Shown here: positions 1 to 64,000 of the stretch, piece by piece
Layout: each line of letters begins with the position of its first letter
Position numbering within the stretch: position 1 is the first letter of the stretch
Assembly (NCBI RefSeq): GCF_016623465.1
Contig: NZ_JAEDAJ010000001.1
Coordinates: forward strand, 875,963-939,962
Length of the DNA: 64,000 bases
Source: Brachybacterium halotolerans
GTDB taxonomy: Bacteria; Actinomycetota; Actinomycetes; Actinomycetales; Dermabacteraceae
Reading direction: 5' to 3'
Notes under the pieces: model-generated
Database searches by the model: none
What the model was told of the DNA's origin: nothing
Seen by the model: the letters and a program-made list of their open reading frames with translations, nothing else
Translations under genes and position numbers: made by a program

Positions 1-197
1 ACGCGGATGACGCCGTCGCCTCCGATGCCGCCGCGACGGTCCGCGAGCGCCGCGACCACGGAGGCGTCGAGCGCGAGAGCGCCCTCCGGGTCGTCGAGGA
101 CCACGAAGTCGTTGCGGGTGCCGTGCCCCTTGGTGAAGCGCAGCGCGAGGGGCGCGGAGGCGGTGACCGCGGAGGACTCGTCACGGTGTGTCGGCAT
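1..197 (-). CDS. dapF: Diaminopimelate epimerase (partial, N-terminal part)
   Basis: The first 65 codons are present, and the rest lies beyond the window start. The N-terminus reads [18 protein letters not shown] and continues to [11 protein letters not shown], matching the start of the DapF fold and its GxGDG segment. DapF interconverts LL- and meso-diaminopimelate in the cytoplasm for lysine and peptidoglycan synthesis. The ATG at 197 lies 10 bp after the miaA stop on the same strand, so the two are probably cotranscribed as miaA-dapF, the usual actinobacterial order. The catalytic cysteines lie mostly outside the window and cannot be checked. Confidence 0.9.
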
Positions 198-207
198 GCC
201 CGGAAGC

Positions 208-1149
208 CTACGCGCGCACCTCCGCGCGATGCGCGGCGACGAGGTCCAGCGCACGTGCGAGGAGATCGTCGGAGGACGCCGGCAACCAGGCCACGCGCTC
301 GTCGCGCCGGAACCAGGTGTCCTGCTTGCGCACCAGGCGCCGGGTCCCGGCGACGGTCGCGTCGATCGCCTCGCGGCAGGTCATGGCGTCGTCGAGGACT
401 GCGAGCGCCTGCTCGTACCCGATCGCGCGGCGCGCGGTCGCGCCCTCGTCGAGCCCCTGCGCACGCAGGGCGTGGACCTCGTCGAGCAGTCCCTGCTCGA
501 CCATCCGATCCACGCGCACCGCGACCCGTGCACGCAGGTTCTCGCGTTCGCGGTGCAGTCCGATCTGCAGCGTCGCGGGATCCAGGTGCTCGCGCCGCGG
601 GAGGAAGGCGCGGAAGGATCCTCCGGTGATCTCGCCGACCTCGAGGGCGCGCACGATGCGTCGCGCGTCCTGCGCTCCGATCGCCGCGGCGGCCTCGGGA
701 TCGGTGCGCTCGAGCTCGGCCCGCAGGGAGGCGACGCCCTCGTTCTCGGCGCGCCGCTCCAGTCGCGCACGGACCTCGGGATCCGTGGGCGGGAAGCGGA
801 TGTCGTCGAGGAGGGCGCGCACGTACAGACCGGATCCGCCGACGACGACGGGCACGTGTCCGCGGGCGCGGATCTCCGTGATCGCCGCACGGGCCTCGCG
901 CTGGTAGGCGGAGACGCTGGCCTCCTGCGTCACCTCGAGCACGTCCAGCAGATGGTGGGGGACGCGCTCGCGCTCGGCGGCGCCGACCTTCGCCGTGCCG
1001 ATGTCCATGCCGCGGTAGAGCTGCAGGGCGTCCGCGTTGACGATCTCGCCGTCCAGACTCTCGGCGAGGTCGAGGGCCAGGTCGGACTTGCCCGTGGCTG
1101 TCGCGCCGACGATCGCGACGATCGGCAGGTGCGGGGCGGGCGCGGGCAT
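208..1149 (-). CDS. miaA: tRNA dimethylallyltransferase
   Basis: A 313-residue protein. It transfers dimethylallyl from DMAPP to A37 of tRNAs that read UNN codons, the step before MiaB methylthiolation. The P-loop [13 protein letters not shown] is at the N-terminus, followed by [16 protein letters not shown] and the [13 protein letters not shown] motif, in the family order. The open frame extends upstream, but ATG 1149 gives the normal MiaA start. A TACAGT box lies 7 nt before that ATG, so the mRNA may be leaderless. It is followed by dapF with a 10 bp gap. miaB lies about 1.5 kb further on in the same orientation. Confidence 0.95.
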
Positions 1150-1156
1150 GCTGCGC

Positions 1157-1162
1157 ACTGTA
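1157..1162 (-). promoter_or_regulatory. Probable -10 box of a leaderless miaA transcript
   Basis: On the minus strand TACAGT sits 7 nt before the miaA ATG, and no ribosome binding site is visible. A TANNNT hexamer at this distance puts the transcription start at or next to the A of ATG. This is inferred from spacing only. Confidence 0.4.
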
Positions 1163-1258
1163 CCCGGAGTGCCGTGGACAACCCCCGCGGTGCCCTCGCG
1201 CGCGCAAGGGGCTAGTGTGGGGCCCGTCCCGATCGCCCCTACGTCCACGAGGTTCCAG

Positions 1259-1741
1259 GTGACACAGCAGCAGGCCTCCTCCGCCACCGCGTCGATGGAG
1301 GGTCTGGACCCGATCAGCACCGACCGCGTCGAGGCGGCGCTGTCCGGCCACGGCTACGCCTTCGTGGAGGACACCGATCATCCCGAGGTGCTGCGCGCGC
1401 GGTTCGACGACTACCGCTTCCAGTTCATGCTCACCGGCGAGGCCGGGAGCGTGCTGCAGATCCGCGGCCGCTGGAACCGCTCCGTCTCGCGCGCCCACAA
1501 GCCCGAGATGCTCAAGCTCTGCAACGAGTGGAACATGAGCCGCGTCTGGCCCAAGGTGTACGTGCGACGCGAGTCCGAGGGCCTGCTGGGGCTGTACGGC
1601 GAGGTCACCTCCGACTTCAGCTCGGGCGCCTCCGATCAGCAGATCGACCGCGCGATCGAGTGCGGGCTGCGCACCGTCATCGCGTTCTTCCACGAGCTCG
1701 AGGAGCGCCTGGGCGCGGAGGTCGACGAGCTCGACGACTGA
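1259..1741 (+). CDS. YbjN-domain protein
   Basis: A 160-residue cytoplasmic protein of the actinobacterial YbjN family (type III secretion chaperone-like fold). Typical features are FQFMLTGEAGSVLQIRGRW, LCNEWNMSRVWPKVYVR and a C-terminal helix FFHELEERL. No enzymatic motif is present and the function in actinobacteria is unknown. I chose GTG 1259 because GAGG ends 6 nt upstream; ATG 1295 is the alternative and would remove 12 residues. It is divergent from miaA. The same frame continues open for 48 codons past the stop into a short stretch resembling the end of a second YbjN protein. Confidence 0.75.
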   Translation: MTQQQASSATASMEGLDPISTDRVEAALSGHGYAFVEDTDHPEVLRARFDDYRFQFMLTGEAGSVLQIRGRWNRSVSRAHKPEMLKLCNEWNMSRVWPKVYVRRESEGLLGLYGEVTSDFSSGASDQQIDRAIECGLRTVIAFFHELEERLGAEVDELDD

Positions 1742-1888
1742 GCCCGCCCGCTCGGGGGATCCGCCTCGGGAGCTTGGGGCCGACCGCGCTGGCGTCCGTG
1801 CCGCAACACCGCGTACGTGCCGATCGCCGAGGCCGTCCAGAAGATCCTCGACGAGAACCATGACGACCTGCAGGAGGTGATCGGCTGA
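1742..1888 (+). pseudogene. Possible remnant of a second YbjN-type gene
   Basis: After the YbjN stop the same frame stays open to a TGA that overlaps the GDPD start (TGATG). The last part reads RNTAYVPIAEAVQKILDEN followed by HDDLQEVIG, which looks like the C-terminal helix of actinobacterial YbjN proteins. There is no start codon or RBS of its own. I infer a tandem YbjN pair whose second copy lost most of its length, or a readthrough tail. The evidence is composition and local resemblance only. Confidence 0.3.
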
Positions 1889-2631
1889 TGCAGCCGAAGA
1901 TCGTAGGACACCGCGGCGCCGCGAGGCTCGCTCCCGAGAACACGCTGCGCGCCTTCCGCGCGGGCGTCGACGCGGGCGCGGACCTTCTCGAGTGCGACGT
2001 GCACCTGAGCGCCGACGGGCAGCTCGTGATCATGCACGACACCACGATCGACCGCACCGCCGCCGAGGACTCCCCGCTGCGCAGCGGCGCCCTCGCGGAG
2101 CTCACCCGCGCCGAGCTCGACACCGTGCTGCTGCCGGACGGCGAGCGCGTCCCCTCCCTCGAAGCGGTCCTCGACATCGCCCAGGGCGCGGGCGTCCCGA
2201 TCTTCGTCGAGGTCAAGGCGGTCGCGGCCGCCGAGCAGACGGCGCAGCTGCTCGTCGACCGGGACCTCGACCAGAGCAGAGACGGGGTGGCCCCCGCCTG
2301 GATCATCTCCTTCAAGCCCGAGGCGCTGCGCGCCGCCCGGGCGGTGGCTCCGCAGATCCCGCTCTCGGCGATCACGCACGTCGCCGACGAGGACTTCTGG
2401 GCGCTCGCCGAGGAGCTGCGGACCGAGGCCGTGAGCCTGCAGATGTCGAAGCTGCCGGACGCCGACGTCGCCCGCGCCCGCGAGGCCGGGCATCTCGTGA
2501 ACGCCTGGACCATCAACGACGAGGAGCCGCTGCACCGCGCCGTCGCCCTCGGCGTCGACACGGTCACGAGCGACGACCCGGCGTGGGCCCGCCGCGTCCT
2601 CGCGGGTCGCGGGGGCGTCGGCGCGCACTGA
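1888..2631 (+). CDS. Glycerophosphodiester phosphodiesterase
   Basis: A 247-residue GDPD TIM-barrel enzyme. It hydrolyses deacylated phospholipids (glycerophosphodiesters) to sn-glycerol-3-phosphate and an alcohol. The signature HRGAARLAPENTLRAF with the catalytic His is at the N-terminus, followed by ECDVHLSADGQLVIMHD with the metal and catalytic residues, then EVKAV and VNAWTIND near the end. No signal peptide is seen, so it is probably cytoplasmic. CAGGAGGT precedes ATG 1888, which overlaps the preceding open frame's TGA, suggesting coupling to whatever lay upstream. Confidence 0.93.
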   Translation: MQPKIVGHRGAARLAPENTLRAFRAGVDAGADLLECDVHLSADGQLVIMHDTTIDRTAAEDSPLRSGALAELTRAELDTVLLPDGERVPSLEAVLDIAQGAGVPIFVEVKAVAAAEQTAQLLVDRDLDQSRDGVAPAWIISFKPEALRAARAVAPQIPLSAITHVADEDFWALAEELRTEAVSLQMSKLPDADVARAREAGHLVNAWTINDEEPLHRAVALGVDTVTSDDPAWARRVLAGRGGVGAH

Positions 2632-2683
2632 CCCGCGTCGGCGCGGGCGGAGGATCACCGGCACGGCCGCGGACCGGGTGTCG

Positions 2684-4225
2684 TCAGCGGGCGCGCAGGG
2701 TCGGCATGCCGAGGCCGACAGGCCCCTGCGGGGCCGGCGCCCCGGTTCCGCACGCATCGCCGTCGCCGAGGCCGCTCTCGCGTGCCTCCCAGGCGTCGCC
2801 CGAGCGGGTGCGGCGCACGGCGAACGGGCTGTCGGCGATGAGGTAGTGCCCGGCCGCGCGGGTGACCGTCGTGGTCACGAGGTCGCCGGGGCGCGGCCGC
2901 TCTCCGTCCGCCGTGTCCTCGGGCAGGGCCACGTGCACGAGTCGGTTGTCCGCCGCGCGGCCCGAGATGCGGTGGGTGTCCGCGTCGCGCGTGCCCTCGC
3001 CCTCGGCGATGAGCACCTCGACCTCGCGGCCCTCGAAGGCGCGGTTCTCCTCGAGGCCGATGCGCTCCTGGAGCGCGGTGAGCCGCTCGAAGCGCTCGCG
3101 GACGACCTCGGGCGGGACCTGGTCCTCCATGGTCGCGGCGGGCGTGCCCGGGCGCACCGAGTACTGGAAGGTGAAGGCGCTCGCGAAGCGGGAGGCCTCC
3201 ACGACCTCGAGGGTGCGCGCGAAGTCGTCCTCCGTCTCGCCGGGGAAGCCGACGATGATGTCCGTCGTGATGGCCGCATGCGGGATCCTCTCGCGCACGC
3301 GGTCGAGGATGCCGAGGAACTTCTTCGACCGGTAGGAGCTGCGCATGCGCCGCAGCACGTCGTCGGAGCCGGACTGCAGCGGCATGTGCAGCTGGGGCAT
3401 CACCGCGGGGGTCTCGGCCATCGCGTCGATGACGTCGTCCGTGAACATCGCCGGGTGCGGGGAGGTGAAGCGGACGCGCTCGAGGCCGTCGATCTCCCCG
3501 CAGGCGCGCAGCAGCTTCGCGAAGGCGCCTCGGTCCCCGAACTCCACGCCGTAGGAGTTCACGTTCTGCCCCAGCAGGGTCACCTCGATCGCGCCGCTCG
3601 CGACGAGTTCGCGGACCTCCGCCAGCACGTCTCCGGGTCGGCGGTCGCGCTCCGTGCCGCGCAGGGAGGGGACGATGCAGAAGGTGCACGTGTTGTTGCA
3701 GCCCACGCTGATCGACACCCAGCCCGCGTAGACGGATTCGCGGCGCGTGGGGAGCGTCGAGGGGAAGACCTCGAGGGACTCCAGGATCTCGACCTCGGCG
3801 CGGGCGTTGTGGCGGGAGCGCTCGAGCAGCACGGGCAGGGAGCCGATGTTGTGGGTGCCGAAGACGACGTCGACCCAGGGCGCGCGCTCGGTGATCGCGG
3901 AGCGGTCCTTCTGGGCGAGGCAACCGCCCACGGCGATCTGCATGCCGGGGTTCGCGTCCTTGCCGGGGCGCAGGGCGCCGAGGGTGCCGTAGAGGCGGTT
4001 GTCGGCGTTCTCGCGCACGGCGCAGGTGTTGAAGACGACCACGTCGACCTCGCCGCGGCGGGGATCCGCTGCGGCGGGCGCGGCGACGTAGCCGGCCTCC
4101 TCGAGCAGGCCCGTGAGGCGCTCGGAGTCGTGGACGTTCATCTGGCAGCCGAAGGTGCGGACCTGGTAGGTGCCGCGGGCGGCGGAGGCGGCGTCGGCGT
4201 TCTGCGGGGCGAGCACGGAAGTCAT
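2684..4225 (-). CDS. miaB: tRNA-2-methylthio-N6-dimethylallyladenosine synthase
   Basis: A 513-residue radical-SAM methylthiotransferase acting on i6A37 after MiaA. Domains in order are an N-terminal UPF0004 domain ([14 protein letters not shown], then a second Cys in [15 protein letters not shown] and a third in VGGCLAQKD), the radical SAM core with CNNTCTFC (CxxxCxxC, the SAM [4Fe-4S] site), and a C-terminal TRAM domain. The open frame runs far upstream, but ATG 4225 gives the normal start. All six cluster cysteines are present. The protein ends in an Arg/Gly-rich tail beyond TRAM. Upstream it is divergent from the amino-acid ABC operon. Confidence 0.96.
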
Positions 4226-4322
4226 GATGCGACCAGGGTACGACCCGTCCACGGGGGCGCCGCGAAGGTCACCATGGGGTAACGGACCGGGCCGAGCAGG
4301 GATGCGGGCGGCCGGGAGAGCG

Positions 4323-4328
4323 TACGGT
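4323..4328 (+). promoter_or_regulatory. Probable -10 box of the amino-acid ABC operon
   Basis: TACGGT lies 6 nt before ATG 4335 and no Shine-Dalgarno is visible. The spacing fits a leaderless operon transcript. Confidence 0.45.
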
Positions 4329-4334
4329 CGCGCC

Positions 4335-5114
4335 ATGACCCAGACCACATCTGCGTCCCGGAGTGAGTCCGGGACGGCCCCTCCTCTCGTGACGATGCGA
4401 GAGGTGCAGAAGCATTTCGGGGACCTCCACGTGCTCCGGGACATCGATCTCGAGGTCGATGCGGGCGAGGTGGTCGTGGTGCTGGGCCCCTCGGGTTCCG
4501 GGAAGTCGACGCTGTGCCGCACGATCAACCGCCTGGAGACCATCGACTCCGGCGACATCACGATCGACGGCAGTCCGCTGCCCGCCTCCGGGCCCGGGCT
4601 CGCGCGGCTGCGGGCGGAGGTGGGCATGGTCTTCCAGTCCTTCAACCTCTTCGCCCACAAGAGCGTGCTGGACAACGTGACCGTCGCCCCCATCAAGGTC
4701 AAGAGGATGCCGCGCCGGGAGGCCGAGGAGCTCGGCATGAGGTTGCTCGAGAGGGTGGGCGTGGCCGACCAGGCGCAGAAGCTGCCCGCGCAGCTCTCGG
4801 GCGGGCAGCAGCAGCGGGTCGCGATCGCGCGCTCCCTGGCGATGCAGCCCAAGCTCATGCTGTTCGACGAGCCCACGTCGGCCCTCGACCCCGAGATGAT
4901 CAACGAGGTCATCGAGGTGATGACCGACCTCGCGCGCGAGGGGATGACGATGATCGCGGTCACCCACGAGATGGGCTTCGCCCGCCGCACGGCCGACAGG
5001 GTCGTGTTCATGGACGCGGGACGGATCCTCGAGGTCGCCCCGCCCGACCGGTTCTTCACCGCGCCCGAGTCCGAGCGCGCGAAGGATTTCTTGTCCAAGA
5101 TCCTCCACCACTGA
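4335..5114 (+). CDS. Polar amino-acid ABC transporter, ATP-binding protein (GluA-like)
   Basis: A 259-residue ABC ATPase of the polar amino-acid uptake family. It has Walker [10 protein letters not shown], the Q-loop in [13 protein letters not shown], signature [17 protein letters not shown], Walker [13 protein letters not shown] and the H-loop TVTHEMGFA. GluA, GlnQ and HisP share these. It is the first gene of a four-gene operon (ATPase, binding protein, two permeases), the order of corynebacterial gluABCD for glutamate uptake. Substrate is inferred from that order, and glutamine or aspartate are possible alternatives. Confidence 0.93.
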
Positions 5115-5170
5115 CCACACTGACCGCCGCGCGAAGCCGCTCGGCACCCGAGGCACCGAAGGAGCCCGTC

Positions 5171-6142
5171 ATGTCACGCCAGCGTCCCGATCACGTCCCC
5201 ACCGAGCACCAGCCCTCCCCCGCCGGTCCCGTCGTCCGCACGGGTCTCTCCCTGCGCCCGGGCACCCCCAGCCGTCGCGTCTTCCTCACCGGGACGGTCG
5301 GCGCCGCCGCGGCGCTCACCCTCGCCGCGTGCGGAGGAGGCGACGACGCCTCCGACGACGTCGCCGATGTCGACTCCTCGAGCTTCGAGGAGGGCTCGAC
5401 GATGGCGAAGCTCGCCGACGCCGGGAAGATCACCGTCGGCACCAAGTTCGACCAGCCGCTGTTCGGCCAGGCGGGCCCCGACGGCAAGCCCACCGGTTTC
5501 GACGTCGAGATCGCGAAGATGATCGCCGCGGCCCTCGGCATCAAGGCCGACAAGATCGAGTGGACCGAGACCGTCTCGGCGAACCGCGAGCCGTTCATCC
5601 AGAACGGTCAGGTCGACATCGTGGTCGCGACCTACACGATCAACGACGAGCGCAAGAAGGTCGTCGACTTCGCGGGCCCGTACTACACCGCCGGCCAGGC
5701 GCTCATGGTGAAGAAGGGCGACGACGCGATCACGGGACCGGACGATCTCAAGGACAAGAACGTCTGCTCGGTCGAGGGCTCGACCCCCGCGCAGAACATC
5801 GAGGACAACTACCCCGACGCGAAGCTCGTCACCTTCGACACCTACTCCAAGTGCGTCACCGCCCTGGACAACGGCCAGGCCGACACCGTCACCACCGACA
5901 ACGTGATTCTGGCCGGCTTCGTCGCGGCCGACAAGGACAAGCTGCAGATGGTCGACGACGGCAAGACCTTCACGAAGGAGCCCTACGGGATCGGTCTGAA
6001 GAAGGGCGACGACGACTTCCGCGAGTTCATCAACGACACCCTCCAGAAGGCCTACGACGACGGCAGCTGGGCGGAGGCCTGGAAGTCGACGGCCGGGCAG
6101 GTCCTGCCCACCCCGGACCCGCCGAAGATCGACCGCTACTGA
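5171..6142 (+). CDS. Amino-acid ABC transporter substrate-binding lipoprotein (GluB-like)
   Basis: A 323-residue lipoprotein. A twin-arginine (R35-R36, SRRVFLTG) precedes a hydrophobic stretch and a lipobox LAAC with lipidated C54, so it is probably Tat-exported and anchored outside the membrane. The mature part is a bacterial SBP family 3 domain: [46 protein letters not shown] and [26 protein letters not shown] precedes ATG 5171. It lies between the ATPase and permease genes of the same operon and delivers the ligand to them. Confidence 0.93.
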
Positions 6143-6166
6143 GCGCCCGCCGCCGAGCCGCCGCCC

Positions 6167-6814
6167 ATGGGAAGCCTCCTCGCCTCGCGCGCCGCCGTCT
6201 GGGACGCGTTCACCACCACCCTCTTCCTCGCCGTCACCGCCGGAGTGCTCGCACTGCTGGTGGGGACGCTGCTCGCCGCCATGCGGGTCTCCCCCTACGC
6301 GCCGCTGCGCACCGTGGCGACCGTGTACACCGAGTTCCTGCGCAACACCCCGCTCACGATCGTGTTCTTCTTCTTCGTGTTCGTGACCCCCTCGATGGGG
6401 TTCACCTTCGCCTACAAGGTGGCTGCGGTGATCGCGCTGACCTGCTACACCTCGGCGTTCGTCGCCGAGGCGGTGCGCTCGGGCATCAACTCGGTGGCGG
6501 TGGGGCAGGCGGAGGCGGCGCGCTCGCTGGGCATGTCGTTCGGCCAGAACCTCGCGATCGTGGTGCTCCCGCAGGCCTTCCGCACGGCGATCCCTCCGCT
6601 GATCAGCGTGCTCATCGCTCTCGTGAAGAACACCTCGGTCGCCGGCGCCTTCAGCGTGCTCGAGCTGTTCGCGCTCTCGAAGCGGCTGACGAACGCGCAC
6701 TCCTCGGACGTCATCGCGATCCTCGTGGGCATCGCGCTGTGCTATCTGGTCATCTGCATACCGCTGGGGCGTCTCGCAGCGGCCCTCGAACGGAAGGCGG
6801 CGTTCGCACGATGA
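6167..6814 (+). CDS. Amino-acid ABC transporter permease (GluC-like)
   Basis: A 215-residue integral membrane permease of the HisM/GluC type, with about five hydrophobic segments. FLRNTPLTIVFFFFVF and the EAA loop GQAEAARSLGMSFGQNLAIVVLPQAFR, which contacts the ATPase, are clear. Its last four bases overlap the ATG of the next permease (ATGA), so translation is probably coupled. The two permeases should form the heterodimeric channel of the transporter. Confidence 0.92.
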   Translation: MGSLLASRAAVWDAFTTTLFLAVTAGVLALLVGTLLAAMRVSPYAPLRTVATVYTEFLRNTPLTIVFFFFVFVTPSMGFTFAYKVAAVIALTCYTSAFVAEAVRSGINSVAVGQAEAARSLGMSFGQNLAIVVLPQAFRTAIPPLISVLIALVKNTSVAGAFSVLELFALSKRLTNAHSSDVIAILVGIALCYLVICIPLGRLAAALERKAAFAR

Positions 6815-7680
6815 GCAGCGGTCCTGTCCTGTACGACGTCCCCGGGCCCGACGAGAAGCGGCGCGAACGCCGGGTGAGCTGGGTGGTCGGCGCCCTCCTG
6901 GTCGTCGTCCTGGTGGTGCTGGGGTGGCGTCTCGCCTCCAACGGCGTGTTCGACGACCGGTGGCGGATCCTCGTCGAGGCGCCCCCGAACTTCGCCGGCT
7001 ACCAGGTGCAGGACATCTGGTCGGCCGTCTTCCGGGGGCTGCTCAACACGCTGCTGGCCGCGGTGATCTCCCTGCCGCTCGCGATGATCCTGGCGATCCT
7101 CCTGGTCTCGCTCCGCTCGGCGCCGTGGCGCGGTCTGCGGTGGCTCGCCTCGGCGGTGATCGAGATCTTCCGTGCGCTGCCCGTCGTGCTCGTCATGCTG
7201 TTCGGGATCCTGGTGCTCCCCGGCGCCTCGCCCCTGGTCGCCGTGGTCTTCGGCCTCGTCGTCTACAACGCGGCGGTCTTCGCGGAGATCCTGCGCGCGG
7301 GCATCAGCGCGCTGCCTGCCGGCCAGACCGAGGCCGCGTACTCGCTGGGGATGCGCAGCGGTCTGATCTACCGCACGATCCAGCTGCCGCAGTCGGTGCG
7401 CATGATGCTCCCCTCGCTCATCGCCCAGGGCGTCGTCCTCATCAAGGACTCCTCGCTCGGGTACATCGTGGGCTACGCGGAGCTGCTGCGCCAGATCAGC
7501 CGGGTCGCCGACGCGCTCACCAACGCCGACTACCTGCTCCCCCTGCTGGCCGTGGGCGCCGCCGTGTTCGTGACCCTCAACGTGCTGCTCTCGCGCCTGG
7601 CGGTGTGGGTCCAGCGCCATGGGCGTCTGCAGCGCCGGGGCGCCCGCGTGGCGCGCACCGCGACCCTCGTGGAGGAATGA
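6811..7680 (+). CDS. Amino-acid ABC transporter permease (GluD-like)
   Basis: A 289-residue permease partner. A charged cytoplasmic N-terminus (PGPDEKRRERR) leads into the first membrane segment. The family signature FRALPVVLVMLFGILV and the EAA loop GQTEAAYSLGMRSGLIYRTIQLPQSVR are present. It is the last gene of the operon and convergent with recX 19 bp downstream. No terminator hairpin is visible in that short gap. Confidence 0.92.
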   Translation: MSSGPVLYDVPGPDEKRRERRVSWVVGALLVVVLVVLGWRLASNGVFDDRWRILVEAPPNFAGYQVQDIWSAVFRGLLNTLLAAVISLPLAMILAILLVSLRSAPWRGLRWLASAVIEIFRALPVVLVMLFGILVLPGASPLVAVVFGLVVYNAAVFAEILRAGISALPAGQTEAAYSLGMRSGLIYRTIQLPQSVRMMLPSLIAQGVVLIKDSSLGYIVGYAELLRQISRVADALTNADYLLPLLAVGAAVFVTLNVLLSRLAVWVQRHGRLQRRGARVARTATLVEE

Positions 7681-7699
7681 TCTGCCCGCCGCAGCGCCA

Positions 7700-8332
7700 T
7701 CAGCGGCCGGTGGCGGCGAGCAGCTCGCTCGAGACCACGCGCCGGATGAGCGCGCCGTCGTAGCCGCGGCGGCGCAGGTACCCCTCGAGGCGGCGGGCCA
7801 TGCGGGCGCGCTCTGAGCGGTCCCCCATGTCGGTGCGGCGGCTCTCGGGTGCGATGCGGCCGCGCACGAGCTCGCGGCAGCGCTCCTCCTCCTCGAGCTC
7901 CGCGTGCTGCGGCGTGCCCGCCTGCGCCACCAGCGCCGCGTCGATGTCGGCGTCCGCGACGCCTTTCGCCTCGAGCTCGCGCCGCAGCGCCTCGTCCGCC
8001 AGACCGCGGAGCTCCCGGCGCTGCGTCACCCAGTCGCGGGCGAAGGCCGCGTCGTCGATGAGGTCCGCGCGGGCGATCCGCTGCATGACCTCGTGGGCCA
8101 CATCGGCCGGGACCTCGCGCTCGCGCAGGCGCGCGGACATCTCCCCGGCGCTGCGTCGCCTGGTGGAGAGCAGGCGCATGAGATACCGGCACTGGGAGAC
8201 GACCTGCTTCTCGCGCTCGCGCTCGGCTTCGGTGGGCTCGGCGGGAGCGCGGGCGAGGATCTCGTCGGTGCGCGCGGCGAGGTCGCGCTGCACGGGGGCG
8301 CGGTGCGCGGGCGTGGGGTGGGTCGGTGTCAT
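7700..8332 (-). CDS. recX: Regulatory protein RecX
   Basis: A 210-residue modulator that binds inside RecA filaments and limits recombinase activity. It shows RecX three-helix repeats: RYLMRLLSTRRRSAGEMSAR, then REVPADVAHEVMQRIARADLIDDAAFARDWV and ELRGLADEALRRELEAKGV. In most actinobacteria recX directly follows recA, often overlapping it. Here the sequence upstream of recX is a G/C homopolymer tract and then mgtE, with no recA. The start ATG 8332 lies 4 nt after a TGA in another frame. Confidence 0.9.
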   Translation of the reverse strand: MTPTHPTPAHRAPVQRDLAARTDEILARAPAEPTEAEREREKQVVSQCRYLMRLLSTRRRSAGEMSARLREREVPADVAHEVMQRIARADLIDDAAFARDWVTQRRELRGLADEALRRELEAKGVADADIDAALVAQAGTPQHAELEEEERCRELVRGRIAPESRRTDMGDRSERARMARRLEGYLRRRGYDGALIRRVVSSELLAATGR

Positions 8333-8358
8333 GGCTCAGGGGTCCTGGGGACGAGAGC

Positions 8359-8501
8359 GGGGGGGGGGCGGGGGGGGGGTGGAGCGCGGGGGGGGGGGGG
8401 GGGGGTGGGCCCGCCGGGGGGGGGGGGCGGGCGCCCCCCCCCCCCCCCGCCCGGCCCCCCCCCCCCCCCCCGCCCCCCCCCCCCCCCCCCCCGGGGGGGG
8501 G
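8359..8501. repeat. Long G/C homopolymer tract upstream of recX
   Basis: About 143 bp made almost only of G runs (to about 8432), then C runs (to about 8492), then G again, broken by single other bases. No coding sense is possible beyond poly-Gly/Pro/Arg. A G block followed by a C block could fold into a very stable hairpin or G-quadruplexes. It may equally be an unresolved assembly or sequencing patch. It occupies the place where synteny predicts recA. Confidence 0.85.
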
Positions 8502-8536
8502 CCCGCTTCATCATGCCGGCGGGCTCGTGCACTGAT

Positions 8537-8578
8537 CCGCCCGTCGGCCGACCCATCCCGCCCGTCGGCCGACCCGTC
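8537..8578. repeat. 21-bp direct tandem repeat, two copies
   Basis: Two abutting 21 bp copies differ at one base and share the core CCGCCCGTCGGCCGACCC. A partial third copy merges into the mgtE stop. Each unit holds the palindrome GTCGGCCGAC. It is one of several GTCGG/CCGAC-rich elements at gene ends in this window. Confidence 0.8.
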
Positions 8579-8586
8579 CCGCCCTG

Positions 8587-9945
8587 TCAGAGCCCCAGCA
8601 CCGCCGTCGCGATGGAGAAGTAGATGACCAGGCCGGTCGCGTCGCAGAAGGTCGAGATGAAGGGGTTGGAGAACACCGCCGGGTCGGCCCCGATGCGCTT
8701 GGCGATCAGCGGCATGAGCCCGCCGACGACCGCCGCCATCATGCAGATCGCCAGCAGCGTCAGGCCCATCACGATGCCGACCGGCAGGCCGTAGAAGATC
8801 CCGGCGATCACCAGGCCCAGCGTGCCGAGCACCGACCCGAGGGTCGCGCCGATCCGCAGCTCGCGCCACACCACCCGCGGCAGGTCGCGCACGCGCACCT
8901 CCCCCACGGCGAGCGCGCGGGTCACGGTGGTCGCGGCCTGGTTCCCGGTGTTGCCGCCGGTGCCCGTGAGCAGCGGGATGAACAGGGCGAGCACCACGAC
9001 CTCGTCGAGGCTGGCCTCGAAGAACTCGAGCACTTGCACGGTGAGGATCGCCGAGACGGCGAGGACCACGAGCCAGACGATACGGCTGCGCACGATCTGC
9101 AGGATCGGCGTCGCGAGGTATGCCCGCGAAAGGGGCTCCGCGCCGCCGTGACGAGCGGAGTCCTCGGCGTCCTCCTCCTCGATGATCGCCATGGCGTCGT
9201 CGATGGTGAGGATGCCGACGAGCCGCTCCTCGCCGTCGACGATGGGCATGGCCAGCAGCTTCTCCGCGAGGAAGCGCCGCGCGACCTGCTCGCGCTCCTC
9301 GCTCGCGCGGGCGAGGACCGCGGTGTGCGCGAGGTCGTGGACGCGCGTCGTCCCGTCCTCGGCGAGGAGTCGGCGCAGGCCCACGACACCGAGGACCTTC
9401 CTCGAGCCGTCCACCACGGGCAGCAGGTAGATCGTCTCCGGCTCGTCGATGTGGGCGCGCACGTGGGCGAGGGCCTGGTCGACACTCTGCTCGGGATGCA
9501 GCGCGATGACCTCGGGCGACATATAGCGGCCGATGGCATCGCGCGGATATCCCAGGACCGTCGTCGTCATCGCGCGCTCGTCGGCGTCGAGCCCGTGCAG
9601 GAGTCGTTCGGCGACCGAGGCCGGCAGCTCGTCGAAGAGGGAGGCGCGGTCGTCGGGATCGAGGCCCTCGATGATCTGCGCGACCTGTGGGTCGCGCAGG
9701 GCGGAGACGAGCTCGGCCTGCTGATGGGGCGCGAGCTCCTCGAAGACGCGCAGCGCCTGGTCCTTGTCGAGCACGCGGAAGAGCAGGGCGGACTTCTCGG
9801 CGTCGCTCGTGCGCACCAGGTAGACGAGGTCCCCGACCGGCAGGGCGTGCGCCTCGTGCGCGAGACGCTCGAGGTCGGCCTCCCCGGTCGGGTCCTTCCT
9901 CAGCAGCGCGAGCACGGAATCCAGGGTCGCGATCGGGGAGGTCAT
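8587..9945 (-). CDS. mgtE: Magnesium transporter MgtE
   Basis: A 452-residue magnesium channel. Domain order: N-terminal MgtE superhelical domain (with IIEGLDPDDRASLFDELP), a CBS pair (from IGRYMSPEVIALHPEQSVDQAL through LLAMPIVDGEERLVGILTIDDAM), a plug helix, and five membrane segments including PLLTGTGGNTGNQAATTVTRAL, the pore-lining signature. Cytosolic Mg2+ bound between the N and CBS domains closes the channel in characterised members. I chose ATG 9945 as the natural N-terminus (MTSPIATLDSVLALL). No M-box leader is visible in the short upstream gap. Confidence 0.95.
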   Translation of the reverse strand: MTSPIATLDSVLALLRKDPTGEADLERLAHEAHALPVGDLVYLVRTSDAEKSALLFRVLDKDQALRVFEELAPHQQAELVSALRDPQVAQIIEGLDPDDRASLFDELPASVAERLLHGLDADERAMTTTVLGYPRDAIGRYMSPEVIALHPEQSVDQALAHVRAHIDEPETIYLLPVVDGSRKVLGVVGLRRLLAEDGTTRVHDLAHTAVLARASEEREQVARRFLAEKLLAMPIVDGEERLVGILTIDDAMAIIEEEDAEDSARHGGAEPLSRAYLATPILQIVRSRIVWLVVLAVSAILTVQVLEFFEASLDEVVVLALFIPLLTGTGGNTGNQAATTVTRALAVGEVRVRDLPRVVWRELRIGATLGSVLGTLGLVIAGIFYGLPVGIVMGLTLLAICMMAAVVGGLMPLIAKRIGADPAVFSNPFISTFCDATGLVIYFSIATAVLGL

Positions 9946-10013
9946 GCGGCCATTGTGGCCGAGATCCGGGCCGCCGTGGCGCGCGGAGCCCCCGGGTCCG
10001 GCAGGACCACGGA

Positions 10014-11123
10014 TCAGCGCACGACGGGGTCCTTCGTGCCCGCGGCGAGGCGGCCCAGGTCCTCGCGGTGGGCGGCGCCCTCCCAGTCGCCCGGGGTCGT
10101 GCAGATGAGCGCTCCGCACTCGTTGCCGCGCGCCAGGCGTGCGGCGAGGTCCAGGCCCTCGAGGCGGGCGCTGAGATAGCCGGCGACGAACGCATCGCCC
10201 GCCCCGACGGTGTCGACGACGTCGACGCTGAGCCCGGGAGCCCCGGCCTGCTCCGCGTCGGGGAGCGTGGTCGCGTCTGCGCCGGTCACCGATCCCGCGG
10301 CGAGCGCGCGGGCTCCCTCGGCGCCGCGCTTCTCGACCACCTCGGGGATCCCGTGGGCGTGCAGAATGCGCACCAGAGAGTCCTCTCCCCCGCGCGCCGC
10401 GTCGCCACCTGCATCCCCGCTCGCGCCGGTGGCCTGCGCCTCCGCTGCGAGGGCGTCGGCGATCAATGCGAGCTCGTCGGTACCGCCGAAGACGATGTCC
10501 GCGGCGACCGCGATGCGCGCGAGCAGCGGGGCGGCGACCTCGCGGGGCGCGAGCGCGGAGCGCAGGTTCACGTCGAAGCTGACCAGCGTGCCGACGGCCC
10601 GGGCGCGCTCGACGAGGTCCAGCACGGCCTCGCGCGCGGTGTCCGAGAGCAGCGGGGTGATGCCCGTGAGGTGGAGGATCTCGGCGCCGGCGAGCAGGTC
10701 GTCGGGCAGGCCGTTCCCGTCGTCGCCCGCGAGTGCCGCGGCATCGAGGGCGGAGGCCGCGGAGCCGCTGCGGTAGTAGCGCACCGTGCTCGCGCCGCCG
10801 CTGGGATGCGACTTCAGCATGAGGCCAGTCGGCCGGTCGGGATCGACGACCGCGCGCACCTCGACCTGCTCGGCGCGCAGCTCGCGCAGCACCCGGGCGC
10901 CCAGCTCGTCGGGCCCGACGCGGCTCACCCAGGCGACGGGGACGCCGAGGCGACGCAGGTTGATCGCGAGGTTGCTCTCGGCGCCGCCGATGCCGATCGT
11001 CATGGTGCGCGCGTGCGCGAGGGAGCCGATGCCCTCGCTGTGCAGCAGCGCCATGGTCTCGCCGACGGTGACGACGCGCGGCGCCGTCCCCGCGCGTGGA
11101 TCCTGGATGGGCCAGACCGTCAC
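10014..11123 (-). CDS. kdgK: 2-dehydro-3-deoxygluconokinase (PfkB family)
   Basis: A 369-residue PfkB/ribokinase-fold sugar kinase. The N-terminus VVTVGETMALL, the IGIGGAESNLAINLRRLGV segment and the C-terminal catalytic signature VDTVGAGDAFVAGYLSARL (GAGD motif with the base Asp) are present. It should phosphorylate KDG to KDPG, which the overlapping upstream gene (KDPG aldolase, GTGA overlap) then cleaves. It is longer than usual because of an Ala/Gly-rich insert (AEAQATGASGDAGGD) near the middle. GTG 11123 is chosen for the overlap. The substrate is inferred from operon context. Confidence 0.88.
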   Translation of the reverse strand: MTVWPIQDPRAGTAPRVVTVGETMALLHSEGIGSLAHARTMTIGIGGAESNLAINLRRLGVPVAWVSRVGPDELGARVLRELRAEQVEVRAVVDPDRPTGLMLKSHPSGGASTVRYYRSGSAASALDAAALAGDDGNGLPDDLLAGAEILHLTGITPLLSDTAREAVLDLVERARAVGTLVSFDVNLRSALAPREVAAPLLARIAVAADIVFGGTDELALIADALAAEAQATGASGDAGGDAARGGEDSLVRILHAHGIPEVVEKRGAEGARALAAGSVTGADATTLPDAEQAGAPGLSVDVVDTVGAGDAFVAGYLSARLEGLDLAARLARGNECGALICTTPGDWEGAAHREDLGRLAAGTKDPVVR

Positions 11124-11818
11124 CGGCCCGCCTCCGTGCAGACCGCGACGAACTCGCGGGCGCGGTCGGCGAGCGCGCCGAGGTCTCCGCCGCGGAAGGC
11201 GTCGCCGAGCAGAGGTCCGCCCACGGAGACCGCGTCGGCCCCCGCCTCGAGCCATGCCCGGGCGGCCGCGAGGTCGACCCCGCCCGAGGGGATCACGCGC
11301 AGGTCGGGGAAGGGACCGTGCAGGTCCTTGACGTATCCGGGACCGACGGTGCCCGCCGGGAACACCTTGACGGCGCTCGCGCCGGCTCGCCACGAGGTGA
11401 ACAGCTCCGTGGGGGTGAGACCGCCGGGGACGATGGGCGTGCCCGCGCCGATCGAGGCCGCGATCAACGCGGGGTCGGTGACCGGGGTGACGAGGTAGGC
11501 GGCGCCGTCTTCGGCCGCGCGGCGAGCCTCCTCGGGTGTGGTGATGGTGCCGACGCCCAGATCGGCCTCGGCCCCGAAGCGCTCGACGAGCCCGGGGAGG
11601 GCGTCGAGCGTGCCGGGGGTGGTGAGGGTCAGCTCGAAGCTGCGCACCCCGGCCTCCGCGAGGGTCTCGATGACCTGGGGGTACTGGGATGCCTCGCGTC
11701 CGCGCATGACGACGATCAGCCGTGAGGCGAGGGAGCGCTGGGGCAGCGGGAGGCGGTCGACGGGGGCGGGCGGGAGGCCCGCGTCGGTCGTGGCGGCGGA
11801 GGTGCGGGGGTCGGTCAT
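11120..11818 (-). CDS. eda: KDPG aldolase (2-keto-4-hydroxyglutarate/KDPG aldolase)
   Basis: A 232-residue class I aldolase that cleaves KDPG to pyruvate and glyceraldehyde-3-phosphate. Seen are the catalytic Glu in FELTLTTPG, LGVGTITTPEEA, and the Schiff-base lysine in ASAVKVFPAGTVGPGYVKDL, then VIPSGGVDLA. It overlaps kdgK by 4 bp and lies 60 bp after manD on the same strand. The operon order manD-eda-kdgK makes the lower hexuronate/Entner-Doudoroff branch. The N-terminal 25 residues are an unconserved extension. Confidence 0.93.
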   Translation of the reverse strand: MTDPRTSAATTDAGLPPAPVDRLPLPQRSLASRLIVVMRGREASQYPQVIETLAEAGVRSFELTLTTPGTLDALPGLVERFGAEADLGVGTITTPEEARRAAEDGAAYLVTPVTDPALIAASIGAGTPIVPGGLTPTELFTSWRAGASAVKVFPAGTVGPGYVKDLHGPFPDLRVIPSGGVDLAAARAWLEAGADAVSVGGPLLGDAFRGGDLGALADRAREFVAVCTEAGR

Positions 11819-11878
11819 GGGGGCTCCTCGGGTCGGAGGGTCAGGGCTCGGAGGGTCTGGCGATCGGGTGGGCGCCGC

Positions 11879-13117
11879 TCACCAGTCGTGCACGGTGCCG
11901 TCGCGCAGGCGGTTCACGGGCAGGTAGGCGGGCTCGTAGGGGTGGGCCGCGGCGGCCTCGCGGTCCAGGTCGACGCCCAGGCCGGGGGTCTCCCCCGGGT
12001 GGAGCATGCCGTCGGCGAACGTATAGGAGGTGCGGAACACCTCGAGCGTGCGCGCGGAGTGCGGCATGTACTCCTGGATGCCGAAGTTGTGGATCGCCAG
12101 GCCGAGGTGCAGGTGCGCGGCCATGCCCACCGGGGAGACGTCCGTGGGGCCGTGGAAGCCGGAGCGGATGCCGTAGATCCCGGCGAAGGTCATCAGCTGG
12201 CGCAGGCCGGTCACGCCGCCCGCGTGCGTCGCGGAGGAGCGCACGTAGTCGATGAGCCGCTCGGTGATGAGGGTCTGGTAGTCGAAGACGGAGTTGAAGA
12301 CCTCGCCGATCGCGAGCGGGGTCGTGGAGTGCTCGCGCACCAGGCGCAGCGCGCTCTGGTCCTCACCGGGGGTGCAGTCCTCGAGCCAGAACGGACGGTA
12401 GGGCTCGAGATCGCTCGCCAGGCGGGCTGCCTCGATGGGGCGCATCCGGTGGTGGCCGTCGTGCAGGAGGTGCAGCTCGGGGCCGAACTCGCTGCGCACG
12501 TGCTCGAAGACCGTCGGCAGGTGCCGCAGGTAGGCGGCGGTGTCCCAGGTCTCCTCCTCGGGGCGGCGCGGGGCGTCGGCCGCGAGGCGGCTGGCGGGCT
12601 CGTACTCGTAGGTGCCGCCGGGCGCCGAGTCGTGCACCCCGTAGATCTGGCCGAGGCCCGGCACGCCGGTCTGGATGCGCACGGCCCGGAAGCCCTGCTC
12701 GACGTAGCCGCGGATCGCGTCGTCCAGGTGCTCGAGATCGGTGCCCGAGGCGTGGGCGTAGGTCATGAGCCCGGTGCGGCTCGCCCCGCCCAGCAGGCGG
12801 TACAGGGGCACGCCCGCGCGCTTGGCGGCGATGTCCCACAGGGCCATGTCGATGGCGGCGACGGCGGCCATCGTCACCGGTCCGCGCCGCCAGTAGGGGC
12901 TGCGGTAGAGGTACTGCCAGGTCGACTCGATCTGCGTCTCGTCGCGGCCGATGAGCGTGGGCGCGACGTGATCGCGCAGGTAGGAGGCGACCGCGAGCTC
13001 GCGGCCGTTGAGGGTGCCGTCGCCCAGGCCCGTCACGCCGTCGTCCGTGGTGACGATCGCCGTGACGAAGTTGCGTCCCGGGCTGGTGACGTCGACGTCG
13101 ATGCTGCGGATGCTCAT
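11879..13117 (-). CDS. manD: D-mannonate dehydratase, enolase superfamily (ManD type)
   Basis: A 412-residue enolase-superfamily protein of the ManD/RspA branch. Signs are SPGRNFVTAIVTTDDGVTGLGDGTLNGRE at the N-terminus, HLLHDGHHRMRPIEAARL, WLEDCTPGEDQ and IGEVFNS for metal ligands, and SGFHGPTDVSPVGMAAHLHL at the end. ManD dehydrates D-mannonate to KDG, and some family members act on D-gluconate or only weakly. The adjacent KDPG aldolase, KDG kinase and nearby fructuronate reductase support mannonate. It is probably cotranscribed with the MFS gene, 46 bp upstream. Confidence 0.9.
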   Translation of the reverse strand: MSIRSIDVDVTSPGRNFVTAIVTTDDGVTGLGDGTLNGRELAVASYLRDHVAPTLIGRDETQIESTWQYLYRSPYWRRGPVTMAAVAAIDMALWDIAAKRAGVPLYRLLGGASRTGLMTYAHASGTDLEHLDDAIRGYVEQGFRAVRIQTGVPGLGQIYGVHDSAPGGTYEYEPASRLAADAPRRPEEETWDTAAYLRHLPTVFEHVRSEFGPELHLLHDGHHRMRPIEAARLASDLEPYRPFWLEDCTPGEDQSALRLVREHSTTPLAIGEVFNSVFDYQTLITERLIDYVRSSATHAGGVTGLRQLMTFAGIYGIRSGFHGPTDVSPVGMAAHLHLGLAIHNFGIQEYMPHSARTLEVFRTSYTFADGMLHPGETPGLGVDLDREAAAAHPYEPAYLPVNRLRDGTVHDW

Positions 13118-13163
13118 GAGTGTCCTCTCGGGTGGTCGGTGGCGGAGCCGGCGCGGAGCACGG

Positions 13164-14567
13164 TCACATCGCCGGCTCGGGGTCGGTGAGGTCGCGGCCG
13201 GCGACCTCCTTCATCCAGATCGCGGCGAACAGCGCACAGGCGCTGAAGAACGCGATGATCACCGCGACGGGGATCCACGAGCCGGAGGCCGCCGTGACCC
13301 AGGCGGCGGCGACCACCGGGGCGACGCCGGTGGCGATGATGGCGGCGATCTCGCGGACGACGGCAGTGGCCTGGTAGCGGTTCTTCGCGCCGAAGATCTC
13401 GGGGAGGGCGAGGTTCTCCATGGAGGCCATCGACATCACGGACACGTTGTGGATGACCACGTAGCCGACGATCACCTTCCAGGTGGTGCCGCTGGAGATC
13501 GCGAGCATGCAGGGCACGACGAGCACGAGGGCGGCCGCGCTCGTCACGCCGTACATCGTGCGGCGACCGAAGCGGTCGCCCAGGGCGCCGACGATCGGGA
13601 CGGTCGCGAAGGCCACCAGCGAGGAGATGATGACGACCTCGGTCGAGAGCTGCTTGTTCAGCATCAGCACGACGGTGATGAAGGAGATCAGGTAGGTCTG
13701 GATCATCCCGGAGTTGCCCGCCTGCCCGAAGCGCAGCAGGAAGGCCACGGCCACGGACTTGAAGGTCACGGACTTCGCCTCGACCGCACGGACGGCCTCG
13801 GCGGGCGCATCCCCGGCCCGGACGTCGGCCGCGGTGACGGCCTCCCCCTCGACGACGTCCTCGCGGGCCTCGAAGACGGGGCTCTCCTTGAGGGTGAGGC
13901 GGACCCACACGGCGAACACCATGACCAGGGCGCTCGCGACGAACGGGATGCGCCATGCCCAGTCCATGAGCTGCTGCTCGGTGACGGCGACCAGCAGGAT
14001 CGCCCAGATGCCGGAGGCGAACAGGGTGCCGCAGTTGGTGCCGAGGGCGACCAGCGAGGCGATCACGCCGCGCCGGCGGGCGGGCGCGTACTCGGAGAGC
14101 ATGACGCCGGCACCGGAGATCTCGGCGCCCGCGCCGAAGCCCTGCAGGAGCCGCAGGAACACCAGCAGCGCGGGAGCGAGCATGCCGACCTGCGAGTACA
14201 CGGGCAGCACGCCGATCAGGGCGGTCGCGAGCCCCATGATCACGATCGTGTAGAAGAGCACCTTGCGGCGCCCGATCCGGTCGCCCATGCGTCCGAAGAA
14301 CCAGGCGCCGACGGGCCGCGCGATGTATCCGACGCCGTAGGTGGCCATGGCGCCGACCACGGCCATGCCCGGGTCGTCGTTCGCGAAGAAGAGCTCGCTG
14401 AACACGAGGGCGGCGGCCAGCGAGTAGAGCTGGAAGTCCATGAACTCCAGCGCCGTGCCCAGCCAGCCGGAGACGGCCGCGCGCACGAGGTCGCCGACGC
14501 TGCGCTCGGGCTGCCCGGTGCCGGTGGGGGTCGACGGGGAGTCGTCGGTGGTGGGGGCGTGAGTCAT
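13164..14567 (-). CDS. MFS transporter, metabolite:H+ symporter type
   Basis: A 467-residue major facilitator with about 12 membrane segments. MHS-type motifs are visible: ALEFMDFQLYSLAAALVF in TM1, GAWFFGRMGDRIGRRKVL in loop 2-3, and GRRTMYGVTSAAALVL in loop 8-9. A long charged loop (about residues 235-270, EAREDVVEGEAVTAADVRAG) separates the halves. The operon suggests a hexuronate or aldonate substrate such as glucuronate, mannonate or idonate; this is inference. GAAGGAG lies 5 nt before ATG 14567. Confidence 0.88.
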   Translation of the reverse strand: MTHAPTTDDSPSTPTGTGQPERSVGDLVRAAVSGWLGTALEFMDFQLYSLAAALVFSELFFANDDPGMAVVGAMATYGVGYIARPVGAWFFGRMGDRIGRRKVLFYTIVIMGLATALIGVLPVYSQVGMLAPALLVFLRLLQGFGAGAEISGAGVMLSEYAPARRRGVIASLVALGTNCGTLFASGIWAILLVAVTEQQLMDWAWRIPFVASALVMVFAVWVRLTLKESPVFEAREDVVEGEAVTAADVRAGDAPAEAVRAVEAKSVTFKSVAVAFLLRFGQAGNSGMIQTYLISFITVVLMLNKQLSTEVVIISSLVAFATVPIVGALGDRFGRRTMYGVTSAAALVLVVPCMLAISSGTTWKVIVGYVVIHNVSVMSMASMENLALPEIFGAKNRYQATAVVREIAAIIATGVAPVVAAAWVTAASGSWIPVAVIIAFFSACALFAAIWMKEVAGRDLTDPEPAM

Positions 14568-14627
14568 CGTGCTCCTTCGCGCGGTGCCCGGGGGCGGGGT
14601 GGTTTCGGTGGTGTTCTCGAGGTGTGG

Positions 14628-14746
14628 GGTCGCGTCCGAGGGACCCGCGTCCGTCGGACGCGTCGGTCGGGCGCGCGTCGGTCGGGCCCGACGGACGACC
14701 GACGGCCGGGGAGGCGCCCGGACCTCGTCGGCCCGGACGCTGTCGG
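14628..14746. repeat. GTCGG/CCGAC-rich intergenic stretch between idnD and the MFS gene
   Basis: About 120 bp holding repeated short words CGTCGG, GGTCGGGC, CCGACGG and CGACCGAC that can pair in several ways (for example GTCGGGC with GCCCGAC). No gene is seen. It could terminate idnD transcription. The words recur at other gene ends in this window. Confidence 0.5.
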
Positions 14747-15751
14747 TCAGAGGGCGAGCAGGACCTTCGCGGAGCGGGAGGCGTCGCGTGCGGTCGCGAA
14801 GGCCTCGGTCGCGTCGGCCGCGGGGACCACCTGGGTGACGACCTCGCCGATCGCCGGGTCCTGGACGAGCAGACTGATCGCATCGTCGATCTCGGTGGAG
14901 AAGCGGAAGGTGCCGCGCAGCTCCGCCTCCTTCGCCAGCAGCGGGGCGAGGTTCACGGAGATCTCGGCGTCGGGCAGGATCCCGACCTGCACGACGATGC
15001 CGCCGGGGGCGACGGCCCGGACGGCCGAGCCCAGCGAGACAGGGGCCGCCGAGCACTCGAGGACGACGGGGAACGACCCGGGATCCACCTGCTCCTCGGT
15101 GACGAGGACGGTGCGGGTCGCGCCGAGGGCACGGGCGCGCTCGAGGGGCTCGGGCCGCACGTCGCCGACGACGATCTCGGAGGCCCCTGCATGGTGCAGC
15201 GCGGAGACGGCGAGCAGGCCGATCGGGCCCGCGCCGAGGACCAGGGCGGGGCGCCTGGCGACGTCGCCCGCGATGTGCACGGCGTGAATGGACACGGCCA
15301 GCGGCTCGGCGAGCGCGGCGGTCTCGAGGGAGAGACCCTCGGGCAGCACGCGCACCATGTCGCGCTCGACGACGAGCTGCTCCGTGGCGGCGCCCTGGCG
15401 GTGCGGGAACACGCCCGCGCTGCCCAGGTAGTCGCCTCCGGGCCAGAGGTGCGGCCGCTCCTCGAGACCCTCGACCGGGGCGCCGTAACGGGCGGGGTGC
15501 ACGGTCACGGGAGTGCCCGGGGCGAGCTCGCCGGAGGGGTCGAGGTCAACCGTCGCCGAGAGCTCGTGGCCGGGGACGAAGGGCTCCCGCACGAGGTTCT
15601 CGCCGTTGCGGCCGAGGTAGTAGTAGTGCAGGTCGGAGCCGCAGATGCCCACGTACTTCACGCGCAGGCGCACCTGGCCCTCGGCGGGCTCGGCCACAGG
15701 TTGATCCTCATAGCGGATGTCCTCCGCGCCATGGATGACCAAGGACTTCAT
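14747..15751 (-). CDS. Zinc-dependent dehydrogenase, L-idonate 5-dehydrogenase-like
   Basis: A 334-residue medium-chain dehydrogenase. The N-terminus MKSLVIHGAEDIRYED, catalytic-zinc region VGICGSDLHYYYLGRNG and PFVPGHELSATV fit IdnD and sorbitol dehydrogenase relatives. The NAD(P) site is LVLGAGPIGLLAVSALHHAG. The classical structural-zinc four-cysteine loop is absent between VHPARYG and the catalytic domain, as in a subset of IdnD-like enzymes. It probably oxidises L-idonate to 5-ketogluconate or a related polyol. It is divergent from the IclR regulator, with AGGAGGAA before ATG 15751. Confidence 0.82.
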   Translation of the reverse strand: MKSLVIHGAEDIRYEDQPVAEPAEGQVRLRVKYVGICGSDLHYYYLGRNGENLVREPFVPGHELSATVDLDPSGELAPGTPVTVHPARYGAPVEGLEERPHLWPGGDYLGSAGVFPHRQGAATEQLVVERDMVRVLPEGLSLETAALAEPLAVSIHAVHIAGDVARRPALVLGAGPIGLLAVSALHHAGASEIVVGDVRPEPLERARALGATRTVLVTEEQVDPGSFPVVLECSAAPVSLGSAVRAVAPGGIVVQVGILPDAEISVNLAPLLAKEAELRGTFRFSTEIDDAISLLVQDPAIGEVVTQVVPAADATEAFATARDASRSAKVLLAL

Positions 15752-15804
15752 CGTCGTTCCTCCTCGCGCGGGCCGCGCGGCGCCGGTGTCGGCGACTTCT
15801 GTGG

Positions 15805-15868
15805 TTCCGGTGGCGGAATCGCCCATCGTTTTGTATCCTGAAACGCCAGTTCCGCAATGCGTGATCAC
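15805..15868. promoter_or_regulatory. Candidate IclR operator and promoter region between idnD and iclR genes
   Basis: Three small dyads lie in the 233 bp divergent gap: TTCCG-4-CGGAA (15805-15818), CGTTT-9-AAACG (15827-15845) and GTGATCAC (15861-15868). On the minus strand TTGCGG (15852-15857) is followed 16 nt later by TACAAA, a plausible idnD promoter, and the second dyad covers the -10. IclR regulators usually bind such short inverted repeats in their own divergent promoter. This is inferred. Confidence 0.45.
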
Positions 15869-15984
15869 TATAGGCCCGCCTCGCGGGCCCGGCAAGATCG
15901 CGCCCGCACCCTGGTCATCGCCGACCACGTGCCGTCCGCTCCCCGTCGCGGGGCACGGCTCGCCCACCGATCCGGAAGGCCCCC

Positions 15985-16785
15985 ATGCCGACAGCCCCTG
16001 GCTCCGACCCGACGTCCCCCTCCCCCGTCGGCAGCGTCGACAAGGCGCTCGTGCTGCTCGACGTGCTCGCCGAGGCGGGGCCCGACGGCCTCATGCTGCG
16101 CGAGATCGCGGAGGCGAGCGGCTTCCACAAGGCCTCCTCGCACCGCATCCTGCAGGCCCTCGCGCACCGGGGCTTCGCCATCCAGGACCCCTCCGACCAG
16201 CGATACCGCCTGGGCAGCGCGCCCATCGTCCTCGCCGAGCGCTATGCGCGCGGAGATCATCTGCCCGCCCTCTTCTCCCCCGTGCTGGCGAGCATCAGCC
16301 GCAGCTCCCAGGAGCTCGTGCACCTGGGGACGATGGACGGCACGAACGTGCTGTACCTCGACAAGGTCGAGCCCGAGCGCACCCTGCGGGTGTGGTCGCG
16401 CGTGGGGAGCCGGGCGCCTGCCGCGCGCACGGCCCTGGGGCGGGCGATGCTCGCCGCGCAGGGCGTTCCTGGCCCCGCTCTCGCCCCCTACGCGGAGGCG
16501 ACGACGGCCGACGGCGGCCTGGTCGTGTCGCCGGCTCGTCTGCAGGAGGTCGTCGACGAGGCGAGGGAGCGCGGCTGGTCCGCCGAGGTCCAGGAGAACG
16601 AGCAGGGGATCGCCTGCGTGGGCGTCGCCGCGCTGCGCTTCGACGGCCGGGCCGCGGCCGTGAGCATCACCGGGCCCACCGAGCGCATGGACGAGGAGCG
16701 GCGCGCGGAGCTCGGCGCTCTGCTGCGCGAGGAGCTCGAACGCCTCGGGCCCAGCGGGTTCACGGCCTTTCGATCAGGTCGTTAG
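15985..16785 (+). CDS. IclR-family transcriptional regulator
   Basis: A 266-residue regulator. The winged HTH (SVDKALVLLDVLAEAGPDGLMLREIAEASGFHKASSHRIL, about residues 18-55) is followed by the IclR effector domain (LVHLGTMDGTNVLYLDKVE, TALGRAMLA, CVGVAALRFDGRAAAVSITGP). It is divergent from idnD and next to the manD-eda-kdgK cluster, so it probably controls sugar-acid catabolism, with KDG or an aldonate as likely effector. The stop TAG at 16783 lies inside TTAGATT, a word repeated at the far side of the next gene. Confidence 0.92.
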   Translation: MPTAPGSDPTSPSPVGSVDKALVLLDVLAEAGPDGLMLREIAEASGFHKASSHRILQALAHRGFAIQDPSDQRYRLGSAPIVLAERYARGDHLPALFSPVLASISRSSQELVHLGTMDGTNVLYLDKVEPERTLRVWSRVGSRAPAARTALGRAMLAAQGVPGPALAPYAEATTADGGLVVSPARLQEVVDEARERGWSAEVQENEQGIACVGVAALRFDGRAAAVSITGPTERMDEERRAELGALLREELERLGPSGFTAFRSGR

Positions 16786-16932
16786 ATTTCGCAACATCGA
16801 CGTTTCGCACAAGCGATCGCGAGCCTCGCTGGCACCCTGCACCCCGGTTCTCCTAACAATAGCGGGGCGAATAGATTCGTGCTATGATCCGCATCACATG
16901 TACGGAACTTTCACTGGACGCAAGGAGGAACA
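16786..16932 (+). promoter_or_regulatory. AT-richer leader and promoter of the DUF262 gene
   Basis: Base composition drops sharply after the iclR stop. TATGAT at 16883-16888 is a good -10 box; I see no convincing -35. AGGAGGA ends 4 nt before the GTG start at 16933. No other gene is seen in these 147 bp. Confidence 0.45.
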
Positions 16933-18753
16933 GTGGCAGAGTCGACCGAGGTATCCGATCTCATACCGATCGCTAGCAAGACACGGACAACCCAATCTTG
17001 CTTCCAACAGTGCCTTTACAGCGTGCCAAACTTCCAACGCCCCTATAGTTGGTCGATCGACCAACTAGTGGACTTCTGGGATGACGTAATCCTCGCCAAG
17101 GGTGACTTCTTTTTTGGCTCTACGGTAACATGGGTAAGCGAAAAGCGGGAACTCTTCAACGACACGTACTCGATCATCGATGGCCAACAGCGGTTAACCA
17201 CCAGCGCCATTTTGCTATCGGTCGTACGAGACGCCTTCGACAAAATCACGCACGATTTCGGCTCGACCGACGCCGCGGCGTCGCTAGCCGCCAAGAACCA
17301 ATCTGCCACGACTCAAAAGTACCTATTGGTATCCGATGACGACGGCGAAGAGCATCGCGTCCTGGAACGACCAGAAGACATGTTCTATGAGATAATTCAG
17401 AAACCGACAGCAATCCCTTCGGGGGCTCAGTGGAACGGGAGCGCCCAGAGAATCGGTGCGGCACGCGCCTTCTTCGAGTCGAAAGTGCTTTCAGAACTGG
17501 ATGGCCTGTCGCCGGACGAACAGGTCGAACGACTCAAGGCTCTACGTGCAAACGCCTTGAAGGCACGGGTTATTCAAGTGGAGCTTGCATCGGAAGAAGA
17601 CGGATTTCTGGTGTTCGAAACATTAAACACCAGAGGGTCAGAATTACGATTGACTGACCTCGTTAAGAACCTCCTTATTCGAGGCGGAGCTTCCGACGCA
17701 TCGGATCGCGGCGCCATCTCGCGCCGATGGGAAAGACTCATCAGTCAGGTAGAGAGCACTAGAGGGTCAACCGACACCGCAGATCGATTTATCTGGCAGT
17801 CCTGGAATTCCCGGCGAGACGCGCTCAAGGAGCCCGAGCTTTTCAAGGCCATCAGCAAGGTCGTCGCCGGAAGCCCACGTGCACATTTGGCGTTCCTACA
17901 GGAACTTGAAGTGGACGCAAAAACATATCAGTGGCTTGAGGACGAATCTGTTCCGGCACAGTCACCACAGCGCGGTTCTCGAAATCCATTCGCTGTTCCT
18001 GAGTTCGTTGACAGCGTGCGCGCTCTAGCAATTTTTAACGTTTCGGTCGCGAATTCAACGCTCCTCGCAGTCGCTCGCAAATTTTCAGAGACAACGCTGA
18101 TAACAAAGACGCAGTTGATCGACGTAGTAAGTTTGGTCGAAAAGTTCCATTTCCAGTTCACAGCGTTGACGAATAGTGGATCGACCGGAGGCACGCGTGC
18201 ACGATATAATCGATTCGCTGTCCGCCTCGAGAAGGCGAGTACCCGGGCGGACGTCGCCGCGGCAATTGCCGATCTGAGAGACAAGCTCAACGCTAGCCTA
18301 CCGTCTAGGTTGCGCGCGCGCGAGGCGTTTCGCGCCCTATTCTACGCTCCAAACCTTCAACTCAAGCAGTCTCAGAAGCTGCGAGCTCGACGCATATTCA
18401 TCGCATACGTGTTGATTTCCTTCGCTAAAAGCCGGCAATTGCTGCCAGCCGGGCAAACTGGAGAATCCTGGTCCATAGAGCACATTAAGCCCCAGTCGCT
18501 CGCAACGGAAGGGCACGATGATCCGATATATTCGATCGGAAATCTCGCACTCCTGACAGAAGGACTCAACGGGAACTTGGGGAACGGGGACTACAGAGCA
18601 AAATTGCCCGCTCTCGAGGCTGGTAGTGTTTACTTTGACCTTGAGCTTATGCGGTGGAAAGCGGATGGAATTCTAGTGCCGAGCAGAGAGGACATCTCAC
18701 GCCGTGCAGAACTTCTCGCCGATGAGGCACTGGATCGGGTGTGGGGAATTTAA
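16933..18753 (+). CDS. DUF262/DUF1524 protein, GmrSD-like modification-dependent nuclease
   Basis: A 606-residue stand-alone protein. The N-terminal DUF262 (ParB/sulfiredoxin-like NTPase) has VPNFQRPYSW (31-40), DGQQR (83-87) and ETLNTRGSELRLTDLVKNLL. The C-terminal DUF1524 HNH domain has EHI (516-518) and a downstream Asn in IGNLALL (about 537). In GmrSD and SspE this pair senses modified or phosphorothioated DNA and cuts it, giving phage resistance. Codon usage (AAA, ATA, TTA, AAT) is unlike the neighbours, which use G/C-ending codons, so transfer is likely. It sits alone between iclR and uxuB. Substrate is unknown. Confidence 0.85.
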   Translation: MAESTEVSDLIPIASKTRTTQSCFQQCLYSVPNFQRPYSWSIDQLVDFWDDVILAKGDFFFGSTVTWVSEKRELFNDTYSIIDGQQRLTTSAILLSVVRDAFDKITHDFGSTDAAASLAAKNQSATTQKYLLVSDDDGEEHRVLERPEDMFYEIIQKPTAIPSGAQWNGSAQRIGAARAFFESKVLSELDGLSPDEQVERLKALRANALKARVIQVELASEEDGFLVFETLNTRGSELRLTDLVKNLLIRGGASDASDRGAISRRWERLISQVESTRGSTDTADRFIWQSWNSRRDALKEPELFKAISKVVAGSPRAHLAFLQELEVDAKTYQWLEDESVPAQSPQRGSRNPFAVPEFVDSVRALAIFNVSVANSTLLAVARKFSETTLITKTQLIDVVSLVEKFHFQFTALTNSGSTGGTRARYNRFAVRLEKASTRADVAAAIADLRDKLNASLPSRLRAREAFRALFYAPNLQLKQSQKLRARRIFIAYVLISFAKSRQLLPAGQTGESWSIEHIKPQSLATEGHDDPIYSIGNLALLTEGLNGNLGNGDYRAKLPALEAGSVYFDLELMRWKADGILVPSREDISRRAELLADEALDRVWGI

Positions 18754-18851
18754 TCAACTACGCGCCGTCGCGACAATCGACGGTTAATTCGCATTTCTAT
18801 TCCAACCTTTTGTGCAACAAGGCTCGTCGCCTTCAATCTCGAAAGGGAGGA
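18754..18851. other. AT-rich right flank of the DUF262 island
   Basis: Non-coding and AT-richer, continuing the composition of the preceding gene. It ends at TTAGATT (18852-18858), where GC returns to the local norm. I see no transposase, integrase or strong terminator. Confidence 0.5.
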
Positions 18852-20339
18852 TTAGATTGCGTCCTTCATCGCCGCCTCGATGCCGTGGCGGGCGATCACC
18901 TCGAGCAGCTTGCCGACGCGCTCGGTGAACGCCTCCTCGCGGGGCAGGTCGTGCCCCAGGAAGCCCGCGTCGAGCACGGCGCGGGCGATCTCGCGCGGAG
19001 CGGTCGCGGAGCCGACGGAGCGCAGGATGCGCTCGCGCGCGGGCTCGTCGACCGCCTCCATCTCAGGGGTGACGGCCACACCGTCGGGCTGGACGGTCGT
19101 CGCGATCCATCCGGCGATGAGCAGGGCGAACACGTGCGGCATGCGCCCCTGGCGCAGGTGCTGGAGCGCGGCGACCGGGATGCGCTGGGGCAGGCGGATG
19201 GAGCCGAGCGAAGCGATGCGGGAGGTCGAGTCCGCGAGCGGCACGTTCTCCCAGCGCCGCACCAGCGAGGCGATGTACTCCTCCGGATCCAGGCCGTCGG
19301 GCAGCGGGATCGTGGGCAGGGCGTCGCGGCGGATCTGCGCGAGCACGGTGTCCTGCACGGCCGGGCGCCGCCAGGTGCCGGGGATGGTGGGGATCCCCTG
19401 CAGCACGCCCAGGTAGGCGAGGAGCGACTGCGAGGCGTTGACCAGGCGCAGCTTCACGAGCTCGTAGCGATCCACCTGGTCGCTGATCACGGCGCCGCCG
19501 GCCTCCCAGCCGGGTCGGCCGCCGGGGTGGTCCTCCTGCATGACCCACATGGTGAACTCCTCGGTGCGCACCGGGGCCTCGTCGCGCACGCCCAGCAGGC
19601 GCTCGACGCTGCGTCGGGTGTCGTCCGTGGTCGAGGGCACGATGCGGTCGACCATCGAGTTCGGGAAGCCGACGCGGGTGCCGGCGAAGCGCAGCACGTC
19701 CTCGTCGGCCCCGGCCTCCTGGAGGAACTGCGTGACGACGGCGCGGGCGACGTCGCCGTTGCCCTGGAGGTTGTCGCAGGACTGGATCGTGAACGGCTCG
19801 CCGCTCGCGGCGCGGCGCTCGATGCCCCGGGCGATCGCGCCGATGACCGTGCGCGGGGCGTCGCCGGATCCCGGGCCCGCCCCCGTTCCCGCGGCGAGGT
19901 CGGCGCGGATGGCCGGGTCCTCGAGGTCCAGGCCCCGAGCGTTGGGCGACCAGCCGTAGCCGCCCTCGGAGACGGTGAGGGTGAGGATCCTGCGTGCGGG
20001 GTCGGCGATCTCCGCGACGACGGCCGCGGGGTCCTCGGTGAGGATCCCGAAGCGTCGGTGCACGTCGACGACCTGCGCGCTCTCGCCCTGCGGGGACAGC
20101 TGCAGCACCGAGTAGAGGCCGTCCTGGGCGGTCATGGCGTCGACGACGGCTCGGCTGCGGTGCCCGAACGCGCTGATCCCCCAGTCCCCGCCCGCGGCCT
20201 CCATCGCCCGCGCGGTGTACACCGCGGTGTGGGCGCGATGGAAGTTCCCGAGCCCCAGATGGATCATCCCAGGGGTGGGCGGGGCGGAGACCCCGATCTG
20301 CGTGAGCGGGGAGAAGGTCGACCGGTTCAGGGGTTCCAT
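18852..20339 (-). CDS. uxuB: Mannitol dehydrogenase family protein, probable D-fructuronate reductase
   Basis: A 495-residue long-chain polyol dehydrogenase. The Rossmann start is MIHLGLGNFHRAHTAVYTA, with TIQSCDNLQGNG, GFPNSMVDRIVPST and the catalytic VDRYELVKLRLVNASQSLLAYLG (K and N of the KxxxxN..H signature). UxuB reduces fructuronate to mannonate, the ManD substrate, so it completes the pathway with manD, kdgK and eda about 6 kb away. Mannitol or tagaturonate reductases share the fold, and the assignment rests on context. The 13 bp gap to the upstream GH127 gene suggests cotranscription. Confidence 0.82.
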   Translation of the reverse strand: MEPLNRSTFSPLTQIGVSAPPTPGMIHLGLGNFHRAHTAVYTARAMEAAGGDWGISAFGHRSRAVVDAMTAQDGLYSVLQLSPQGESAQVVDVHRRFGILTEDPAAVVAEIADPARRILTLTVSEGGYGWSPNARGLDLEDPAIRADLAAGTGAGPGSGDAPRTVIGAIARGIERRAASGEPFTIQSCDNLQGNGDVARAVVTQFLQEAGADEDVLRFAGTRVGFPNSMVDRIVPSTTDDTRRSVERLLGVRDEAPVRTEEFTMWVMQEDHPGGRPGWEAGGAVISDQVDRYELVKLRLVNASQSLLAYLGVLQGIPTIPGTWRRPAVQDTVLAQIRRDALPTIPLPDGLDPEEYIASLVRRWENVPLADSTSRIASLGSIRLPQRIPVAALQHLRQGRMPHVFALLIAGWIATTVQPDGVAVTPEMEAVDEPARERILRSVGSATAPREIARAVLDAGFLGHDLPREEAFTERVGKLLEVIARHGIEAAMKDAI

Positions 20340-20352
20340 GGCCCCATAGGTA

Positions 20353-22305
20353 TCAGAACTCGTCCTCGTTGCCGTCGCTGAGCCACGCCCCGATCACCGG
20401 GAACTCCATGACGCGCAGGCGCGCCGTGCCGTAGGGGACGAGGCGCAGCCCGTGCACGGGACCGTGCTCGAGCACCGGGCTCGCCGGTGGCGGGGTCGCC
20501 GAGGCGCCGTCCGCCTGCCACTGGGAGAGGCGGCTGCCGCGGGCCTCGAGGGTGAGGGCCTCTCCCGCGGCGAAAGGAGCGGCGGGGATCTCGCCGTGGC
20601 CGATCTGCCAGGCACCTGCCTGCTCCACGTCGGCGAGCGCCCAGCTCCAGTTCCCCCGCGGGCGGATCTCCCACTCCCCCAGGCCGGGGGCGTCCGGAAC
20701 CTCCACCCAGTTCTCGCCCGGGGTCGCGACCATGACCAGCGGGCCCACGTGCACCGCGGCGGCCTGCCTCTCGCGCCGCTCGACGCGGGCGCGCATCGGC
20801 AGCGTGAGCTCGATGGTGGTCTCGCCGTGCCAGGCGCGGCGCAGCTCCACGTGCCCGTCGGCCGACGGTTCGACCGGGATCTCCTCGCCGTCCACCACGA
20901 GTCGCGGCGCATCGCACCAGGTGGGGATGCGCAGGCGCAGCGGCATCTCGGCGTCCTCCGCGGCGGCCGGTCCCGACCGGTCTCCCCCGCGCACCAGGAT
21001 CCGCACGCTGTCGCGGAACGGGTAGTCGGTGATCACGTCGAGGTGGAGGGGCGTGCCGTCCGCGTCGACGTCGATCGTGCAGGGAGCGTAGGCGACGGCG
21101 CGGAGGCCGCCGTCGGGGTCGCGCACCCAGAGGTTGGCGGCGAACTTGGGCCAGCCCTGGTGGAGGTTCGCGGTGCAGCATCCGAAGTGCGGCTCGAGGC
21201 CGAACATGTTCGCGTCGTCGCTCGAGAACGACCAGTCGCGGTGGGCGACGGAGACCTCGATCTGGGTGCCCTGCTGGTGGTACTGGTGGGCTCGCATCCG
21301 TGGATCGCACGAGGCCGCGAGCAGGTTGAAGGCGAGGGATTCGAGCCGGTCGCCCTGCACGGCATCGCCGTGCACCGTCGCGAGCACCTCGACGGTGTGC
21401 ATCATCTCCACGACCAGGCAGGTCTCGATGCCGGCGGTCGCCTCGCGGCCGCCCAGCCACTCGTCGCCGGAGAACCAGCCGTGGGCCTGGCCGTGCCAGC
21501 GCATGAGGTGCGCGAGGGCCTCCTCGGTGCGCGCACGATGGCCGGGGTCGCCGTCGACGAGCTGGGCGGCGGCGCCGGCCTTGAGCCCCATCGCGACGTT
21601 CACGCCATGGGCCGAGTGGGCGGAGACCTGGGCCTGACCGGTGATGACGCGCTCGATGAGGTGGGTGTCCCAGTCGAAGGTCTGGGAGAGGACGAGGCGG
21701 GCGAGGTCCTCGAGCCGGTCGCTCGCCTCCGCCTGCTCCGCCGGGAGGTGTGCGCGGGTCCAGGCGATCGTGAGCACGTCCTCGGCGCCGCGCGCCTTCG
21801 CCCACTGCGCGAGCGGGCGCGCGGGCAGGTGCGCGAGCTGGAAGCGGTGCCAGCGCAGCAGGAACGGGACGACGCGCGCATCGCCGGTCGCCTCGGCGTG
21901 CTGGATCAGCACCTTCGCGGCGACCATGCGCGGCCACCAGTCCTCGTCGGCCGTCGGCCCGAAGAAGCCGTCCTCGCGCTGGGAGCCGAGCATCCATTCG
22001 ATCCAGGGCCGGGCCTGGGCGATGAGCTGCTCGTCGCCGAGCACGTGCGCGAGGGGGACGAGTCCGTCGAGATAGTAGGGGCCGCGCTCCCAGCTCTCGC
22101 CGTCCCCGCCGAGCCAGCCGCTGTCGGGGCCGACGTCCGGCCAGACCTCGGGCAGACGTCCGGTGATCCCGTCGGCCTGCAGCCGCAGCTGCCGCTCGAG
22201 CCAGCCGCGCGGCCGGATCGCGCCGAGCGGGAGGGTGGCCGCGACGTCGGGTAGCGGGTTCCAGGTGCCGTCGGACGCGGAGCCCGATGTGGGAGCGGCG
22301 CTCAT
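20353..22305 (-). CDS. Glycoside hydrolase GH127-like (DUF1680), putative beta-L-arabinofuranosidase
   Basis: A 650-residue alpha/alpha-barrel protein. Family features are LPLGAIRPRGWLERQLRLQADG at the N-terminus, RGPYYLDGLVPLAHVLGDEQL, and FGCCTANLHQGWPKFAANLW, which carries the paired cysteines and the Zn-Cys nucleophile region of GH127. A C-terminal beta-sandwich follows. Characterised members release beta-L-arabinofuranose, but DUF1680 is functionally broad. No signal peptide is visible, so it should act on imported oligosaccharides. ATGA overlap with the upstream GH2 gene shows an operon. Confidence 0.82.
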   Translation of the reverse strand: MSAAPTSGSASDGTWNPLPDVAATLPLGAIRPRGWLERQLRLQADGITGRLPEVWPDVGPDSGWLGGDGESWERGPYYLDGLVPLAHVLGDEQLIAQARPWIEWMLGSQREDGFFGPTADEDWWPRMVAAKVLIQHAEATGDARVVPFLLRWHRFQLAHLPARPLAQWAKARGAEDVLTIAWTRAHLPAEQAEASDRLEDLARLVLSQTFDWDTHLIERVITGQAQVSAHSAHGVNVAMGLKAGAAAQLVDGDPGHRARTEEALAHLMRWHGQAHGWFSGDEWLGGREATAGIETCLVVEMMHTVEVLATVHGDAVQGDRLESLAFNLLAASCDPRMRAHQYHQQGTQIEVSVAHRDWSFSSDDANMFGLEPHFGCCTANLHQGWPKFAANLWVRDPDGGLRAVAYAPCTIDVDADGTPLHLDVITDYPFRDSVRILVRGGDRSGPAAAEDAEMPLRLRIPTWCDAPRLVVDGEEIPVEPSADGHVELRRAWHGETTIELTLPMRARVERRERQAAAVHVGPLVMVATPGENWVEVPDAPGLGEWEIRPRGNWSWALADVEQAGAWQIGHGEIPAAPFAAGEALTLEARGSRLSQWQADGASATPPPASPVLEHGPVHGLRLVPYGTARLRVMEFPVIGAWLSDGNEDEF

Positions 22306-24233
22306 GCGCCGGCCTCCCCGGTGACGAAGCCGCGGATCACCGCGGCATCGAGCTTCGGCCGACGGTCGGCGGTCGCGAGACCGTTGGCCTCCTGCTGCGT
22401 GTCGGTGAGCTGGGTATAGCAGAAGCCGGCGAGGACGGGGCTCGCGGTGACGGCCTCGAACAGTCCGCCGACGCGCTCGGTGAACTCCTCCTCGCTGCCG
22501 ACGACCGCGTATCCCCAGGTCTCGGCCACGGCGAAGGCGATGCCGCCGAACTCGGTGAGCATCACGGGGGCGTCGGGGCCGAGCTCGCTCGCGCCGTCGA
22601 GGACGGGCCTGCGCCCCTGCGGGCCCATGCCGGTGATCGTGCGTTCGAGGGCGGCGGCGTCGGCGTAGTGGGCGCGCAGCCGGGGCGGGTCGGTGCAGTA
22701 GTCGTGGACGGTGAGCAGGTCGCCGCCGGTGTGCTCGTAGCCGTCGTTGGAGACGACGGGCCGGCTCGGGTCGAGGGCCCGGGTCAGGGCGGTCATGGCG
22801 AGGGCGAGCTGGCGCTGTCCGGGGTGGTCGGCGAGGTCGCGCACGCCCCAGCTCTCGTTGATCGGCACCCAGGTGACGATGCTCGGGTGAGCGCGGTACT
22901 GGGCGACGATCTCGGCCCACTCGGAGCTGAGCGCGGCGACGGCGCGCGGCGAGTACGTATAGGCGTTCGCGGTCTCGCCCCAGATCATCAGACCCTGGCG
23001 GTCGGCCTGGAACAGCAGGCGCGGGTCCTCGGTCTTCTGGTGGATGCGGGCTGCGTTGAAGCCGAGGTCGAGGATCAGCCCGACCTCCTCACGGCAGGCA
23101 TCGGCCGACGGCGGGGTGAGGTGCGTGTCCGGCCAGAAACCCTGTTCCAGGACGGATCGCATGTAGCAGGGCTCGCCGTTGAGCAGGAACCAGCCCCGGT
23201 CGACCCCGACGGTGCGCAGACCCAGGTAGCCGAAGGCCTCGTCTCGGACGACGCCCGCGCCCGCATCCGCGCCGTCGTCGTCGCTCGCGAGCACGAGGAT
23301 GCGGGCGTCCACGAGGTGCGGGTGGCCGGGTCGCCACAGCAGGCGGTCGCGGGCCTGGGTGTTGCGAAGTGCGGAGATCTCCACGGCGCCGGCGACGCGG
23401 GGCTCCACGGCGTCGAGCTCGATCGCGCCGAGCTGCTCGGTGCCGCGATCCGTCGTGCTGCTGAGCTCGACGCGCACCCGGGTGCCGGGGCGGGGCCGAC
23501 GGGCCAGGTCCACGACCACCTCGACGCGGCAGCGGGCGAGGTCCGTCTCGGCGGTGAAGGCCGTGACGTGCTGGTCCGGCACGATCTCGATCCACACGCT
23601 GCGCCAGATGCCGGTGGTGCGGTCGTACCAGATGCCGTGGGGCTTCTCCTCCCAGTCCTGCTTGCCGTGGGGCAGGTCCACGTCGTGGGGGTCGTCGGCG
23701 GCGCGGACCACGATCACCGCGGTGCCGTCGTCGGCGAGGTGGTCGGTGAGGTCGACGGTGAAGGCGGTCTGTCCCCCGGCGTGCTGCCCGGCGAGGCGGC
23801 CGTTGACCCACACCATCGCCTCGTGGTCGACCGCGCCGAGGTGCAGCAGGGCGCGATGCCCCACGGGCGGGGAGACCCGGGCGGTGCGCCGGTACCAGAC
23901 GACGGGGTGGAAGCCGCGGTCGCCGATCCCGGAGGCCTCGCTCTCGGGGACGAAGGGCACCCGGATCTGCCGGTCCAGCGGATCGGGGCGGTCGGCGGAC
24001 GCGCCTGCCGATCCGTCCGCTCCCGCTGCTCCGCCGGCGTCCGTCGATCCGCCCGCACCCGCCGTTCCGCCGGTGAACCAGTGCTCGGCGAGGCCGCGGT
24101 CCTCGTCGTCGTGGGCGAAGGCCCAGGTGCCGTCGAGGCTGGTCCAGCTCTCGCGGATCAGGGTGGGGCGGGGGTGGGTGCCGTCCTGGGCAGTGGCGCG
24201 CAGGGTCGTGCCGGCGGTCGCGCGAGCAGTCAT
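22302..24233 (-). CDS. Glycoside hydrolase family 2 beta-glycosidase
   Basis: A 643-residue GH2 enzyme. Order: jelly-roll sugar-binding domain (WYRRTARV, MVWVNGRLAGQHAGGQTAF), immunoglobulin-like domain, then the TIM barrel with acid/base Glu in WVPINESWG and nucleophile Glu in LTEFGG, ending FCYTQLTDTQQEANGL. Beta-galactosidase, beta-glucuronidase and beta-mannosidase share this plan. The glucuronidase NxK pair is not evident, so the substrate is open. A low-complexity Gly/Ala/Asp/Ser insert lies near residues 54-82. No signal peptide. It heads the GH2-GH127-uxuB operon. Confidence 0.88.
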   Translation of the reverse strand: MTARATAGTTLRATAQDGTHPRPTLIRESWTSLDGTWAFAHDDEDRGLAEHWFTGGTAGAGGSTDAGGAAGADGSAGASADRPDPLDRQIRVPFVPESEASGIGDRGFHPVVWYRRTARVSPPVGHRALLHLGAVDHEAMVWVNGRLAGQHAGGQTAFTVDLTDHLADDGTAVIVVRAADDPHDVDLPHGKQDWEEKPHGIWYDRTTGIWRSVWIEIVPDQHVTAFTAETDLARCRVEVVVDLARRPRPGTRVRVELSSTTDRGTEQLGAIELDAVEPRVAGAVEISALRNTQARDRLLWRPGHPHLVDARILVLASDDDGADAGAGVVRDEAFGYLGLRTVGVDRGWFLLNGEPCYMRSVLEQGFWPDTHLTPPSADACREEVGLILDLGFNAARIHQKTEDPRLLFQADRQGLMIWGETANAYTYSPRAVAALSSEWAEIVAQYRAHPSIVTWVPINESWGVRDLADHPGQRQLALAMTALTRALDPSRPVVSNDGYEHTGGDLLTVHDYCTDPPRLRAHYADAAALERTITGMGPQGRRPVLDGASELGPDAPVMLTEFGGIAFAVAETWGYAVVGSEEEFTERVGGLFEAVTASPVLAGFCYTQLTDTQQEANGLATADRRPKLDAAVIRGFVTGEAGA

Positions 24234-24405
24234 CGTCGATTGCCTTTCGAGGGTTCGTGGGACCGACGCTACCGGTCCGCGAAGCCCGAGGCCAGAGGTT
24301 CTCCCCACGTGGGAATGTTCGCGATGATCGTCGAGCGTCGTCCGCACAGCCGATCCACAGCCGGGCGACAGCTGGGGCTCGACGGACGCTCGCTACGTTC
24401 GCCCG
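24234..24405. promoter_or_regulatory. Divergent promoter region of GH2 operon and arylsulfotransferase gene
   Basis: The 172 bp gap holds an inverted repeat GGACCG-7-CGGTCC (24260-24278), a perfect palindrome CCCACGTGGG (24304-24313) and, on the plus strand, TACGTT (24394-24399) 6 nt before ATG 24406, consistent with a leaderless transcript. Either dyad could be the operator of a regulator shared by both genes. Confidence 0.45.
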
Positions 24406-26220
24406 ATGCACCGACCCGCACCGCACTCCCCTGCCCGGGACACCCCGTCCCGCGGCGCCGACGCCCGCCCCCTCTCCCACCGACCGTTCTCCCACGGCTC
24501 GTTCTCGCACCGCTCGCTCTCGCACCGCACGCCATCCCGGCGCTCCGTCCTGCTCGGCGCGGGGGCGGGCGCCGCGGGGCTCGCGCTGGCCGGCTGCCAG
24601 GACTCGGGCGGATCCTCGGACGCTGCGGCGAAGACGCCGCAGGTGACGATCTCCGAGTTCGAGAACGCGCGCGGGGACTGGACGATCTGGCAGGTGTCCT
24701 ACGACCTCGAGGACGGCGAGTCGAACCCCGACCTGTACACCGAGGCGACGCAGACGGCGCGGCACGAGGCGCTCGAGGCGAAGAAGGCCGAGGGCGGCTG
24801 GACCGCGCAGAACCCACTGCTGGTGCTCGACCCCTACGGCACCACCCGCACCGGGCTCTACGTGCACTTCGCGGACGACTCGGCGGGCGAGCTCTCCTTC
24901 GTCGACGCCGTCGCCGATGCGAAGGATTTCGCGAAGACCGCCGCGAACCATGCGGAGTCGGGTTTCGAAGGCCTGGTCGTCGGCCTGGTCCCCGGAGCGA
25001 CCAACACCCTCGCCCTCACCTGGCGCCCGAAGAGCGGGAAGGCCGTGCGCGGGTCGCTGAGCATCCGCACGCCCACCACCGCGTCGGGCTACTCCTCGAC
25101 CATCTCGGCCGACGTGAAGGATGCGGAGGCGCTGACCGAGGGCCTGTTCGCCATGTCCGGGATCTCCGGGCCAGGCAACAACTCCTTCCTCATGGACAAC
25201 GCAGGCATCATGCGCGCCGAGCTCGCCTCCACCACCTCCGCCCAGCACCATCTGGTGGTCGAGGACGGCCGCATCGTCACCACCACGGGCAGCGCGCAGG
25301 TCTCGGTGCTGGACCACCTGGGCCACGCCGGCACGATCATCGACCTCGGGAAGCAGTCCGTGCACCACGACCTGGATGTGGTGGGCGACGCCGCGTTCGT
25401 GCTGACCTCTGTCACCAGCAGCGGACGCTCCGAGGACCGGGTGACCCGTGTGGACCTGAGCACGGGAGAGGTCGAGCAGGTGGTCGACCTCCAGAAGGTG
25501 TTCCCCGAGTACGAGAAGCTCGCGCACACCCGCACCAGCGACGAGCTCGGGGACCCGGTCGCGACTGGTGAGGACTGGATCCACATCAACACCCTCCAGA
25601 TCATCGACGACGTCATGTACCTGTCCTCGCGCGAGACCTCCACGGCCTTCGCCCTCGAGAACGCGCTGGACGCCGGATCCACGCCGAGGGTGCGCTGGAT
25701 GCTCGGGGCCGAGGGCCTCTGGGAGGGCACCGGATACGAGGGGAAGTTCCTCGAGCCCTCCGGGTCGATGATCGGCAATGCGGGTCAGCACTCGGTGCAC
25801 CGCGTCGACGACGATTCCCTGCCCGACGGGCAGTTCTACCTGGAGATGTTCAACAACAACTACTGGTACGTGGGCACCCGCAACGAGGTGGACTGGAAGG
25901 ACGAGGTCCCGGACAACGCCTCGACGGACGAGCTCGAGGGCACGAGCCACATGCTGCGCTACCTCGTGGACGAGAACACCTGGAGCTATACCGAGGACCT
26001 CGCGGTCGAGGTGCCCTACTCGTCCGTCGTCTCCAACGTGTTCCGCCTGGGCAGCGCGGGCATCCACGAGAACGCCGTGGTGAACTCCGGGAAGTCCGGC
26101 GTGTTCTCCGAGCGCGACGCGGACGGCGAGGTCCTGGCCTCCTACCGCTACGACACCTCCAACCTGGGCTACCGGGTCTACAAGGACACCTTCGAGGGCT
26201 TCTGGTACGCGGCGTCCTGA
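24406..26220 (+). CDS. Exported aryl-sulfate sulfotransferase-like lipoprotein
   Basis: A 604-residue lipoprotein. Tat-type signal SRRSVLLGAGAGAAGLALAGC with lipidated C64 follows an unusual Ser-His-Arg repeat (about residues 23-45). The mature part matches the arylsulfotransferase (ASST) propeller: KQSVHHDLDVVGDAAFVL, DWIHINTLQIIDDVMYLSSR, GQHSVHRVDDDSLPDG, with the histidines expected in the PAPS-independent active site. ASST moves sulfate between phenols outside the membrane. It is divergent from a glycosidase operon, so sulfated glycans or aglycones are plausible targets. Start ATG 24406 has no RBS. Confidence 0.8.
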   Translation: MHRPAPHSPARDTPSRGADARPLSHRPFSHGSFSHRSLSHRTPSRRSVLLGAGAGAAGLALAGCQDSGGSSDAAAKTPQVTISEFENARGDWTIWQVSYDLEDGESNPDLYTEATQTARHEALEAKKAEGGWTAQNPLLVLDPYGTTRTGLYVHFADDSAGELSFVDAVADAKDFAKTAANHAESGFEGLVVGLVPGATNTLALTWRPKSGKAVRGSLSIRTPTTASGYSSTISADVKDAEALTEGLFAMSGISGPGNNSFLMDNAGIMRAELASTTSAQHHLVVEDGRIVTTTGSAQVSVLDHLGHAGTIIDLGKQSVHHDLDVVGDAAFVLTSVTSSGRSEDRVTRVDLSTGEVEQVVDLQKVFPEYEKLAHTRTSDELGDPVATGEDWIHINTLQIIDDVMYLSSRETSTAFALENALDAGSTPRVRWMLGAEGLWEGTGYEGKFLEPSGSMIGNAGQHSVHRVDDDSLPDGQFYLEMFNNNYWYVGTRNEVDWKDEVPDNASTDELEGTSHMLRYLVDENTWSYTEDLAVEVPYSSVVSNVFRLGSAGIHENAVVNSGKSGVFSERDADGEVLASYRYDTSNLGYRVYKDTFEGFWYAAS

Positions 26221-26237
26221 TCGCCTGATCCCCTGCT

Positions 26238-26258
26238 CCCCCGATCGGCCGACGGGGG
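26238..26258. terminator. GC hairpin between convergent genes
   Basis: CCCCCG and CGGGGG arms (6 bp) enclose ATCGGCCGA, 18 bp after the ASST stop and before the convergent hypothetical gene. There is no U-run, so this is only a terminator-like hairpin. Confidence 0.4.
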
Positions 26259-26326
26259 CACGCGCCGCGCCCGTGCCACAGCCCCTCTCGCTTCGGCACC
26301 TCTCGCAGCGGCCTCTCCAGCGACCC

Positions 26327-27331
26327 CTACCGCGGGAATGTCTCCCGCACGTCTCGTCGGTCGTCCTCCTCCTGCTGACGACGCAGTGCCAGGAGAGCGA
26401 CCGCTGTGCGCACGGGTCGCGGCGCCCGGAACACGATGCCCGACCGCCCGAGCTCGGAGACACCGAGGATCCCGTAGGCCTGGAGCAGGAAGAGGTCCCT
26501 CTGCGCGTCGGCGAGATGGGCGAGCGCCTGCAGATCCACCTCGCCTCGGCATTCGTCGATCGGGACCCGAGTGATCGCGGAGTTCGCGCCGATGCCCCGG
26601 AAGAGACGCGCGATCGCGGCCTCGTCGAGGCACCCGTCGGCAGGGAGTTCCGGCAATGTGACGCCGTCCTCGCAGGTCGCGGCGAGCAGGGACTCGAGCA
26701 GGAGGCCCGTGTCACGGAATCCCCCGTGCCCGGGGCAGCAGCGGCTGAGGACATGCAGCAGTTCGGCGATCGCCAGGACGCCGTCGACCTCGCCGTCCAG
26801 CTCCCCCAGCGGCTCGTCGGCCTCGTCGAGCGCCCCTCGGACCCTGCGGCGCTCCGCACTGCAGCGGCGCACCCTGCGGCTGTCGTCCTCGACGAGCACG
26901 CCCAGGTTCAGCAGCACGACCCACGGCCCGAACAGCTCGGGGATCTCCCGCAGCCGACCGCCGGGGCGGACGATCCCGGCCCGCTGCTTGAGCTCGCGGA
27001 CCGCGGCATTGGGCAGCACTCCGCTGTCGGTGAGGGGCCGCCCGTCGCCGACGTAGTCGCGCAGCAGCCGGCAGCGCTGGACGAAGGGGATCGCGGCCGC
27101 CTGCCGGACCCACTCGAGGTCGTCGATCTCCTCCTCCTCGAGAAGGGAGGACGTCGGAGGCAGGAACCACGGCGTCGCGACGTCGTCCTCGAAGGGACGC
27201 GCCTCACCACCCTCCCACCAGGTGCGGCCGCAGGGATGGCCCTCCCAGAAGTCGGCGTCCTCGGCGCCGGAGATGCGGTCGGCGTCCTCGGAGTCGGCGG
27301 GGTCCATGGGTGCGTGCGTCGTGTGCGTCAT
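26327..27331 (-). CDS. Hypothetical protein, possible paralogue of the protein at 35651-37171
   Basis: A 334-residue protein with no recognised family, signal peptide or membrane segment. It is Glu/Asp-rich at the N-terminus (SSLLEEEEIDDLEWVRQAAA). The core VPFVxx-type segment AIPFVQRCRLLRDYVGDGRPLTDSGVLPNAAV and ELFGPWVVLLNLGVLVEDDSRRVRRC has the same layout as the protein at 35651-37171, suggesting a lineage-specific paralogue pair. The segments look like helical, winged-helix-like modules, but I cannot assign a function. ATG 27331 is chosen because upstream codons lack protein-like character. It is divergent from the HNH gene. Confidence 0.7.
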   Translation of the reverse strand: MTHTTHAPMDPADSEDADRISGAEDADFWEGHPCGRTWWEGGEARPFEDDVATPWFLPPTSSLLEEEEIDDLEWVRQAAAIPFVQRCRLLRDYVGDGRPLTDSGVLPNAAVRELKQRAGIVRPGGRLREIPELFGPWVVLLNLGVLVEDDSRRVRRCSAERRRVRGALDEADEPLGELDGEVDGVLAIAELLHVLSRCCPGHGGFRDTGLLLESLLAATCEDGVTLPELPADGCLDEAAIARLFRGIGANSAITRVPIDECRGEVDLQALAHLADAQRDLFLLQAYGILGVSELGRSGIVFRAPRPVRTAVALLALRRQQEEDDRRDVRETFPR

Positions 27332-27607
27332 GGCCCGAGACTCCCCGCCTCCGTCGGCGACCGCGAGGGGCTGACGAGGAATGTGGACAGCGGAGCGCTG
27401 GGGAGGAACGGCTGCCCCGCCCTGCAGAAGAGAGCACGACAGGGCACGACGAAACGCCATCTCCTCGGGGAACACCCAGACGACACGCGGGGGACGAGTG
27501 CGCGAAATCGGTTGATTCCGGCACCCCGACGCGCAACGATGCAAGCGTGTCCCGCGGGAATCCACTCGCGCGGGCGCACCGCCGCACGGCGGCAGGAGGT
27601 GGCAGCG

Positions 27608-28144
27608 ATGTCCGTGGTGAAGGTCTTCAACAAGGGGTACGACCCGGCGACCGGGATCGGCGAGCTGCTGCACACGACCTCGGTCCGGCACGCGTTCGGG
27701 ATGATCCGGCGCGGCGTCGCGGACCCCGTCGAGCTGACTCTGGCCGGCGATGACATCGTCCCCATGGCCCTGGAGCTGACGCGCGAGCTGAGCGGCGCAT
27801 GGGTCGAGGGCGAGGGCCGCCGCTCCGTCGGCTTCTCCTTCCGTGCCGTCCACGAGCGCGACCACTGGACCTGCGCCTACTGCGGGCGCAGCGTCTCCAA
27901 GACGCCACCCTGCTCCGCGCTGCTGGCCACCGTCGACCACATCATGCCGGTCTCCCGCGGCGGCGCCTCGAGCTGGACGAACCTGGTCTCCGCCTGCCGC
28001 GAGTGCAACGGGCGCAAGGCCGACCGCACGCCCGAGGAGGCAGGCATGCCCCTGCGCTTCGGACCCTACGATCCCGCCGTCGCCTACCGCGTGGGCGGGC
28101 ACGTCGAGGTGATCCCCGGGATCCGCGAGGCGCTCGCGGCCTGA
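27608..28144 (+). CDS. HNH endonuclease-domain protein
   Basis: A 178-residue protein with a Zn-binding HNH domain: RDHWTCAYCGRSVSKTPP, VDHIMPVSRGGASSWTNLVSACRECNGRKADRTPEEAG. The CxxC...CxxC pairs and the DHI...N...N residues are complete. An N-terminal beta-rich segment (VVKVFNKGYDPATGIG...) is typical of the widespread actinobacterial HNH family of unknown role, in which the pair MSVVKVFNKGY/HNH is conserved. AGGAGGT lies 7 nt before ATG 27608. There is no methylase or phage gene beside it, so a housekeeping repair role is as likely as restriction. Confidence 0.85.
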   Translation: MSVVKVFNKGYDPATGIGELLHTTSVRHAFGMIRRGVADPVELTLAGDDIVPMALELTRELSGAWVEGEGRRSVGFSFRAVHERDHWTCAYCGRSVSKTPPCSALLATVDHIMPVSRGGASSWTNLVSACRECNGRKADRTPEEAGMPLRFGPYDPAVAYRVGGHVEVIPGIREALAA

Positions 28145-28160
28145 GGGACGCCTGCGCCGG

Positions 28161-29207
28161 CTACACCCGCTCGACCGGCTCCACCCGCCCCGTCCCCGCG
28201 CTGCGACGGGCGGCATCGAGCACGGCGAGCACGGCCACGCCCTCGTCGGCCGGCGAGGGGGCGGGTCCGTCGCCCGCGCAGGCGCGCGCGAACTGCTCGT
28301 AGAAGGCGAAGTAGGCGCCCTGGGCGGAAGCGACCCGCTCCTCTCCCTCCGCGGTGCGGAGCACTCCCGCGTTCTCGGGCATGTCATACCCCCAGCCCAC
28401 ACGGTCCGCAGCGGGATCCTCACCCGCGAACACCGCCTGCGCCTGGACGTCGGCGCTCGTCACCGCGTACGAGCCCCGTGCACCGTAGGCCCGCAGGGTC
28501 CGCTCCGCGAGATGGTTCAGCTTGCTCGAGGAGACGTACGAGCGCACGCCCGAGGCGTGCTGGAGATCGAGCACGAACGAGGCATCCGTGCGACCCTCGG
28601 GAAGGTCGACGTGATCGAGGTGCGCGTGGACCGCCGCCACCGGCCCCAGCAGCCACATCATCTGGTCCACGAGGTGGGTGCCGAGATCGCGCAGGAGACC
28701 ACCGTCCGGGCCGGCCTCGAGCAGGAGCGGCTCGTCGAGGTCGAAGCGGGAGTGCACGCGCCACAGCTCACCCAGCCGCCCGCTATCCAGGACACCGCGG
28801 AGGGTGCGCAGGTCGGCGTCGAATCGCCGGTTGTGGAAGACAGAGAGCATCACCCCGGCGTCGTCGGCCGCGCGGGCGAGCTCTCTCGCGGCGGGAGCCG
28901 CGGGGGTGAACGGCTTGTCCGCGACCACGTGGACGCCCGCCGCGATCGCCTCCAGGACCAGGTCGCGACGGGTCGCCGGCGGCGTGGTGATGGTGACGGC
29001 GTCGACACCGGGCGTGAGCGCACCGGAGCCGAGCATCTCCGCCAGGCTCCCGTAGATCGGAGTGCCCGGCAGATCCTCTCGCACCCGGGCACGCGTGGTC
29101 TCCGCTCGGGCGACCACACCTGCGAGCTCGACTCCGTCTGCCGCCCGGATGAACGGGGCGTGGAAGTACCTGCCGCCGACTCCGTAGCCCACCAGTCCCC
29201 ATCGCAT
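28161..29207 (-). CDS. Gfo/Idh/MocA-family oxidoreductase
   Basis: A 348-residue NAD(P)-dependent dehydrogenase. The nucleotide-binding start is RWGLVGYGVGGRYFHAPF, followed by the family DKP motif in VHVVADKPFTPAA and a second domain with RDLGTHLVDQMMWLLG holding the catalytic His. These enzymes oxidise sugars or inositols, and the substrate cannot be read from sequence. It lies downstream of the ROK regulator gene on the same strand and near a carbohydrate ABC operon, so it probably handles an imported sugar. AGGAGGG precedes ATG 29207. Confidence 0.88.
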   Translation of the reverse strand: MRWGLVGYGVGGRYFHAPFIRAADGVELAGVVARAETTRARVREDLPGTPIYGSLAEMLGSGALTPGVDAVTITTPPATRRDLVLEAIAAGVHVVADKPFTPAAPAARELARAADDAGVMLSVFHNRRFDADLRTLRGVLDSGRLGELWRVHSRFDLDEPLLLEAGPDGGLLRDLGTHLVDQMMWLLGPVAAVHAHLDHVDLPEGRTDASFVLDLQHASGVRSYVSSSKLNHLAERTLRAYGARGSYAVTSADVQAQAVFAGEDPAADRVGWGYDMPENAGVLRTAEGEERVASAQGAYFAFYEQFARACAGDGPAPSPADEGVAVLAVLDAARRSAGTGRVEPVERV

Positions 29208-29218
29208 ATGCCCTCCTC

Positions 29219-29242
29219 TGTCCGAACAAGTTTGTCCGAACA
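29219..29242. promoter_or_regulatory. Direct repeat TGTCCGAACA x2, candidate operator
   Basis: Two perfect 10 bp copies of TGTCCGAACA are spaced 14 bp start to start, about 12 bp upstream of the oxidoreductase ATG. ACAA-2-TTGT sits at their junction. The position suits a repressor site for the oxidoreductase gene. Its binder is unknown. Confidence 0.5.
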
Positions 29243-29275
29243 TAGTAGGAAGGGCGCGATCGACAGAAGCCTGTC

Positions 29276-30514
29276 TCAGACCGGCGCACCCGGCGCGAGT
29301 CCTCGCGCCTCGCGGTCCGCCCCCGCCGGCAGGAAGTCCAGCGGCTCCTCGCGGATGCGGGAGAGGGCGAACTCGATCGCGCCGCACACGATGACGTCCC
29401 GGCCGAGCGTGCTCGCGACCAGCTCCGGGAACGGCGGGAAGAAGTCGGCCTCGAGCACGGAGCGCGCATGCCCGAGCACCGGGCCGACCGAGGGGGCGAA
29501 GCCTCCGGCGATCACGATCCTCTCGACGTCCAGCAGGCTCTCCAGCGCCACGGCCACATGTGCGAGGCGATCACCGAGTCGCCGCACGATGCCCGAGGCC
29601 AGGACATCGCCGTCGGCCGCCGCGGCCATCACCTGCTCGGCATCGAGATCCGCAGGGTCGTGCGCGCGCAGCGTCGACGGGGCATCGCTGCGCGCGAGCT
29701 CTCCGACCGCCCAGCGGCGGGCGAGGGCGCCGAGCCCATCGACCGCTCCGGCATCGGGGTCGTCCCCCGCGATGAGGGTCAGGAAGCGCATCTCGCCGGC
29801 GCCGCCGCGACTGCCCCGCAGCAGGCGGCCGTCGACGATGAGGCCCGCACCGAAGCGCTCTCCCGTGAGCAGAGCGGCCATGTGCGCCCGAGGGCCGTGG
29901 GCATGCTCGGCGATCGCGGCGAGGTTCGCATCGTTCTCGATGACGACGCTGCCTGCGAGGTGATCCTGGAAGCCGGCGTTCATGATGCCCCAGAAGGCGC
30001 CGTCGTCGTCCGGCGAGCGCCCCTCGGCATCGACAGGGGCCGGAATGCCGACGACGGTGAGCAGCAGTGCGTCCTCGCTGCGGCCCGCCTGCTCGAGGAC
30101 CTCGTCCACGAGCTCGCGCACGAGAGCGACTCGCCCGTCGCGATCGACCTCGGAGGGGTCCACGTGTCGGCGGCCGCGGCCCAGGACCGCACCGCGCAGG
30201 TCCGCCGCGATGGCCGCGAAGCCCTGCTCCCCCGCATCCACGCCGACCACCACGCCGGCGTCCTCACGCAGTCGGTAGCGGCGAGCGGGCCGGCCCCGGG
30301 TGGACAGTCCCGCGGCGCGCGAATCGGCGACCTCCTCGAGCCAACCCGCAGCCACGAGGTCCCCGCACACGCCGAGCACCGTGGCCCGCGTCAGGCCGCT
30401 CGCGGACATCGCCTCCGCCGCGGTGAACTCGCCGCTGGCCAGGGCGAACCGCAGCAGCTCGCCACTGTTGATGTGCCGCAGGAGACGCGGTGATCGAGCG
30501 GAGCCTGCGGACAT
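29276..30514 (-). CDS. ROK-family transcriptional repressor
   Basis: A 412-residue regulator with an N-terminal MarR-like winged helix (LRHINSGELLRFALASGEFTAAEAMSASGLTRATVLGVCGDLV) and a C-terminal ROK domain (VVVGVDAGEQGFAAIAADLRG, VVIENDANLAAIAEHAHG, GERFGAGLIVDGRLLRGSRGGAGE). The ROK zinc motif (CxCGxxGCxE) is missing, and the region after GGAGEMRF has no cysteine, so sugar sensing may differ from NagC or XylR. It is divergent from the ABC sugar operon, with a clear inverted-repeat operator between. ATG 30514 is chosen from alignment of the HTH. Confidence 0.9.
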   Translation of the reverse strand: MSAGSARSPRLLRHINSGELLRFALASGEFTAAEAMSASGLTRATVLGVCGDLVAAGWLEEVADSRAAGLSTRGRPARRYRLREDAGVVVGVDAGEQGFAAIAADLRGAVLGRGRRHVDPSEVDRDGRVALVRELVDEVLEQAGRSEDALLLTVVGIPAPVDAEGRSPDDDGAFWGIMNAGFQDHLAGSVVIENDANLAAIAEHAHGPRAHMAALLTGERFGAGLIVDGRLLRGSRGGAGEMRFLTLIAGDDPDAGAVDGLGALARRWAVGELARSDAPSTLRAHDPADLDAEQVMAAAADGDVLASGIVRRLGDRLAHVAVALESLLDVERIVIAGGFAPSVGPVLGHARSVLEADFFPPFPELVASTLGRDVIVCGAIEFALSRIREEPLDFLPAGADREARGLAPGAPV

Positions 30515-30517
30515 GCC

Positions 30518-30546
30518 TTGACAGTACCGGAGCACCTCCACATAAT
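30518..30546 (+). promoter_or_regulatory. Strong sigma-A type promoter of the carbohydrate ABC operon
   Basis: TTGACA (30518-30523), a 17 bp spacer, then CATAAT (30541-30546). This is nearly consensus and the best promoter in the window. The ROK gene's ATG lies only a few bases away on the other strand. Confidence 0.75.
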
Positions 30547-30557
30547 TCATGCAGGCC

Positions 30558-30580
30558 GTAAATCTATGTTCTATATTTAC
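30558..30580. promoter_or_regulatory. Inverted-repeat operator, probably for the divergent ROK repressor
   Basis: Arms GTAAATCTA and TATATTTAC (8 of 9 paired) flank the centre TGTTC. The site starts 11 bp after the -10 box and so covers the expected transcription start. AT-rich dyads with GTAAA/TTTAC arms are typical of ROK repressors, and the regulator gene is adjacent. Binding is inferred. Confidence 0.65.
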
Positions 30581-30645
30581 TGGGTCGACGAGTGGCGAGC
30601 CTGCAGAGAGCGGCTCGCTCACACCATCCCTCGAAGGAGACGCAG

Positions 30646-31929
30646 ATGTCCCCCTCCTCCCCACCCCGCTCGCCGCTGAGCCGTCGCGGACTGCTGGCCG
30701 CCGGCGGCCTGCTCGCCGCCGCGGGCCTCGCCGGATGCGGCGGGAACGGCGGATCAGGCGGGTCCAGCGGATCCGTGATCTTCTACCAGTCCAAGCGCGA
30801 GGCCATCCAGTACTTCGACGACCTCCTGGGGACGTTCCGCAAGGAGCACCAGGACATCAGCGTGGTCCATGACATCGCCACGAACCTCTCGGCGAGCTTC
30901 GTGCGCAAGAACCCGCCGGACATCGCCTGCCAGAACTACAACCTCGAGATGGCGCGGTTCATGGAGCGCGGCGCCCTCTCCGACCTCGCGGACATGCCGG
31001 AGGCCGTGCTGATCAGGGACGACGTCCAGGAGCTCGTGAACTGGTACCCCGGCTACGAGGGCCGCACCTCGGTGATCCCGTTCTCCGTCGCGGGCGCCGC
31101 GGTGATCTACAACCGCCGCATCTTCGAGGAGCAGCACCTCGAGATCCCCACCACCTGGGACGAGTTCACCGAGGTCTGCGAGAAGCTCCAGAAGGCCGAC
31201 ATCACCCCGATCTACGGCACCTTCGGGGACCCGTGGACCGTCAGCCAGGGCCTGTTCGACTACACCATCGGCGGGATGATGGACGTGCGCGGCTTCTTCC
31301 AGCGCGTGAACGAGCTGGGCGAGGACGTCGGCCCCGACTCCGACACCTCCTTCCAGAAGGACATGCTGAAGCCCATCGAGCGGATGCTCGTCCTCAAGAA
31401 GTACCACCAGGACGATGCGGCCTCCCGCTTCTACGGCGACGGCAACACGGCCATGGGCAACGGCGAGGCCGCGATGCTCCTGCAGGGGCCGTGGGCGCTC
31501 GCCGAGATCGAGAAGGCAGGCAGCACGGAGGATCTCTCCTGCTTCCCGCTGCCCGTGACCGACGATCCCGCCGACCTCAAGATCCGCGTGAACATCGACC
31601 TCTCGCTGTGGATCCCCGAGGGTGCGGACCGCAAGGACGAAGCGCGCGAGCTCCTCTCGTTCCTGATGACGCCCGAGGTCATGGACCCCTACAACAAGGC
31701 GCTGCTGGCGATGGGCACCACCAAGGACGCCCCGCCCGCGAAGGACCCCCGGATCGCGCCGATGCAGAAGTACTACGACGACGCCGCCTTCTACCAGGGC
31801 GCCTCGCAGTTCATCCCCACCACGATCCCCTTCACGAACTATCTGCAGTCGATCCTGTTCGGCGCGGACCCGAAGACGATCCTCGCGAAGGTCGACAACG
31901 ACTTCGCGAGCCTCGCCTACCGCTCCTGA
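30646..31929 (+). CDS. Carbohydrate ABC transporter substrate-binding lipoprotein
   Basis: A 427-residue family 1 extracellular solute-binding protein. A Tat-type signal (SRRGLLAAGGLLAAAGLAGC, R13-R14, lipidated C31) anchors it outside the membrane. Mature motifs are VIFYQSKREAIQYFDDLLGTF, GRTSVIPFSVAGAAVIYNRRIFEE and GNGEAAMLLQGPWALAEI. It is the first gene of a four-gene operon with two permeases and a GH13 glucosidase, so an alpha-glucoside or similar oligosaccharide is likely. GAAGGAG precedes ATG 30646. No ATPase gene is present, as is usual where a shared MsiK-type ATPase serves several importers. Confidence 0.92.
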   Translation: MSPSSPPRSPLSRRGLLAAGGLLAAAGLAGCGGNGGSGGSSGSVIFYQSKREAIQYFDDLLGTFRKEHQDISVVHDIATNLSASFVRKNPPDIACQNYNLEMARFMERGALSDLADMPEAVLIRDDVQELVNWYPGYEGRTSVIPFSVAGAAVIYNRRIFEEQHLEIPTTWDEFTEVCEKLQKADITPIYGTFGDPWTVSQGLFDYTIGGMMDVRGFFQRVNELGEDVGPDSDTSFQKDMLKPIERMLVLKKYHQDDAASRFYGDGNTAMGNGEAAMLLQGPWALAEIEKAGSTEDLSCFPLPVTDDPADLKIRVNIDLSLWIPEGADRKDEARELLSFLMTPEVMDPYNKALLAMGTTKDAPPAKDPRIAPMQKYYDDAAFYQGASQFIPTTIPFTNYLQSILFGADPKTILAKVDNDFASLAYRS

Positions 31930-31961
31930 CCCCTCCCCTCGACACGCAAGGACACCGCACC

Positions 31962-32921
31962 ATGTCAACGACGACATCCACCGTCGCCGACCCCTCCACG
32001 GGGTCCGCCGACACCACGCGGAAGCGCGGGGCCCGCAGGGACAGCCGCAGCCGAAGCACCCGCCGCGTCGATCCCGTCTACTACCTGTTCCTCTTCCCGG
32101 CGCTCGCGATCTTCACCCTCGCGATCACCCTGCCGGCCGTGCTCGGCTTCGCCTACTCCTTCACGAACTCGATCGGGTTCGGCGACTGGGAGTTCATCGG
32201 CCTGCGCAACTACGTGGCGATGTTCCGCGACCAGGGCATCGTCTCGGCCTACCTGTTCACGCTCGGATTCGCGCTGGTCACCGTGGTCGTCGTGAACGTG
32301 CTCGCGTTCATCCTCGCCCTGGGCCTGACCTCGCGGATCCGCCTGCAGGCGGCGTTGCGCACGGTGTTCGTGCTGCCGATGGTGATCTCCGGGATCATCA
32401 TCGCCTTCGTCTTCAAGTTCCTGTTCTCCACGACGCTGCCCAGCATCGGCTCGGCGTTGGGCATCGAGTCGCTGTCCAGCTCGATCCTCGCGGACGAGTC
32501 GCTGGCCTGGATCGCGATCGTCGTCGTCACCGCCTGGTCGACGATCCCCTCGACGATGCTCATCTACATCGCGGGCCTGGTGACGATCCCCGACGAGGTC
32601 TACGAGGCCGCGTCGATCGACGGCGCCGGGCCCGCGAAGCGGCTGTGGAACATCACCCTGCCGCTGGTCTCCGGGTTCATCGTCATCAACACGATCCTGG
32701 GCTTCAAGAACTACCTCAACGCCTACGACATCGTCGTGGGCCTCACCGACGGAGGCCCCGGCACCGCGACCCGCACGGTCGCCATGTCGATCTTCAAGGG
32801 CTTCACCGGCGGCGACTACGGCTACCAGATGGCCAACGCCTTCGTCTTCTTCCTCATCAGCATCGTCATCGCGGTCATCCAGCTGAGCATCACCCGCGGG
32901 AAAGCGAGCTTCGGAGCATGA
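31962..32921 (+). CDS. Carbohydrate ABC transporter permease (MalF type)
   Basis: A 319-residue permease with six predicted membrane segments after a basic cytoplasmic N-terminus (RKRGARRDSRSRSTRRVDP). The EAA loop is YEAASIDGAGPAKRLWNITLPLV, and VGLTDGGPGTATRTVAM is the MalF-type periplasmic-side signature. Its stop overlaps the next ATG (ATGA, 32918-32921). It pairs with the MalG-type permease that follows. Confidence 0.92.
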   Translation: MSTTTSTVADPSTGSADTTRKRGARRDSRSRSTRRVDPVYYLFLFPALAIFTLAITLPAVLGFAYSFTNSIGFGDWEFIGLRNYVAMFRDQGIVSAYLFTLGFALVTVVVVNVLAFILALGLTSRIRLQAALRTVFVLPMVISGIIIAFVFKFLFSTTLPSIGSALGIESLSSSILADESLAWIAIVVVTAWSTIPSTMLIYIAGLVTIPDEVYEAASIDGAGPAKRLWNITLPLVSGFIVINTILGFKNYLNAYDIVVGLTDGGPGTATRTVAMSIFKGFTGGDYGYQMANAFVFFLISIVIAVIQLSITRGKASFGA

Positions 32922-33823
32922 GCACCATCGCCACCACCCCTGCCTCCGCGACCCCGGGCGCCGCGTCCGGTTCGTCCGACGGGAGGCGCCCGACGGCCCG
33001 CTCGCGCGAGCGCTTCAACTGGCCCGCGACCCTCGTCCTCCTCGTGTGCTCGCTCGCGGTGCTGGTGCCGCTGCTGGTCACGATCAACATGTCCCTGAAG
33101 TCCGACGCGCAGGCGGTGGAGGGCGAGGCCTTCGCCCTCCCCGCGCCGCTGACCTTCCAGGCGTTCGTGGACGCCTGGCAGCTCACGAACTTCCCGCGCG
33201 CCCTCGCGGTCTCCGGCTTCGTCACCCTGCTCGCGGTGGCCGGGGAGATCGTGATCTCCTCCCTCGCCGCCTACGCGATCGTGCGCAACTGGGATCGCCG
33301 GCTCTTCCGCTGGTCCTTCTTCTACCTGCTCGCGGCGATGTTCATCCCGTTCCCCGTGGTCGCCCTGCCGCAGGTGCAGCTCACCGGCATCATCCACCTG
33401 GACACGCCGCTGGGCGTGGCGATCCTGCACATCGTGTTCGCCCTCGCCTTCAACACCATGCTGTTCACGGCGTTCCTGCGGGCGATCCCGATCTCGCTCG
33501 AGGAGTCGATGCGCGTGGACGGGGCGACGACCTGGCAGGTCTACTGGCGTCTGATCTTCCCGCTGCTGGGTCCGATGGCCGCGACCGTGGGCATCTTCGC
33601 CTTCCTGGGCTCGTGGAACGACTTCATGATGCCGAGCCTGATCATCTCGGACCCGACCCTGCAGACGCTGCCGGTGCTGCAGAACATGTTCCAGACCCAG
33701 TTCAACAACAGCTACAACATCGCCTTCGCCAGCTACCTCATGGCCATGGCCCCGGCGATCATCGTCTACCTGCTCGCGCAGCGCTGGGTGATCTCCGGAC
33801 TCACCCAGGGCGCCGTGAAGTGA
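32918..33823 (+). CDS. Carbohydrate ABC transporter permease (MalG type)
   Basis: A 301-residue permease, six membrane segments. The EAA loop reads EESMRVDGATTWQVYWRLIFPLLGP, with the first Ala of EAA replaced by Ser. It ends QRWVISGLTQGAVK, the usual C-terminus of this family. It is translationally coupled to the MalF partner and followed 25 bp later by the glucosidase gene. Confidence 0.92.
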   Translation: MSTIATTPASATPGAASGSSDGRRPTARSRERFNWPATLVLLVCSLAVLVPLLVTINMSLKSDAQAVEGEAFALPAPLTFQAFVDAWQLTNFPRALAVSGFVTLLAVAGEIVISSLAAYAIVRNWDRRLFRWSFFYLLAAMFIPFPVVALPQVQLTGIIHLDTPLGVAILHIVFALAFNTMLFTAFLRAIPISLEESMRVDGATTWQVYWRLIFPLLGPMAATVGIFAFLGSWNDFMMPSLIISDPTLQTLPVLQNMFQTQFNNSYNIAFASYLMAMAPAIIVYLLAQRWVISGLTQGAVK

Positions 33824-33848
33824 CCGCTCCCCCGACCCGAAGGACCCC

Positions 33849-35630
33849 ATGACCTCCCAGTCCGCAACCGACATCCGACCCCTCGACGAGTCCGCCGAGC
33901 TGCTCGTCGACGACCCGACCTGGTGGCGGCAGGCGGCCGTCTACCAGATCTACCCGCGCTCCTTCGCGGACGCCAGCGGCGACGGCATCGGCGACCTGCG
34001 GGGCATCACCTCTCGCGTCCCCTACCTGCGGGACCTCGGGGTGGACGCCGTGTGGCTCAGCCCCTTCTACCCCTCGGCCCTGGCCGACGGCGGCTACGAC
34101 GTGGACGACTACCGCGACGTCGACCCGAGGATCGGCACGCTCGAGGACTTCGACGAGCTCTCGGCGGCCCTGCACGCGGCCGGCCTGCGGCTGATCGTGG
34201 ACCTCGTCCCCAACCACACCGGCAGCGGCCACGCCTGGTTCCAGGAGGCCCTCGCCGCGGGCCGCGGCTCCCGTGCGCGCGAGCGCTACATCTTCCGCGA
34301 GGGGCGGGGCGAGCACGGCGAGCTGCCCCCGGCCGACTGGGAGTCGATCTTCGGCGGGCCCGCGTGGACCCGGGTCGAGGACGGCCAGTGGTACCTGCAC
34401 CTGTTCGCGACCGAGCAGCCCGACCTGAACTGGGCGGACCGCGAGGTGCGCGAGGACTTCCTGACCACGCTGCGGTTCTGGTCCGACCGCGGGGTCGACG
34501 GCTTCCGGGTCGACGTCGCCCACGCGCTCGCCAAGGACCTCGGCGAGGACCTGCCGAGCGCCGCCGAGCTCGAGGCGATGCCCCAGGACGGCGACCACCC
34601 GCTGTGGGACCGCGACGAGGTCCACGAGATCTACGCCGAGTGGCGGCGCGTGTTCGAGGAGTACTCCCCGCCGCGCACCGCGGTCGCGGAGGCCTGGGTG
34701 GGATCGGCCGAGCGCCGCGCCCGCTACGCGAGCCCGCAGGGCCTGGGCCAGGCGTTCAACTTCGACCTGCTCGAGGCCGATTTCGACGCGGCGGACTACC
34801 GCCGCATCGTCACCGAGAACCTCGCCCAGTCCGCGCGCACGGGCTCGTCGAGCACCTGGGTGTTCTCCAACCATGACGTGGTGCGCCACGCGACCCGCTA
34901 CGGCCTGCCGCCGCGCGCCGGCCGGCCCGGCAAGCAGGGCGCCGACTGGGTCGCCGCGGGCGGGCCCGACGACGGCATCGACCGCGAGCTGGGTCTGCGG
35001 CGCGCCCGCGCGGCGACCCTGTTCGAGCTGGCTCTGCCCGGCAGCGCCTACCTGTACCAGGGCGAGGAACTGGGGCTGCACGAGGTGGCCGAGATCCCCG
35101 ACGAGCAGCGACAGGACCCCGCGTTCCTGCGCACCACTCCCGAGACCCGCAGCGCCGACGGCCTGGGCCGCGACGGCTGCCGCGTCCCCCTGCCCTGGAC
35201 CCGCGGCGGTGCATCGTTCGGCTTCGGCGAGGGCGGCGCGCACCTCCCCCAGCCGTCGTGGTTCGCGGACTTCTCCGTCGAGGCGGAGTCCGAGGATCCG
35301 ACGTCGACCCTCGAGATGTACCGGCGGGCGCTGCACCTGCGCCGCGAGCTGCAGGGCGCGGAGACGCTCACCTGGGACGATGTGCTCGCAGGTGGCGAGG
35401 TGCCCGCAGGCGGCGACGTGCTCTCAGGCGGCGATGCGCTCTCAGGTGGCGACGTGCTCGTGTTCGAGCGCGAGGGCGGCTGGGTCTGCGCGACGAACTT
35501 CGGCGACGCCGAGGTCCCGCTGCCCTCGGGCGAGGTGCTCGTGGCGAGCGGGGAGCTCGGGGGCGCCGATGATGCGGCCGACGCGGCGCGCACGCTGCCG
35601 GGCGCGACCACGGTGTGGCTGCGACGGTGA
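33849..35630 (+). CDS. GH13 alpha-glucosidase
   Basis: A 593-residue cytoplasmic GH13 enzyme of the oligo-1,6-glucosidase/maltase group. Region I DLVPNH (about 118-123), region II GFRVDVAHA with nucleophile D222, region III VAEAWVG with acid/base E281, and region IV FSNHDVVR (H342, D343) are complete. The N-terminus WWRQAAVYQIYPRSFADASGDGIGDLRGI is diagnostic. It should hydrolyse the oligosaccharide brought in by the ABC system of the same operon. A Gly-Gly-Asp repeat near residue 513-537 in the C-terminal domain is unusual. Confidence 0.94.
   Translation: MTSQSATDIRPLDESAELLVDDPTWWRQAAVYQIYPRSFADASGDGIGDLRGITSRVPYLRDLGVDAVWLSPFYPSALADGGYDVDDYRDVDPRIGTLEDFDELSAALHAAGLRLIVDLVPNHTGSGHAWFQEALAAGRGSRARERYIFREGRGEHGELPPADWESIFGGPAWTRVEDGQWYLHLFATEQPDLNWADREVREDFLTTLRFWSDRGVDGFRVDVAHALAKDLGEDLPSAAELEAMPQDGDHPLWDRDEVHEIYAEWRRVFEEYSPPRTAVAEAWVGSAERRARYASPQGLGQAFNFDLLEADFDAADYRRIVTENLAQSARTGSSSTWVFSNHDVVRHATRYGLPPRAGRPGKQGADWVAAGGPDDGIDRELGLRRARAATLFELALPGSAYLYQGEELGLHEVAEIPDEQRQDPAFLRTTPETRSADGLGRDGCRVPLPWTRGGASFGFGEGGAHLPQPSWFADFSVEAESEDPTSTLEMYRRALHLRRELQGAETLTWDDVLAGGEVPAGGDVLSGGDALSGGDVLVFEREGGWVCATNFGDAEVPLPSGEVLVASGELGGADDAADAARTLPGATTVWLRR
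35388..35459 (+). repeat. 18-bp tandem repeat inside the alpha-glucosidase gene
   Basis: Four imperfect in-frame 18 bp units code for (A/S)GG(E/D)VP/L-type hexapeptides (LAGGEVPAGGDVLSGGDALS), lying in a loop before the last beta-strands. Unit number could vary by slippage without breaking the frame. Confidence 0.75.
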
Positions 35631-35650
35631 GCTGAGCGCGGCGCGGGACC

Positions 35651-37171
35651 TCACGGGGTCCCGCGTCGGCGGCCCGCCTCCTCCAGGATCCGTTCGGCCT
35701 CGTCGAGCGCGACATGGAGGATCGGGGCGCCGACGAAGCGCTCCCCCTCGCGGCGGAGCAGGCCGACCGCGGCGAGCTCCTCGAGGTCGGCGCGGACGTC
35801 GTCCCCGTCGGGCCCCGTGGTCACCTCTGCGCCGTCGGGTCCGCACGCCGCACGCAGCGCGGAGAGCGTCTCGGGCAGTCCGCGCAGACCGCCCTCCTCG
35901 GGGCCGCGCATGCCGAGGCCGGCGAGGAGGCTGACGATCACGGCGCGCGCGAAGCGGAGGAACTCCTCGGGCTCCGCGGTCGTGGGGCGCAGCTGCGGTG
36001 AGTCCGCGTCGCCCGCCGCGCCGACGCCGCCGTCGGCCGGAGCATCGGGGACGACCCGTCGGCCCTCGCGGACCAGCCACCCTCCGTCGAGCAGCGCGAT
36101 CCAGGGGCCCACGATCCCGGGCGCCTCCCACATCGACCGCACGTCCCTCGGCCGCGCTTCGGACCCGCTGCCCAGATGGGCGAGGACCCTGCTCGTCGCG
36201 GCGCGATCGAGCCCCGCCGTGGAGGTCACGGTGATGCCGCTGCCGACCGTCTCGAGCAGCACGACGGCCGCGCGCACGAACGGCACCCTCGCGGCCATCT
36301 CCGCGCGCAGCACCATGTCCTCAGCGTCCGACTGGCCCGGGCCCGGTGGGGTCTCGGGCGTCGGCTCGCTCACGCGGTGAGGGGAGGGCGGCCACACCGG
36401 CCACGGCTCCTCCGGATCCTCGCCGTGGTGGCCTCGCGTGCGGCTGTCGCGTGGCTGTCGTCGGCCGGCGGCGTGCGGTCCTCGATGGGCGTCGGATGAA
36501 GGCCCTCGCTGGAGGCGGTCGACCTCCGCGATCCCGTCGTGATCCCCCGGCTGGGCGCGCATCGTCGCGGGGTCGTACGGCACGGAAGGGTCGGTGAGGC
36601 GGCCCGTCCGGCTGAGCTGGGTGCGCTCGTCATCGGGCAGCGAGTCGTACCAGTCGATGTACCCCATGAGCGCGGCCTCGTCGCGCGGGTCCAGGCCGTG
36701 CTCGAGGCCGTAGCCGATGAGGTTCGTGGAGAAGGAGCGGCGAGAGGGGTCGTCGGCCGCCTCGAGCACCGCGAACTCGAGGTCGGCGAGCGTGCGCGCG
36801 GCGGCCTCGGGACGCATCGAGCGGCGCGACCAGCGCCCGGTCTCCTGGAGGAACACGAAGAAGCGGGTGAGGGCCGGGACCAGGTCCATCGAGGCCTCGC
36901 GGACCTGGATGACGGTGCGCGGGACCAACTGCGTGAGCAGCTGCTCGATCACCGGGCCCGTCCATTCGCCGACGTCGTCGCTCGCGAGCCGTGAGGATTT
37001 CAGACGCAGCAGCGCGTCCACGAGCTGGGTCTCCGAGGTGACGTCGACGCCCCGCGCCGTGACCGGATCCGCGCCCGCTCCCGGTGCCTCCAGCCAGACG
37101 GAGTACTCGGCGAGCGCCTGCGCACGCTCGCGGTCGCCCGTGTCCGGGGCCTGCCGCTTGTTCCTGGGCAT
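35651..37171 (-). CDS. Hypothetical protein, possible paralogue of the protein at 26327-27331
   Basis: A 506-residue protein without a recognised family. The N-terminal half (AEYSVWLEAPGAGADPVTAR, WTGPVIEQLLTQLVPRTVIQ) looks helical. A low-complexity Arg/His/Pro stretch in the middle leads to a C-terminal half with VPFVRAAVVLLETVGSGITVTSTAGL and VGPWIALLDGGWLVREGRRVVPD, the segments shared in layout with the smaller protein upstream. Its ending RADLEELAAVGLLRREGERFV resembles a winged helix. I prefer ATG 37171 (MPRNKRQAPD); a start at 37189 would add six residues. The gene is convergent with the GH13 operon. Confidence 0.7.
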   Translation of the reverse strand: MPRNKRQAPDTGDRERAQALAEYSVWLEAPGAGADPVTARGVDVTSETQLVDALLRLKSSRLASDDVGEWTGPVIEQLLTQLVPRTVIQVREASMDLVPALTRFFVFLQETGRWSRRSMRPEAAARTLADLEFAVLEAADDPSRRSFSTNLIGYGLEHGLDPRDEAALMGYIDWYDSLPDDERTQLSRTGRLTDPSVPYDPATMRAQPGDHDGIAEVDRLQRGPSSDAHRGPHAAGRRQPRDSRTRGHHGEDPEEPWPVWPPSPHRVSEPTPETPPGPGQSDAEDMVLRAEMAARVPFVRAAVVLLETVGSGITVTSTAGLDRAATSRVLAHLGSGSEARPRDVRSMWEAPGIVGPWIALLDGGWLVREGRRVVPDAPADGGVGAAGDADSPQLRPTTAEPEEFLRFARAVIVSLLAGLGMRGPEEGGLRGLPETLSALRAACGPDGAEVTTGPDGDDVRADLEELAAVGLLRREGERFVGAPILHVALDEAERILEEAGRRRGTP

Positions 37172-37231
37172 GCCACCAGGGTGCCCCACGCGAGGGTCGA
37201 GGACCAGGGGCAGACCGAAGGCGCACCCCGA

Positions 37232-37279
37232 CGGGGCAGGCCGACCGGCAGACGATGGGGCAGGCCGACGGGCAAACGA
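37232..37279. repeat. 24-bp tandem repeat, two copies, before GH125
   Basis: Two abutting 24 bp units (GGGGCAGGCCGAC...ACGAT) differ at two bases, followed by degenerate copies of GGGGCAGG. They lie in the 239 bp gap between divergent genes. No protein is encoded. The words GGCCGAC and GACGGG recur at other gene ends here. Confidence 0.75.
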
Positions 37280-37397
37280 TGGGCGGACGACGGGGCAGGG
37301 GCAGCGGTGACCGGTCGACGCCCGCTGGGCCTGTCCGATGGACTCCGCAGACGATGCGGAGCGCTGAAACCGATCGCCCCGCAGAGCGCTTTCCGCA

Positions 37398-37403
37398 TAC
37401 TCT
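37398..37403 (+). promoter_or_regulatory. Probable -10 box of a leaderless GH125 transcript
   Basis: TACTCT is 7 nt before the GTG start and there is no Shine-Dalgarno. GCGCTTTCC just upstream resembles a LacI/CcpA half-site. Confidence 0.35.
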
Positions 37404-37410
37404 TGCGCGG

Positions 37411-38739
37411 GTGAGCTTCACCGTGGAACCCCAGATCGCCGATGCCGTGCGCTCGGCCGCCGACCGTGTCCGCAGCGAGCTCGGCGAGGAGGCCGGATCG
37501 TTCGTCGGGGCGGCAATGCTGCGCACTCTCACCGACACGATCACCCTCGCGGAGGACGGCACCGCCTTCGTCATCACGGGCGACATCCCCGCGATGTGGC
37601 TGCGCGACTCGACCACGCAGATGTTCCCGTACCTGCGCCTCGCCGGCGACTGCGCACCGCTCGCGGACGTGCTCGCCGCGGTGGTGCGGCGCCAGCTGCG
37701 GATGATCGCGCACGATCCGTACGCGAATTCCGCGAACCTGGGCCCCACGGGCGCGCACCACGATGCGAACGACCTGTGCCAGGACCCGATGATCTGGGAG
37801 CAGAAGTACGAGGTCGACTCGCTCGCGTTCCCGATCATCTTCGGTCACCGTCTGCTGCGGATCACCGGTCGCGAGGACCTGTTCGACGGTCTGGCCCACG
37901 GTGTGCTGCGCACGATCGTGGACCAGTGGCGGCTCGAGACCGAGCACGAGGAGCGCTCGCAGTACAGGTTCGTGCGCGACATCGGCATCCCCACGGAGAC
38001 CCTGGACCGCGACGGACTGGGATCGCCCCTCGGCGTCACCGGCATGACCTGGAGCGGTTTCCGACCCTCCGACGACGCCTGCACCTTCGGCTACAATGTG
38101 CCGGCGAACCTGCAGGCGGCGCAGGCCCTGATGGCGATCGCGGACGTGGCGCTGTCGGTGTACGGCGACGAGGCGCTCGCGGCGGATGCCGATGCTCTGC
38201 GCACTTCGATCCTCGAGGGCGTCGCGGCGCACGGCGTGGTCGAGCACGAGGGCTCCCGGATCTACGCCTACGAGGTCGACGGCCTGGGCGGGCAGCTGCT
38301 GATGGACGACGCGAACATGCCCTCGCTGCTGTCCCTGCCGCTGGATGCGCCCGACGTGCTGGATCCCGAGCTCGCGGACGCGACACGGGCGTTCTGCCTG
38401 GGGATGGCGAACCCGTACCGCTACTCGGGGACGGTGGCGACGGGCATCGGCAGCCCGCACACGCCCGAGCAGTATGTGTGGCCCATCGCCTTCGCCGTCG
38501 AGGGCCTGACCGGCACGCCGGAGCGGGGTCGCGAGATCATCCGACTGCTGCTCGCGACGGACGGCGGAACGGACCGCATGCACGAGTCCTTCCACGTGGA
38601 TGACCCCGAGCGCTTCACCCGCCCCTGGTTCTCCTGGGCCGACGCCATGTTCTGCGAGCTCGCGCTGCACCTGACCGATGGTCCCGCGCCCGCGAGGTCG
38701 TTCGCGGAGCGGGCGGAGGTGTCCGGCCAGGAGAGGTGA
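37411..38739 (+). CDS. GH125 exo-alpha-1,6-mannosidase
   Basis: A 442-residue (alpha/alpha)6-barrel glycosidase. Family features are ITGDIPAMWLRDSTTQMFPYL, NLGPTGAHHDANDL, WEQKYEVDSLAFPI, FGYNVPANLQAAQAL and DDANMPSLLSLPL, with the acid residues of the inverting mechanism in the RDST and EVDSL regions. GH125 enzymes trim non-reducing alpha-1,6-mannose from N-glycan or yeast mannan fragments in the cytoplasm. GTG 411-offset start (37411) gives the usual length. The ATG at 37354 is the alternative but adds unconserved residues. It lies alone after the ABC-GH13 region. Confidence 0.9.
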   Translation: MSFTVEPQIADAVRSAADRVRSELGEEAGSFVGAAMLRTLTDTITLAEDGTAFVITGDIPAMWLRDSTTQMFPYLRLAGDCAPLADVLAAVVRRQLRMIAHDPYANSANLGPTGAHHDANDLCQDPMIWEQKYEVDSLAFPIIFGHRLLRITGREDLFDGLAHGVLRTIVDQWRLETEHEERSQYRFVRDIGIPTETLDRDGLGSPLGVTGMTWSGFRPSDDACTFGYNVPANLQAAQALMAIADVALSVYGDEALAADADALRTSILEGVAAHGVVEHEGSRIYAYEVDGLGGQLLMDDANMPSLLSLPLDAPDVLDPELADATRAFCLGMANPYRYSGTVATGIGSPHTPEQYVWPIAFAVEGLTGTPERGREIIRLLLATDGGTDRMHESFHVDDPERFTRPWFSWADAMFCELALHLTDGPAPARSFAERAEVSGQER

Positions 38740-38781
38740 TCGGGGCCGACGGACGGCCGACGATCAGCAGTCTTCCTCCGC

Positions 38782-39960
38782 TCAGATCTCCTTGGTGGTG
38801 GCGTTCGGGTCGCGTGGACCTTCGGTGTCCTTCGAGCGCTTCGGCACAAAGGGATCCTTCTCCTCGTCATGCGGACGGTCGGGATTGACCAGACGGGACT
38901 CCAGCGACTTGGAGTAGACCTCCTGGGGATTCGAAGCGACCTCCACCGTGCCGTCGATGTCCTGCCACTCCCCGCCATCCACGGAGAACTGCCCCTCATA
39001 GGTGGTCGTCAGCGTGACGTCGTACCAGCCCTCATAGGCGAAGGTCGCGCTCACATCCTTCGACGGCCACGGCTCCCCAGGGTCATCCGTGACGAGCACG
39101 TTCCCATCACCCAGATCCCACCGGTACTCCACCGGCGTGGCCCGGATCCTGACCGGAGTATCCAGCAGCTCCGTCTCCAGCACCTGCGGCTCCGAATCCG
39201 CATAGAGCACCAGGTCCATGTTCGCCGGCAACCACCCCTGCTCCGGACCTGCATGCGCCGACGCTGCCTTCACCGGCAGCTTCGCGAAGTCCTTCTGCGT
39301 GACGGTGATGACGACCGGCTTCTCGTCCTCGGCACTCTGAGACTGAGCGCCTTGAGGCGCTTCAGGAGTCTTCGAACCAATGCAGCGAGTAGAAGTAGAG
39401 GTACCTGCAGAACTACCTGCACCACGCAGTGAAGTAGTACCAACCTGACTCTGCCCGTCCCCACCCCCGCCTCGAGTTGTGGAAACTCCGGAGGTGTTCG
39501 GGATCATGACATCGACACCTGCGGTCCGAATCGTCGGCAATTCTTCCGCCGTACACGCATCAGGATCGGCCACACACTTTCCAACGTTGCCGTTTTGCGT
39601 GCATTTGTAGGGAGTGCGATCCACATCCTTCCATTCAGTTTCAAATATTGCAGAAATGGACGCCACCAAGCTCGAGAACGGATTAGAAGGCGGCGCGACC
39701 GCCTTCGTGCGCCCAGTCGGCCTATCGCGTCGATCTCGATCAGCCTTAGAATGACCCGGCCCCGTGTCAACCGGCCCATCTCCGCCTTCCCCTTTATTGA
39801 TTTGCTCTTCGGCGCCAGCCCCAACCGAATCATCGTCGAGGAAGCCCTGGAAATCTCCGTACGCCGAGGAATGCCCGGCCAGAACGCCTGCAATCACGAA
39901 AAGGAACGCGATCGCCAACTTTGCCCTCGAGCAAGAGCGGCGGCGCACCCCCTCACCCAT
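38782..39960 (-). CDS. Exported PKD-domain protein
   Basis: A 392-residue protein. A signal or anchor segment (AKLAIAFLFVIAGVLAGHSSAYG, residues 14-36) precedes a Gly/Ser/Thr-rich linker region with four cysteines (KCTQNGNVGKC, DACT) and a C-terminal PKD-like fold: VEYRWDLGDGNVLVTDDPGEP, VSATFAYEGWYDVTLTTTYEG. It is probably exposed on the cell surface. It overlaps the DUF6318 lipoprotein gene by 8 bp, so the two form an operon and may act together. Base composition is lower in GC than the flanks. Function is unknown. Confidence 0.75.
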   Translation of the reverse strand: MGEGVRRRSCSRAKLAIAFLFVIAGVLAGHSSAYGDFQGFLDDDSVGAGAEEQINKGEGGDGPVDTGPGHSKADRDRRDRPTGRTKAVAPPSNPFSSLVASISAIFETEWKDVDRTPYKCTQNGNVGKCVADPDACTAEELPTIRTAGVDVMIPNTSGVSTTRGGGGDGQSQVGTTSLRGAGSSAGTSTSTRCIGSKTPEAPQGAQSQSAEDEKPVVITVTQKDFAKLPVKAASAHAGPEQGWLPANMDLVLYADSEPQVLETELLDTPVRIRATPVEYRWDLGDGNVLVTDDPGEPWPSKDVSATFAYEGWYDVTLTTTYEGQFSVDGGEWQDIDGTVEVASNPQEVYSKSLESRLVNPDRPHDEEKDPFVPKRSKDTEGPRDPNATTKEI

Positions 39961-40570
39961 CGACGACCTTCTCAGTCTTCAAGTTGAAGGCATTCACCAC
40001 CCACGAACCTTCGCTCCACGACATGCCGCCCACCGTCCCGTACCTTGTATCAGGCTCCTGCTTGAGTCGCGAGTTGCCGTAAACAGGTTCCGAGTGTTCA
40101 GAGAGAATGAAGGTGTAGCCGACTTCAAGCTCATGCTTCTCGGATTCATATGTGCGGAGATCGCGGTCATCGATCGTAGCCCGAGACCACCATTTTCCCG
40201 TCTTGTTAAGTTTCTCGATTTCGTGCAAGTTTTGATCACAACTGGCGCAACTTTCGCCAAAGAGACTTTTAAGCACTTCCGTGTCCCCCGTCTGATAGGA
40301 CCAAAGCATCACAGCCCAAAAGTATTTGTACGCCTGCTCCGCCCCCTCATTCGTGTGCTCATCCATCCCCGCGTAATCCTTCGGGTCGGGCTTCGGCACG
40401 TCCGGCTTCGCGCTCTCGCCTCCCCCATCGGACTGCTCCACGGGGGCAGACGCGGTGGCTTCGCTGCCAGCGCTGGGAGAGGGGTCGTCCTTGTCACCGC
40501 AGCCGGTCATCAGACCGGCGGCGAGAGCGAGGACGGCGAGGGAGGAGAGGGCGCGTCGAGTCGTCGTCAT
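39953..40570 (-). CDS. DUF6318-like lipoprotein
   Basis: A 205-residue lipoprotein with signal ALSSLAVLALAAGLMTGC (lipidated Cys about residue 24), a Ser/Ala/Pro-rich spacer and a domain with the DUF6318 pattern: KPDPKDYAGMDEHTNEGAEQAYKYFWAVML, FGESCASCDQNLHEIEKLNKTG and YGTVGGMSWSEGSWVVNAFNL. The paired cysteines CASC are likely disulphide-bonded outside the cell. Such proteins are common in actinobacteria, often beside PKD or large surface proteins, as here. No role is known. ATG 40570 is chosen because the upstream in-frame ATG lacks a signal context. Confidence 0.75.
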   Translation of the reverse strand: MTTTRRALSSLAVLALAAGLMTGCGDKDDPSPSAGSEATASAPVEQSDGGGESAKPDVPKPDPKDYAGMDEHTNEGAEQAYKYFWAVMLWSYQTGDTEVLKSLFGESCASCDQNLHEIEKLNKTGKWWSRATIDDRDLRTYESEKHELEVGYTFILSEHSEPVYGNSRLKQEPDTRYGTVGGMSWSEGSWVVNAFNLKTEKVVDG

Positions 40571-40756
40571 GGCGGCTTCCGGGTGGGGGCGGGATGCCTG
40601 CACAGTATCCAGGCGACGCCCAGCCCGCCACTGCTCCCACCCCGTTGTGGATAACGGGAGCCACCCGATCGGACCCCATCGGACGGTCGCCTCGCGGGCA
40701 ACATCCCCGCTTCACCAGGGCCCGCATAGCCCCCGTGTCACACCGTCAGAGATGCA

Positions 40757-41653
40757 TCATCCCAGCGCGTCGAGCTGCGCCCACTCCTCGTCGCTCAGCT
40801 GCACATCGCCGGCGGCGACGTTCTCCTCGAGGTGCGCTCGCTGGGAGGTGCCGGAGATCAGCACGGTGTTCGGGGCGCTGTGCAGAAGCCATGCCTGGCC
40901 CACCTGCGAGGGCGTGGCCCCGTGCGCGGCGGCGATGCGCTGCACGATCTCCTCATCGGTGACCTTCGGGCCCTGGTGGAAGCCGCCGCCGAGCGGGAAG
41001 TACGGGATCCACGCGGCGGCCTTCTTCTCGGCGAGGTCGGCGAGCGCCTGGTCATGGCGGTCGACGGCGTTGAAGATGTTCTGGACGGCCTGCACCTCAA
41101 CACCCAGGTCAAACGCCTGCCGCACCTGCTCGAGGCGCACATGGCTGAGGCCGATCCCCAGGATCTTGCCCTCGTCCTGCAGCGCGCGCAGCTCGCCGAG
41201 CTGATCTTCGAGCGGCACCTGCTGATCCCCCTCGACGACGAGTCCGGGGAGGAAGTCCATGCGGCGCAGATACAGGAGGTCCAACCGGTCGGTGCCGAGG
41301 GTCTGCAGGTTGATCTCCACGCTGTCGCGCAGCTCGGAGGGCTTCTGTGCCGCAGTCATCGGGAACGGTCCCTCGGGGGTCGAGCGCGCCCCGGCCTTAG
41401 TGGCGAGGAAGAGGTCGTCGCGGTGCGTGCCCAGCGCCTCGCGGATCAGCGAGTTCGCGAGCCCGTCCCCGTAGAAGTGGGCGGTGTCGAGCATGCGGAT
41501 ACCCAGGTCATAGACGTCGCGCAAGAGGGAGACGGCGGCATCGTGCCCGCCGGGCTGCTCGGCCGAGCGGTGCAGACTGCCCAGGCCGTAGCCGATGCGG
41601 GGCACGTCGCGCCCTCCGATGGGATACGTGCCAGCGAGGCCCGGGGTGCTCAT
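40757..41653 (-). CDS. Aldo/keto reductase
   Basis: A 298-residue NADPH-dependent oxidoreductase of the (beta/alpha)8 AKR fold. The catalytic Tyr is in MLDTAHFYGDG (D, Y), the Lys in LFLATKAGARS, and the His position is taken by the segment LDLLYLRRMD, where Arg replaces the usual His of LxxxH. This points to an atypical active site. The cofactor segment LISGTSQRAHLEENVAA is present. The substrate is unknown. The gene stands alone, downstream of the TauE-like gene. Confidence 0.88.
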   Translation of the reverse strand: MSTPGLAGTYPIGGRDVPRIGYGLGSLHRSAEQPGGHDAAVSLLRDVYDLGIRMLDTAHFYGDGLANSLIREALGTHRDDLFLATKAGARSTPEGPFPMTAAQKPSELRDSVEINLQTLGTDRLDLLYLRRMDFLPGLVVEGDQQVPLEDQLGELRALQDEGKILGIGLSHVRLEQVRQAFDLGVEVQAVQNIFNAVDRHDQALADLAEKKAAAWIPYFPLGGGFHQGPKVTDEEIVQRIAAAHGATPSQVGQAWLLHSAPNTVLISGTSQRAHLEENVAAGDVQLSDEEWAQLDALG

Positions 41654-41805
41654 GGGATCTCCTCATCTGCGGGGCCGACGGCCTCACGATAGGCGCTGCG
41701 GGCAGGGAGCCCGCTGAGCAATGACCAGGACTCGGCACGCCGCCGCGACCGCCCCGCAAGGTGGCGCCCACGCGCAGCCGAGGGCCGGGCATCCGGCGGC
41801 CCGTG

Positions 41806-41877
41806 CACTTCGCGTCGTCATACGTCGGGTCACGGCATATATGACCGGTCACCCGACCTCTGACTACGCGAAGTGCT
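41806..41877. repeat. 26-bp imperfect inverted repeat (72-bp palindrome)
   Basis: Arms 41806-41831 and 41852-41877 match at 23 of 26 positions (outer core GCACTTCGCGT/ACGCGAAGTGC, inner GTCGGGT/ACCCGAC) around a 20 bp loop. It lies in the 296 bp gap after the TauE-like gene and before the aldo/keto reductase, both on the minus strand. It could be a terminator hairpin, a structured leader or a small non-autonomous element. I see no gene in the rest of this gap. Confidence 0.8.
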
Positions 41878-41949
41878 CGCCTCGACCGGAGGCTCCTCCG
41901 GCGACCCGCCTCTATCCCGCCTGGATCCCGCTGCCGCCCCCGAGTCCGC

Positions 41950-42693
41950 TCACGCCCCCGCGATCAGCGCGGCCGCGGAGACCACGGTGAACACCAGGAT
42001 GGCCTTCTCGAAGACGCTCTGCGGGACGCGCTGGGCGATGCGCCGGCCGATCAGTGCGCTGAGGACGACGAGCGGTGCGAGCAGCACGTCCATGAGCGCG
42101 TACTGCAGGCTGAACAGGCCCAGGCTCGCGGAGAACGGCAGCTTCAGCAGGTTCACGATCGCGAAGAACCAGGCGGAGGTCCCCAGGAAAGTCAGCACGG
42201 GCATACGCATCGCGTAGAAGTACATGGACATCGGCGGTCCGCCGGCGTTCGCGACCATCGTGGTGAAGCCGCCGAGCGATCCGTAGCCGATGCGGCCGAT
42301 CCTCCCGACGGTCGGCTCCTCCTCCCCGGCCGCGTTCCCGTCGCCCTGAATATCGTCGCGGCGGCGAGCGCGCAGGGTCGCGCGGCGGCGGCGCCACAGG
42401 GTGAGCGCGACTAGCAGCAGGAGGATCACGCCGATGCCGCCGCGCACGGCCGAGGCGTCGGCGTACTTGAGGAACAGCGCGCCCACCACGAGACCGACGA
42501 GCACGCTGGGGATCAGCCGGATCAGCGTGCGCCAGTCGGGCTCGCGCCGGTACATCCACAGCGCGGTCGCATCGCCCAGGATCAGCAGGATCAGCAGCGC
42601 GGCGGTCGACTCCTTGGGCGGCAGGGCGAGGGCGAAAAGGCCCACGGCGATCGTCCCGGCGCCCGGCAGGGCGGACTTCGAGAAGCCGACCAC
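41950..42693 (-). CDS. TauE/SafE-family membrane permease
   Basis: About eight membrane segments with the paired TauE repeats: VGFSKSALPGAGTIAVGLFALALPPKES in the first half and GSLGGFTTMVANAGGPPMSMYFYAMRM in the second. Family members export sulfite, sulfoacetate or import other organic anions. The GTG at 42693 falls in the middle of the first helix. The same frame continues upstream without stop to 42768, directly after a strong GAGGAGGA site, so the true protein may start at a rare AUC codon near 42765 and contain ISELLSHLPQLGAAEWLLVI. A charged loop (RRRDDIQGDGNAAGEEEPT) separates the halves. Confidence 0.82.
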   Translation of the reverse strand: MVGFSKSALPGAGTIAVGLFALALPPKESTAALLILLILGDATALWMYRREPDWRTLIRLIPSVLVGLVVGALFLKYADASAVRGGIGVILLLLVALTLWRRRRATLRARRRDDIQGDGNAAGEEEPTVGRIGRIGYGSLGGFTTMVANAGGPPMSMYFYAMRMPVLTFLGTSAWFFAIVNLLKLPFSASLGLFSLQYALMDVLLAPLVVLSALIGRRIAQRVPQSVFEKAILVFTVVSAAALIAGA

Positions 42694-42956
42694 GAGAGCC
42701 CCGGCGATGACGAGCAGCCATTCGGCAGCGCCGAGCTGGGGCAGGTGGGACAGGAGCTCGCTGATGATTCCTCCTCGGGGAGCGGCTCGCGGCGCCGCGC
42801 GAGATCGATGAGGACGCTACATCCGGCGCGGGCGGCGGGGCGGGGGCGTCCGCCGCCCGGGCGGCGCTGCCGATGCGGTCCCGCCCCGTGACAGGCTCAT
42901 CTCAGTCCCCATACGTCCCGCCGTCGACCCCACCCCACCCACCCCGAGAGGACCCC

Positions 42957-44240
42957 ATGAAGACCATCGTCCTGGACGACGACCCCACGGGCACGCAGTC
43001 CGCGACCGGCGTGACCGTACTGCTGGACCTCTCCGAGGAGACGCTCGAGCGGGACCTCGAGGAGGCCCTGACCGGGGCGGACTCGGTGTACGTGCAGACC
43101 AACAGCCGGGCACTGCCCCCGGACGAGGCCGTCGCCCTGGCGCGACGCGTGCAGGCGGCGGGGCTCGCCGTGGGCGAGCGGTCCGGTGAGCAGGTGCGGT
43201 TCGTGCTGCGCGGAGATTCGACGCTGCGCGGGCACGTGTTCGCCGAGACCGAGGTGTTCCTCGAGGACGCCGTCATGCTGTTCGTCCCGACCTTCCCCGA
43301 CGGCGGCCGCACCACCCGCGACGGCATGCACCTGGTGCGCATCGACGGCCAGGACCTGCCCGCCCACGAGACGGAGTACGCCGAGGATCCGGTGTTCGGC
43401 TTCACCACCGGTTACCTGCCCGACTACGTGGGGCAAGCCTCGGGCCGTCGCGGCGTCCCCGTGCCCCTCGCCGACGTCCGCGCGGGAGCTCTCGAGCGTG
43501 CGCTGACCGCAGCCGAGCCGGGCGAGGTGGTCCTGCCCGACGCGGTGACGGACGAGGACATCGCGCTGATCGCCCGCGCGGTCGACGCGGCGGCAGAGCA
43601 CGGCACGCGGATCGTGGTGCGCTCGGCCTCGCCGCTCGCGGCCCACCTCGCGGGGGTCGCGAGCGAGGGTCGGCTGCCGCTTCCCCTGGAGCGGCCGACG
43701 GGCGAGACCCTGCTCGTGTGCGGTTCGCACACGGCGGGTGCGACGGCGCAGCTCGCGCAGGTCACGCAGCGATTCGGCGAGCCGACGCTCGTCGGCACCG
43801 AGGCGGCCCTCGCGGATCCCGCCACGGCGGGGCACGCGGCGGCGGACGCGGTCGCCTCAGTCGGCACTGCCGCCCCAGCGACCCGGACCGACGACGCCAC
43901 GTCCCTCCTGCTGCTGTCGACCGAGCGGCAGCGCTCCGCGAGCCACGGCACGCTCGGTCACGGCGAACGAGTGATGGCGGCTCTGACCACAGCCGTCGCG
44001 GATCTGCTGCCGCGCGTGGGCACGGTGATCTCGAAGGGCGGGATCACCTCGGCGGAGGTCGCGCGCAGGGGTCTCGGCGCGCGCACGGCGCACGTGCTCG
44101 GCCAGATCCTTCCCGGGATCTCGGCGTGGCGCCTGAGCGCCCGGGACGGCCGCGAGCTGCTGTACATCGTGGTCCCCGGGAACGTGGGCGACCAGGGCAC
44201 GCTCGTCAGGGTGCTTGAGGCCGTCGGCATCACCGGTTGA
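42957..44240 (+). CDS. Four-carbon acid sugar kinase family protein (DUF1537)
   Basis: A 427-residue two-domain kinase. The N-terminal substrate domain is VLDDDPTGTQSATGVTVLLD, RFVLRGDSTLRGH and FPDGGRTTRDGMHLV; the C-terminal ATP-binding domain has LLVCGSHTAGATAQL, VISKGGITSAEVARRGLG and YIVVPGNVGDQGTLV. Characterised members phosphorylate D-threonate, D-erythronate or 3-oxo-tetronate. No 4-phosphate dehydrogenase or aldolase partner lies next to it, so the substrate is open. It is divergent from the TauE-like gene. GAGAGGA lies before ATG 42957. Confidence 0.88.
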   Translation: MKTIVLDDDPTGTQSATGVTVLLDLSEETLERDLEEALTGADSVYVQTNSRALPPDEAVALARRVQAAGLAVGERSGEQVRFVLRGDSTLRGHVFAETEVFLEDAVMLFVPTFPDGGRTTRDGMHLVRIDGQDLPAHETEYAEDPVFGFTTGYLPDYVGQASGRRGVPVPLADVRAGALERALTAAEPGEVVLPDAVTDEDIALIARAVDAAAEHGTRIVVRSASPLAAHLAGVASEGRLPLPLERPTGETLLVCGSHTAGATAQLAQVTQRFGEPTLVGTEAALADPATAGHAAADAVASVGTAAPATRTDDATSLLLLSTERQRSASHGTLGHGERVMAALTTAVADLLPRVGTVISKGGITSAEVARRGLGARTAHVLGQILPGISAWRLSARDGRELLYIVVPGNVGDQGTLVRVLEAVGITG

Positions 44241-44242
44241 GC

Positions 44243-44257
44243 CCGTCGGGCCGACGG
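44243..44257. terminator. Perfect palindrome CCGTCGG-G-CCGACGG between convergent genes
   Basis: A 7+1+7 bp palindrome starts 2 bp after the kinase stop and lies before the convergent YdeI-like gene. It could act as a bidirectional terminator or DNA element. There is no U-run. Confidence 0.45.
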
Positions 44258-44301
44258 CAGGGTCCCTCAGCCGTCGACCCACCGACCCGCCGCCCGCGTC
44301 G

Positions 44302-44871
44302 TCAGTCCTTCTCGAGCCTCTCGACGAGCGCGGCGATGCGAGTGCGGCGGGTCGCCTCGCTCGTCGCGCTCAGGATCGGGTGCAGGGCGGAGTAGCGGGC
44401 GCTGCCCGTGAGCAGGTCGAACGCTGCGCGGGCCCGGGGTGAGGCGGCGAGCGCCTCGGCGAGCGCGGGCGGCACCTGCGCGCTGGCCGCCCCGGCGTAG
44501 GCGCTGTCCCAGCGCCCGTCGGCCTTCGCCCGCTCGACCTCCGCCCGTCCGCGCTCGCGCATCCGCGACGCGGCCTCGAGCCGGCCGATGATGTCGACGT
44601 TGCGCTGCGACCAGATCGAGCGCGGGCGGCGCGGGGTATAGCGCTGGCGGAAGGAGTGCTCGTCGTGCGCGCGACGCTGCCCGTCGATCCACCCGCTGCA
44701 CAGGGCCTCCTCGAGCGCCTGCTGGTAGGTGAGGGTCGTCGGCCCGGTCCCGCCCTTCTTCGCGAGCAGGAGCCAGACGCCCTCTGAGGTGTCCTCGTGG
44801 GCGTCGAGCCATGCGCGCCAGGCCGCGGCGTCGGCGACGACGAGCGGGGGCGGGAATTCAGCGGGTGCCAT
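44302..44871 (-). CDS. YdeI/OmpD-associated family protein
   Basis: A 189-residue small cytoplasmic protein of the YdeI family. It has the motif WRAWLDAHEDTSEGVWLLLAKKG, TLTYQQALEEALCSGWIDGQRR, SFRQRYTPRRPRSIWSQRNV and a C-terminal helix ending LSATSEATRRTRIAALVERL. The family is broadly conserved in bacteria with a proposed but not well established role in envelope or antimicrobial-peptide stress. ATG 44871 begins MAPAEFPPP. It is divergent from the aldehyde dehydrogenase gene, with 76 bp between. Confidence 0.88.
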   Translation of the reverse strand: MAPAEFPPPLVVADAAAWRAWLDAHEDTSEGVWLLLAKKGGTGPTTLTYQQALEEALCSGWIDGQRRAHDEHSFRQRYTPRRPRSIWSQRNVDIIGRLEAASRMRERGRAEVERAKADGRWDSAYAGAASAQVPPALAEALAASPRARAAFDLLTGSARYSALHPILSATSEATRRTRIAALVERLEKD

Positions 44872-44947
44872 GCGCAGAGCCTCCCATGCCGCCCGTGGCA
44901 CAGTGGGCCGCAGTCCGCGTTCGCGGACCGAGCGCCAGGAGGCACCG

Positions 44948-46459
44948 ATGCCATCGACCACCACGTCCTCGCCCGCCCTCTCGCGCCGTGCGCGGCGCGA
45001 GGCCGACGCCGTCCCCGCCACCGCTCCCGCCGTGATCCGCGCGCGCGTCGACGGCGCCCGCGCCGCCTTCACCCGTGGTGCGAGCCGCTCGCTGGTCTTC
45101 CGCCGCGCGCAGCTCCAGGGCCTGCGGGCCCTGCTGAGAGCGCACCACGCCGAGCTCGAGGAGGCGGTCGCCGCCGACCTCGGCAAGAGCGCCACGGAGT
45201 TCCGCCTCACCGAGATCTTCCCGGTGACGAGCGAGATCGACGAGGCGCTGCGGCAGCTCGAGCGCTGGTCCCGGCCGCGCCAGGCCGGAGTGCCGCTGCC
45301 CCTCCAGCCCGCCCGCGCCCGCCTGGTGCCGGAGCCGCTGGGCACGGTCCTGGTGATCTCGCCGTGGAACTATCCGGTGCAGCTGCTGCTGGCACCGCTG
45401 GTGGGGGTGATCGCCGCCGGCAACACGGCCGTGCTCAAGCCCAGCGAGGTCACGCCGACGGTCTCGGGAGTGCTCGCGCGGCTGCTGCCCCGCTACCTCG
45501 ACGCCCAGGCGTACCCCGTGGTCGAGGGCGGCGTCGAGGAGACCGCGGCGCTGCTCGAGGAGCGCTTCGACCACGTCGTGTACACCGGGAACGGCAGTGT
45601 CGGCCGGATCGTCATGGCGGCCGCCGCGAAGCACCTGACCCCGGTGACGCTCGAGCTGGGCGGCAAGTGCCCCGTGTGGGTCGACGATACCGCGCACCTC
45701 GAGCAGGTCGCGCGGCAGCTGGCCTGGGCGAAGTTCGTCAACGCCGGTCAGACCTGTGTCGCCCCCGACCACGTGCTCACCACCCCGGAGCTCGTCGAGC
45801 CCCTGGTCGCGGCCCTGCGGCGTGCGATCGCCGCGCTGTGGGGACAGAACCCCTCGCGCAGTCCCGACTACGGGCGCATCGTCGCCCCGCGGCACCTCGA
45901 CCGGCTCGCCGGATACATCGAGGCGGCCGACGGGAAGGGCGCGGGCCGCGTCGCGCTCGGCGGGACCGTGGACCGCGAGGATCTGTACGTCGCGCCGACC
46001 GTGCTGGTGATGGACGAGCCCGACTCCCCCGGCGCGGCCCGCACCGAGGAGAGCACCCCGGCGGTGATGCGCGAGGAGATCTTCGGGCCGATCCTGCCGA
46101 TCGTGCCCGTCGGCGGGCTCGAGGAGGCGATCGCCTTCGTCGGCGCCGGCGAGAAGCCGCTCGCCCTCTATCTCTTCACCGCATCGCGGCAGGTCGCCGA
46201 TGCCTTCGTGGAGCGGACGTCGTCCGGCGGCGTGGTCGAGGGCGCGTGCCTGATCCATGTCGCGACGCCGACGCTGCCCTTCGGCGGGGTGGGCGGGAGC
46301 GGCATCGGCGCCTACCACGGGCGCTTCTCGTACGAGAGGTTCAGCCACGAGAGGCCGGTGCTGCGGAAGCCCCTGGTCCCGGACACGCTCGCGCTCATGC
46401 GTCCGCCGTTCTCGCAGCTGCGCGGGACCCTGATGCGCAGGCTCTCCGGGCTCCGCTGA
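44948..46459 (+). CDS. Aldehyde dehydrogenase family protein
   Basis: A 503-residue NAD(P)+ ALDH. It has the oxyanion Asn in ISPWNYPVQLLLAPL, KPSEVTP, GNGSVGRIVMAAAAKHL, general-base Glu in LELGGKCPVW and catalytic Cys in NAGQTCVAPD, then EEIFGPILPIVPV. The C-terminal YERFSHERPVLRKP and hydrophobic MRPPFSQL resemble class 3 (fatty or aromatic aldehyde) enzymes that lie at membranes. No partner gene is linked, so the physiological aldehyde is unknown. Confidence 0.92.
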   Translation: MPSTTTSSPALSRRARREADAVPATAPAVIRARVDGARAAFTRGASRSLVFRRAQLQGLRALLRAHHAELEEAVAADLGKSATEFRLTEIFPVTSEIDEALRQLERWSRPRQAGVPLPLQPARARLVPEPLGTVLVISPWNYPVQLLLAPLVGVIAAGNTAVLKPSEVTPTVSGVLARLLPRYLDAQAYPVVEGGVEETAALLEERFDHVVYTGNGSVGRIVMAAAAKHLTPVTLELGGKCPVWVDDTAHLEQVARQLAWAKFVNAGQTCVAPDHVLTTPELVEPLVAALRRAIAALWGQNPSRSPDYGRIVAPRHLDRLAGYIEAADGKGAGRVALGGTVDREDLYVAPTVLVMDEPDSPGAARTEESTPAVMREEIFGPILPIVPVGGLEEAIAFVGAGEKPLALYLFTASRQVADAFVERTSSGGVVEGACLIHVATPTLPFGGVGGSGIGAYHGRFSYERFSHERPVLRKPLVPDTLALMRPPFSQLRGTLMRRLSGLR

Positions 46460-46572
46460 GGGCGACGGACCGAGCCACTCCGCCGGTTCGATCCCGGCTG
46501 TCGGACGGAGCCCGACTGTTGGTCGGAGCCCCGCCGTCGGACCGCGCCCTGTCGTCGACCCCGCCGCTCGCC

Positions 46573-47601
46573 TCAGGCGTTGATGACGGCGAAGGCGATG
46601 ACCAGCGGGAGCGGCACGCTCACGATCGCGGCGACCAGGACGTGCAGGATCTTGTGCCGGGCCACGAGCGCGACGACCTCCCGCAGGAAGGCGCTCGGCC
46701 AGAAGTAGCCGGCGGTGCGCGCGGGCGCGACCTGCGCGTCCAGGCCCACGCGGCGGGCGAGGGCGGCCGTGCGCAGCACGTGATAGCTGCTGGTGACGGT
46801 GAGGCCGGGCCCATCGGCCGGGAGCACGGTCCCCACCAGCCCACGGGTGTTGCGCAGGTTCTCCTCGGTGGTGCGCGAGCGGTCCTCGAGCACGATCGCC
46901 TCCTGCGGGACGCCCTGCTCGCGCGCGTACTCGGCCATCGCCGAGGCCTCCGAGCGGGGCTCGTCCGGTCCCTGGCCCCCGGAGAGGACGAGCAGCGCAT
47001 CGGGGTGGGTCTCGCGCACGCGCCTCCAGTGCGCGATGCCGGCGTCGACGCGGTTCGCGAGCAGCTTGGGGACACTCCCGCGGATGAGGCCCGAGCCGTG
47101 CACCATCACGTAGCGGGCCGAGGTGCGGGAGGCGATCCACGCGTAGACGACGTCGTAGACGAGATACGAGGTCAGCACGTACCCCGCCCACGTGCCCAGC
47201 AGGGCCACGAACGTGAGGACGACGAAGAGCCACGGATATTCCGCGGCGAAGCGGAGCGAGATCGCGGCGCCGACGATGACGGCGAGCAGTCCGAGGCCCG
47301 CCAGCAGGGACAGCAGGTTCCCCAGACTCCGCCCCTCCTTGCGCATCATGAACACGCCGTTGGCGATGAGGAAGCCGATGAGCACGAGCGTGAGCAGCGG
47401 GGAGAGGACCGCGATCAGCACCAGCACCCCGCCCACGAGGGCACCTGCAGCGCTGTCGGATCCCGCGGCCAGCGCGAAGAGGACCGTGAGCGCCGTCAGG
47501 GACAGCAGGAAGGCGTTGCCCGTCCAGCGCGCGTCCCTGCGCAGGGACAGGATCAGGAGGACGACGAGCAGGATCGGCACCGGGGAGAGGAGGAGGGACA
47601 T
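46573..47601 (-). CDS. YdcF/ElyC-family membrane protein (DUF218)
   Basis: A 342-residue protein. Four to five hydrophobic segments (about residues 5-160) lead into a DUF218 domain: VMVHGSGLIRGSVPKLLANRVDAGI, LLVLSGGQGPDEPRSEASAMAEYA, VLEDRSRTTEENLRNTRGLV and VTSSYHVLRTAALARRVGLDA. ElyC-type members affect undecaprenyl-phosphate and envelope biogenesis; YdcF binds SAM-like ligands. The role here is inferred only. It ends in a last membrane helix. AGGAGGGA precedes ATG 47601. Confidence 0.85.
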   Translation of the reverse strand: MSLLLSPVPILLVVLLILSLRRDARWTGNAFLLSLTALTVLFALAAGSDSAAGALVGGVLVLIAVLSPLLTLVLIGFLIANGVFMMRKEGRSLGNLLSLLAGLGLLAVIVGAAISLRFAAEYPWLFVVLTFVALLGTWAGYVLTSYLVYDVVYAWIASRTSARYVMVHGSGLIRGSVPKLLANRVDAGIAHWRRVRETHPDALLVLSGGQGPDEPRSEASAMAEYAREQGVPQEAIVLEDRSRTTEENLRNTRGLVGTVLPADGPGLTVTSSYHVLRTAALARRVGLDAQVAPARTAGYFWPSAFLREVVALVARHKILHVLVAAIVSVPLPLVIAFAVINA

Positions 47602-47727
47602 GCTCCAAGAGTCCCATCCCGCGGGCGTCCGGTCATCCCCTGCCAGAGGGATCGCGCGGCGCGGGCCTCTGCCCGTGGTCGGACCCGCGGGCCGACGGGA
47701 GCGGGGGCCTACGGGTGCCGGCGGGAC

Positions 47728-47793
47728 CGACGCGTGAGCGGCCGAGCCTACGACGCGCGAGCGGGCGAGCCCCACGACGCGTGAGCGGGCGAG
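47728..47793. repeat. 23-24 bp tandem repeat, three copies, downstream of nagE
   Basis: Copies of CGACGCGTGAGCGGGCGAG occur at 47728, 47751 and 47775, each with at most two changes, spaced 23 and 24 bp. The last copy forms the left arm of the terminator hairpin next to nagE. Confidence 0.75.
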
Positions 47794-47825
47794 GTCGGCC
47801 TCCGTGGGCCCGGCCTCGCCCGCTC
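47783..47825 (-). terminator. Strong GC hairpin directly after nagE
   Basis: GAGCGGGCGAGG (47783-47794) pairs perfectly with CCTCGCCCGCTC (47814-47825) around a 19 bp loop, 4 bp past the nagE stop. No U-run follows, as is common in high-GC actinobacteria. Confidence 0.6.
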
Positions 47826-47829
47826 GACC

Positions 47830-49809
47830 TCAGACGAGCTCGACCGCGGCGTCCTTGTCGTTCAGGACGACGATCGGGGTGATCGTGGGATGCCCGTCCG
47901 CGCGCACCGCCGCCAGGTCGACGTGCAGCAGCGGGGTGCCCGCGACCACGCGATCGCCCGTGGCCACGAGGGTCTCGAAGCCTCGGCCCTGCATGGCGAC
48001 GGTGTCCAGCCCCACGTGGACGAGCACCTCCGTGCCGTCGTCCAGGGTGAGGGCGACGGCGTGGCCGGTGTCGAAGACGTGCTGCACGGTGCCCGCCGCC
48101 GGGGCGATGACCACGGCATCGGCGAGGTCCTCGGGCGGCTGCACGGCGATGCCGGGGCCCATGATCTCCTGTGCGAAGGTCGGGTCCGGGACGTCGGCGA
48201 GCGGCACGGCTGTGCCCTCGAGCGCCTGGCGCAGCCGCACCAGGTGGGTGGTGCGGGCCGCCGTGGCGACGCCGCCCGCCTCGTCGGCCGAGCCGGAGGC
48301 GGCGTCGGCCGAGCTGGAGGCGGAGCCGCCGTCGGACGCGGAGACGGGCTGCGCGCGGCCGCTCATGAGGTCGTCCATCGCATCCTTCACGAACTGGACG
48401 TTCGTTCCGTAGATGACCTGCACGGAGCCGCGACCGGGCTTCATGGTGCCTGCGGCGCCCGCCCTCTTCAGTGCGGCCTCATCGATGACGGAGGCGTCGG
48501 AGACCTGCATGCGCAGACGGGTCGCGCAGTTCTCGAGATCGAGGATGTTCTCGCGCCCGCCCAGGGCGGCCAGGAAGGCCGTGGCCGTGGCGAGGTACTT
48601 CGCGTCGCCCGTGGCCGTGCCTGCTGCATCCTCTGACGTCTCGTCCTCGGGGTCCCCGTCCTCACGGCCGATGGTCTTCAGGTCGAAGCGACGGATGATG
48701 AAGCGGAAGGACAGGAAGTAGACGACGAACCAGAACACGCCCATCACGGGCAGCGCCCAGGGGTTCTCGGCCATCGGGTTCACCCAGCCCAGCACGAGGT
48801 CGATGAACCCGCCGGAGAAGCCGAAGCCCATGCGGACCGGAAGCGCGGCCGTGATCGCCATCGAGATGCCCGTGAACAGTGCGTGCACCACGTACAGGCC
48901 CGGTGCCAGGAACATGAAGGAGAACTCGAGCGGCTCGGTGACGCCGACGAAGAAGGAGGCGATCGCGCTCGAGAGCAGCACGCCTGCGGCGATCTTGCGG
49001 CGACTGGTCTTCGCGGTCGTGTACATCGCGAGCGCGGCGCCGGGCAGGCCGAACATCATGATCGGGAAGAACCCGGCCATGTACTGGCCGGTCTCGCCGT
49101 AGGTCCCGCTGGCATTGAGGAAGTTGTTGAGGTCGTTGATGCCCGCCACGTCGAACCAGAACACCGAGTTGAGGGCGTGGTGCAGCCCGAAGGGGATGAG
49201 CAGGCGGTTGAGGAAGCCGTAGATGCCCACGCCCACGGGGCCGAGCGTCAGGATGAACTCGCCGAAGGCGACGAGACCGCCGAAGACCAGAGGCCACACG
49301 AAGAAGAGGACCAGGGCGAGCACGAGCGAGATGCCGGCGGTGACGATCGCGACCGAGCGCTTGCCGGAGAAGAACGAGAGCGCGTCGGGCAGCTTCGTGT
49401 CCTTGAAATGGTCGTACGTCCAGGCGCCGATGAGGCCGCAGATGATCCCGACGAACACGTTCTGGATCTGGTCGAAGGCGGGGTTCACCTGAGCTGTGTC
49501 GATGCCCTTGAACAGCGCGACGTTGTCGGGCGAGAGAAGAGTCGTCACCGTCAACCAGGACACGAGGCCCGCGAGGGCCGACGTCCCGTCGGGCTTGGTG
49601 GCCATGCCGATCGAGACACCGATCGCGAAGAGCAATGCCAGGTTGTCCAGCAGTGCGCCGCCGGCGGTCTTCAGGAAGACGCCCGCGATGTTGGTGTCGT
49701 TGCCCGTCGCCGTGAGGATCCAGTAGCCGAGGCCGCTGAGGATCGCGGCGACCGGGAGGACCGCCACCGGCAGCATCAGGGACCTGCCGAGTCGTTGGAA
49801 GAACTTCAT
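47830..49809 (-). CDS. nagE: PTS N-acetylglucosamine/glucose-type transporter, EIICBA
   Basis: A 659-residue fused permease. EIIC (residues 1-375) has about ten membrane segments with FGLHHALNSVFWF and FFVGVTEPLEFSFMFLAPGLYVVHA; EIIB carries C428 in LENCATRLRM; and EIIA carries H598 in LVHVGLDTVAM. The N-terminus MKFFQRLGRSLMLPVAVLPVAAIL is typical of NagE, so GlcNAc is the likely substrate, entering as GlcNAc-6-P. A Ser/Ala/Asp linker joins B and A. It has a dyad in its leader and a strong hairpin after its stop. HPr and EI are not in the window. Confidence 0.92.
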   Translation of the reverse strand: MKFFQRLGRSLMLPVAVLPVAAILSGLGYWILTATGNDTNIAGVFLKTAGGALLDNLALLFAIGVSIGMATKPDGTSALAGLVSWLTVTTLLSPDNVALFKGIDTAQVNPAFDQIQNVFVGIICGLIGAWTYDHFKDTKLPDALSFFSGKRSVAIVTAGISLVLALVLFFVWPLVFGGLVAFGEFILTLGPVGVGIYGFLNRLLIPFGLHHALNSVFWFDVAGINDLNNFLNASGTYGETGQYMAGFFPIMMFGLPGAALAMYTTAKTSRRKIAAGVLLSSAIASFFVGVTEPLEFSFMFLAPGLYVVHALFTGISMAITAALPVRMGFGFSGGFIDLVLGWVNPMAENPWALPVMGVFWFVVYFLSFRFIIRRFDLKTIGREDGDPEDETSEDAAGTATGDAKYLATATAFLAALGGRENILDLENCATRLRMQVSDASVIDEAALKRAGAAGTMKPGRGSVQVIYGTNVQFVKDAMDDLMSGRAQPVSASDGGSASSSADAASGSADEAGGVATAARTTHLVRLRQALEGTAVPLADVPDPTFAQEIMGPGIAVQPPEDLADAVVIAPAAGTVQHVFDTGHAVALTLDDGTEVLVHVGLDTVAMQGRGFETLVATGDRVVAGTPLLHVDLAAVRADGHPTITPIVVLNDKDAAVELV

Positions 49810-50228
49810 CGTTGCCTTACATGGGAAGGTGCGCCGCGCTGCTCAGCCATGAGCACTTGGACGGCAGAACGGTCAGAATCGGGTCCGATTGTGCAGGATC
49901 GGTCAGTCGCACGCGATGGGCTCGGTGGGCCGCGATGGGCCCGCGTCGCCCTGACGTGGGGACTCATCGGCGATCTCGGCGCTCGGGGTGTCGAGGGTCA
50001 CGGTGCACGGGTCGCTTCGCGCTGCTGGAGCGCGCACGGGCGAGGTGAGGCGTCCCGCTCCACGCCCGCTCGACCTCGACCACCAGCCGGGCCCGCGCGT
50101 ACGCTCGCCGCAGGCTCCCGAGTCCTCGAGCGCACGCTGCATCACTCCCGCGCTCTCCCGTGCCTGCGCGCCTCGTCGTCTCGGCTCCTCGTCCCTCGCG
50201 TCCCACCTCTCACTCCTCGGAGGTCCTC
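49810..50228. promoter_or_regulatory. 419-bp divergent region between nagE and the Ula-type PTS
   Basis: No gene is seen. On the nagE side a perfect dyad AATCGG-GT-CCGATT (49877-49890) is flanked by two GGTCAG words (49870-49875, 49900-49905), a plausible regulator site. On the EIIAB side the sequence is C-rich with little structure, and GGAGG lies 6 nt before ATG 50229. The length allows two independent promoters, but no clear -35/-10 pairs are visible. Confidence 0.45.
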
Positions 50229-51137
50229 ATGCCCTCGTCGTCCCCCTCGGCGATCGCCGATCTGCTGCCGGCCTCCGCGATCCGTCTCGACGTCCCCGTC
50301 GACGACCGCACCGCGGCGATCCGCGCGGCGGGCGACCTGCTCGTCGACGCCGGCATCGCCGGCGACTCGTATACCGACGCGATGATCCGCACGGTCGAGG
50401 AGCACGGGCCTTACATCGTCATCACCCCGGGCTTCGCGCTCGCGCACGCTCGCCCCGACGACTCCGTGGCCCGCACCGGCATGTCCTTCGCACGGCTCGC
50501 CCAGCCCGTGGTCTTCGGCCATGAGTCCAACGACCCGGTCACGATCGTCATGGGTCTCGCCGCGGCCGACGACGCCGCCCACCAGCAGGCCCTCGCCGCG
50601 CTCGCCGGGGCGCTGGCGGATCCGGGGCGCCGCGCCGCCCTGGACACGGCGTCCTCGGCTGACGAGGCCCTGGCGGCGCTCGACGGCAACACCACAGCGC
50701 CCGCCGCGGAGGATCGCGATGCCGCAGCCCCGTCGGAGACTGCCTCCACGAAGGCCGGCGCCGCCGAGCCGACCACCTCGGCCGAGCCGGTCGCTCCGGC
50801 CGACCCAGCCGCACTCGCCGCCCCGGCAGCGCACGCCGATGCCGTCCCCTCGAAGAACCTGATCCTCACCGTGTGCGGGAACGGCCTGGGCACGAGCCTG
50901 TTCCTGAAGAACACTGCGGAGCAGGTGCTGGACCGCTGGGGCTGGTCGCCGTACCTCACGGTCGAGGCGACCGACACGATCTCCGCGAAGGGCCGCGCGA
51001 AGGAGGCCGACTTCCTGCTGACCTCGGGCGCGATCGCCCAGACCCTCGGGGACGTGGGCGTGCCCGTCGAGGTGATCGAGAACTTCACCTCGCAGGCGGA
51101 GATCGACGCCGCCCTGCGCCGCCTCTACGCCGTCTGA
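50229..51137 (+). CDS. Fused PTS EIIA (type 2)-EIIB (ascorbate/lactose-type) protein
   Basis: A 302-residue cytoplasmic phosphotransfer protein. EIIA (about 1-150) resembles mannitol/fructose/ascorbate EIIA with phosphorylatable H73 in GFALAHARPDD. An Ala/Pro/Glu linker (about 155-207) leads to EIIB with C216 in LILTVCGNGLGTSLFLKNTAEQVL, like UlaB. Phosphate flows HPr-H73-C216-sugar at the EIIC protein downstream. Ula systems usually split A and B, so fusion is a minor variation. The operon contains only this gene and the EIIC, without the L-ascorbate-6-P lactonase. Confidence 0.88.
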   Translation: MPSSSPSAIADLLPASAIRLDVPVDDRTAAIRAAGDLLVDAGIAGDSYTDAMIRTVEEHGPYIVITPGFALAHARPDDSVARTGMSFARLAQPVVFGHESNDPVTIVMGLAAADDAAHQQALAALAGALADPGRRAALDTASSADEALAALDGNTTAPAAEDRDAAAPSETASTKAGAAEPTTSAEPVAPADPAALAAPAAHADAVPSKNLILTVCGNGLGTSLFLKNTAEQVLDRWGWSPYLTVEATDTISAKGRAKEADFLLTSGAIAQTLGDVGVPVEVIENFTSQAEIDAALRRLYAV

Positions 51138-51234
51138 CCTCCCCTCCCCCGCTCGCACCCTCCTCGGCTGCACTTCCCCGCCCGCTCTTCCCGCCCACTC
51201 TTCCCGTCCCCTCCTCACCCGCACGGAGCCCGTC

Positions 51235-52824
51235 ATGCACGTCCTCGTCGCGATCGCCCAGTTCCTCGTCAACGAGATCCTGAGCGTCCCCGCGTTCCTC
51301 ATCGGCATCATCACCGCGATCGGCCTGATCGCCCTGCGCAAGAGCGTCGGCCAGATCGCCGGCGGCGCGATCAAGGCGGTGCTCGGCTTCCTGCTCATCG
51401 GGGCCGGGGCGACACTTGTGACCGCCTCGCTCACTCCGCTCGGCGAGATGATCCAGGGCGCGCTCGGCGCGCAGGGCGTGGTGCCCACGAACGAGGCGAT
51501 CGCCGGCATCGCCCAGGAGCAGTTCGGCGCGCAGGTGTCCTGGCTGATGATCCTCGGGTTCGTGGTCGCGATCCTGCTCGCGCGCTTCACGCCGCTTCGC
51601 TACGTCTTCCTCACCGGCCACCACCTGCTGTTCATGGCAACCCTGATCACGATCGTCATGGCCTCGGCAGGCATGCCCTCCCCGGTCGTGGTGATCCTCG
51701 GTGCGGCGCTGCTCGGCGTGCTCATGGTGTCACTGCCCGCGCTCGCCCAGCCGTGGACCCGGCGCATCACGGGCGACGACTCGATCGCCATCGGCCACTT
51801 CGGCACCGCCGGGTACATCGCCGCGGGCAGCGTCGGCCGACTCGTCGATCCGAAGGGGAAGAGCCGCTCGACGGAGGACCTCAAGGTGCCCGAGTCACTG
51901 CGCTTCCTGCGCGACTCCATGGTCGCGACCGCGCTGTCGATGGTGCTCATGTACGTGATCGTCGCGATCGTCTACCTGGTGCGAGCCGGCGAGAGGACGG
52001 CGTTCACCGCCTTCGAGGGCGGGGCGACGAACGTGGGCAACTACCTCATGCAGTCGGTGACGCAGGGCCTGCAGTTCGGCATCGCCGTCGCGGTGATCCT
52101 GTTCGGCGTGCGCACGATCCTCGGTGAGCTCGTGCCCGCCTTCCAGGGCATCGCCGCCCGCGTGGTGCCCGGCGCGGTGCCGGCGCTGGACGCCCCGATC
52201 GTCTTCCCCTACGCCCAGAACGCCGTGCTCATCGGCTTCCTCTCGAGCTTCGTGGGCGGGCTCGTGGGCCTGCTCCTGCTCGGCACCGTGTTCGGCCCGC
52301 TGTTCGGGCTCGCGCTGATCCTGCCCGGGCTCGTCCCGCACTTCTTCACCGGCGGCGCTGCGGGCGTCTACGGCAATGCGACCGGCGGACGCCGCGGCGC
52401 CGTCGCGGGCGCGTTCGTCAACGGCCTGCTGGTCACCTTCCTGCCCGCGCTGCTGCTGAAGGTGCTGGGCACCTTCGGCTCGGCCAACACGACCTTCGGG
52501 GACACCGACTTCGGCTGGTTCGGCATCCTCATCGGCTACGGCGCGCGCCCCGGCGTGCTGCTGGGCTCGGTGATCCTCGCTGTGATCGGCCTGGTCATCC
52601 TCGGCGCGGCGATCACGGTGCAGAAGCGCGTCGTGGACCGCGGCTGGGATCCGGCGCCGACGCGCGCGAGCCTGGTCGAGGCCAGTGCGGCCGGCGGGAA
52701 CGCGACGGGCGCGTCCGACGGGGCCGACGGGGCCGACGCGGTCGCGGGCGGCACCGCCGCGCGCTACCCGCGCGTCGCGCCGCCGGTGGGCGCGCCGACT
52801 CCTCCCCCGCCTCCGGGGAGCTGA
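51235..52824 (+). CDS. PTS ascorbate-type EIIC (UlaA-like)
   Basis: A 529-residue integral permease with about eleven membrane segments. UlaA features are MHVLVAIAQFLVNEILSVPAFLIGIIT, VGQIAGGAIKAVLGFLLIGAG, FLTGHHLLFMA, APIVFPYAQNAVLIGFLSSFVGGL and HFFTGGAAGVYGNATGGRRGA. The substrate may be L-ascorbate or another anionic sugar, since the class also holds uncharacterised members. The last 60 residues are low-complexity and proline-rich (APPVGAPTPPPPPGS), unusual for the family. GAG-rich RBS is weak; ATG 51235 fits the family start. Confidence 0.9.
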   Translation: MHVLVAIAQFLVNEILSVPAFLIGIITAIGLIALRKSVGQIAGGAIKAVLGFLLIGAGATLVTASLTPLGEMIQGALGAQGVVPTNEAIAGIAQEQFGAQVSWLMILGFVVAILLARFTPLRYVFLTGHHLLFMATLITIVMASAGMPSPVVVILGAALLGVLMVSLPALAQPWTRRITGDDSIAIGHFGTAGYIAAGSVGRLVDPKGKSRSTEDLKVPESLRFLRDSMVATALSMVLMYVIVAIVYLVRAGERTAFTAFEGGATNVGNYLMQSVTQGLQFGIAVAVILFGVRTILGELVPAFQGIAARVVPGAVPALDAPIVFPYAQNAVLIGFLSSFVGGLVGLLLLGTVFGPLFGLALILPGLVPHFFTGGAAGVYGNATGGRRGAVAGAFVNGLLVTFLPALLLKVLGTFGSANTTFGDTDFGWFGILIGYGARPGVLLGSVILAVIGLVILGAAITVQKRVVDRGWDPAPTRASLVEASAAGGNATGASDGADGADAVAGGTAARYPRVAPPVGAPTPPPPPGS

Positions 52825-52940
52825 CGCCGGGCACCCGCCGCCCAGCAGGCATGGCAGCGCAGGAGCGTTGTCCCCGCGGACGCGGCGGCGCGGGGTCGCT
52901 GTCCCATCGAGCGTGGTGATGCAGGACGGTTGTCCCGGCG

Positions 52941-53013
52941 TTATGAGTTGCGGTGGGAAATGTACGCATCGCCCTTTCAGGGCTCAGCGGTCTTTTCCCA
53001 CCGCAACACATAG
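52941..53013. repeat. 20-bp inverted repeat with nested hairpin upstream of the XRE-MurA gene
   Basis: Left arm 52941-52960 and right arm 52994-53013 pair at 18 of 20 positions (core GTTGCGGTGGGAAA/TTTCCCACCGCAAC). The 33 bp loop holds a small stem GCCCT-TTC-AGGGC (52971-52983). It lies in the 444 bp gap between the ulaA-like gene and the MurA fusion. It could terminate ulaA transcription, or be a structured RNA or a transposable scrap. I see no gene elsewhere in the gap. Confidence 0.8.
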
Positions 53014-53238
53014 CCTCCGCGCACTCCTCCCGGGCCGAGGACACGGACCTCGCCCGTGCCGAGGCCACGGACTGCTTCCGCCTGCCCCACCCACGCGCGC
53101 CTCCAGCGGCGAAAGGCCCCGGCGCCGAGTGCAGCCGACCTCTCATCTCGCACGAAGGCCTTCCCCTCGACGCGCGACACCGCGCGCGGAGGGCGAGCGC
53201 CCACAGCGCCGACGTCTTCCCGATCACACTACCTGCCG

Positions 53239-53258
53239 GTATCTCATAGATGAGATAC
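53239..53258. promoter_or_regulatory. Perfect palindrome, candidate autoregulatory operator of the XRE-MurA gene
   Basis: GTATCTCATAGATGAGATAC is a 9+2+9 perfect inverted repeat ending 10 bp before ATG 53269. It overlaps the likely -10 box TACGCT (53256-53261), which is 7 nt before the ATG, with no ribosome site, so the transcript is probably leaderless. XRE regulators commonly bind such dyads. Binding by the encoded HTH would block its own promoter; this is inference. Confidence 0.7.
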
Positions 53259-53268
53259 GCTCCCGAGC

Positions 53269-54960
53269 ATGACGACGACCGACGAGTTCACCTCGCAGAC
53301 CCGTCCCGCTGACGGCTCCTCCGCGCCTTCGGACGGCTCCTCCGTGTCTTCCACGCCCTCCACACCCTCCGCCCCCTCCGCTCCTTCCGCACAGCTCGCC
53401 GCGGCGTCCGCCGCCGCCGGCGCCCGTTCGGGCGACCAGGACTACCGGAACGAGATCGGCCGCCTCATCCGCGACGCCCGTCTGCACTCGGGCCTCACGC
53501 AGGCGCAGCTCGCCGAGAAGCTCTCCACCTCGCAGAGCACGATCAACCGGATCGAGAAGGGCCAGCAGAACCTGACGCTCGACACCCTCGCGAAGATCGG
53601 CGAGGCCCTCGATTCGGGGATCGTCGGCATCGGTTCGTCCGCCCCCTCGCACCTGCGCGTGCAGGGCGGCACCACGCTGAGCGGCGCGATCGACGTGAAG
53701 ACCTCGAAGAACGCCGGGGTCGCGCTGCTGTGCGCCTCGCTGCTGAACCGCGGCACCACCGTGCTGCGCCGCGTCGCGCGCATCGAGGAGGTCAACCGTC
53801 TGCTCGAGGTGCTCTCCTCGATCGGCGTGCGCACCCGCTGGCTGAACGAGAACAACGACCTCGAGATCATCGTGCCCGAGCACCTGGATCTGGCCTCGAT
53901 CGACGCCGGCGCCGCCCGTCGGACCCGCAGCATCATCATGTTCCTGGGTCCGCTCATGCACCGCGAGCAGCAGTTCCAGCTCCCCTACGCGGGCGGCTGC
54001 GACCTGGGCACCCGCACCGTCGAGCCCCACATGACCGCGCTGCGGCCCTTCGGCCTCGAGGTCGTCGCGACCGAGGGCCACTACCAGGCCACCGCGAGCC
54101 CGGGCGCCGGGCCCCGTCGGCCGATCGTCCTCACCGAGCGCGGGGACACCGTCACCGAGAACGCGCTGATGGCCGCCGCCCGCTACAAGGGCGAGACGAT
54201 CATCCGCAACGCGAGCCCGAACTACATGGTGCAGGACCTCTGCTTCTTCCTCGAGAAGCTCGGCGTCGAGATCGAGGGCATCGGCACCACGACCCTGCGG
54301 GTGCACGGGAAGTCGGAGATCCGTGCCGACGTCGACTACGCCCCCAGCGAGGACCCGATCGAGGCGATGAGCCTGATCGCCGCCGCGATCGTCACGAAGT
54401 CCTCGATCACCGTGCGCCGCGTGCCCATCGAGTTCATGGAGATCGAGCTCGCGGTCCTGGAGGACATGGGCTTCACCTACGACCGCACCGAGGAGTACCT
54501 CGCGGCCAACGGCAAGACCCGTCTCGTGGACATCACCACGCATGTCTCGCAGCTGCGGGCCCCGATCGACAAGATCCACCCGATGCCCTTCCCGGGCCTG
54601 AACATCGACAACCTGCCCTTCTTCGCGGTGATCGCCGCGACGGCCGAGGGGCAGACCCAGCTGCACGACTGGGTGTACGAGAACCGCGCGATCTACCTGA
54701 CCGACCTCAACAAGCTCGGCGCGCGCGTGCAGCTCATGGACCCGCACCGCGTTCTCATCGACGGCCCGACCCACTGGAGCGGCGCGGAGCTGGTGTGCCC
54801 GCCGGCGCTGCGTCCGGCGGTCGTCATCCTGCTGGCGATGCTCGCGGCGAAGGGCACCTCGGTGCTGCGCAACGTCTACGTCATCAACCGCGGTTACGAG
54901 GACCTCGCCCAGCGCCTGAACGCGCTCGGTGCGCAGATCGAGACGTTCCGGGACATCTGA
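53269..54960 (+). CDS. XRE-family HTH fused to UDP-GlcNAc 1-carboxyvinyltransferase (MurA)
   Basis: A 563-residue two-part protein. After a Ser/Pro/Ala-rich N-terminus, residues 58-115 form a Cro/C1-type HTH (RLIRDARLHSGLTQAQLAEKL, STSQSTINRIEKG). Residues 128-563 are a full MurA fold: K147-N148 in SKNAG, active-site C244 in GGCDLGTRTVEPH, D447 in PGLNIDNLPFF and the C-terminal VINRGYEDLAQRLNALGA. MurA adds enolpyruvate from PEP to UDP-GlcNAc, the first committed step of peptidoglycan synthesis. The fusion could let a wall enzyme sense its substrate and control transcription. Whether this is the only MurA of the cell is unknown. Confidence 0.9.
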   Translation: MTTTDEFTSQTRPADGSSAPSDGSSVSSTPSTPSAPSAPSAQLAAASAAAGARSGDQDYRNEIGRLIRDARLHSGLTQAQLAEKLSTSQSTINRIEKGQQNLTLDTLAKIGEALDSGIVGIGSSAPSHLRVQGGTTLSGAIDVKTSKNAGVALLCASLLNRGTTVLRRVARIEEVNRLLEVLSSIGVRTRWLNENNDLEIIVPEHLDLASIDAGAARRTRSIIMFLGPLMHREQQFQLPYAGGCDLGTRTVEPHMTALRPFGLEVVATEGHYQATASPGAGPRRPIVLTERGDTVTENALMAAARYKGETIIRNASPNYMVQDLCFFLEKLGVEIEGIGTTTLRVHGKSEIRADVDYAPSEDPIEAMSLIAAAIVTKSSITVRRVPIEFMEIELAVLEDMGFTYDRTEEYLAANGKTRLVDITTHVSQLRAPIDKIHPMPFPGLNIDNLPFFAVIAATAEGQTQLHDWVYENRAIYLTDLNKLGARVQLMDPHRVLIDGPTHWSGAELVCPPALRPAVVILLAMLAAKGTSVLRNVYVINRGYEDLAQRLNALGAQIETFRDI

Positions 54961-55011
54961 GCGCGGGCGTCGGCGGGGCCGACGGGGTGATGGGCCGACG
55001 GGAAAGGGCGG

Positions 55012-55753
55012 TCAGCCCGCGGCCCCGCCGATGAGCAGCGCGAGGATCGCTCCGAGGGTGGCGACCGCGGCCCCGCCCGGGGGACGATGACGAGCAGGCT
55101 GCGTACTGCCGCCCTGCGCAGCAGCGCACGCACCCCGAGGACGGCGGACACGATGCCCGCGAGGATCCCCACCACGGGGGCGATCAGCGGCAGCAGGACC
55201 GCCGGCTGCCAGGAGCGGTGCGCTGCCGCGTCGCCGGACGGCGTGGGCAGGTAGGTCGCCGTGGAGGCGAACGCCAGGCACTCCCGTCACGGGGTACAGC
55301 GACCCGAGCACGGCGAGGACCCCAGGACTATGAGCAGCCACGCGGTCCACGGGACTTCGCGGTGGGCGTCCTGCACGTCTGAACCGGTATCGCTCCTGGT
55401 CGCACTCGCTCCCGTCTCTCCCCCGCGTGCAGCACCCCTCGTCGCGTCCTCGAGGACAGGATCGCCCCGCGCGAGCGCCACGACAGGATCGCGAGCAGCG
55501 AGACGGCCGAGCCCACCGAGAGCACCGAGCAGAACGAGCCGACCGACCCGATCGACAGCGCCGAGCCGATGCTCGCGATCGAGCAGGTGGAGCCGCGGCT
55601 GGCGATCGACAGCGTCGAGTCCTTCGAGCAGATCGACAGCAGCGACCCCTCGGAGCGGTAGGACCAGCGGGAGGGGCGAGGGCCGTCGGGCGACAGGCCG
55701 GGTGACGGCTCGGGCCTGCGCCGCGTCGAGGTATCGGACGGGTCAGGAGGCAT
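55012..55753 (-). pseudogene. Frameshifted gene for a Ser-x-x repeat membrane protein
   Basis: Reading from ATG 55753 gives a Pro/Arg-rich start, then a regular SxxSxxSxx repeat (SEGSLLSICSKDSTLSIASR, then STCSIASIGSALSIGSVGSF) of about 18 triplets, then LSWRSRGAILSS. The next part, VQDAHREVPWTAWLLIVLG, is in a second frame, VLAVLGSLYPVTGVPGV in a third, LPLIAPVVGILAGIVSAVLG back in the second, and VATLGAILALLIGGAAG to the stop in the third. At least four frame changes, each near G/C runs, break what seems to be one Ser-repeat plus four-helix membrane protein. Decay or homopolymer sequencing errors both fit. Confidence 0.65.
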
Positions 55754-55971
55754 CGCGTTCTCCGAAGCCGGGGCGCAGATCGGGTGCGCTGCGCACGGTG
55801 GTGGCCCGACTCTACAGCCGCCCCGGAATGTCCGAATCGGTTGCAGAGGCGCGCGGCAGAGTGTGAGATGGCAGCAGGCCGCCGTGGGGAGCGCGCCGCG
55901 CCAGCGGTGCACTGCGCGGCCGTGGACGACGTCGGCATCGACGCCGGCGCCGCATGACGGAGGGGAACTCC

Positions 55972-56742
55972 ATGCGTCGCATCCTGTGTCTCTGCGCCGC
56001 CTCATCACTGCTCGCACTCGGCCTGGTCGCGTGCGGATCGGACTCCGAGGTGGGCTCGCCGACGACGGCCGAGTCCACCCCCGAGGATTCCGCCGACGAG
56101 GACTCGCCCAGCGACAAGACCACCGACAGCGAGTCCAACGACACCGCCTCGGACGACACCGACGGCAGCGACGAGAACGACGGTTCGGGTCCGTCGACCG
56201 CCGGCTCGACCTCGATCGACACCCTCTGGATCGACAGCTCCTGGAGCATCGAGGACGTGGACGAGGACCTCTGCGCGACGGGCGGCAAGACGCGCTCGCC
56301 CTACGCCCAGGACGACGACATGTTCATCTGCGGGCCCACCGCCGCGGGCGCTGAGGCCTGCGACATGGCCGAGGGCGAGACGGTGGCCATGTGCATCACC
56401 GACCCCGTGGGACACCGCGCGATCCGCTTCGACTCCCCTACGGCAGCGGAGGGGTCCATGGACCAGGGCGACGGGGACCTGATCCCGCTGTTCGTGCTGC
56501 TGGACGACGGCAGCGAGAACGGGATTCAGTGCGCGACGGTCGCACACGACCAGGAGAAGCACTGGCACGGGAAGTTCAGCTGGTACCGCTGCGACGACGG
56601 CTCCGAGCTGCTGACCGACGAGCTCATCGAGGAGACCTTCGACCGCGGGGACGACGGCTCCACCTGGACCGTGCTGCGGTCGGTCGACACGAAGGCGCCG
56701 GAGGAGACGCCGGTGACGGACGCGGTGTTCGCGGGCAACTGA
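55972..56742 (+). CDS. Hypothetical lipoprotein
   Basis: A 256-residue exported lipoprotein. Signal RRILCLCAASSLLALGLVACG has a lipobox (LVAC, Cys about residue 21). A Ser/Asp/Glu/Thr-rich acidic spacer to about residue 75 is followed by a cysteine-containing domain (DEDLCATGGKTRSP, DDDMFICGPTAAGAEACDM, VAMCITDP, GIQCATVAH, WYRCDDGSELL). Six extracellular cysteines suggest disulphides. No family is recognised. GGAGGGGAA precedes ATG 55972. The hydrolase gene follows after 20 bp, suggesting an operon. Confidence 0.78.
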   Translation: MRRILCLCAASSLLALGLVACGSDSEVGSPTTAESTPEDSADEDSPSDKTTDSESNDTASDDTDGSDENDGSGPSTAGSTSIDTLWIDSSWSIEDVDEDLCATGGKTRSPYAQDDDMFICGPTAAGAEACDMAEGETVAMCITDPVGHRAIRFDSPTAAEGSMDQGDGDLIPLFVLLDDGSENGIQCATVAHDQEKHWHGKFSWYRCDDGSELLTDELIEETFDRGDDGSTWTVLRSVDTKAPEETPVTDAVFAGN

Positions 56743-56762
56743 CCCGCAGGGAGGGAGCGGCC

Positions 56763-57635
56763 ATGACCGATGCACCGGGCGCGGGCTCCGACCTGGGCGA
56801 GGTGATCCGGGTGCCGCAGCCCGAAGGGTCCCTGCAGGTCATCGCCCGCGGCGAGGAGGGCACGCCCGTGCTGCTCCTCAGCGGCGCGGGCACCGACAGC
56901 GCGTCCCTGAGCTGGCGACACCTGATCCCCGCGCTCGCCGCGTCCCATCGCGTGCTCGCCCTGGACTGGCCGAAGCAGGGCGGCTCCCGCCCCTGGGACG
57001 GGCCGGCGGATCATCGGCGGATGCTGCGCTGCATCGACGGCGTCCTCGAGCGCTTCGACCTGGACTCGGTCGGCCTCGTCGGCCTCTCGCAGGGCGGCGC
57101 GCTCGCCCTCGCGTACGCGATCGAGCACCCCGCGCGCGTCTCGCGGCTGGTGGCGCTGTCGCCCGCCGGGATCCTGTCCTTCCCTCCGCTCGTGCACCAG
57201 CTGCTGTGGCTGACGGCGCGCTGGCGCCTGCTGCACCAGACCCTGCCGACGCTGGTCTTCCGCAGCCGCGCGGCGTGCGCATGGTTCGCCCGCACGAGCC
57301 TGTTCGCCGGTCCCGTCGAGGATCTCGAGGAGATCGTGGACGAGTTCCACGCCGACGTCCTCGCCTACGGATCGGGCTCCTCGGACTGGCAGAACGTCTC
57401 GATCGGCTTCCGTCGCATGCGCGTCGACCTGCGTCCCGACCTCCACCGCATCGAGTGCCCGACCCTCATCATCCAGGGCAGCGAGGACGTCGGCGTGCCG
57501 CCGGAGCGCTCGCGCGCCGCGGCGGGCGCCATCCCCGGCGCGACCTTCGCGCTGATAGACGGGGCCGGGCACTGGTCGAACAGGCAGTGCCCGGAGCAGG
57601 TGAACGCACTGATCAGCGACTTCCTCGCGGACTGA
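56763..57635 (+). CDS. Alpha/beta hydrolase
   Basis: A 290-residue cytoplasmic alpha/beta-fold hydrolase. It has the oxyanion segment LLLSGAGTDSASLSW, nucleophile Ser in LVGLSQGGALALAYA, Asp in IIQGSEDVGVPPERS and His in IDGAGHWSNRQCPEQ, in the normal order. No cap-domain type or substrate can be named. It lies 20 bp after the lipoprotein gene, with GGGAGGGAG before ATG 56763. Confidence 0.88.
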   Translation: MTDAPGAGSDLGEVIRVPQPEGSLQVIARGEEGTPVLLLSGAGTDSASLSWRHLIPALAASHRVLALDWPKQGGSRPWDGPADHRRMLRCIDGVLERFDLDSVGLVGLSQGGALALAYAIEHPARVSRLVALSPAGILSFPPLVHQLLWLTARWRLLHQTLPTLVFRSRAACAWFARTSLFAGPVEDLEEIVDEFHADVLAYGSGSSDWQNVSIGFRRMRVDLRPDLHRIECPTLIIQGSEDVGVPPERSRAAAGAIPGATFALIDGAGHWSNRQCPEQVNALISDFLAD

Positions 57636-57697
57636 CCGCGCGGGGTCGGCCGGGCGGGACGGGAGCCGTGGGACTTCTCGAGTAGGAACCGACCGGG

Positions 57698-58534
57698 TCA
57701 GTCTCCCAGCAGCTTCAGCTGCTCCATGAGCCGCAGGACGGCGGCGCGCTTCTCCACGTCGCTGCCGTTGTCGTTGATGATCATGAGCAGCTCGCTCCCG
57801 GGCAGCGGATACGTCGAGTGCGGGAACATGAACGGCCCGCCGTTGCGGGAGTCGTCGGCGTCGCCCGGATCCGACGCCGGATAGCTCTGGACCCAGAGCT
57901 CGGCGAAGAGCTGGATGACGTTCGGGCGCAGGCGGGAGTAGGCGCCGATGACATCGCCGGCGACCGCGTCGATCGCGAACTCAATGTCCTCCGTGCACAG
58001 GTCCGGGGCGGCGGCACGCCGGTCCCGTGGGCGTGCGGCGCCGGGGTGGTCGGGGTCCGCGCCGCGCGGTTTCGCATCGTCTGGGCCCGCACCGTCCTGC
58101 GCCGGGGCGTCGGGGTCGACGCTCTCAGCCTCGGCCTGGAGCTGCGCGACGGTCTGCAGATCGTGCGCGGCCATCCATGCCGCCATGTCCGACGCGGCGA
58201 GCGGATGCGGACCCGCGAGGATCTCGGGCGGCTCCGCGTCCTCGTCCGTACCGTCGTAGGAGGCCGCGAGCAGGGCGAGCGCGGCCAGGCGGATTCGGGC
58301 GTCGGCCCCCTCGATCCCCCGCTCCGGGATCTCGACGGGCACCACCCCGACCACGGCGAGGGTCGACCAGGCATGGCGCAGCCAGCGCACGTCGCCGCCG
58401 CTCGGCAGCCCCCGGCTGTAGTGAACGCACAGGGCCTCGAAGACAGGGGCGTCCCGGGGCGGAGCCTCGCCCCTGTCCCCCGCCGTTCCGTCGGGCTCCT
58501 CCGGTCCGTCGGCCGGATCGCTGATCCGTCTCAT
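57698..58534 (-). CDS. Hypothetical protein
   Basis: A 278-residue cytoplasmic protein without a recognised family. The N-terminal half is helical and Ala-rich (ALCVHYSRGLPSGGDVRWLRHAWSTLA). A charged Pro/Asp/Arg linker is followed by a conserved-looking segment FAIDAVAGDVIGAYSRLRPNVIQLFAELWVQSYPASD and SELLMIINDNGSDVEKRAAVLRLMEQLKLLGD. It is convergent with the hydrolase gene and may form a unit with the Ltp gene upstream on the same strand. The last part resembles dimerisation helices, without further evidence. Confidence 0.65.
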   Translation of the reverse strand: MRRISDPADGPEEPDGTAGDRGEAPPRDAPVFEALCVHYSRGLPSGGDVRWLRHAWSTLAVVGVVPVEIPERGIEGADARIRLAALALLAASYDGTDEDAEPPEILAGPHPLAASDMAAWMAAHDLQTVAQLQAEAESVDPDAPAQDGAGPDDAKPRGADPDHPGAARPRDRRAAAPDLCTEDIEFAIDAVAGDVIGAYSRLRPNVIQLFAELWVQSYPASDPGDADDSRNGGPFMFPHSTYPLPGSELLMIINDNGSDVEKRAAVLRLMEQLKLLGD

Positions 58535-58610
58535 GAGCGCATTGTGCGCCTGGGGTCCGACGGACGAGCCGAGGCCTCGTGATGCGGCGCGGCGCGGCGC
58601 CGCCGACCGC

Positions 58611-61538
<2,928 letters not shown>

Positions 61539-61614
61539 CGCAGGCGGTGCGCCTTATGCTGCGCGCCGTACCCTGAGGCAGAAAGGTCCCGCGAGTCCGA
61601 GGAGTGCCACGTCC

Positions 61615-62025
61615 ATGCCCGACTCCCCTATCGCCGTCGTCGGCGCCGTCATCGTGCGGGACGGGCTCGTGTTCGCGGCGCGCAGGTCTCCTGAGCGCAG
61701 CGCCGGAGGACTCTGGGAGTTCCCCGGCGGCAAGGTGGATCCAGGCGAGACGCCGAAGCAAGCACTGGCCCGGGAAATCCGCGAGGAGTTGGCGGTGACT
61801 GTAGAGGTCGGCCAACGAGCAGCTCGGTGCACGACACCTGTCGGCAACGCCCTGATAGACCTTGACTGCTACTGGGCGACCCTCGTCGGCGATGCGCCGA
61901 GCAGCAGCACGGACCACGACGCCTTGGCGTGGATCGCACCCGCGGACTTGCTCGAGCGGAAGTGGTCACCGGCCGACGTGCCGATCGTGCAAGCGGCGTT
62001 TCTCGAACTGGACCGGGCGTGGTGA
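61615..62025 (+). CDS. mutT: Nudix hydrolase, MutT-type 8-oxo-dGTP diphosphatase
   Basis: A 136-residue single-domain Nudix protein. It has VVGAVIVRDGLVFAARRS and the Nudix box GGKVDPGETPKQALAREIREEL (G-x5-E-x7-REUxEE complete), then WATLVGDAPSS and LAWIAPADLL. MutT hydrolyses oxidised dGTP, preventing mutations; CTP pyrophosphatases look alike. GGAG lies 9 nt before ATG 61615. It starts the AT-richer accessory-looking stretch after thiC and is convergent with the HNH nuclease, their stops abutting. Confidence 0.87.
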   Translation: MPDSPIAVVGAVIVRDGLVFAARRSPERSAGGLWEFPGGKVDPGETPKQALAREIREELAVTVEVGQRAARCTTPVGNALIDLDCYWATLVGDAPSSSTDHDALAWIAPADLLERKWSPADVPIVQAAFLELDRAW

Positions 62026-62985
62026 CTACTCGCTGACGCCACCTATCCATGCAGCGTCGACGCGACTCCATGGGCCATCCGCAGAGATGAACTTCTGATA
62101 GTGCTGCGCGAGAAGGTCTGGGTCGGGCTTGTCCGACCTGCGGCGGGGCAGCGCGCGAAGCGGTTCGTTGTGTAGCCCCTTAAGCCCGTGCTCCAGCACG
62201 GGACCGTCGATCTCATCGAGGATGTCCTGACGGATCTCCACCCTCAGTTCAGGAGTGACGCCGAGGATCCCCGCGTCATAGGCAGCATGATGGATCTTGC
62301 AGAGAGCCAGGCCATTGCGCACGGCGGCGACGCCGTTCTCGGCACGGTCCTCCACGATATGAGCAGCGTCCAAGAGCACGCTATGGCGGAGCTTGCACAC
62401 CGCACAGCGGGTCTCATATGCACGCATCACCATGCTGCGGAAGACAGGCTGGTGGAGCCGCTGCTGCGTCATGCGCAGGGCATACCGGCGGAACACCTCT
62501 TCTCTGCCCATGCCAGAGGCCTCGAAGTTCTGGATCGGATCCGTGGCGACGACGAATTGCTGGTGATCCGGCTCTTCCGCGACGAGGAACACGGGGAAAA
62601 TCGGTTTGTACCACCCCGGCGCGACTCCCCAAAACCAGATGAGCGGGAGCTGCAGCTCCATGGCCCGGCGCAGGCCGCGATTCGTGAACTTCTCGGGGTC
62701 GTCACCCTGCCACTTGTACCGCAGCAGCCCGTCAGCCCCCGGGGCATCGTCGTACGGGCGATCGTCACCTTCCCTGCGGAACACGGTCGAGATGGACAGC
62801 GCCGCATCGAGGTCTTTGGGCTTGTAGATACCCAGCTGACGGTCTTTCAACGGTCGCCGGACGCCTTGGAATTCAAAGTCCTTGAGGTCTTCGTGCCAGA
62901 TGGCGTCAAGACCGTCATTGGTCCGCGCAGCGAGCCACGCCATCGCCTTCCGACGCAGTGCCGCATCCTCTTCGCGCGTACGCAT
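62026..62985 (-). CDS. HNH_2-type nuclease, restriction-like
   Basis: A 319-residue protein. The C-terminal HNH_2 domain has YETRCAVCKLRHSVLLDAAHIVED, NGLALCKIHHAAYDAGILGV; the CxxC...C zinc residues and the AAHI/NGL/HH catalytic set are all visible. The N-terminal two thirds (VFRREGDDRPYDDAPGADGLLRYKW, PLIWFWGVAPGWYKPIFPVFLV) resemble the DNA-recognition part of single-protein restriction-like nucleases. No methyltransferase is adjacent, so modified-DNA cutting or a stand-alone role is possible. GC is lower than in thiC. ATG 62985 is the only good start. Confidence 0.83.
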   Translation of the reverse strand: MRTREEDAALRRKAMAWLAARTNDGLDAIWHEDLKDFEFQGVRRPLKDRQLGIYKPKDLDAALSISTVFRREGDDRPYDDAPGADGLLRYKWQGDDPEKFTNRGLRRAMELQLPLIWFWGVAPGWYKPIFPVFLVAEEPDHQQFVVATDPIQNFEASGMGREEVFRRYALRMTQQRLHQPVFRSMVMRAYETRCAVCKLRHSVLLDAAHIVEDRAENGVAAVRNGLALCKIHHAAYDAGILGVTPELRVEIRQDILDEIDGPVLEHGLKGLHNEPLRALPRRRSDKPDPDLLAQHYQKFISADGPWSRVDAAWIGGVSE

Positions 62986-63043
62986 GGGCTCATCCTGCCA
63001 TGCTGCACCCGTGACCTGGGGTCACTCCCGCAGGCTTCAACTC

Positions 63044-63442
63044 TCACCTTCGGCCGTGCGTGTCCATGTAGTCCGCGAACGCATCGACACCCGACGGCAG
63101 ACTGCGCCGCCTCTCCATGTCGGCCGTCGGGAAGCACGCGCCGCAGGCTCTCCATCCGGCAAGTGCGATGACCTCCTCGCTGCTCACATCGGCCAAGCCC
63201 ACCAGCCAGGCCAAGATCGTCGTGGGGCGGAGAGTCCTGCAGTGCCGGTCGCGGTGCAGGTGGCCGCGCGGCGAGAGTGTCGCATACACACGGGACCATC
63301 TCCCCCGCTCGGTGTAAATGCGGTCGAGTGCAGCAATCTGCTCCGTCAGCTCCAGCATGACGTCGTCGTGGCGCTCGGAGTCTGCTGGGCGAGGCCCGCT
63401 CAGCATCTCAGGACCGAGGGACCCAGAGAAGACCGGCTTCAT
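63044..63442 (-). CDS. Small Cys/His-rich hypothetical protein
   Basis: A 132-residue protein. The central part reads RGHLHRDRHCRTLRPTT and AGWRACGACFPTADME, a His...Cys...CxxC pattern with the CGxCFP ending seen in small zinc-ribbon proteins of actinophages and actinobacterial plasmids. ATG 63442 overlaps the TGA of an upstream frame (ATGA), typical of operon junctions, which decides the start. The family resemblance is by eye only. It lies 58 bp after the HNH nuclease start on the same strand. Confidence 0.55.
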   Translation of the reverse strand: MKPVFSGSLGPEMLSGPRPADSERHDDVMLELTEQIAALDRIYTERGRWSRVYATLSPRGHLHRDRHCRTLRPTTILAWLVGLADVSSEEVIALAGWRACGACFPTADMERRRSLPSGVDAFADYMDTHGRR

Positions 63443-63570
63443 CGCGCATATGTCTGCCCCTCGTAGTTCATGACGCCGATCCGCTCTTTGTCGTCGAAGA
63501 TCAAAAAGGTGGGCGTCAAAATCTTGAGGTTCCGCAGCCCAAGGGTCGAACGAAATCGCGGTGATCACGT
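63439..63570 (-). pseudogene. 3' fragment of an unrecognised gene
   Basis: A frame ending in TGA at 63439, overlapping the next ATG by 4 bp, reads LRNLKILTPTFLIFDDKERI and GVMNYEGQTYAR before the stop. It is protein-like, but has no start and closes at a TGA upstream, so it seems to be the tail of a gene whose front is lost or frameshifted. The frame beside it (MESAPGSLHVITAISFDPWA) could hold the missing front. Confidence 0.35.
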
Positions 63571-63841
63571 GAAGAGAACCTGGCGCCGACTCCATCGTTG
63601 CAGCCTTTCCCTGAGCGAGTTCGCGTGTTCTAAGTTCAGGGCCGCCATGCTGCACCCTCCGAGCACTGCGCACCAGAGCACGCCGCAGGCGGCTGTCTGC
63701 TCCGGCCTAGTCCACGGCCGTCCCGCCCTATGCCGCAAACCGCCGCCCACGCTCGTGTTCGAGGGCCTCGACGAGACTGAAGTCGTCGCGCAGCAGGTGG
63801 TGCAACTCGATGCAGTCGACGTAGGCGAGGGAACTTCACGC
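63571..63841. other. Gene-poor scrap region before the truncated permease
   Basis: No complete gene is supported. On the minus strand YVDCIELHHLLRDDFSLVEA and LEHERGRRFAA end at a stop near 63740, a possible C-terminal fragment of unknown origin. The composition and mix of fragments suggest a junction of inserted and older sequence. Confidence 0.4.
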
Positions 63842-64000
63842 TTCCTCCAGATAGTCCTGCGCAACTCCCTGCCGGGCGTGCTGAGCGCCGCGATCTTCAC
63901 GTTCCTGCTGGCGTGGAACGACTATCTGGTGGCGCTCGTGTTCCTGCGCTCGGACTCCAAACTCACCCTGCCCATGGGCATGCAGTCCTTTTTCCAGCAG
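63842..64000 (+). pseudogene. 3' part of a MalG-type sugar ABC permease, missing its front
   Basis: From 63842 the frame FLQIVLRNSLPGVLSAAIFT, FLLAWNDYLVALVFLRSDSK, LTLPMGMQSFFQQ matches the end of the EAA loop and last helices of MalG permeases, and continues past the window. Upstream codons in this frame do not resemble a permease and contain no EAA signature, so the gene is truncated, apparently where the preceding accessory segment joins. If the break is an assembly fault, the whole gene may be intact elsewhere. Confidence 0.7.

Follow-up and report, generated by a model that had tools for sequence, protein, structure and literature searches.

MurA commits UDP-GlcNAc to the cell wall and is the target of fosfomycin. 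The window analyzed here, i.e., the whole stretch of 64,000 nucleotides from Brachybacterium halotolerans, contains a gene in which a MurA enzyme is joined to a DNA-binding domain of the Cro/C1 (XRE) type, with an inverted repeat directly ahead of its start codon. What would an enzyme of cell wall synthesis do with such a domain, and where would it bind? The features that bear on this question are the following:

53239..53258, no strand assigned: predicted operator, the dyad GTATCTCAT-AG-ATGAGATAC, which recurs upstream of relatives
53256..53261, plus strand: predicted −10 box TACGCT (TANNNT), beginning 13 nt ahead of the ATG, placed by conservation
53269..54960, plus strand: xre-murA gene, 563 aa, ATG at 53269 and stop at 54960 (ORF and Pfam)
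53278..53433, plus strand: Ser/Pro/Ala-rich N-terminal extension, residues about 4–55
53467..53616, plus strand: Cro/C1 (XRE) helix-turn-helix (HTH) domain, residues 67–116 (Pfam HTH_3)
53527..53562, plus strand: recognition-helix region TSQSTINRIEKG, residues 87–98, aligned to other Cro/C1 HTHs
53617..53658, plus strand: short linker, residues 117–130 (alignment)
53659..54918, plus strand: MurA domain (EPSP synthase fold), residues 131–550, with K147, N148, R220, C244, R249, D447, R515 and R541 (Pfam)

The initial annotation of this locus had described an HTH and a complete MurA with K147, N148, C244 and D447 in one ORF, and this was borne out by Pfam and by alignment. HTH_3 was detected at residues 67–116 with an E-value of 1.6e-14 and a score of 54.1 bits, compared to a cut-off of 23, and the EPSP_synthase profile matched residues 131–550 over its full length (1–417 of 417; E = 8.7e-46). 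The Ser/Pro/Ala-rich extension was missing or far shorter among the relatives compared. Judged from the gaps to the adjoining genes, xre-murA looks monocistronic. The expectation that the fused layout might already be present in databases also proved correct: the best 120 of at least 8000 proteins scored all have both domains, and the named entries among these 120 are mostly annotated as plain MurA. The top protein match among those listed was from Brachybacterium kimchii (P0001; 95% identical).

The dyad had been described as a perfect 20 bp palindrome. It does exist, and it is made up of perfect 9 bp arms flanking an AG that is not itself palindromic. The core operator of the family, TATCTCA-N4-TGAGATA, corresponds to positions 53240–53257 in the window. 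As had been proposed, the dyad lies over the likely −10 box, T53256 and A53257 being common to TACGCT and the right half-site. A scan upstream of xre-murA with an E. coli-type promoter model returned no promoter, and a Shine–Dalgarno sequence was absent between the dyad and the ATG. The lack of a Shine–Dalgarno sequence, together with the position of the first T of TANNNT 13 nt before the ATG, leads to the prediction of a leaderless mRNA. According to the accessible part of one report, TANNNT about 12 bp upstream of the start marks leaderless bacterial genes (PMC3160421), and 21.0% of the primary transcription starts in S. coelicolor are given as leaderless in the corresponding part of another (PMC4895711).

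Conservation of the palindrome upstream of orthologues, which the initial annotation had put forward as a check, was seen in all 80 loci fetched by protein similarity (including Brachybacterium, Aeromicrobium, Nocardioides, Streptomyces and Kribbella), in each of which a dyad matching at least 11 of the 14 core positions precedes the gene. A larger set with further genomes comprised 184 rows, or 175 non-identical loci once nine duplicates had been dropped. With the operator called present at ≥10 of 14 core bases, it was found in 172 of the 175 loci, and at ≥12 in 159. The scores were distributed as 14 (62 loci), 13 (82), 12 (15), 11 (11) and 10 (2). Among 3680 shuffled controls, 79 reached at least 10, five at least 11 and one 12, and the weak operators, scoring 10–11 in 13 of the 172 loci, are to be read with the fact that shuffles sometimes get to 10. 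The start codon lay 26–31 nt from the start of the dyad in 173 of 175 loci (ATG in 150, GTG in 23); since the start codon was located via the dyad, this offset is partly circular, yet the protein N-termini then align. In 171 of 175 loci a TANNNT begins 11–15 nt ahead of the start codon, and in 161 the distance is 12–13 nt. No Shine–Dalgarno-like sequence was seen in any of the 173 loci with a located start.

A strong inverted repeat directly before a start codon might also act as an RNA hairpin or a translational control element. However, the dyad overlaps the TANNNT that begins 12–13 nt before the start in those 161 loci and would thus fall upstream of the transcript, and its changes track the HTH helix, as described below. 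We consider a hairpin highly improbable, and this reading was rejected because the dyad sits in the promoter.

If the HTH recognizes the dyad, the two might be expected to vary together. The operator was present in all 172 loci with an intact recognition helix, and the three loci without an operator were exactly those with a degraded helix (L119 and L120) or a deleted HTH (L169). L119 and L120, both from one genus, read MTEQD and MTGTD where most loci have TSQSA; both retain TACGAT 13 nt before the ATG, and the HTH of L120 is still detected by Pfam despite its degraded helix. In L169 the HTH is lost, and L133, of the same genus, has both HTH and dyad. For the losses in L120 and L169, which belong to the same family, the tree needs two changes, of which well-supported branches force one (L119 being left out of this count); the losses differ in kind, with a substitution in L120 and a deletion in L169.

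Two helix variants, found in five loci, are accompanied by altered bases in both half-sites. The helix TTQSV occurs in a single locus, in which both half-sites read TATCGCA (1 of 1, compared to none of the 171 other operator-bearing loci). The helix TSQGA is paired with xAACTCA in both half-sites in four of four loci, all from one family; elsewhere this arrangement was seen in one of 168 loci, which has the helix SSQSA. Because xAACTCA is also found in a single half-site in 26 of the 160 loci with the ordinary TSQSA helix, the TSQGA pairing is a preference and no strict code.

The nearly constant geometry across all 172 helix-intact loci, the joint absence in three and the matched changes in five support the earlier suggestion that the HTH reads the dyad and represses its own gene. 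From these sequence comparisons, we consider it very likely that the MurA enzyme directly autorepresses its own gene through its XRE domain. The N-terminal XRE domain, presumably as a dimer, would bind TATCTCA-N4-TGAGATA, the right half of which contributes to the predicted −10 box of a promoter that would start a leaderless transcript at or beside the ATG. When enzyme is ample, the −10 box would be covered and RNA polymerase blocked, and the resulting negative feedback would hold MurA at a steady level. Repression rather than activation is favored by the overlap between the operator and the −10 box. XRE-MurA and its operator look like a self-contained autoregulatory module, and most likely a fused enzyme-repressor with a promoter-overlapping site turns down its own gene in many actinobacteria. 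The natural variants, with the helix lost, the helix changed or the operator decayed, amount to a ready-made experiment.

The initial annotation had also raised the possibility of control over other wall genes, which found no support. At ≤2 mismatches, a level that would miss weaker sites, 14 genomes contained 17 sites, of which 14 were at xre-murA itself; the remaining three were divided between G619 (one) and G483 (two), and the reversed control pattern gave no sites in the same 14 genomes. In the window genome (3.85 Mb), the dyad was the sole match within 3 mismatches of 18, with no matches to the reversed pattern at that level, and there was no operator site at the canonical murA. In a sample of the phylum (246 genomes), 12 genomes have the gene and nine of these have a site with ≤1 mismatch at it. 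Such a site was also present in 38 of the 234 genomes that lack the gene (the reversed control matched in 14 of 246). The motif alone is therefore no proof of XRE-MurA. A second site with ≤1 mismatch in the Streptomyces-like genome of locus L135 (G182), near a gene identified by eye as SsgA-like, was taken as probable chance, since second sites occur in few of the genomes scanned.

The similar sites in gene-less genomes are one reason to ask whether the dyad serves another regulator, with the HTH of MurA being a relic or acting elsewhere. Another comes from Streptomyces coelicolor, in which SCO5998 (MurA2) has a predicted DmdR1 site, according to the accessible part of PMC12161575, and a SigB-dependent promoter, according to that of PMC8346170. 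SCO5998 is probably the Streptomyces member of the fused family, since the SigB promoter sequence published for it turns up ahead of Streptomyces loci of the family; in 4 of the 50 loci examined, this sequence lies about 350 nt ahead of the start. Against another regulator, the operator and the recognition helix are lost together and altered together, and the 14 gene-bearing genomes hold little beyond the gene's own site. We therefore regard a separate regulator as quite unlikely and retain direct autorepression by the fused protein.

Whether the fused protein is still a MurA is a separate question. The window protein passed the cut-off of PRK09369 (NCBIfam “UDP-N-acetylglucosamine 1-carboxyvinyltransferase”; 325.7 bits compared to 297), but fell below that of the murA equivalog TIGR01072 (310.3 compared to 392.7 bits), and the latter was not reached by any fused copy listed in a search of 34 genomes. 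Compared to E. coli MurA (1uae), the fused protein has the same fold and equivalents of ten catalytic residues (K22, N23, R91, C115, R120, D231, D305, R331, R371 and R397), all invariant in 174 of 174 sequences when the split L119 is left out. Across the 184 rows, the catalytic K, N, R, C, R, D, R and R are kept in 183–184, L119 accounting for the gap. (The fused gene of L119, in genome G133, is broken across two frames, through a sequencing error or a true break, and no other MurA was found in that genome.) The fused protein differs from the E. coli enzyme in the added N-terminal HTH and in the replacement of S162-V163-G164 and D369. The UDP-pyrophosphate loop (PSVGAT) is altered throughout the family, with V163-G164 changed to D-T in 174 of 174 sequences and S162 to G in 173 of 174. 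The Asp at the D369 position (E. coli numbering) is gone in 174 of 174; the column holds P, next to an inserted A, when E. coli MurA is aligned, and A in an alignment without E. coli MurA. In E. coli MurA, D369 tolerates only D or E and G164 no replacement, according to the accessible part of PMC9842644. Since the fused family replaces positions at which E. coli MurA hardly tolerates change, its chemistry or UDP binding may differ from that of the E. coli enzyme.

These replacements and the missed TIGR01072 cut-off could mean that the domain has become a sensor or a different transferase and no longer acts as a peptidoglycan enolpyruvyl transferase. We find this quite unlikely given the invariant catalytic residues and the genomes in which the fused protein is the only MurA found. 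The initial annotation had suggested looking for a second, HTH-free murA. The window genome does have one, a canonical MurA (G000:C1:550022-551317) that is 33% identical to the fused copy. No second MurA, however, was found by the TIGR01072 search in 31 of 34 genomes, most of which had been chosen for having one MurA match in an earlier search; the three with a canonical MurA were G000, G347 and G023. In 23 of the 31 genomes there was an extra weak TIGR01072 match of ≤50.8 bits, perhaps AroA. A murB match was present in 31 of the 31, above the cut-off in 30. From the lack of another MurA and the presence of murB in these 31 genomes, the fused protein is very probably a working MurA and, on the strength of the genomes with no other MurA, can be called a divergent class of MurA despite missing the TIGR01072 cut-off. 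The genomes with a lone MurA appear to include Aeromicrobium, Nocardioides and Mumia, judging from sequences in common with named loci. A search across the order identified a family member in 63 of 218 genomes, one of which (G680) lacks the HTH; in 29 of the 63 (including the split copy in G133), no second MurA was found at E ≤ 1e-20 among the up to six candidates scored per genome. That the apparently sole MurA of some bacteria has such a divergent active site bears on the question of which residues MurA truly needs. We also noted that, in the canonical MurA of G347 (L140; C2:299269-300510), the catalytic Cys115 is replaced by Asp; this genome also has a fused copy.

Autorepression by the fused protein could be refined further if occupancy by UDP-GlcNAc, PEP or product altered DNA binding, in which case expression would track precursor supply or MurA inhibition and the protein would be a trigger enzyme, as the initial annotation had proposed. 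The HTH and the catalytic residues are retained together in nearly all loci, BirA and PutA offer precedents, and the short linker has G122, P126 and H128 invariant in 46 aligned sequences, which is compatible with such gating. On the other hand, some of the more distant loci (e.g., L133 and L169) differ at these linker positions, and plain feedback accounts for all observations. We see ligand gating as a real possibility, with chances somewhat short of even. More tentative is the broader proposal of a one-gene circuit of enzyme, sensor and repressor that crosses bacterial orders with its operator, and in which the remodeled UDP-binding loop would couple ligand to the HTH.

How tightly the gene is repressed may vary between lineages. 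In family f100 (16 genomes; loci L170, L173–L181, L185–L187, L189, L192 and L195), the operator scored 10–11 in all five genomes without a second MurA match and 13–14 in all 11 with two matches; the tree suggests that this pattern reflects about two events. Such decayed operators would fit relieved repression where the fused gene carries the whole MurA load; other lineages without a second MurA retain good operators.

Enzymes that repress transcription through a DNA-binding domain of their own include BirA, PutA and NadR, and with BirA and PutA, synthesis is matched to demand. XRE-MurA likewise combines an enzyme with its own DNA-binding domain, but differs in the enzyme, the pathway and the HTH; its own gene is the only detectable target, and ligand gating is plausible. 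The operator of the antitoxin repressor HipB is TATCC-N8-GGATA, which has the outer spacing TATC-N10-GATA in common with the XRE-MurA operator but differs in the inner bases. The HTH itself is similar to those of HipB-type Cro/C1 antitoxin repressors (TIGR03070; PDB 4z5h and 4yg4), although it falls below the TIGR03070 cut-off and, unlike HipB, is fused to an enzyme. A literature search covering few subscription journals found no account of the fused XRE-MurA, its HTH or its operator, nor a description of how actinobacteria set the level of MurA. SCO5998 is presented as a plain transferase in the accessible parts of PMC12161575 and PMC8346170, which mention neither an HTH nor an operator. Enzyme-repressors as such are already known, and it is the autoregulation of a fused XRE-MurA that was not found described. 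If true, a self-targeting enzyme-repressor would explain steady synthesis of wall precursors where the fused protein is the only MurA.

In Brachybacterium, the gene is present in 8 of 14 genomes. Nine Brachybacterium copies cluster together on the tree (support 96), nested within a set of 21 rows (support 97) that includes Aeromicrobium, Mumia, another member of the Nocardioidaceae and one f65 genome from the order of the window. This grouping with Nocardioidaceae suggests that the Brachybacterium copy was acquired from them by horizontal transfer, operator included. A plasmid search (E ≤ 1e-60) yielded two records, 2.8 and 11.9 Mb in size, and a phage search (E ≤ 1e-20) yielded 38 records, all at <60% identity, with five listed at 30–31%.

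Several further observations were made in passing. Six Streptomyces loci (L047, L054, L060, L077, L080 and L086) have another palindrome, TATCTCGATGTCGAGATA, about 70–400 nt upstream of the start of the match. An ARAGORN tRNA call at 59347–59434 in the window, with an undetermined anticodon, lies inside an ORF and is probably false. Between a PTS permease gene and xre-murA, an imperfect 34-nt inverted repeat (52942–53012; 79% complementary, with a 3-nt center), the left part of which is found a single time in the window when up to 3 mismatches are allowed, is perhaps a terminator or a small repeat. Beside xre-murA, at 47830–52824, are two PTS loci: the minus strand encodes an EIIC/EIIB/EIIA_1 protein, the plus strand EIIA_2-EIIB and EIIC-GAT; the PTS uses up PEP, the co-substrate of MurA.
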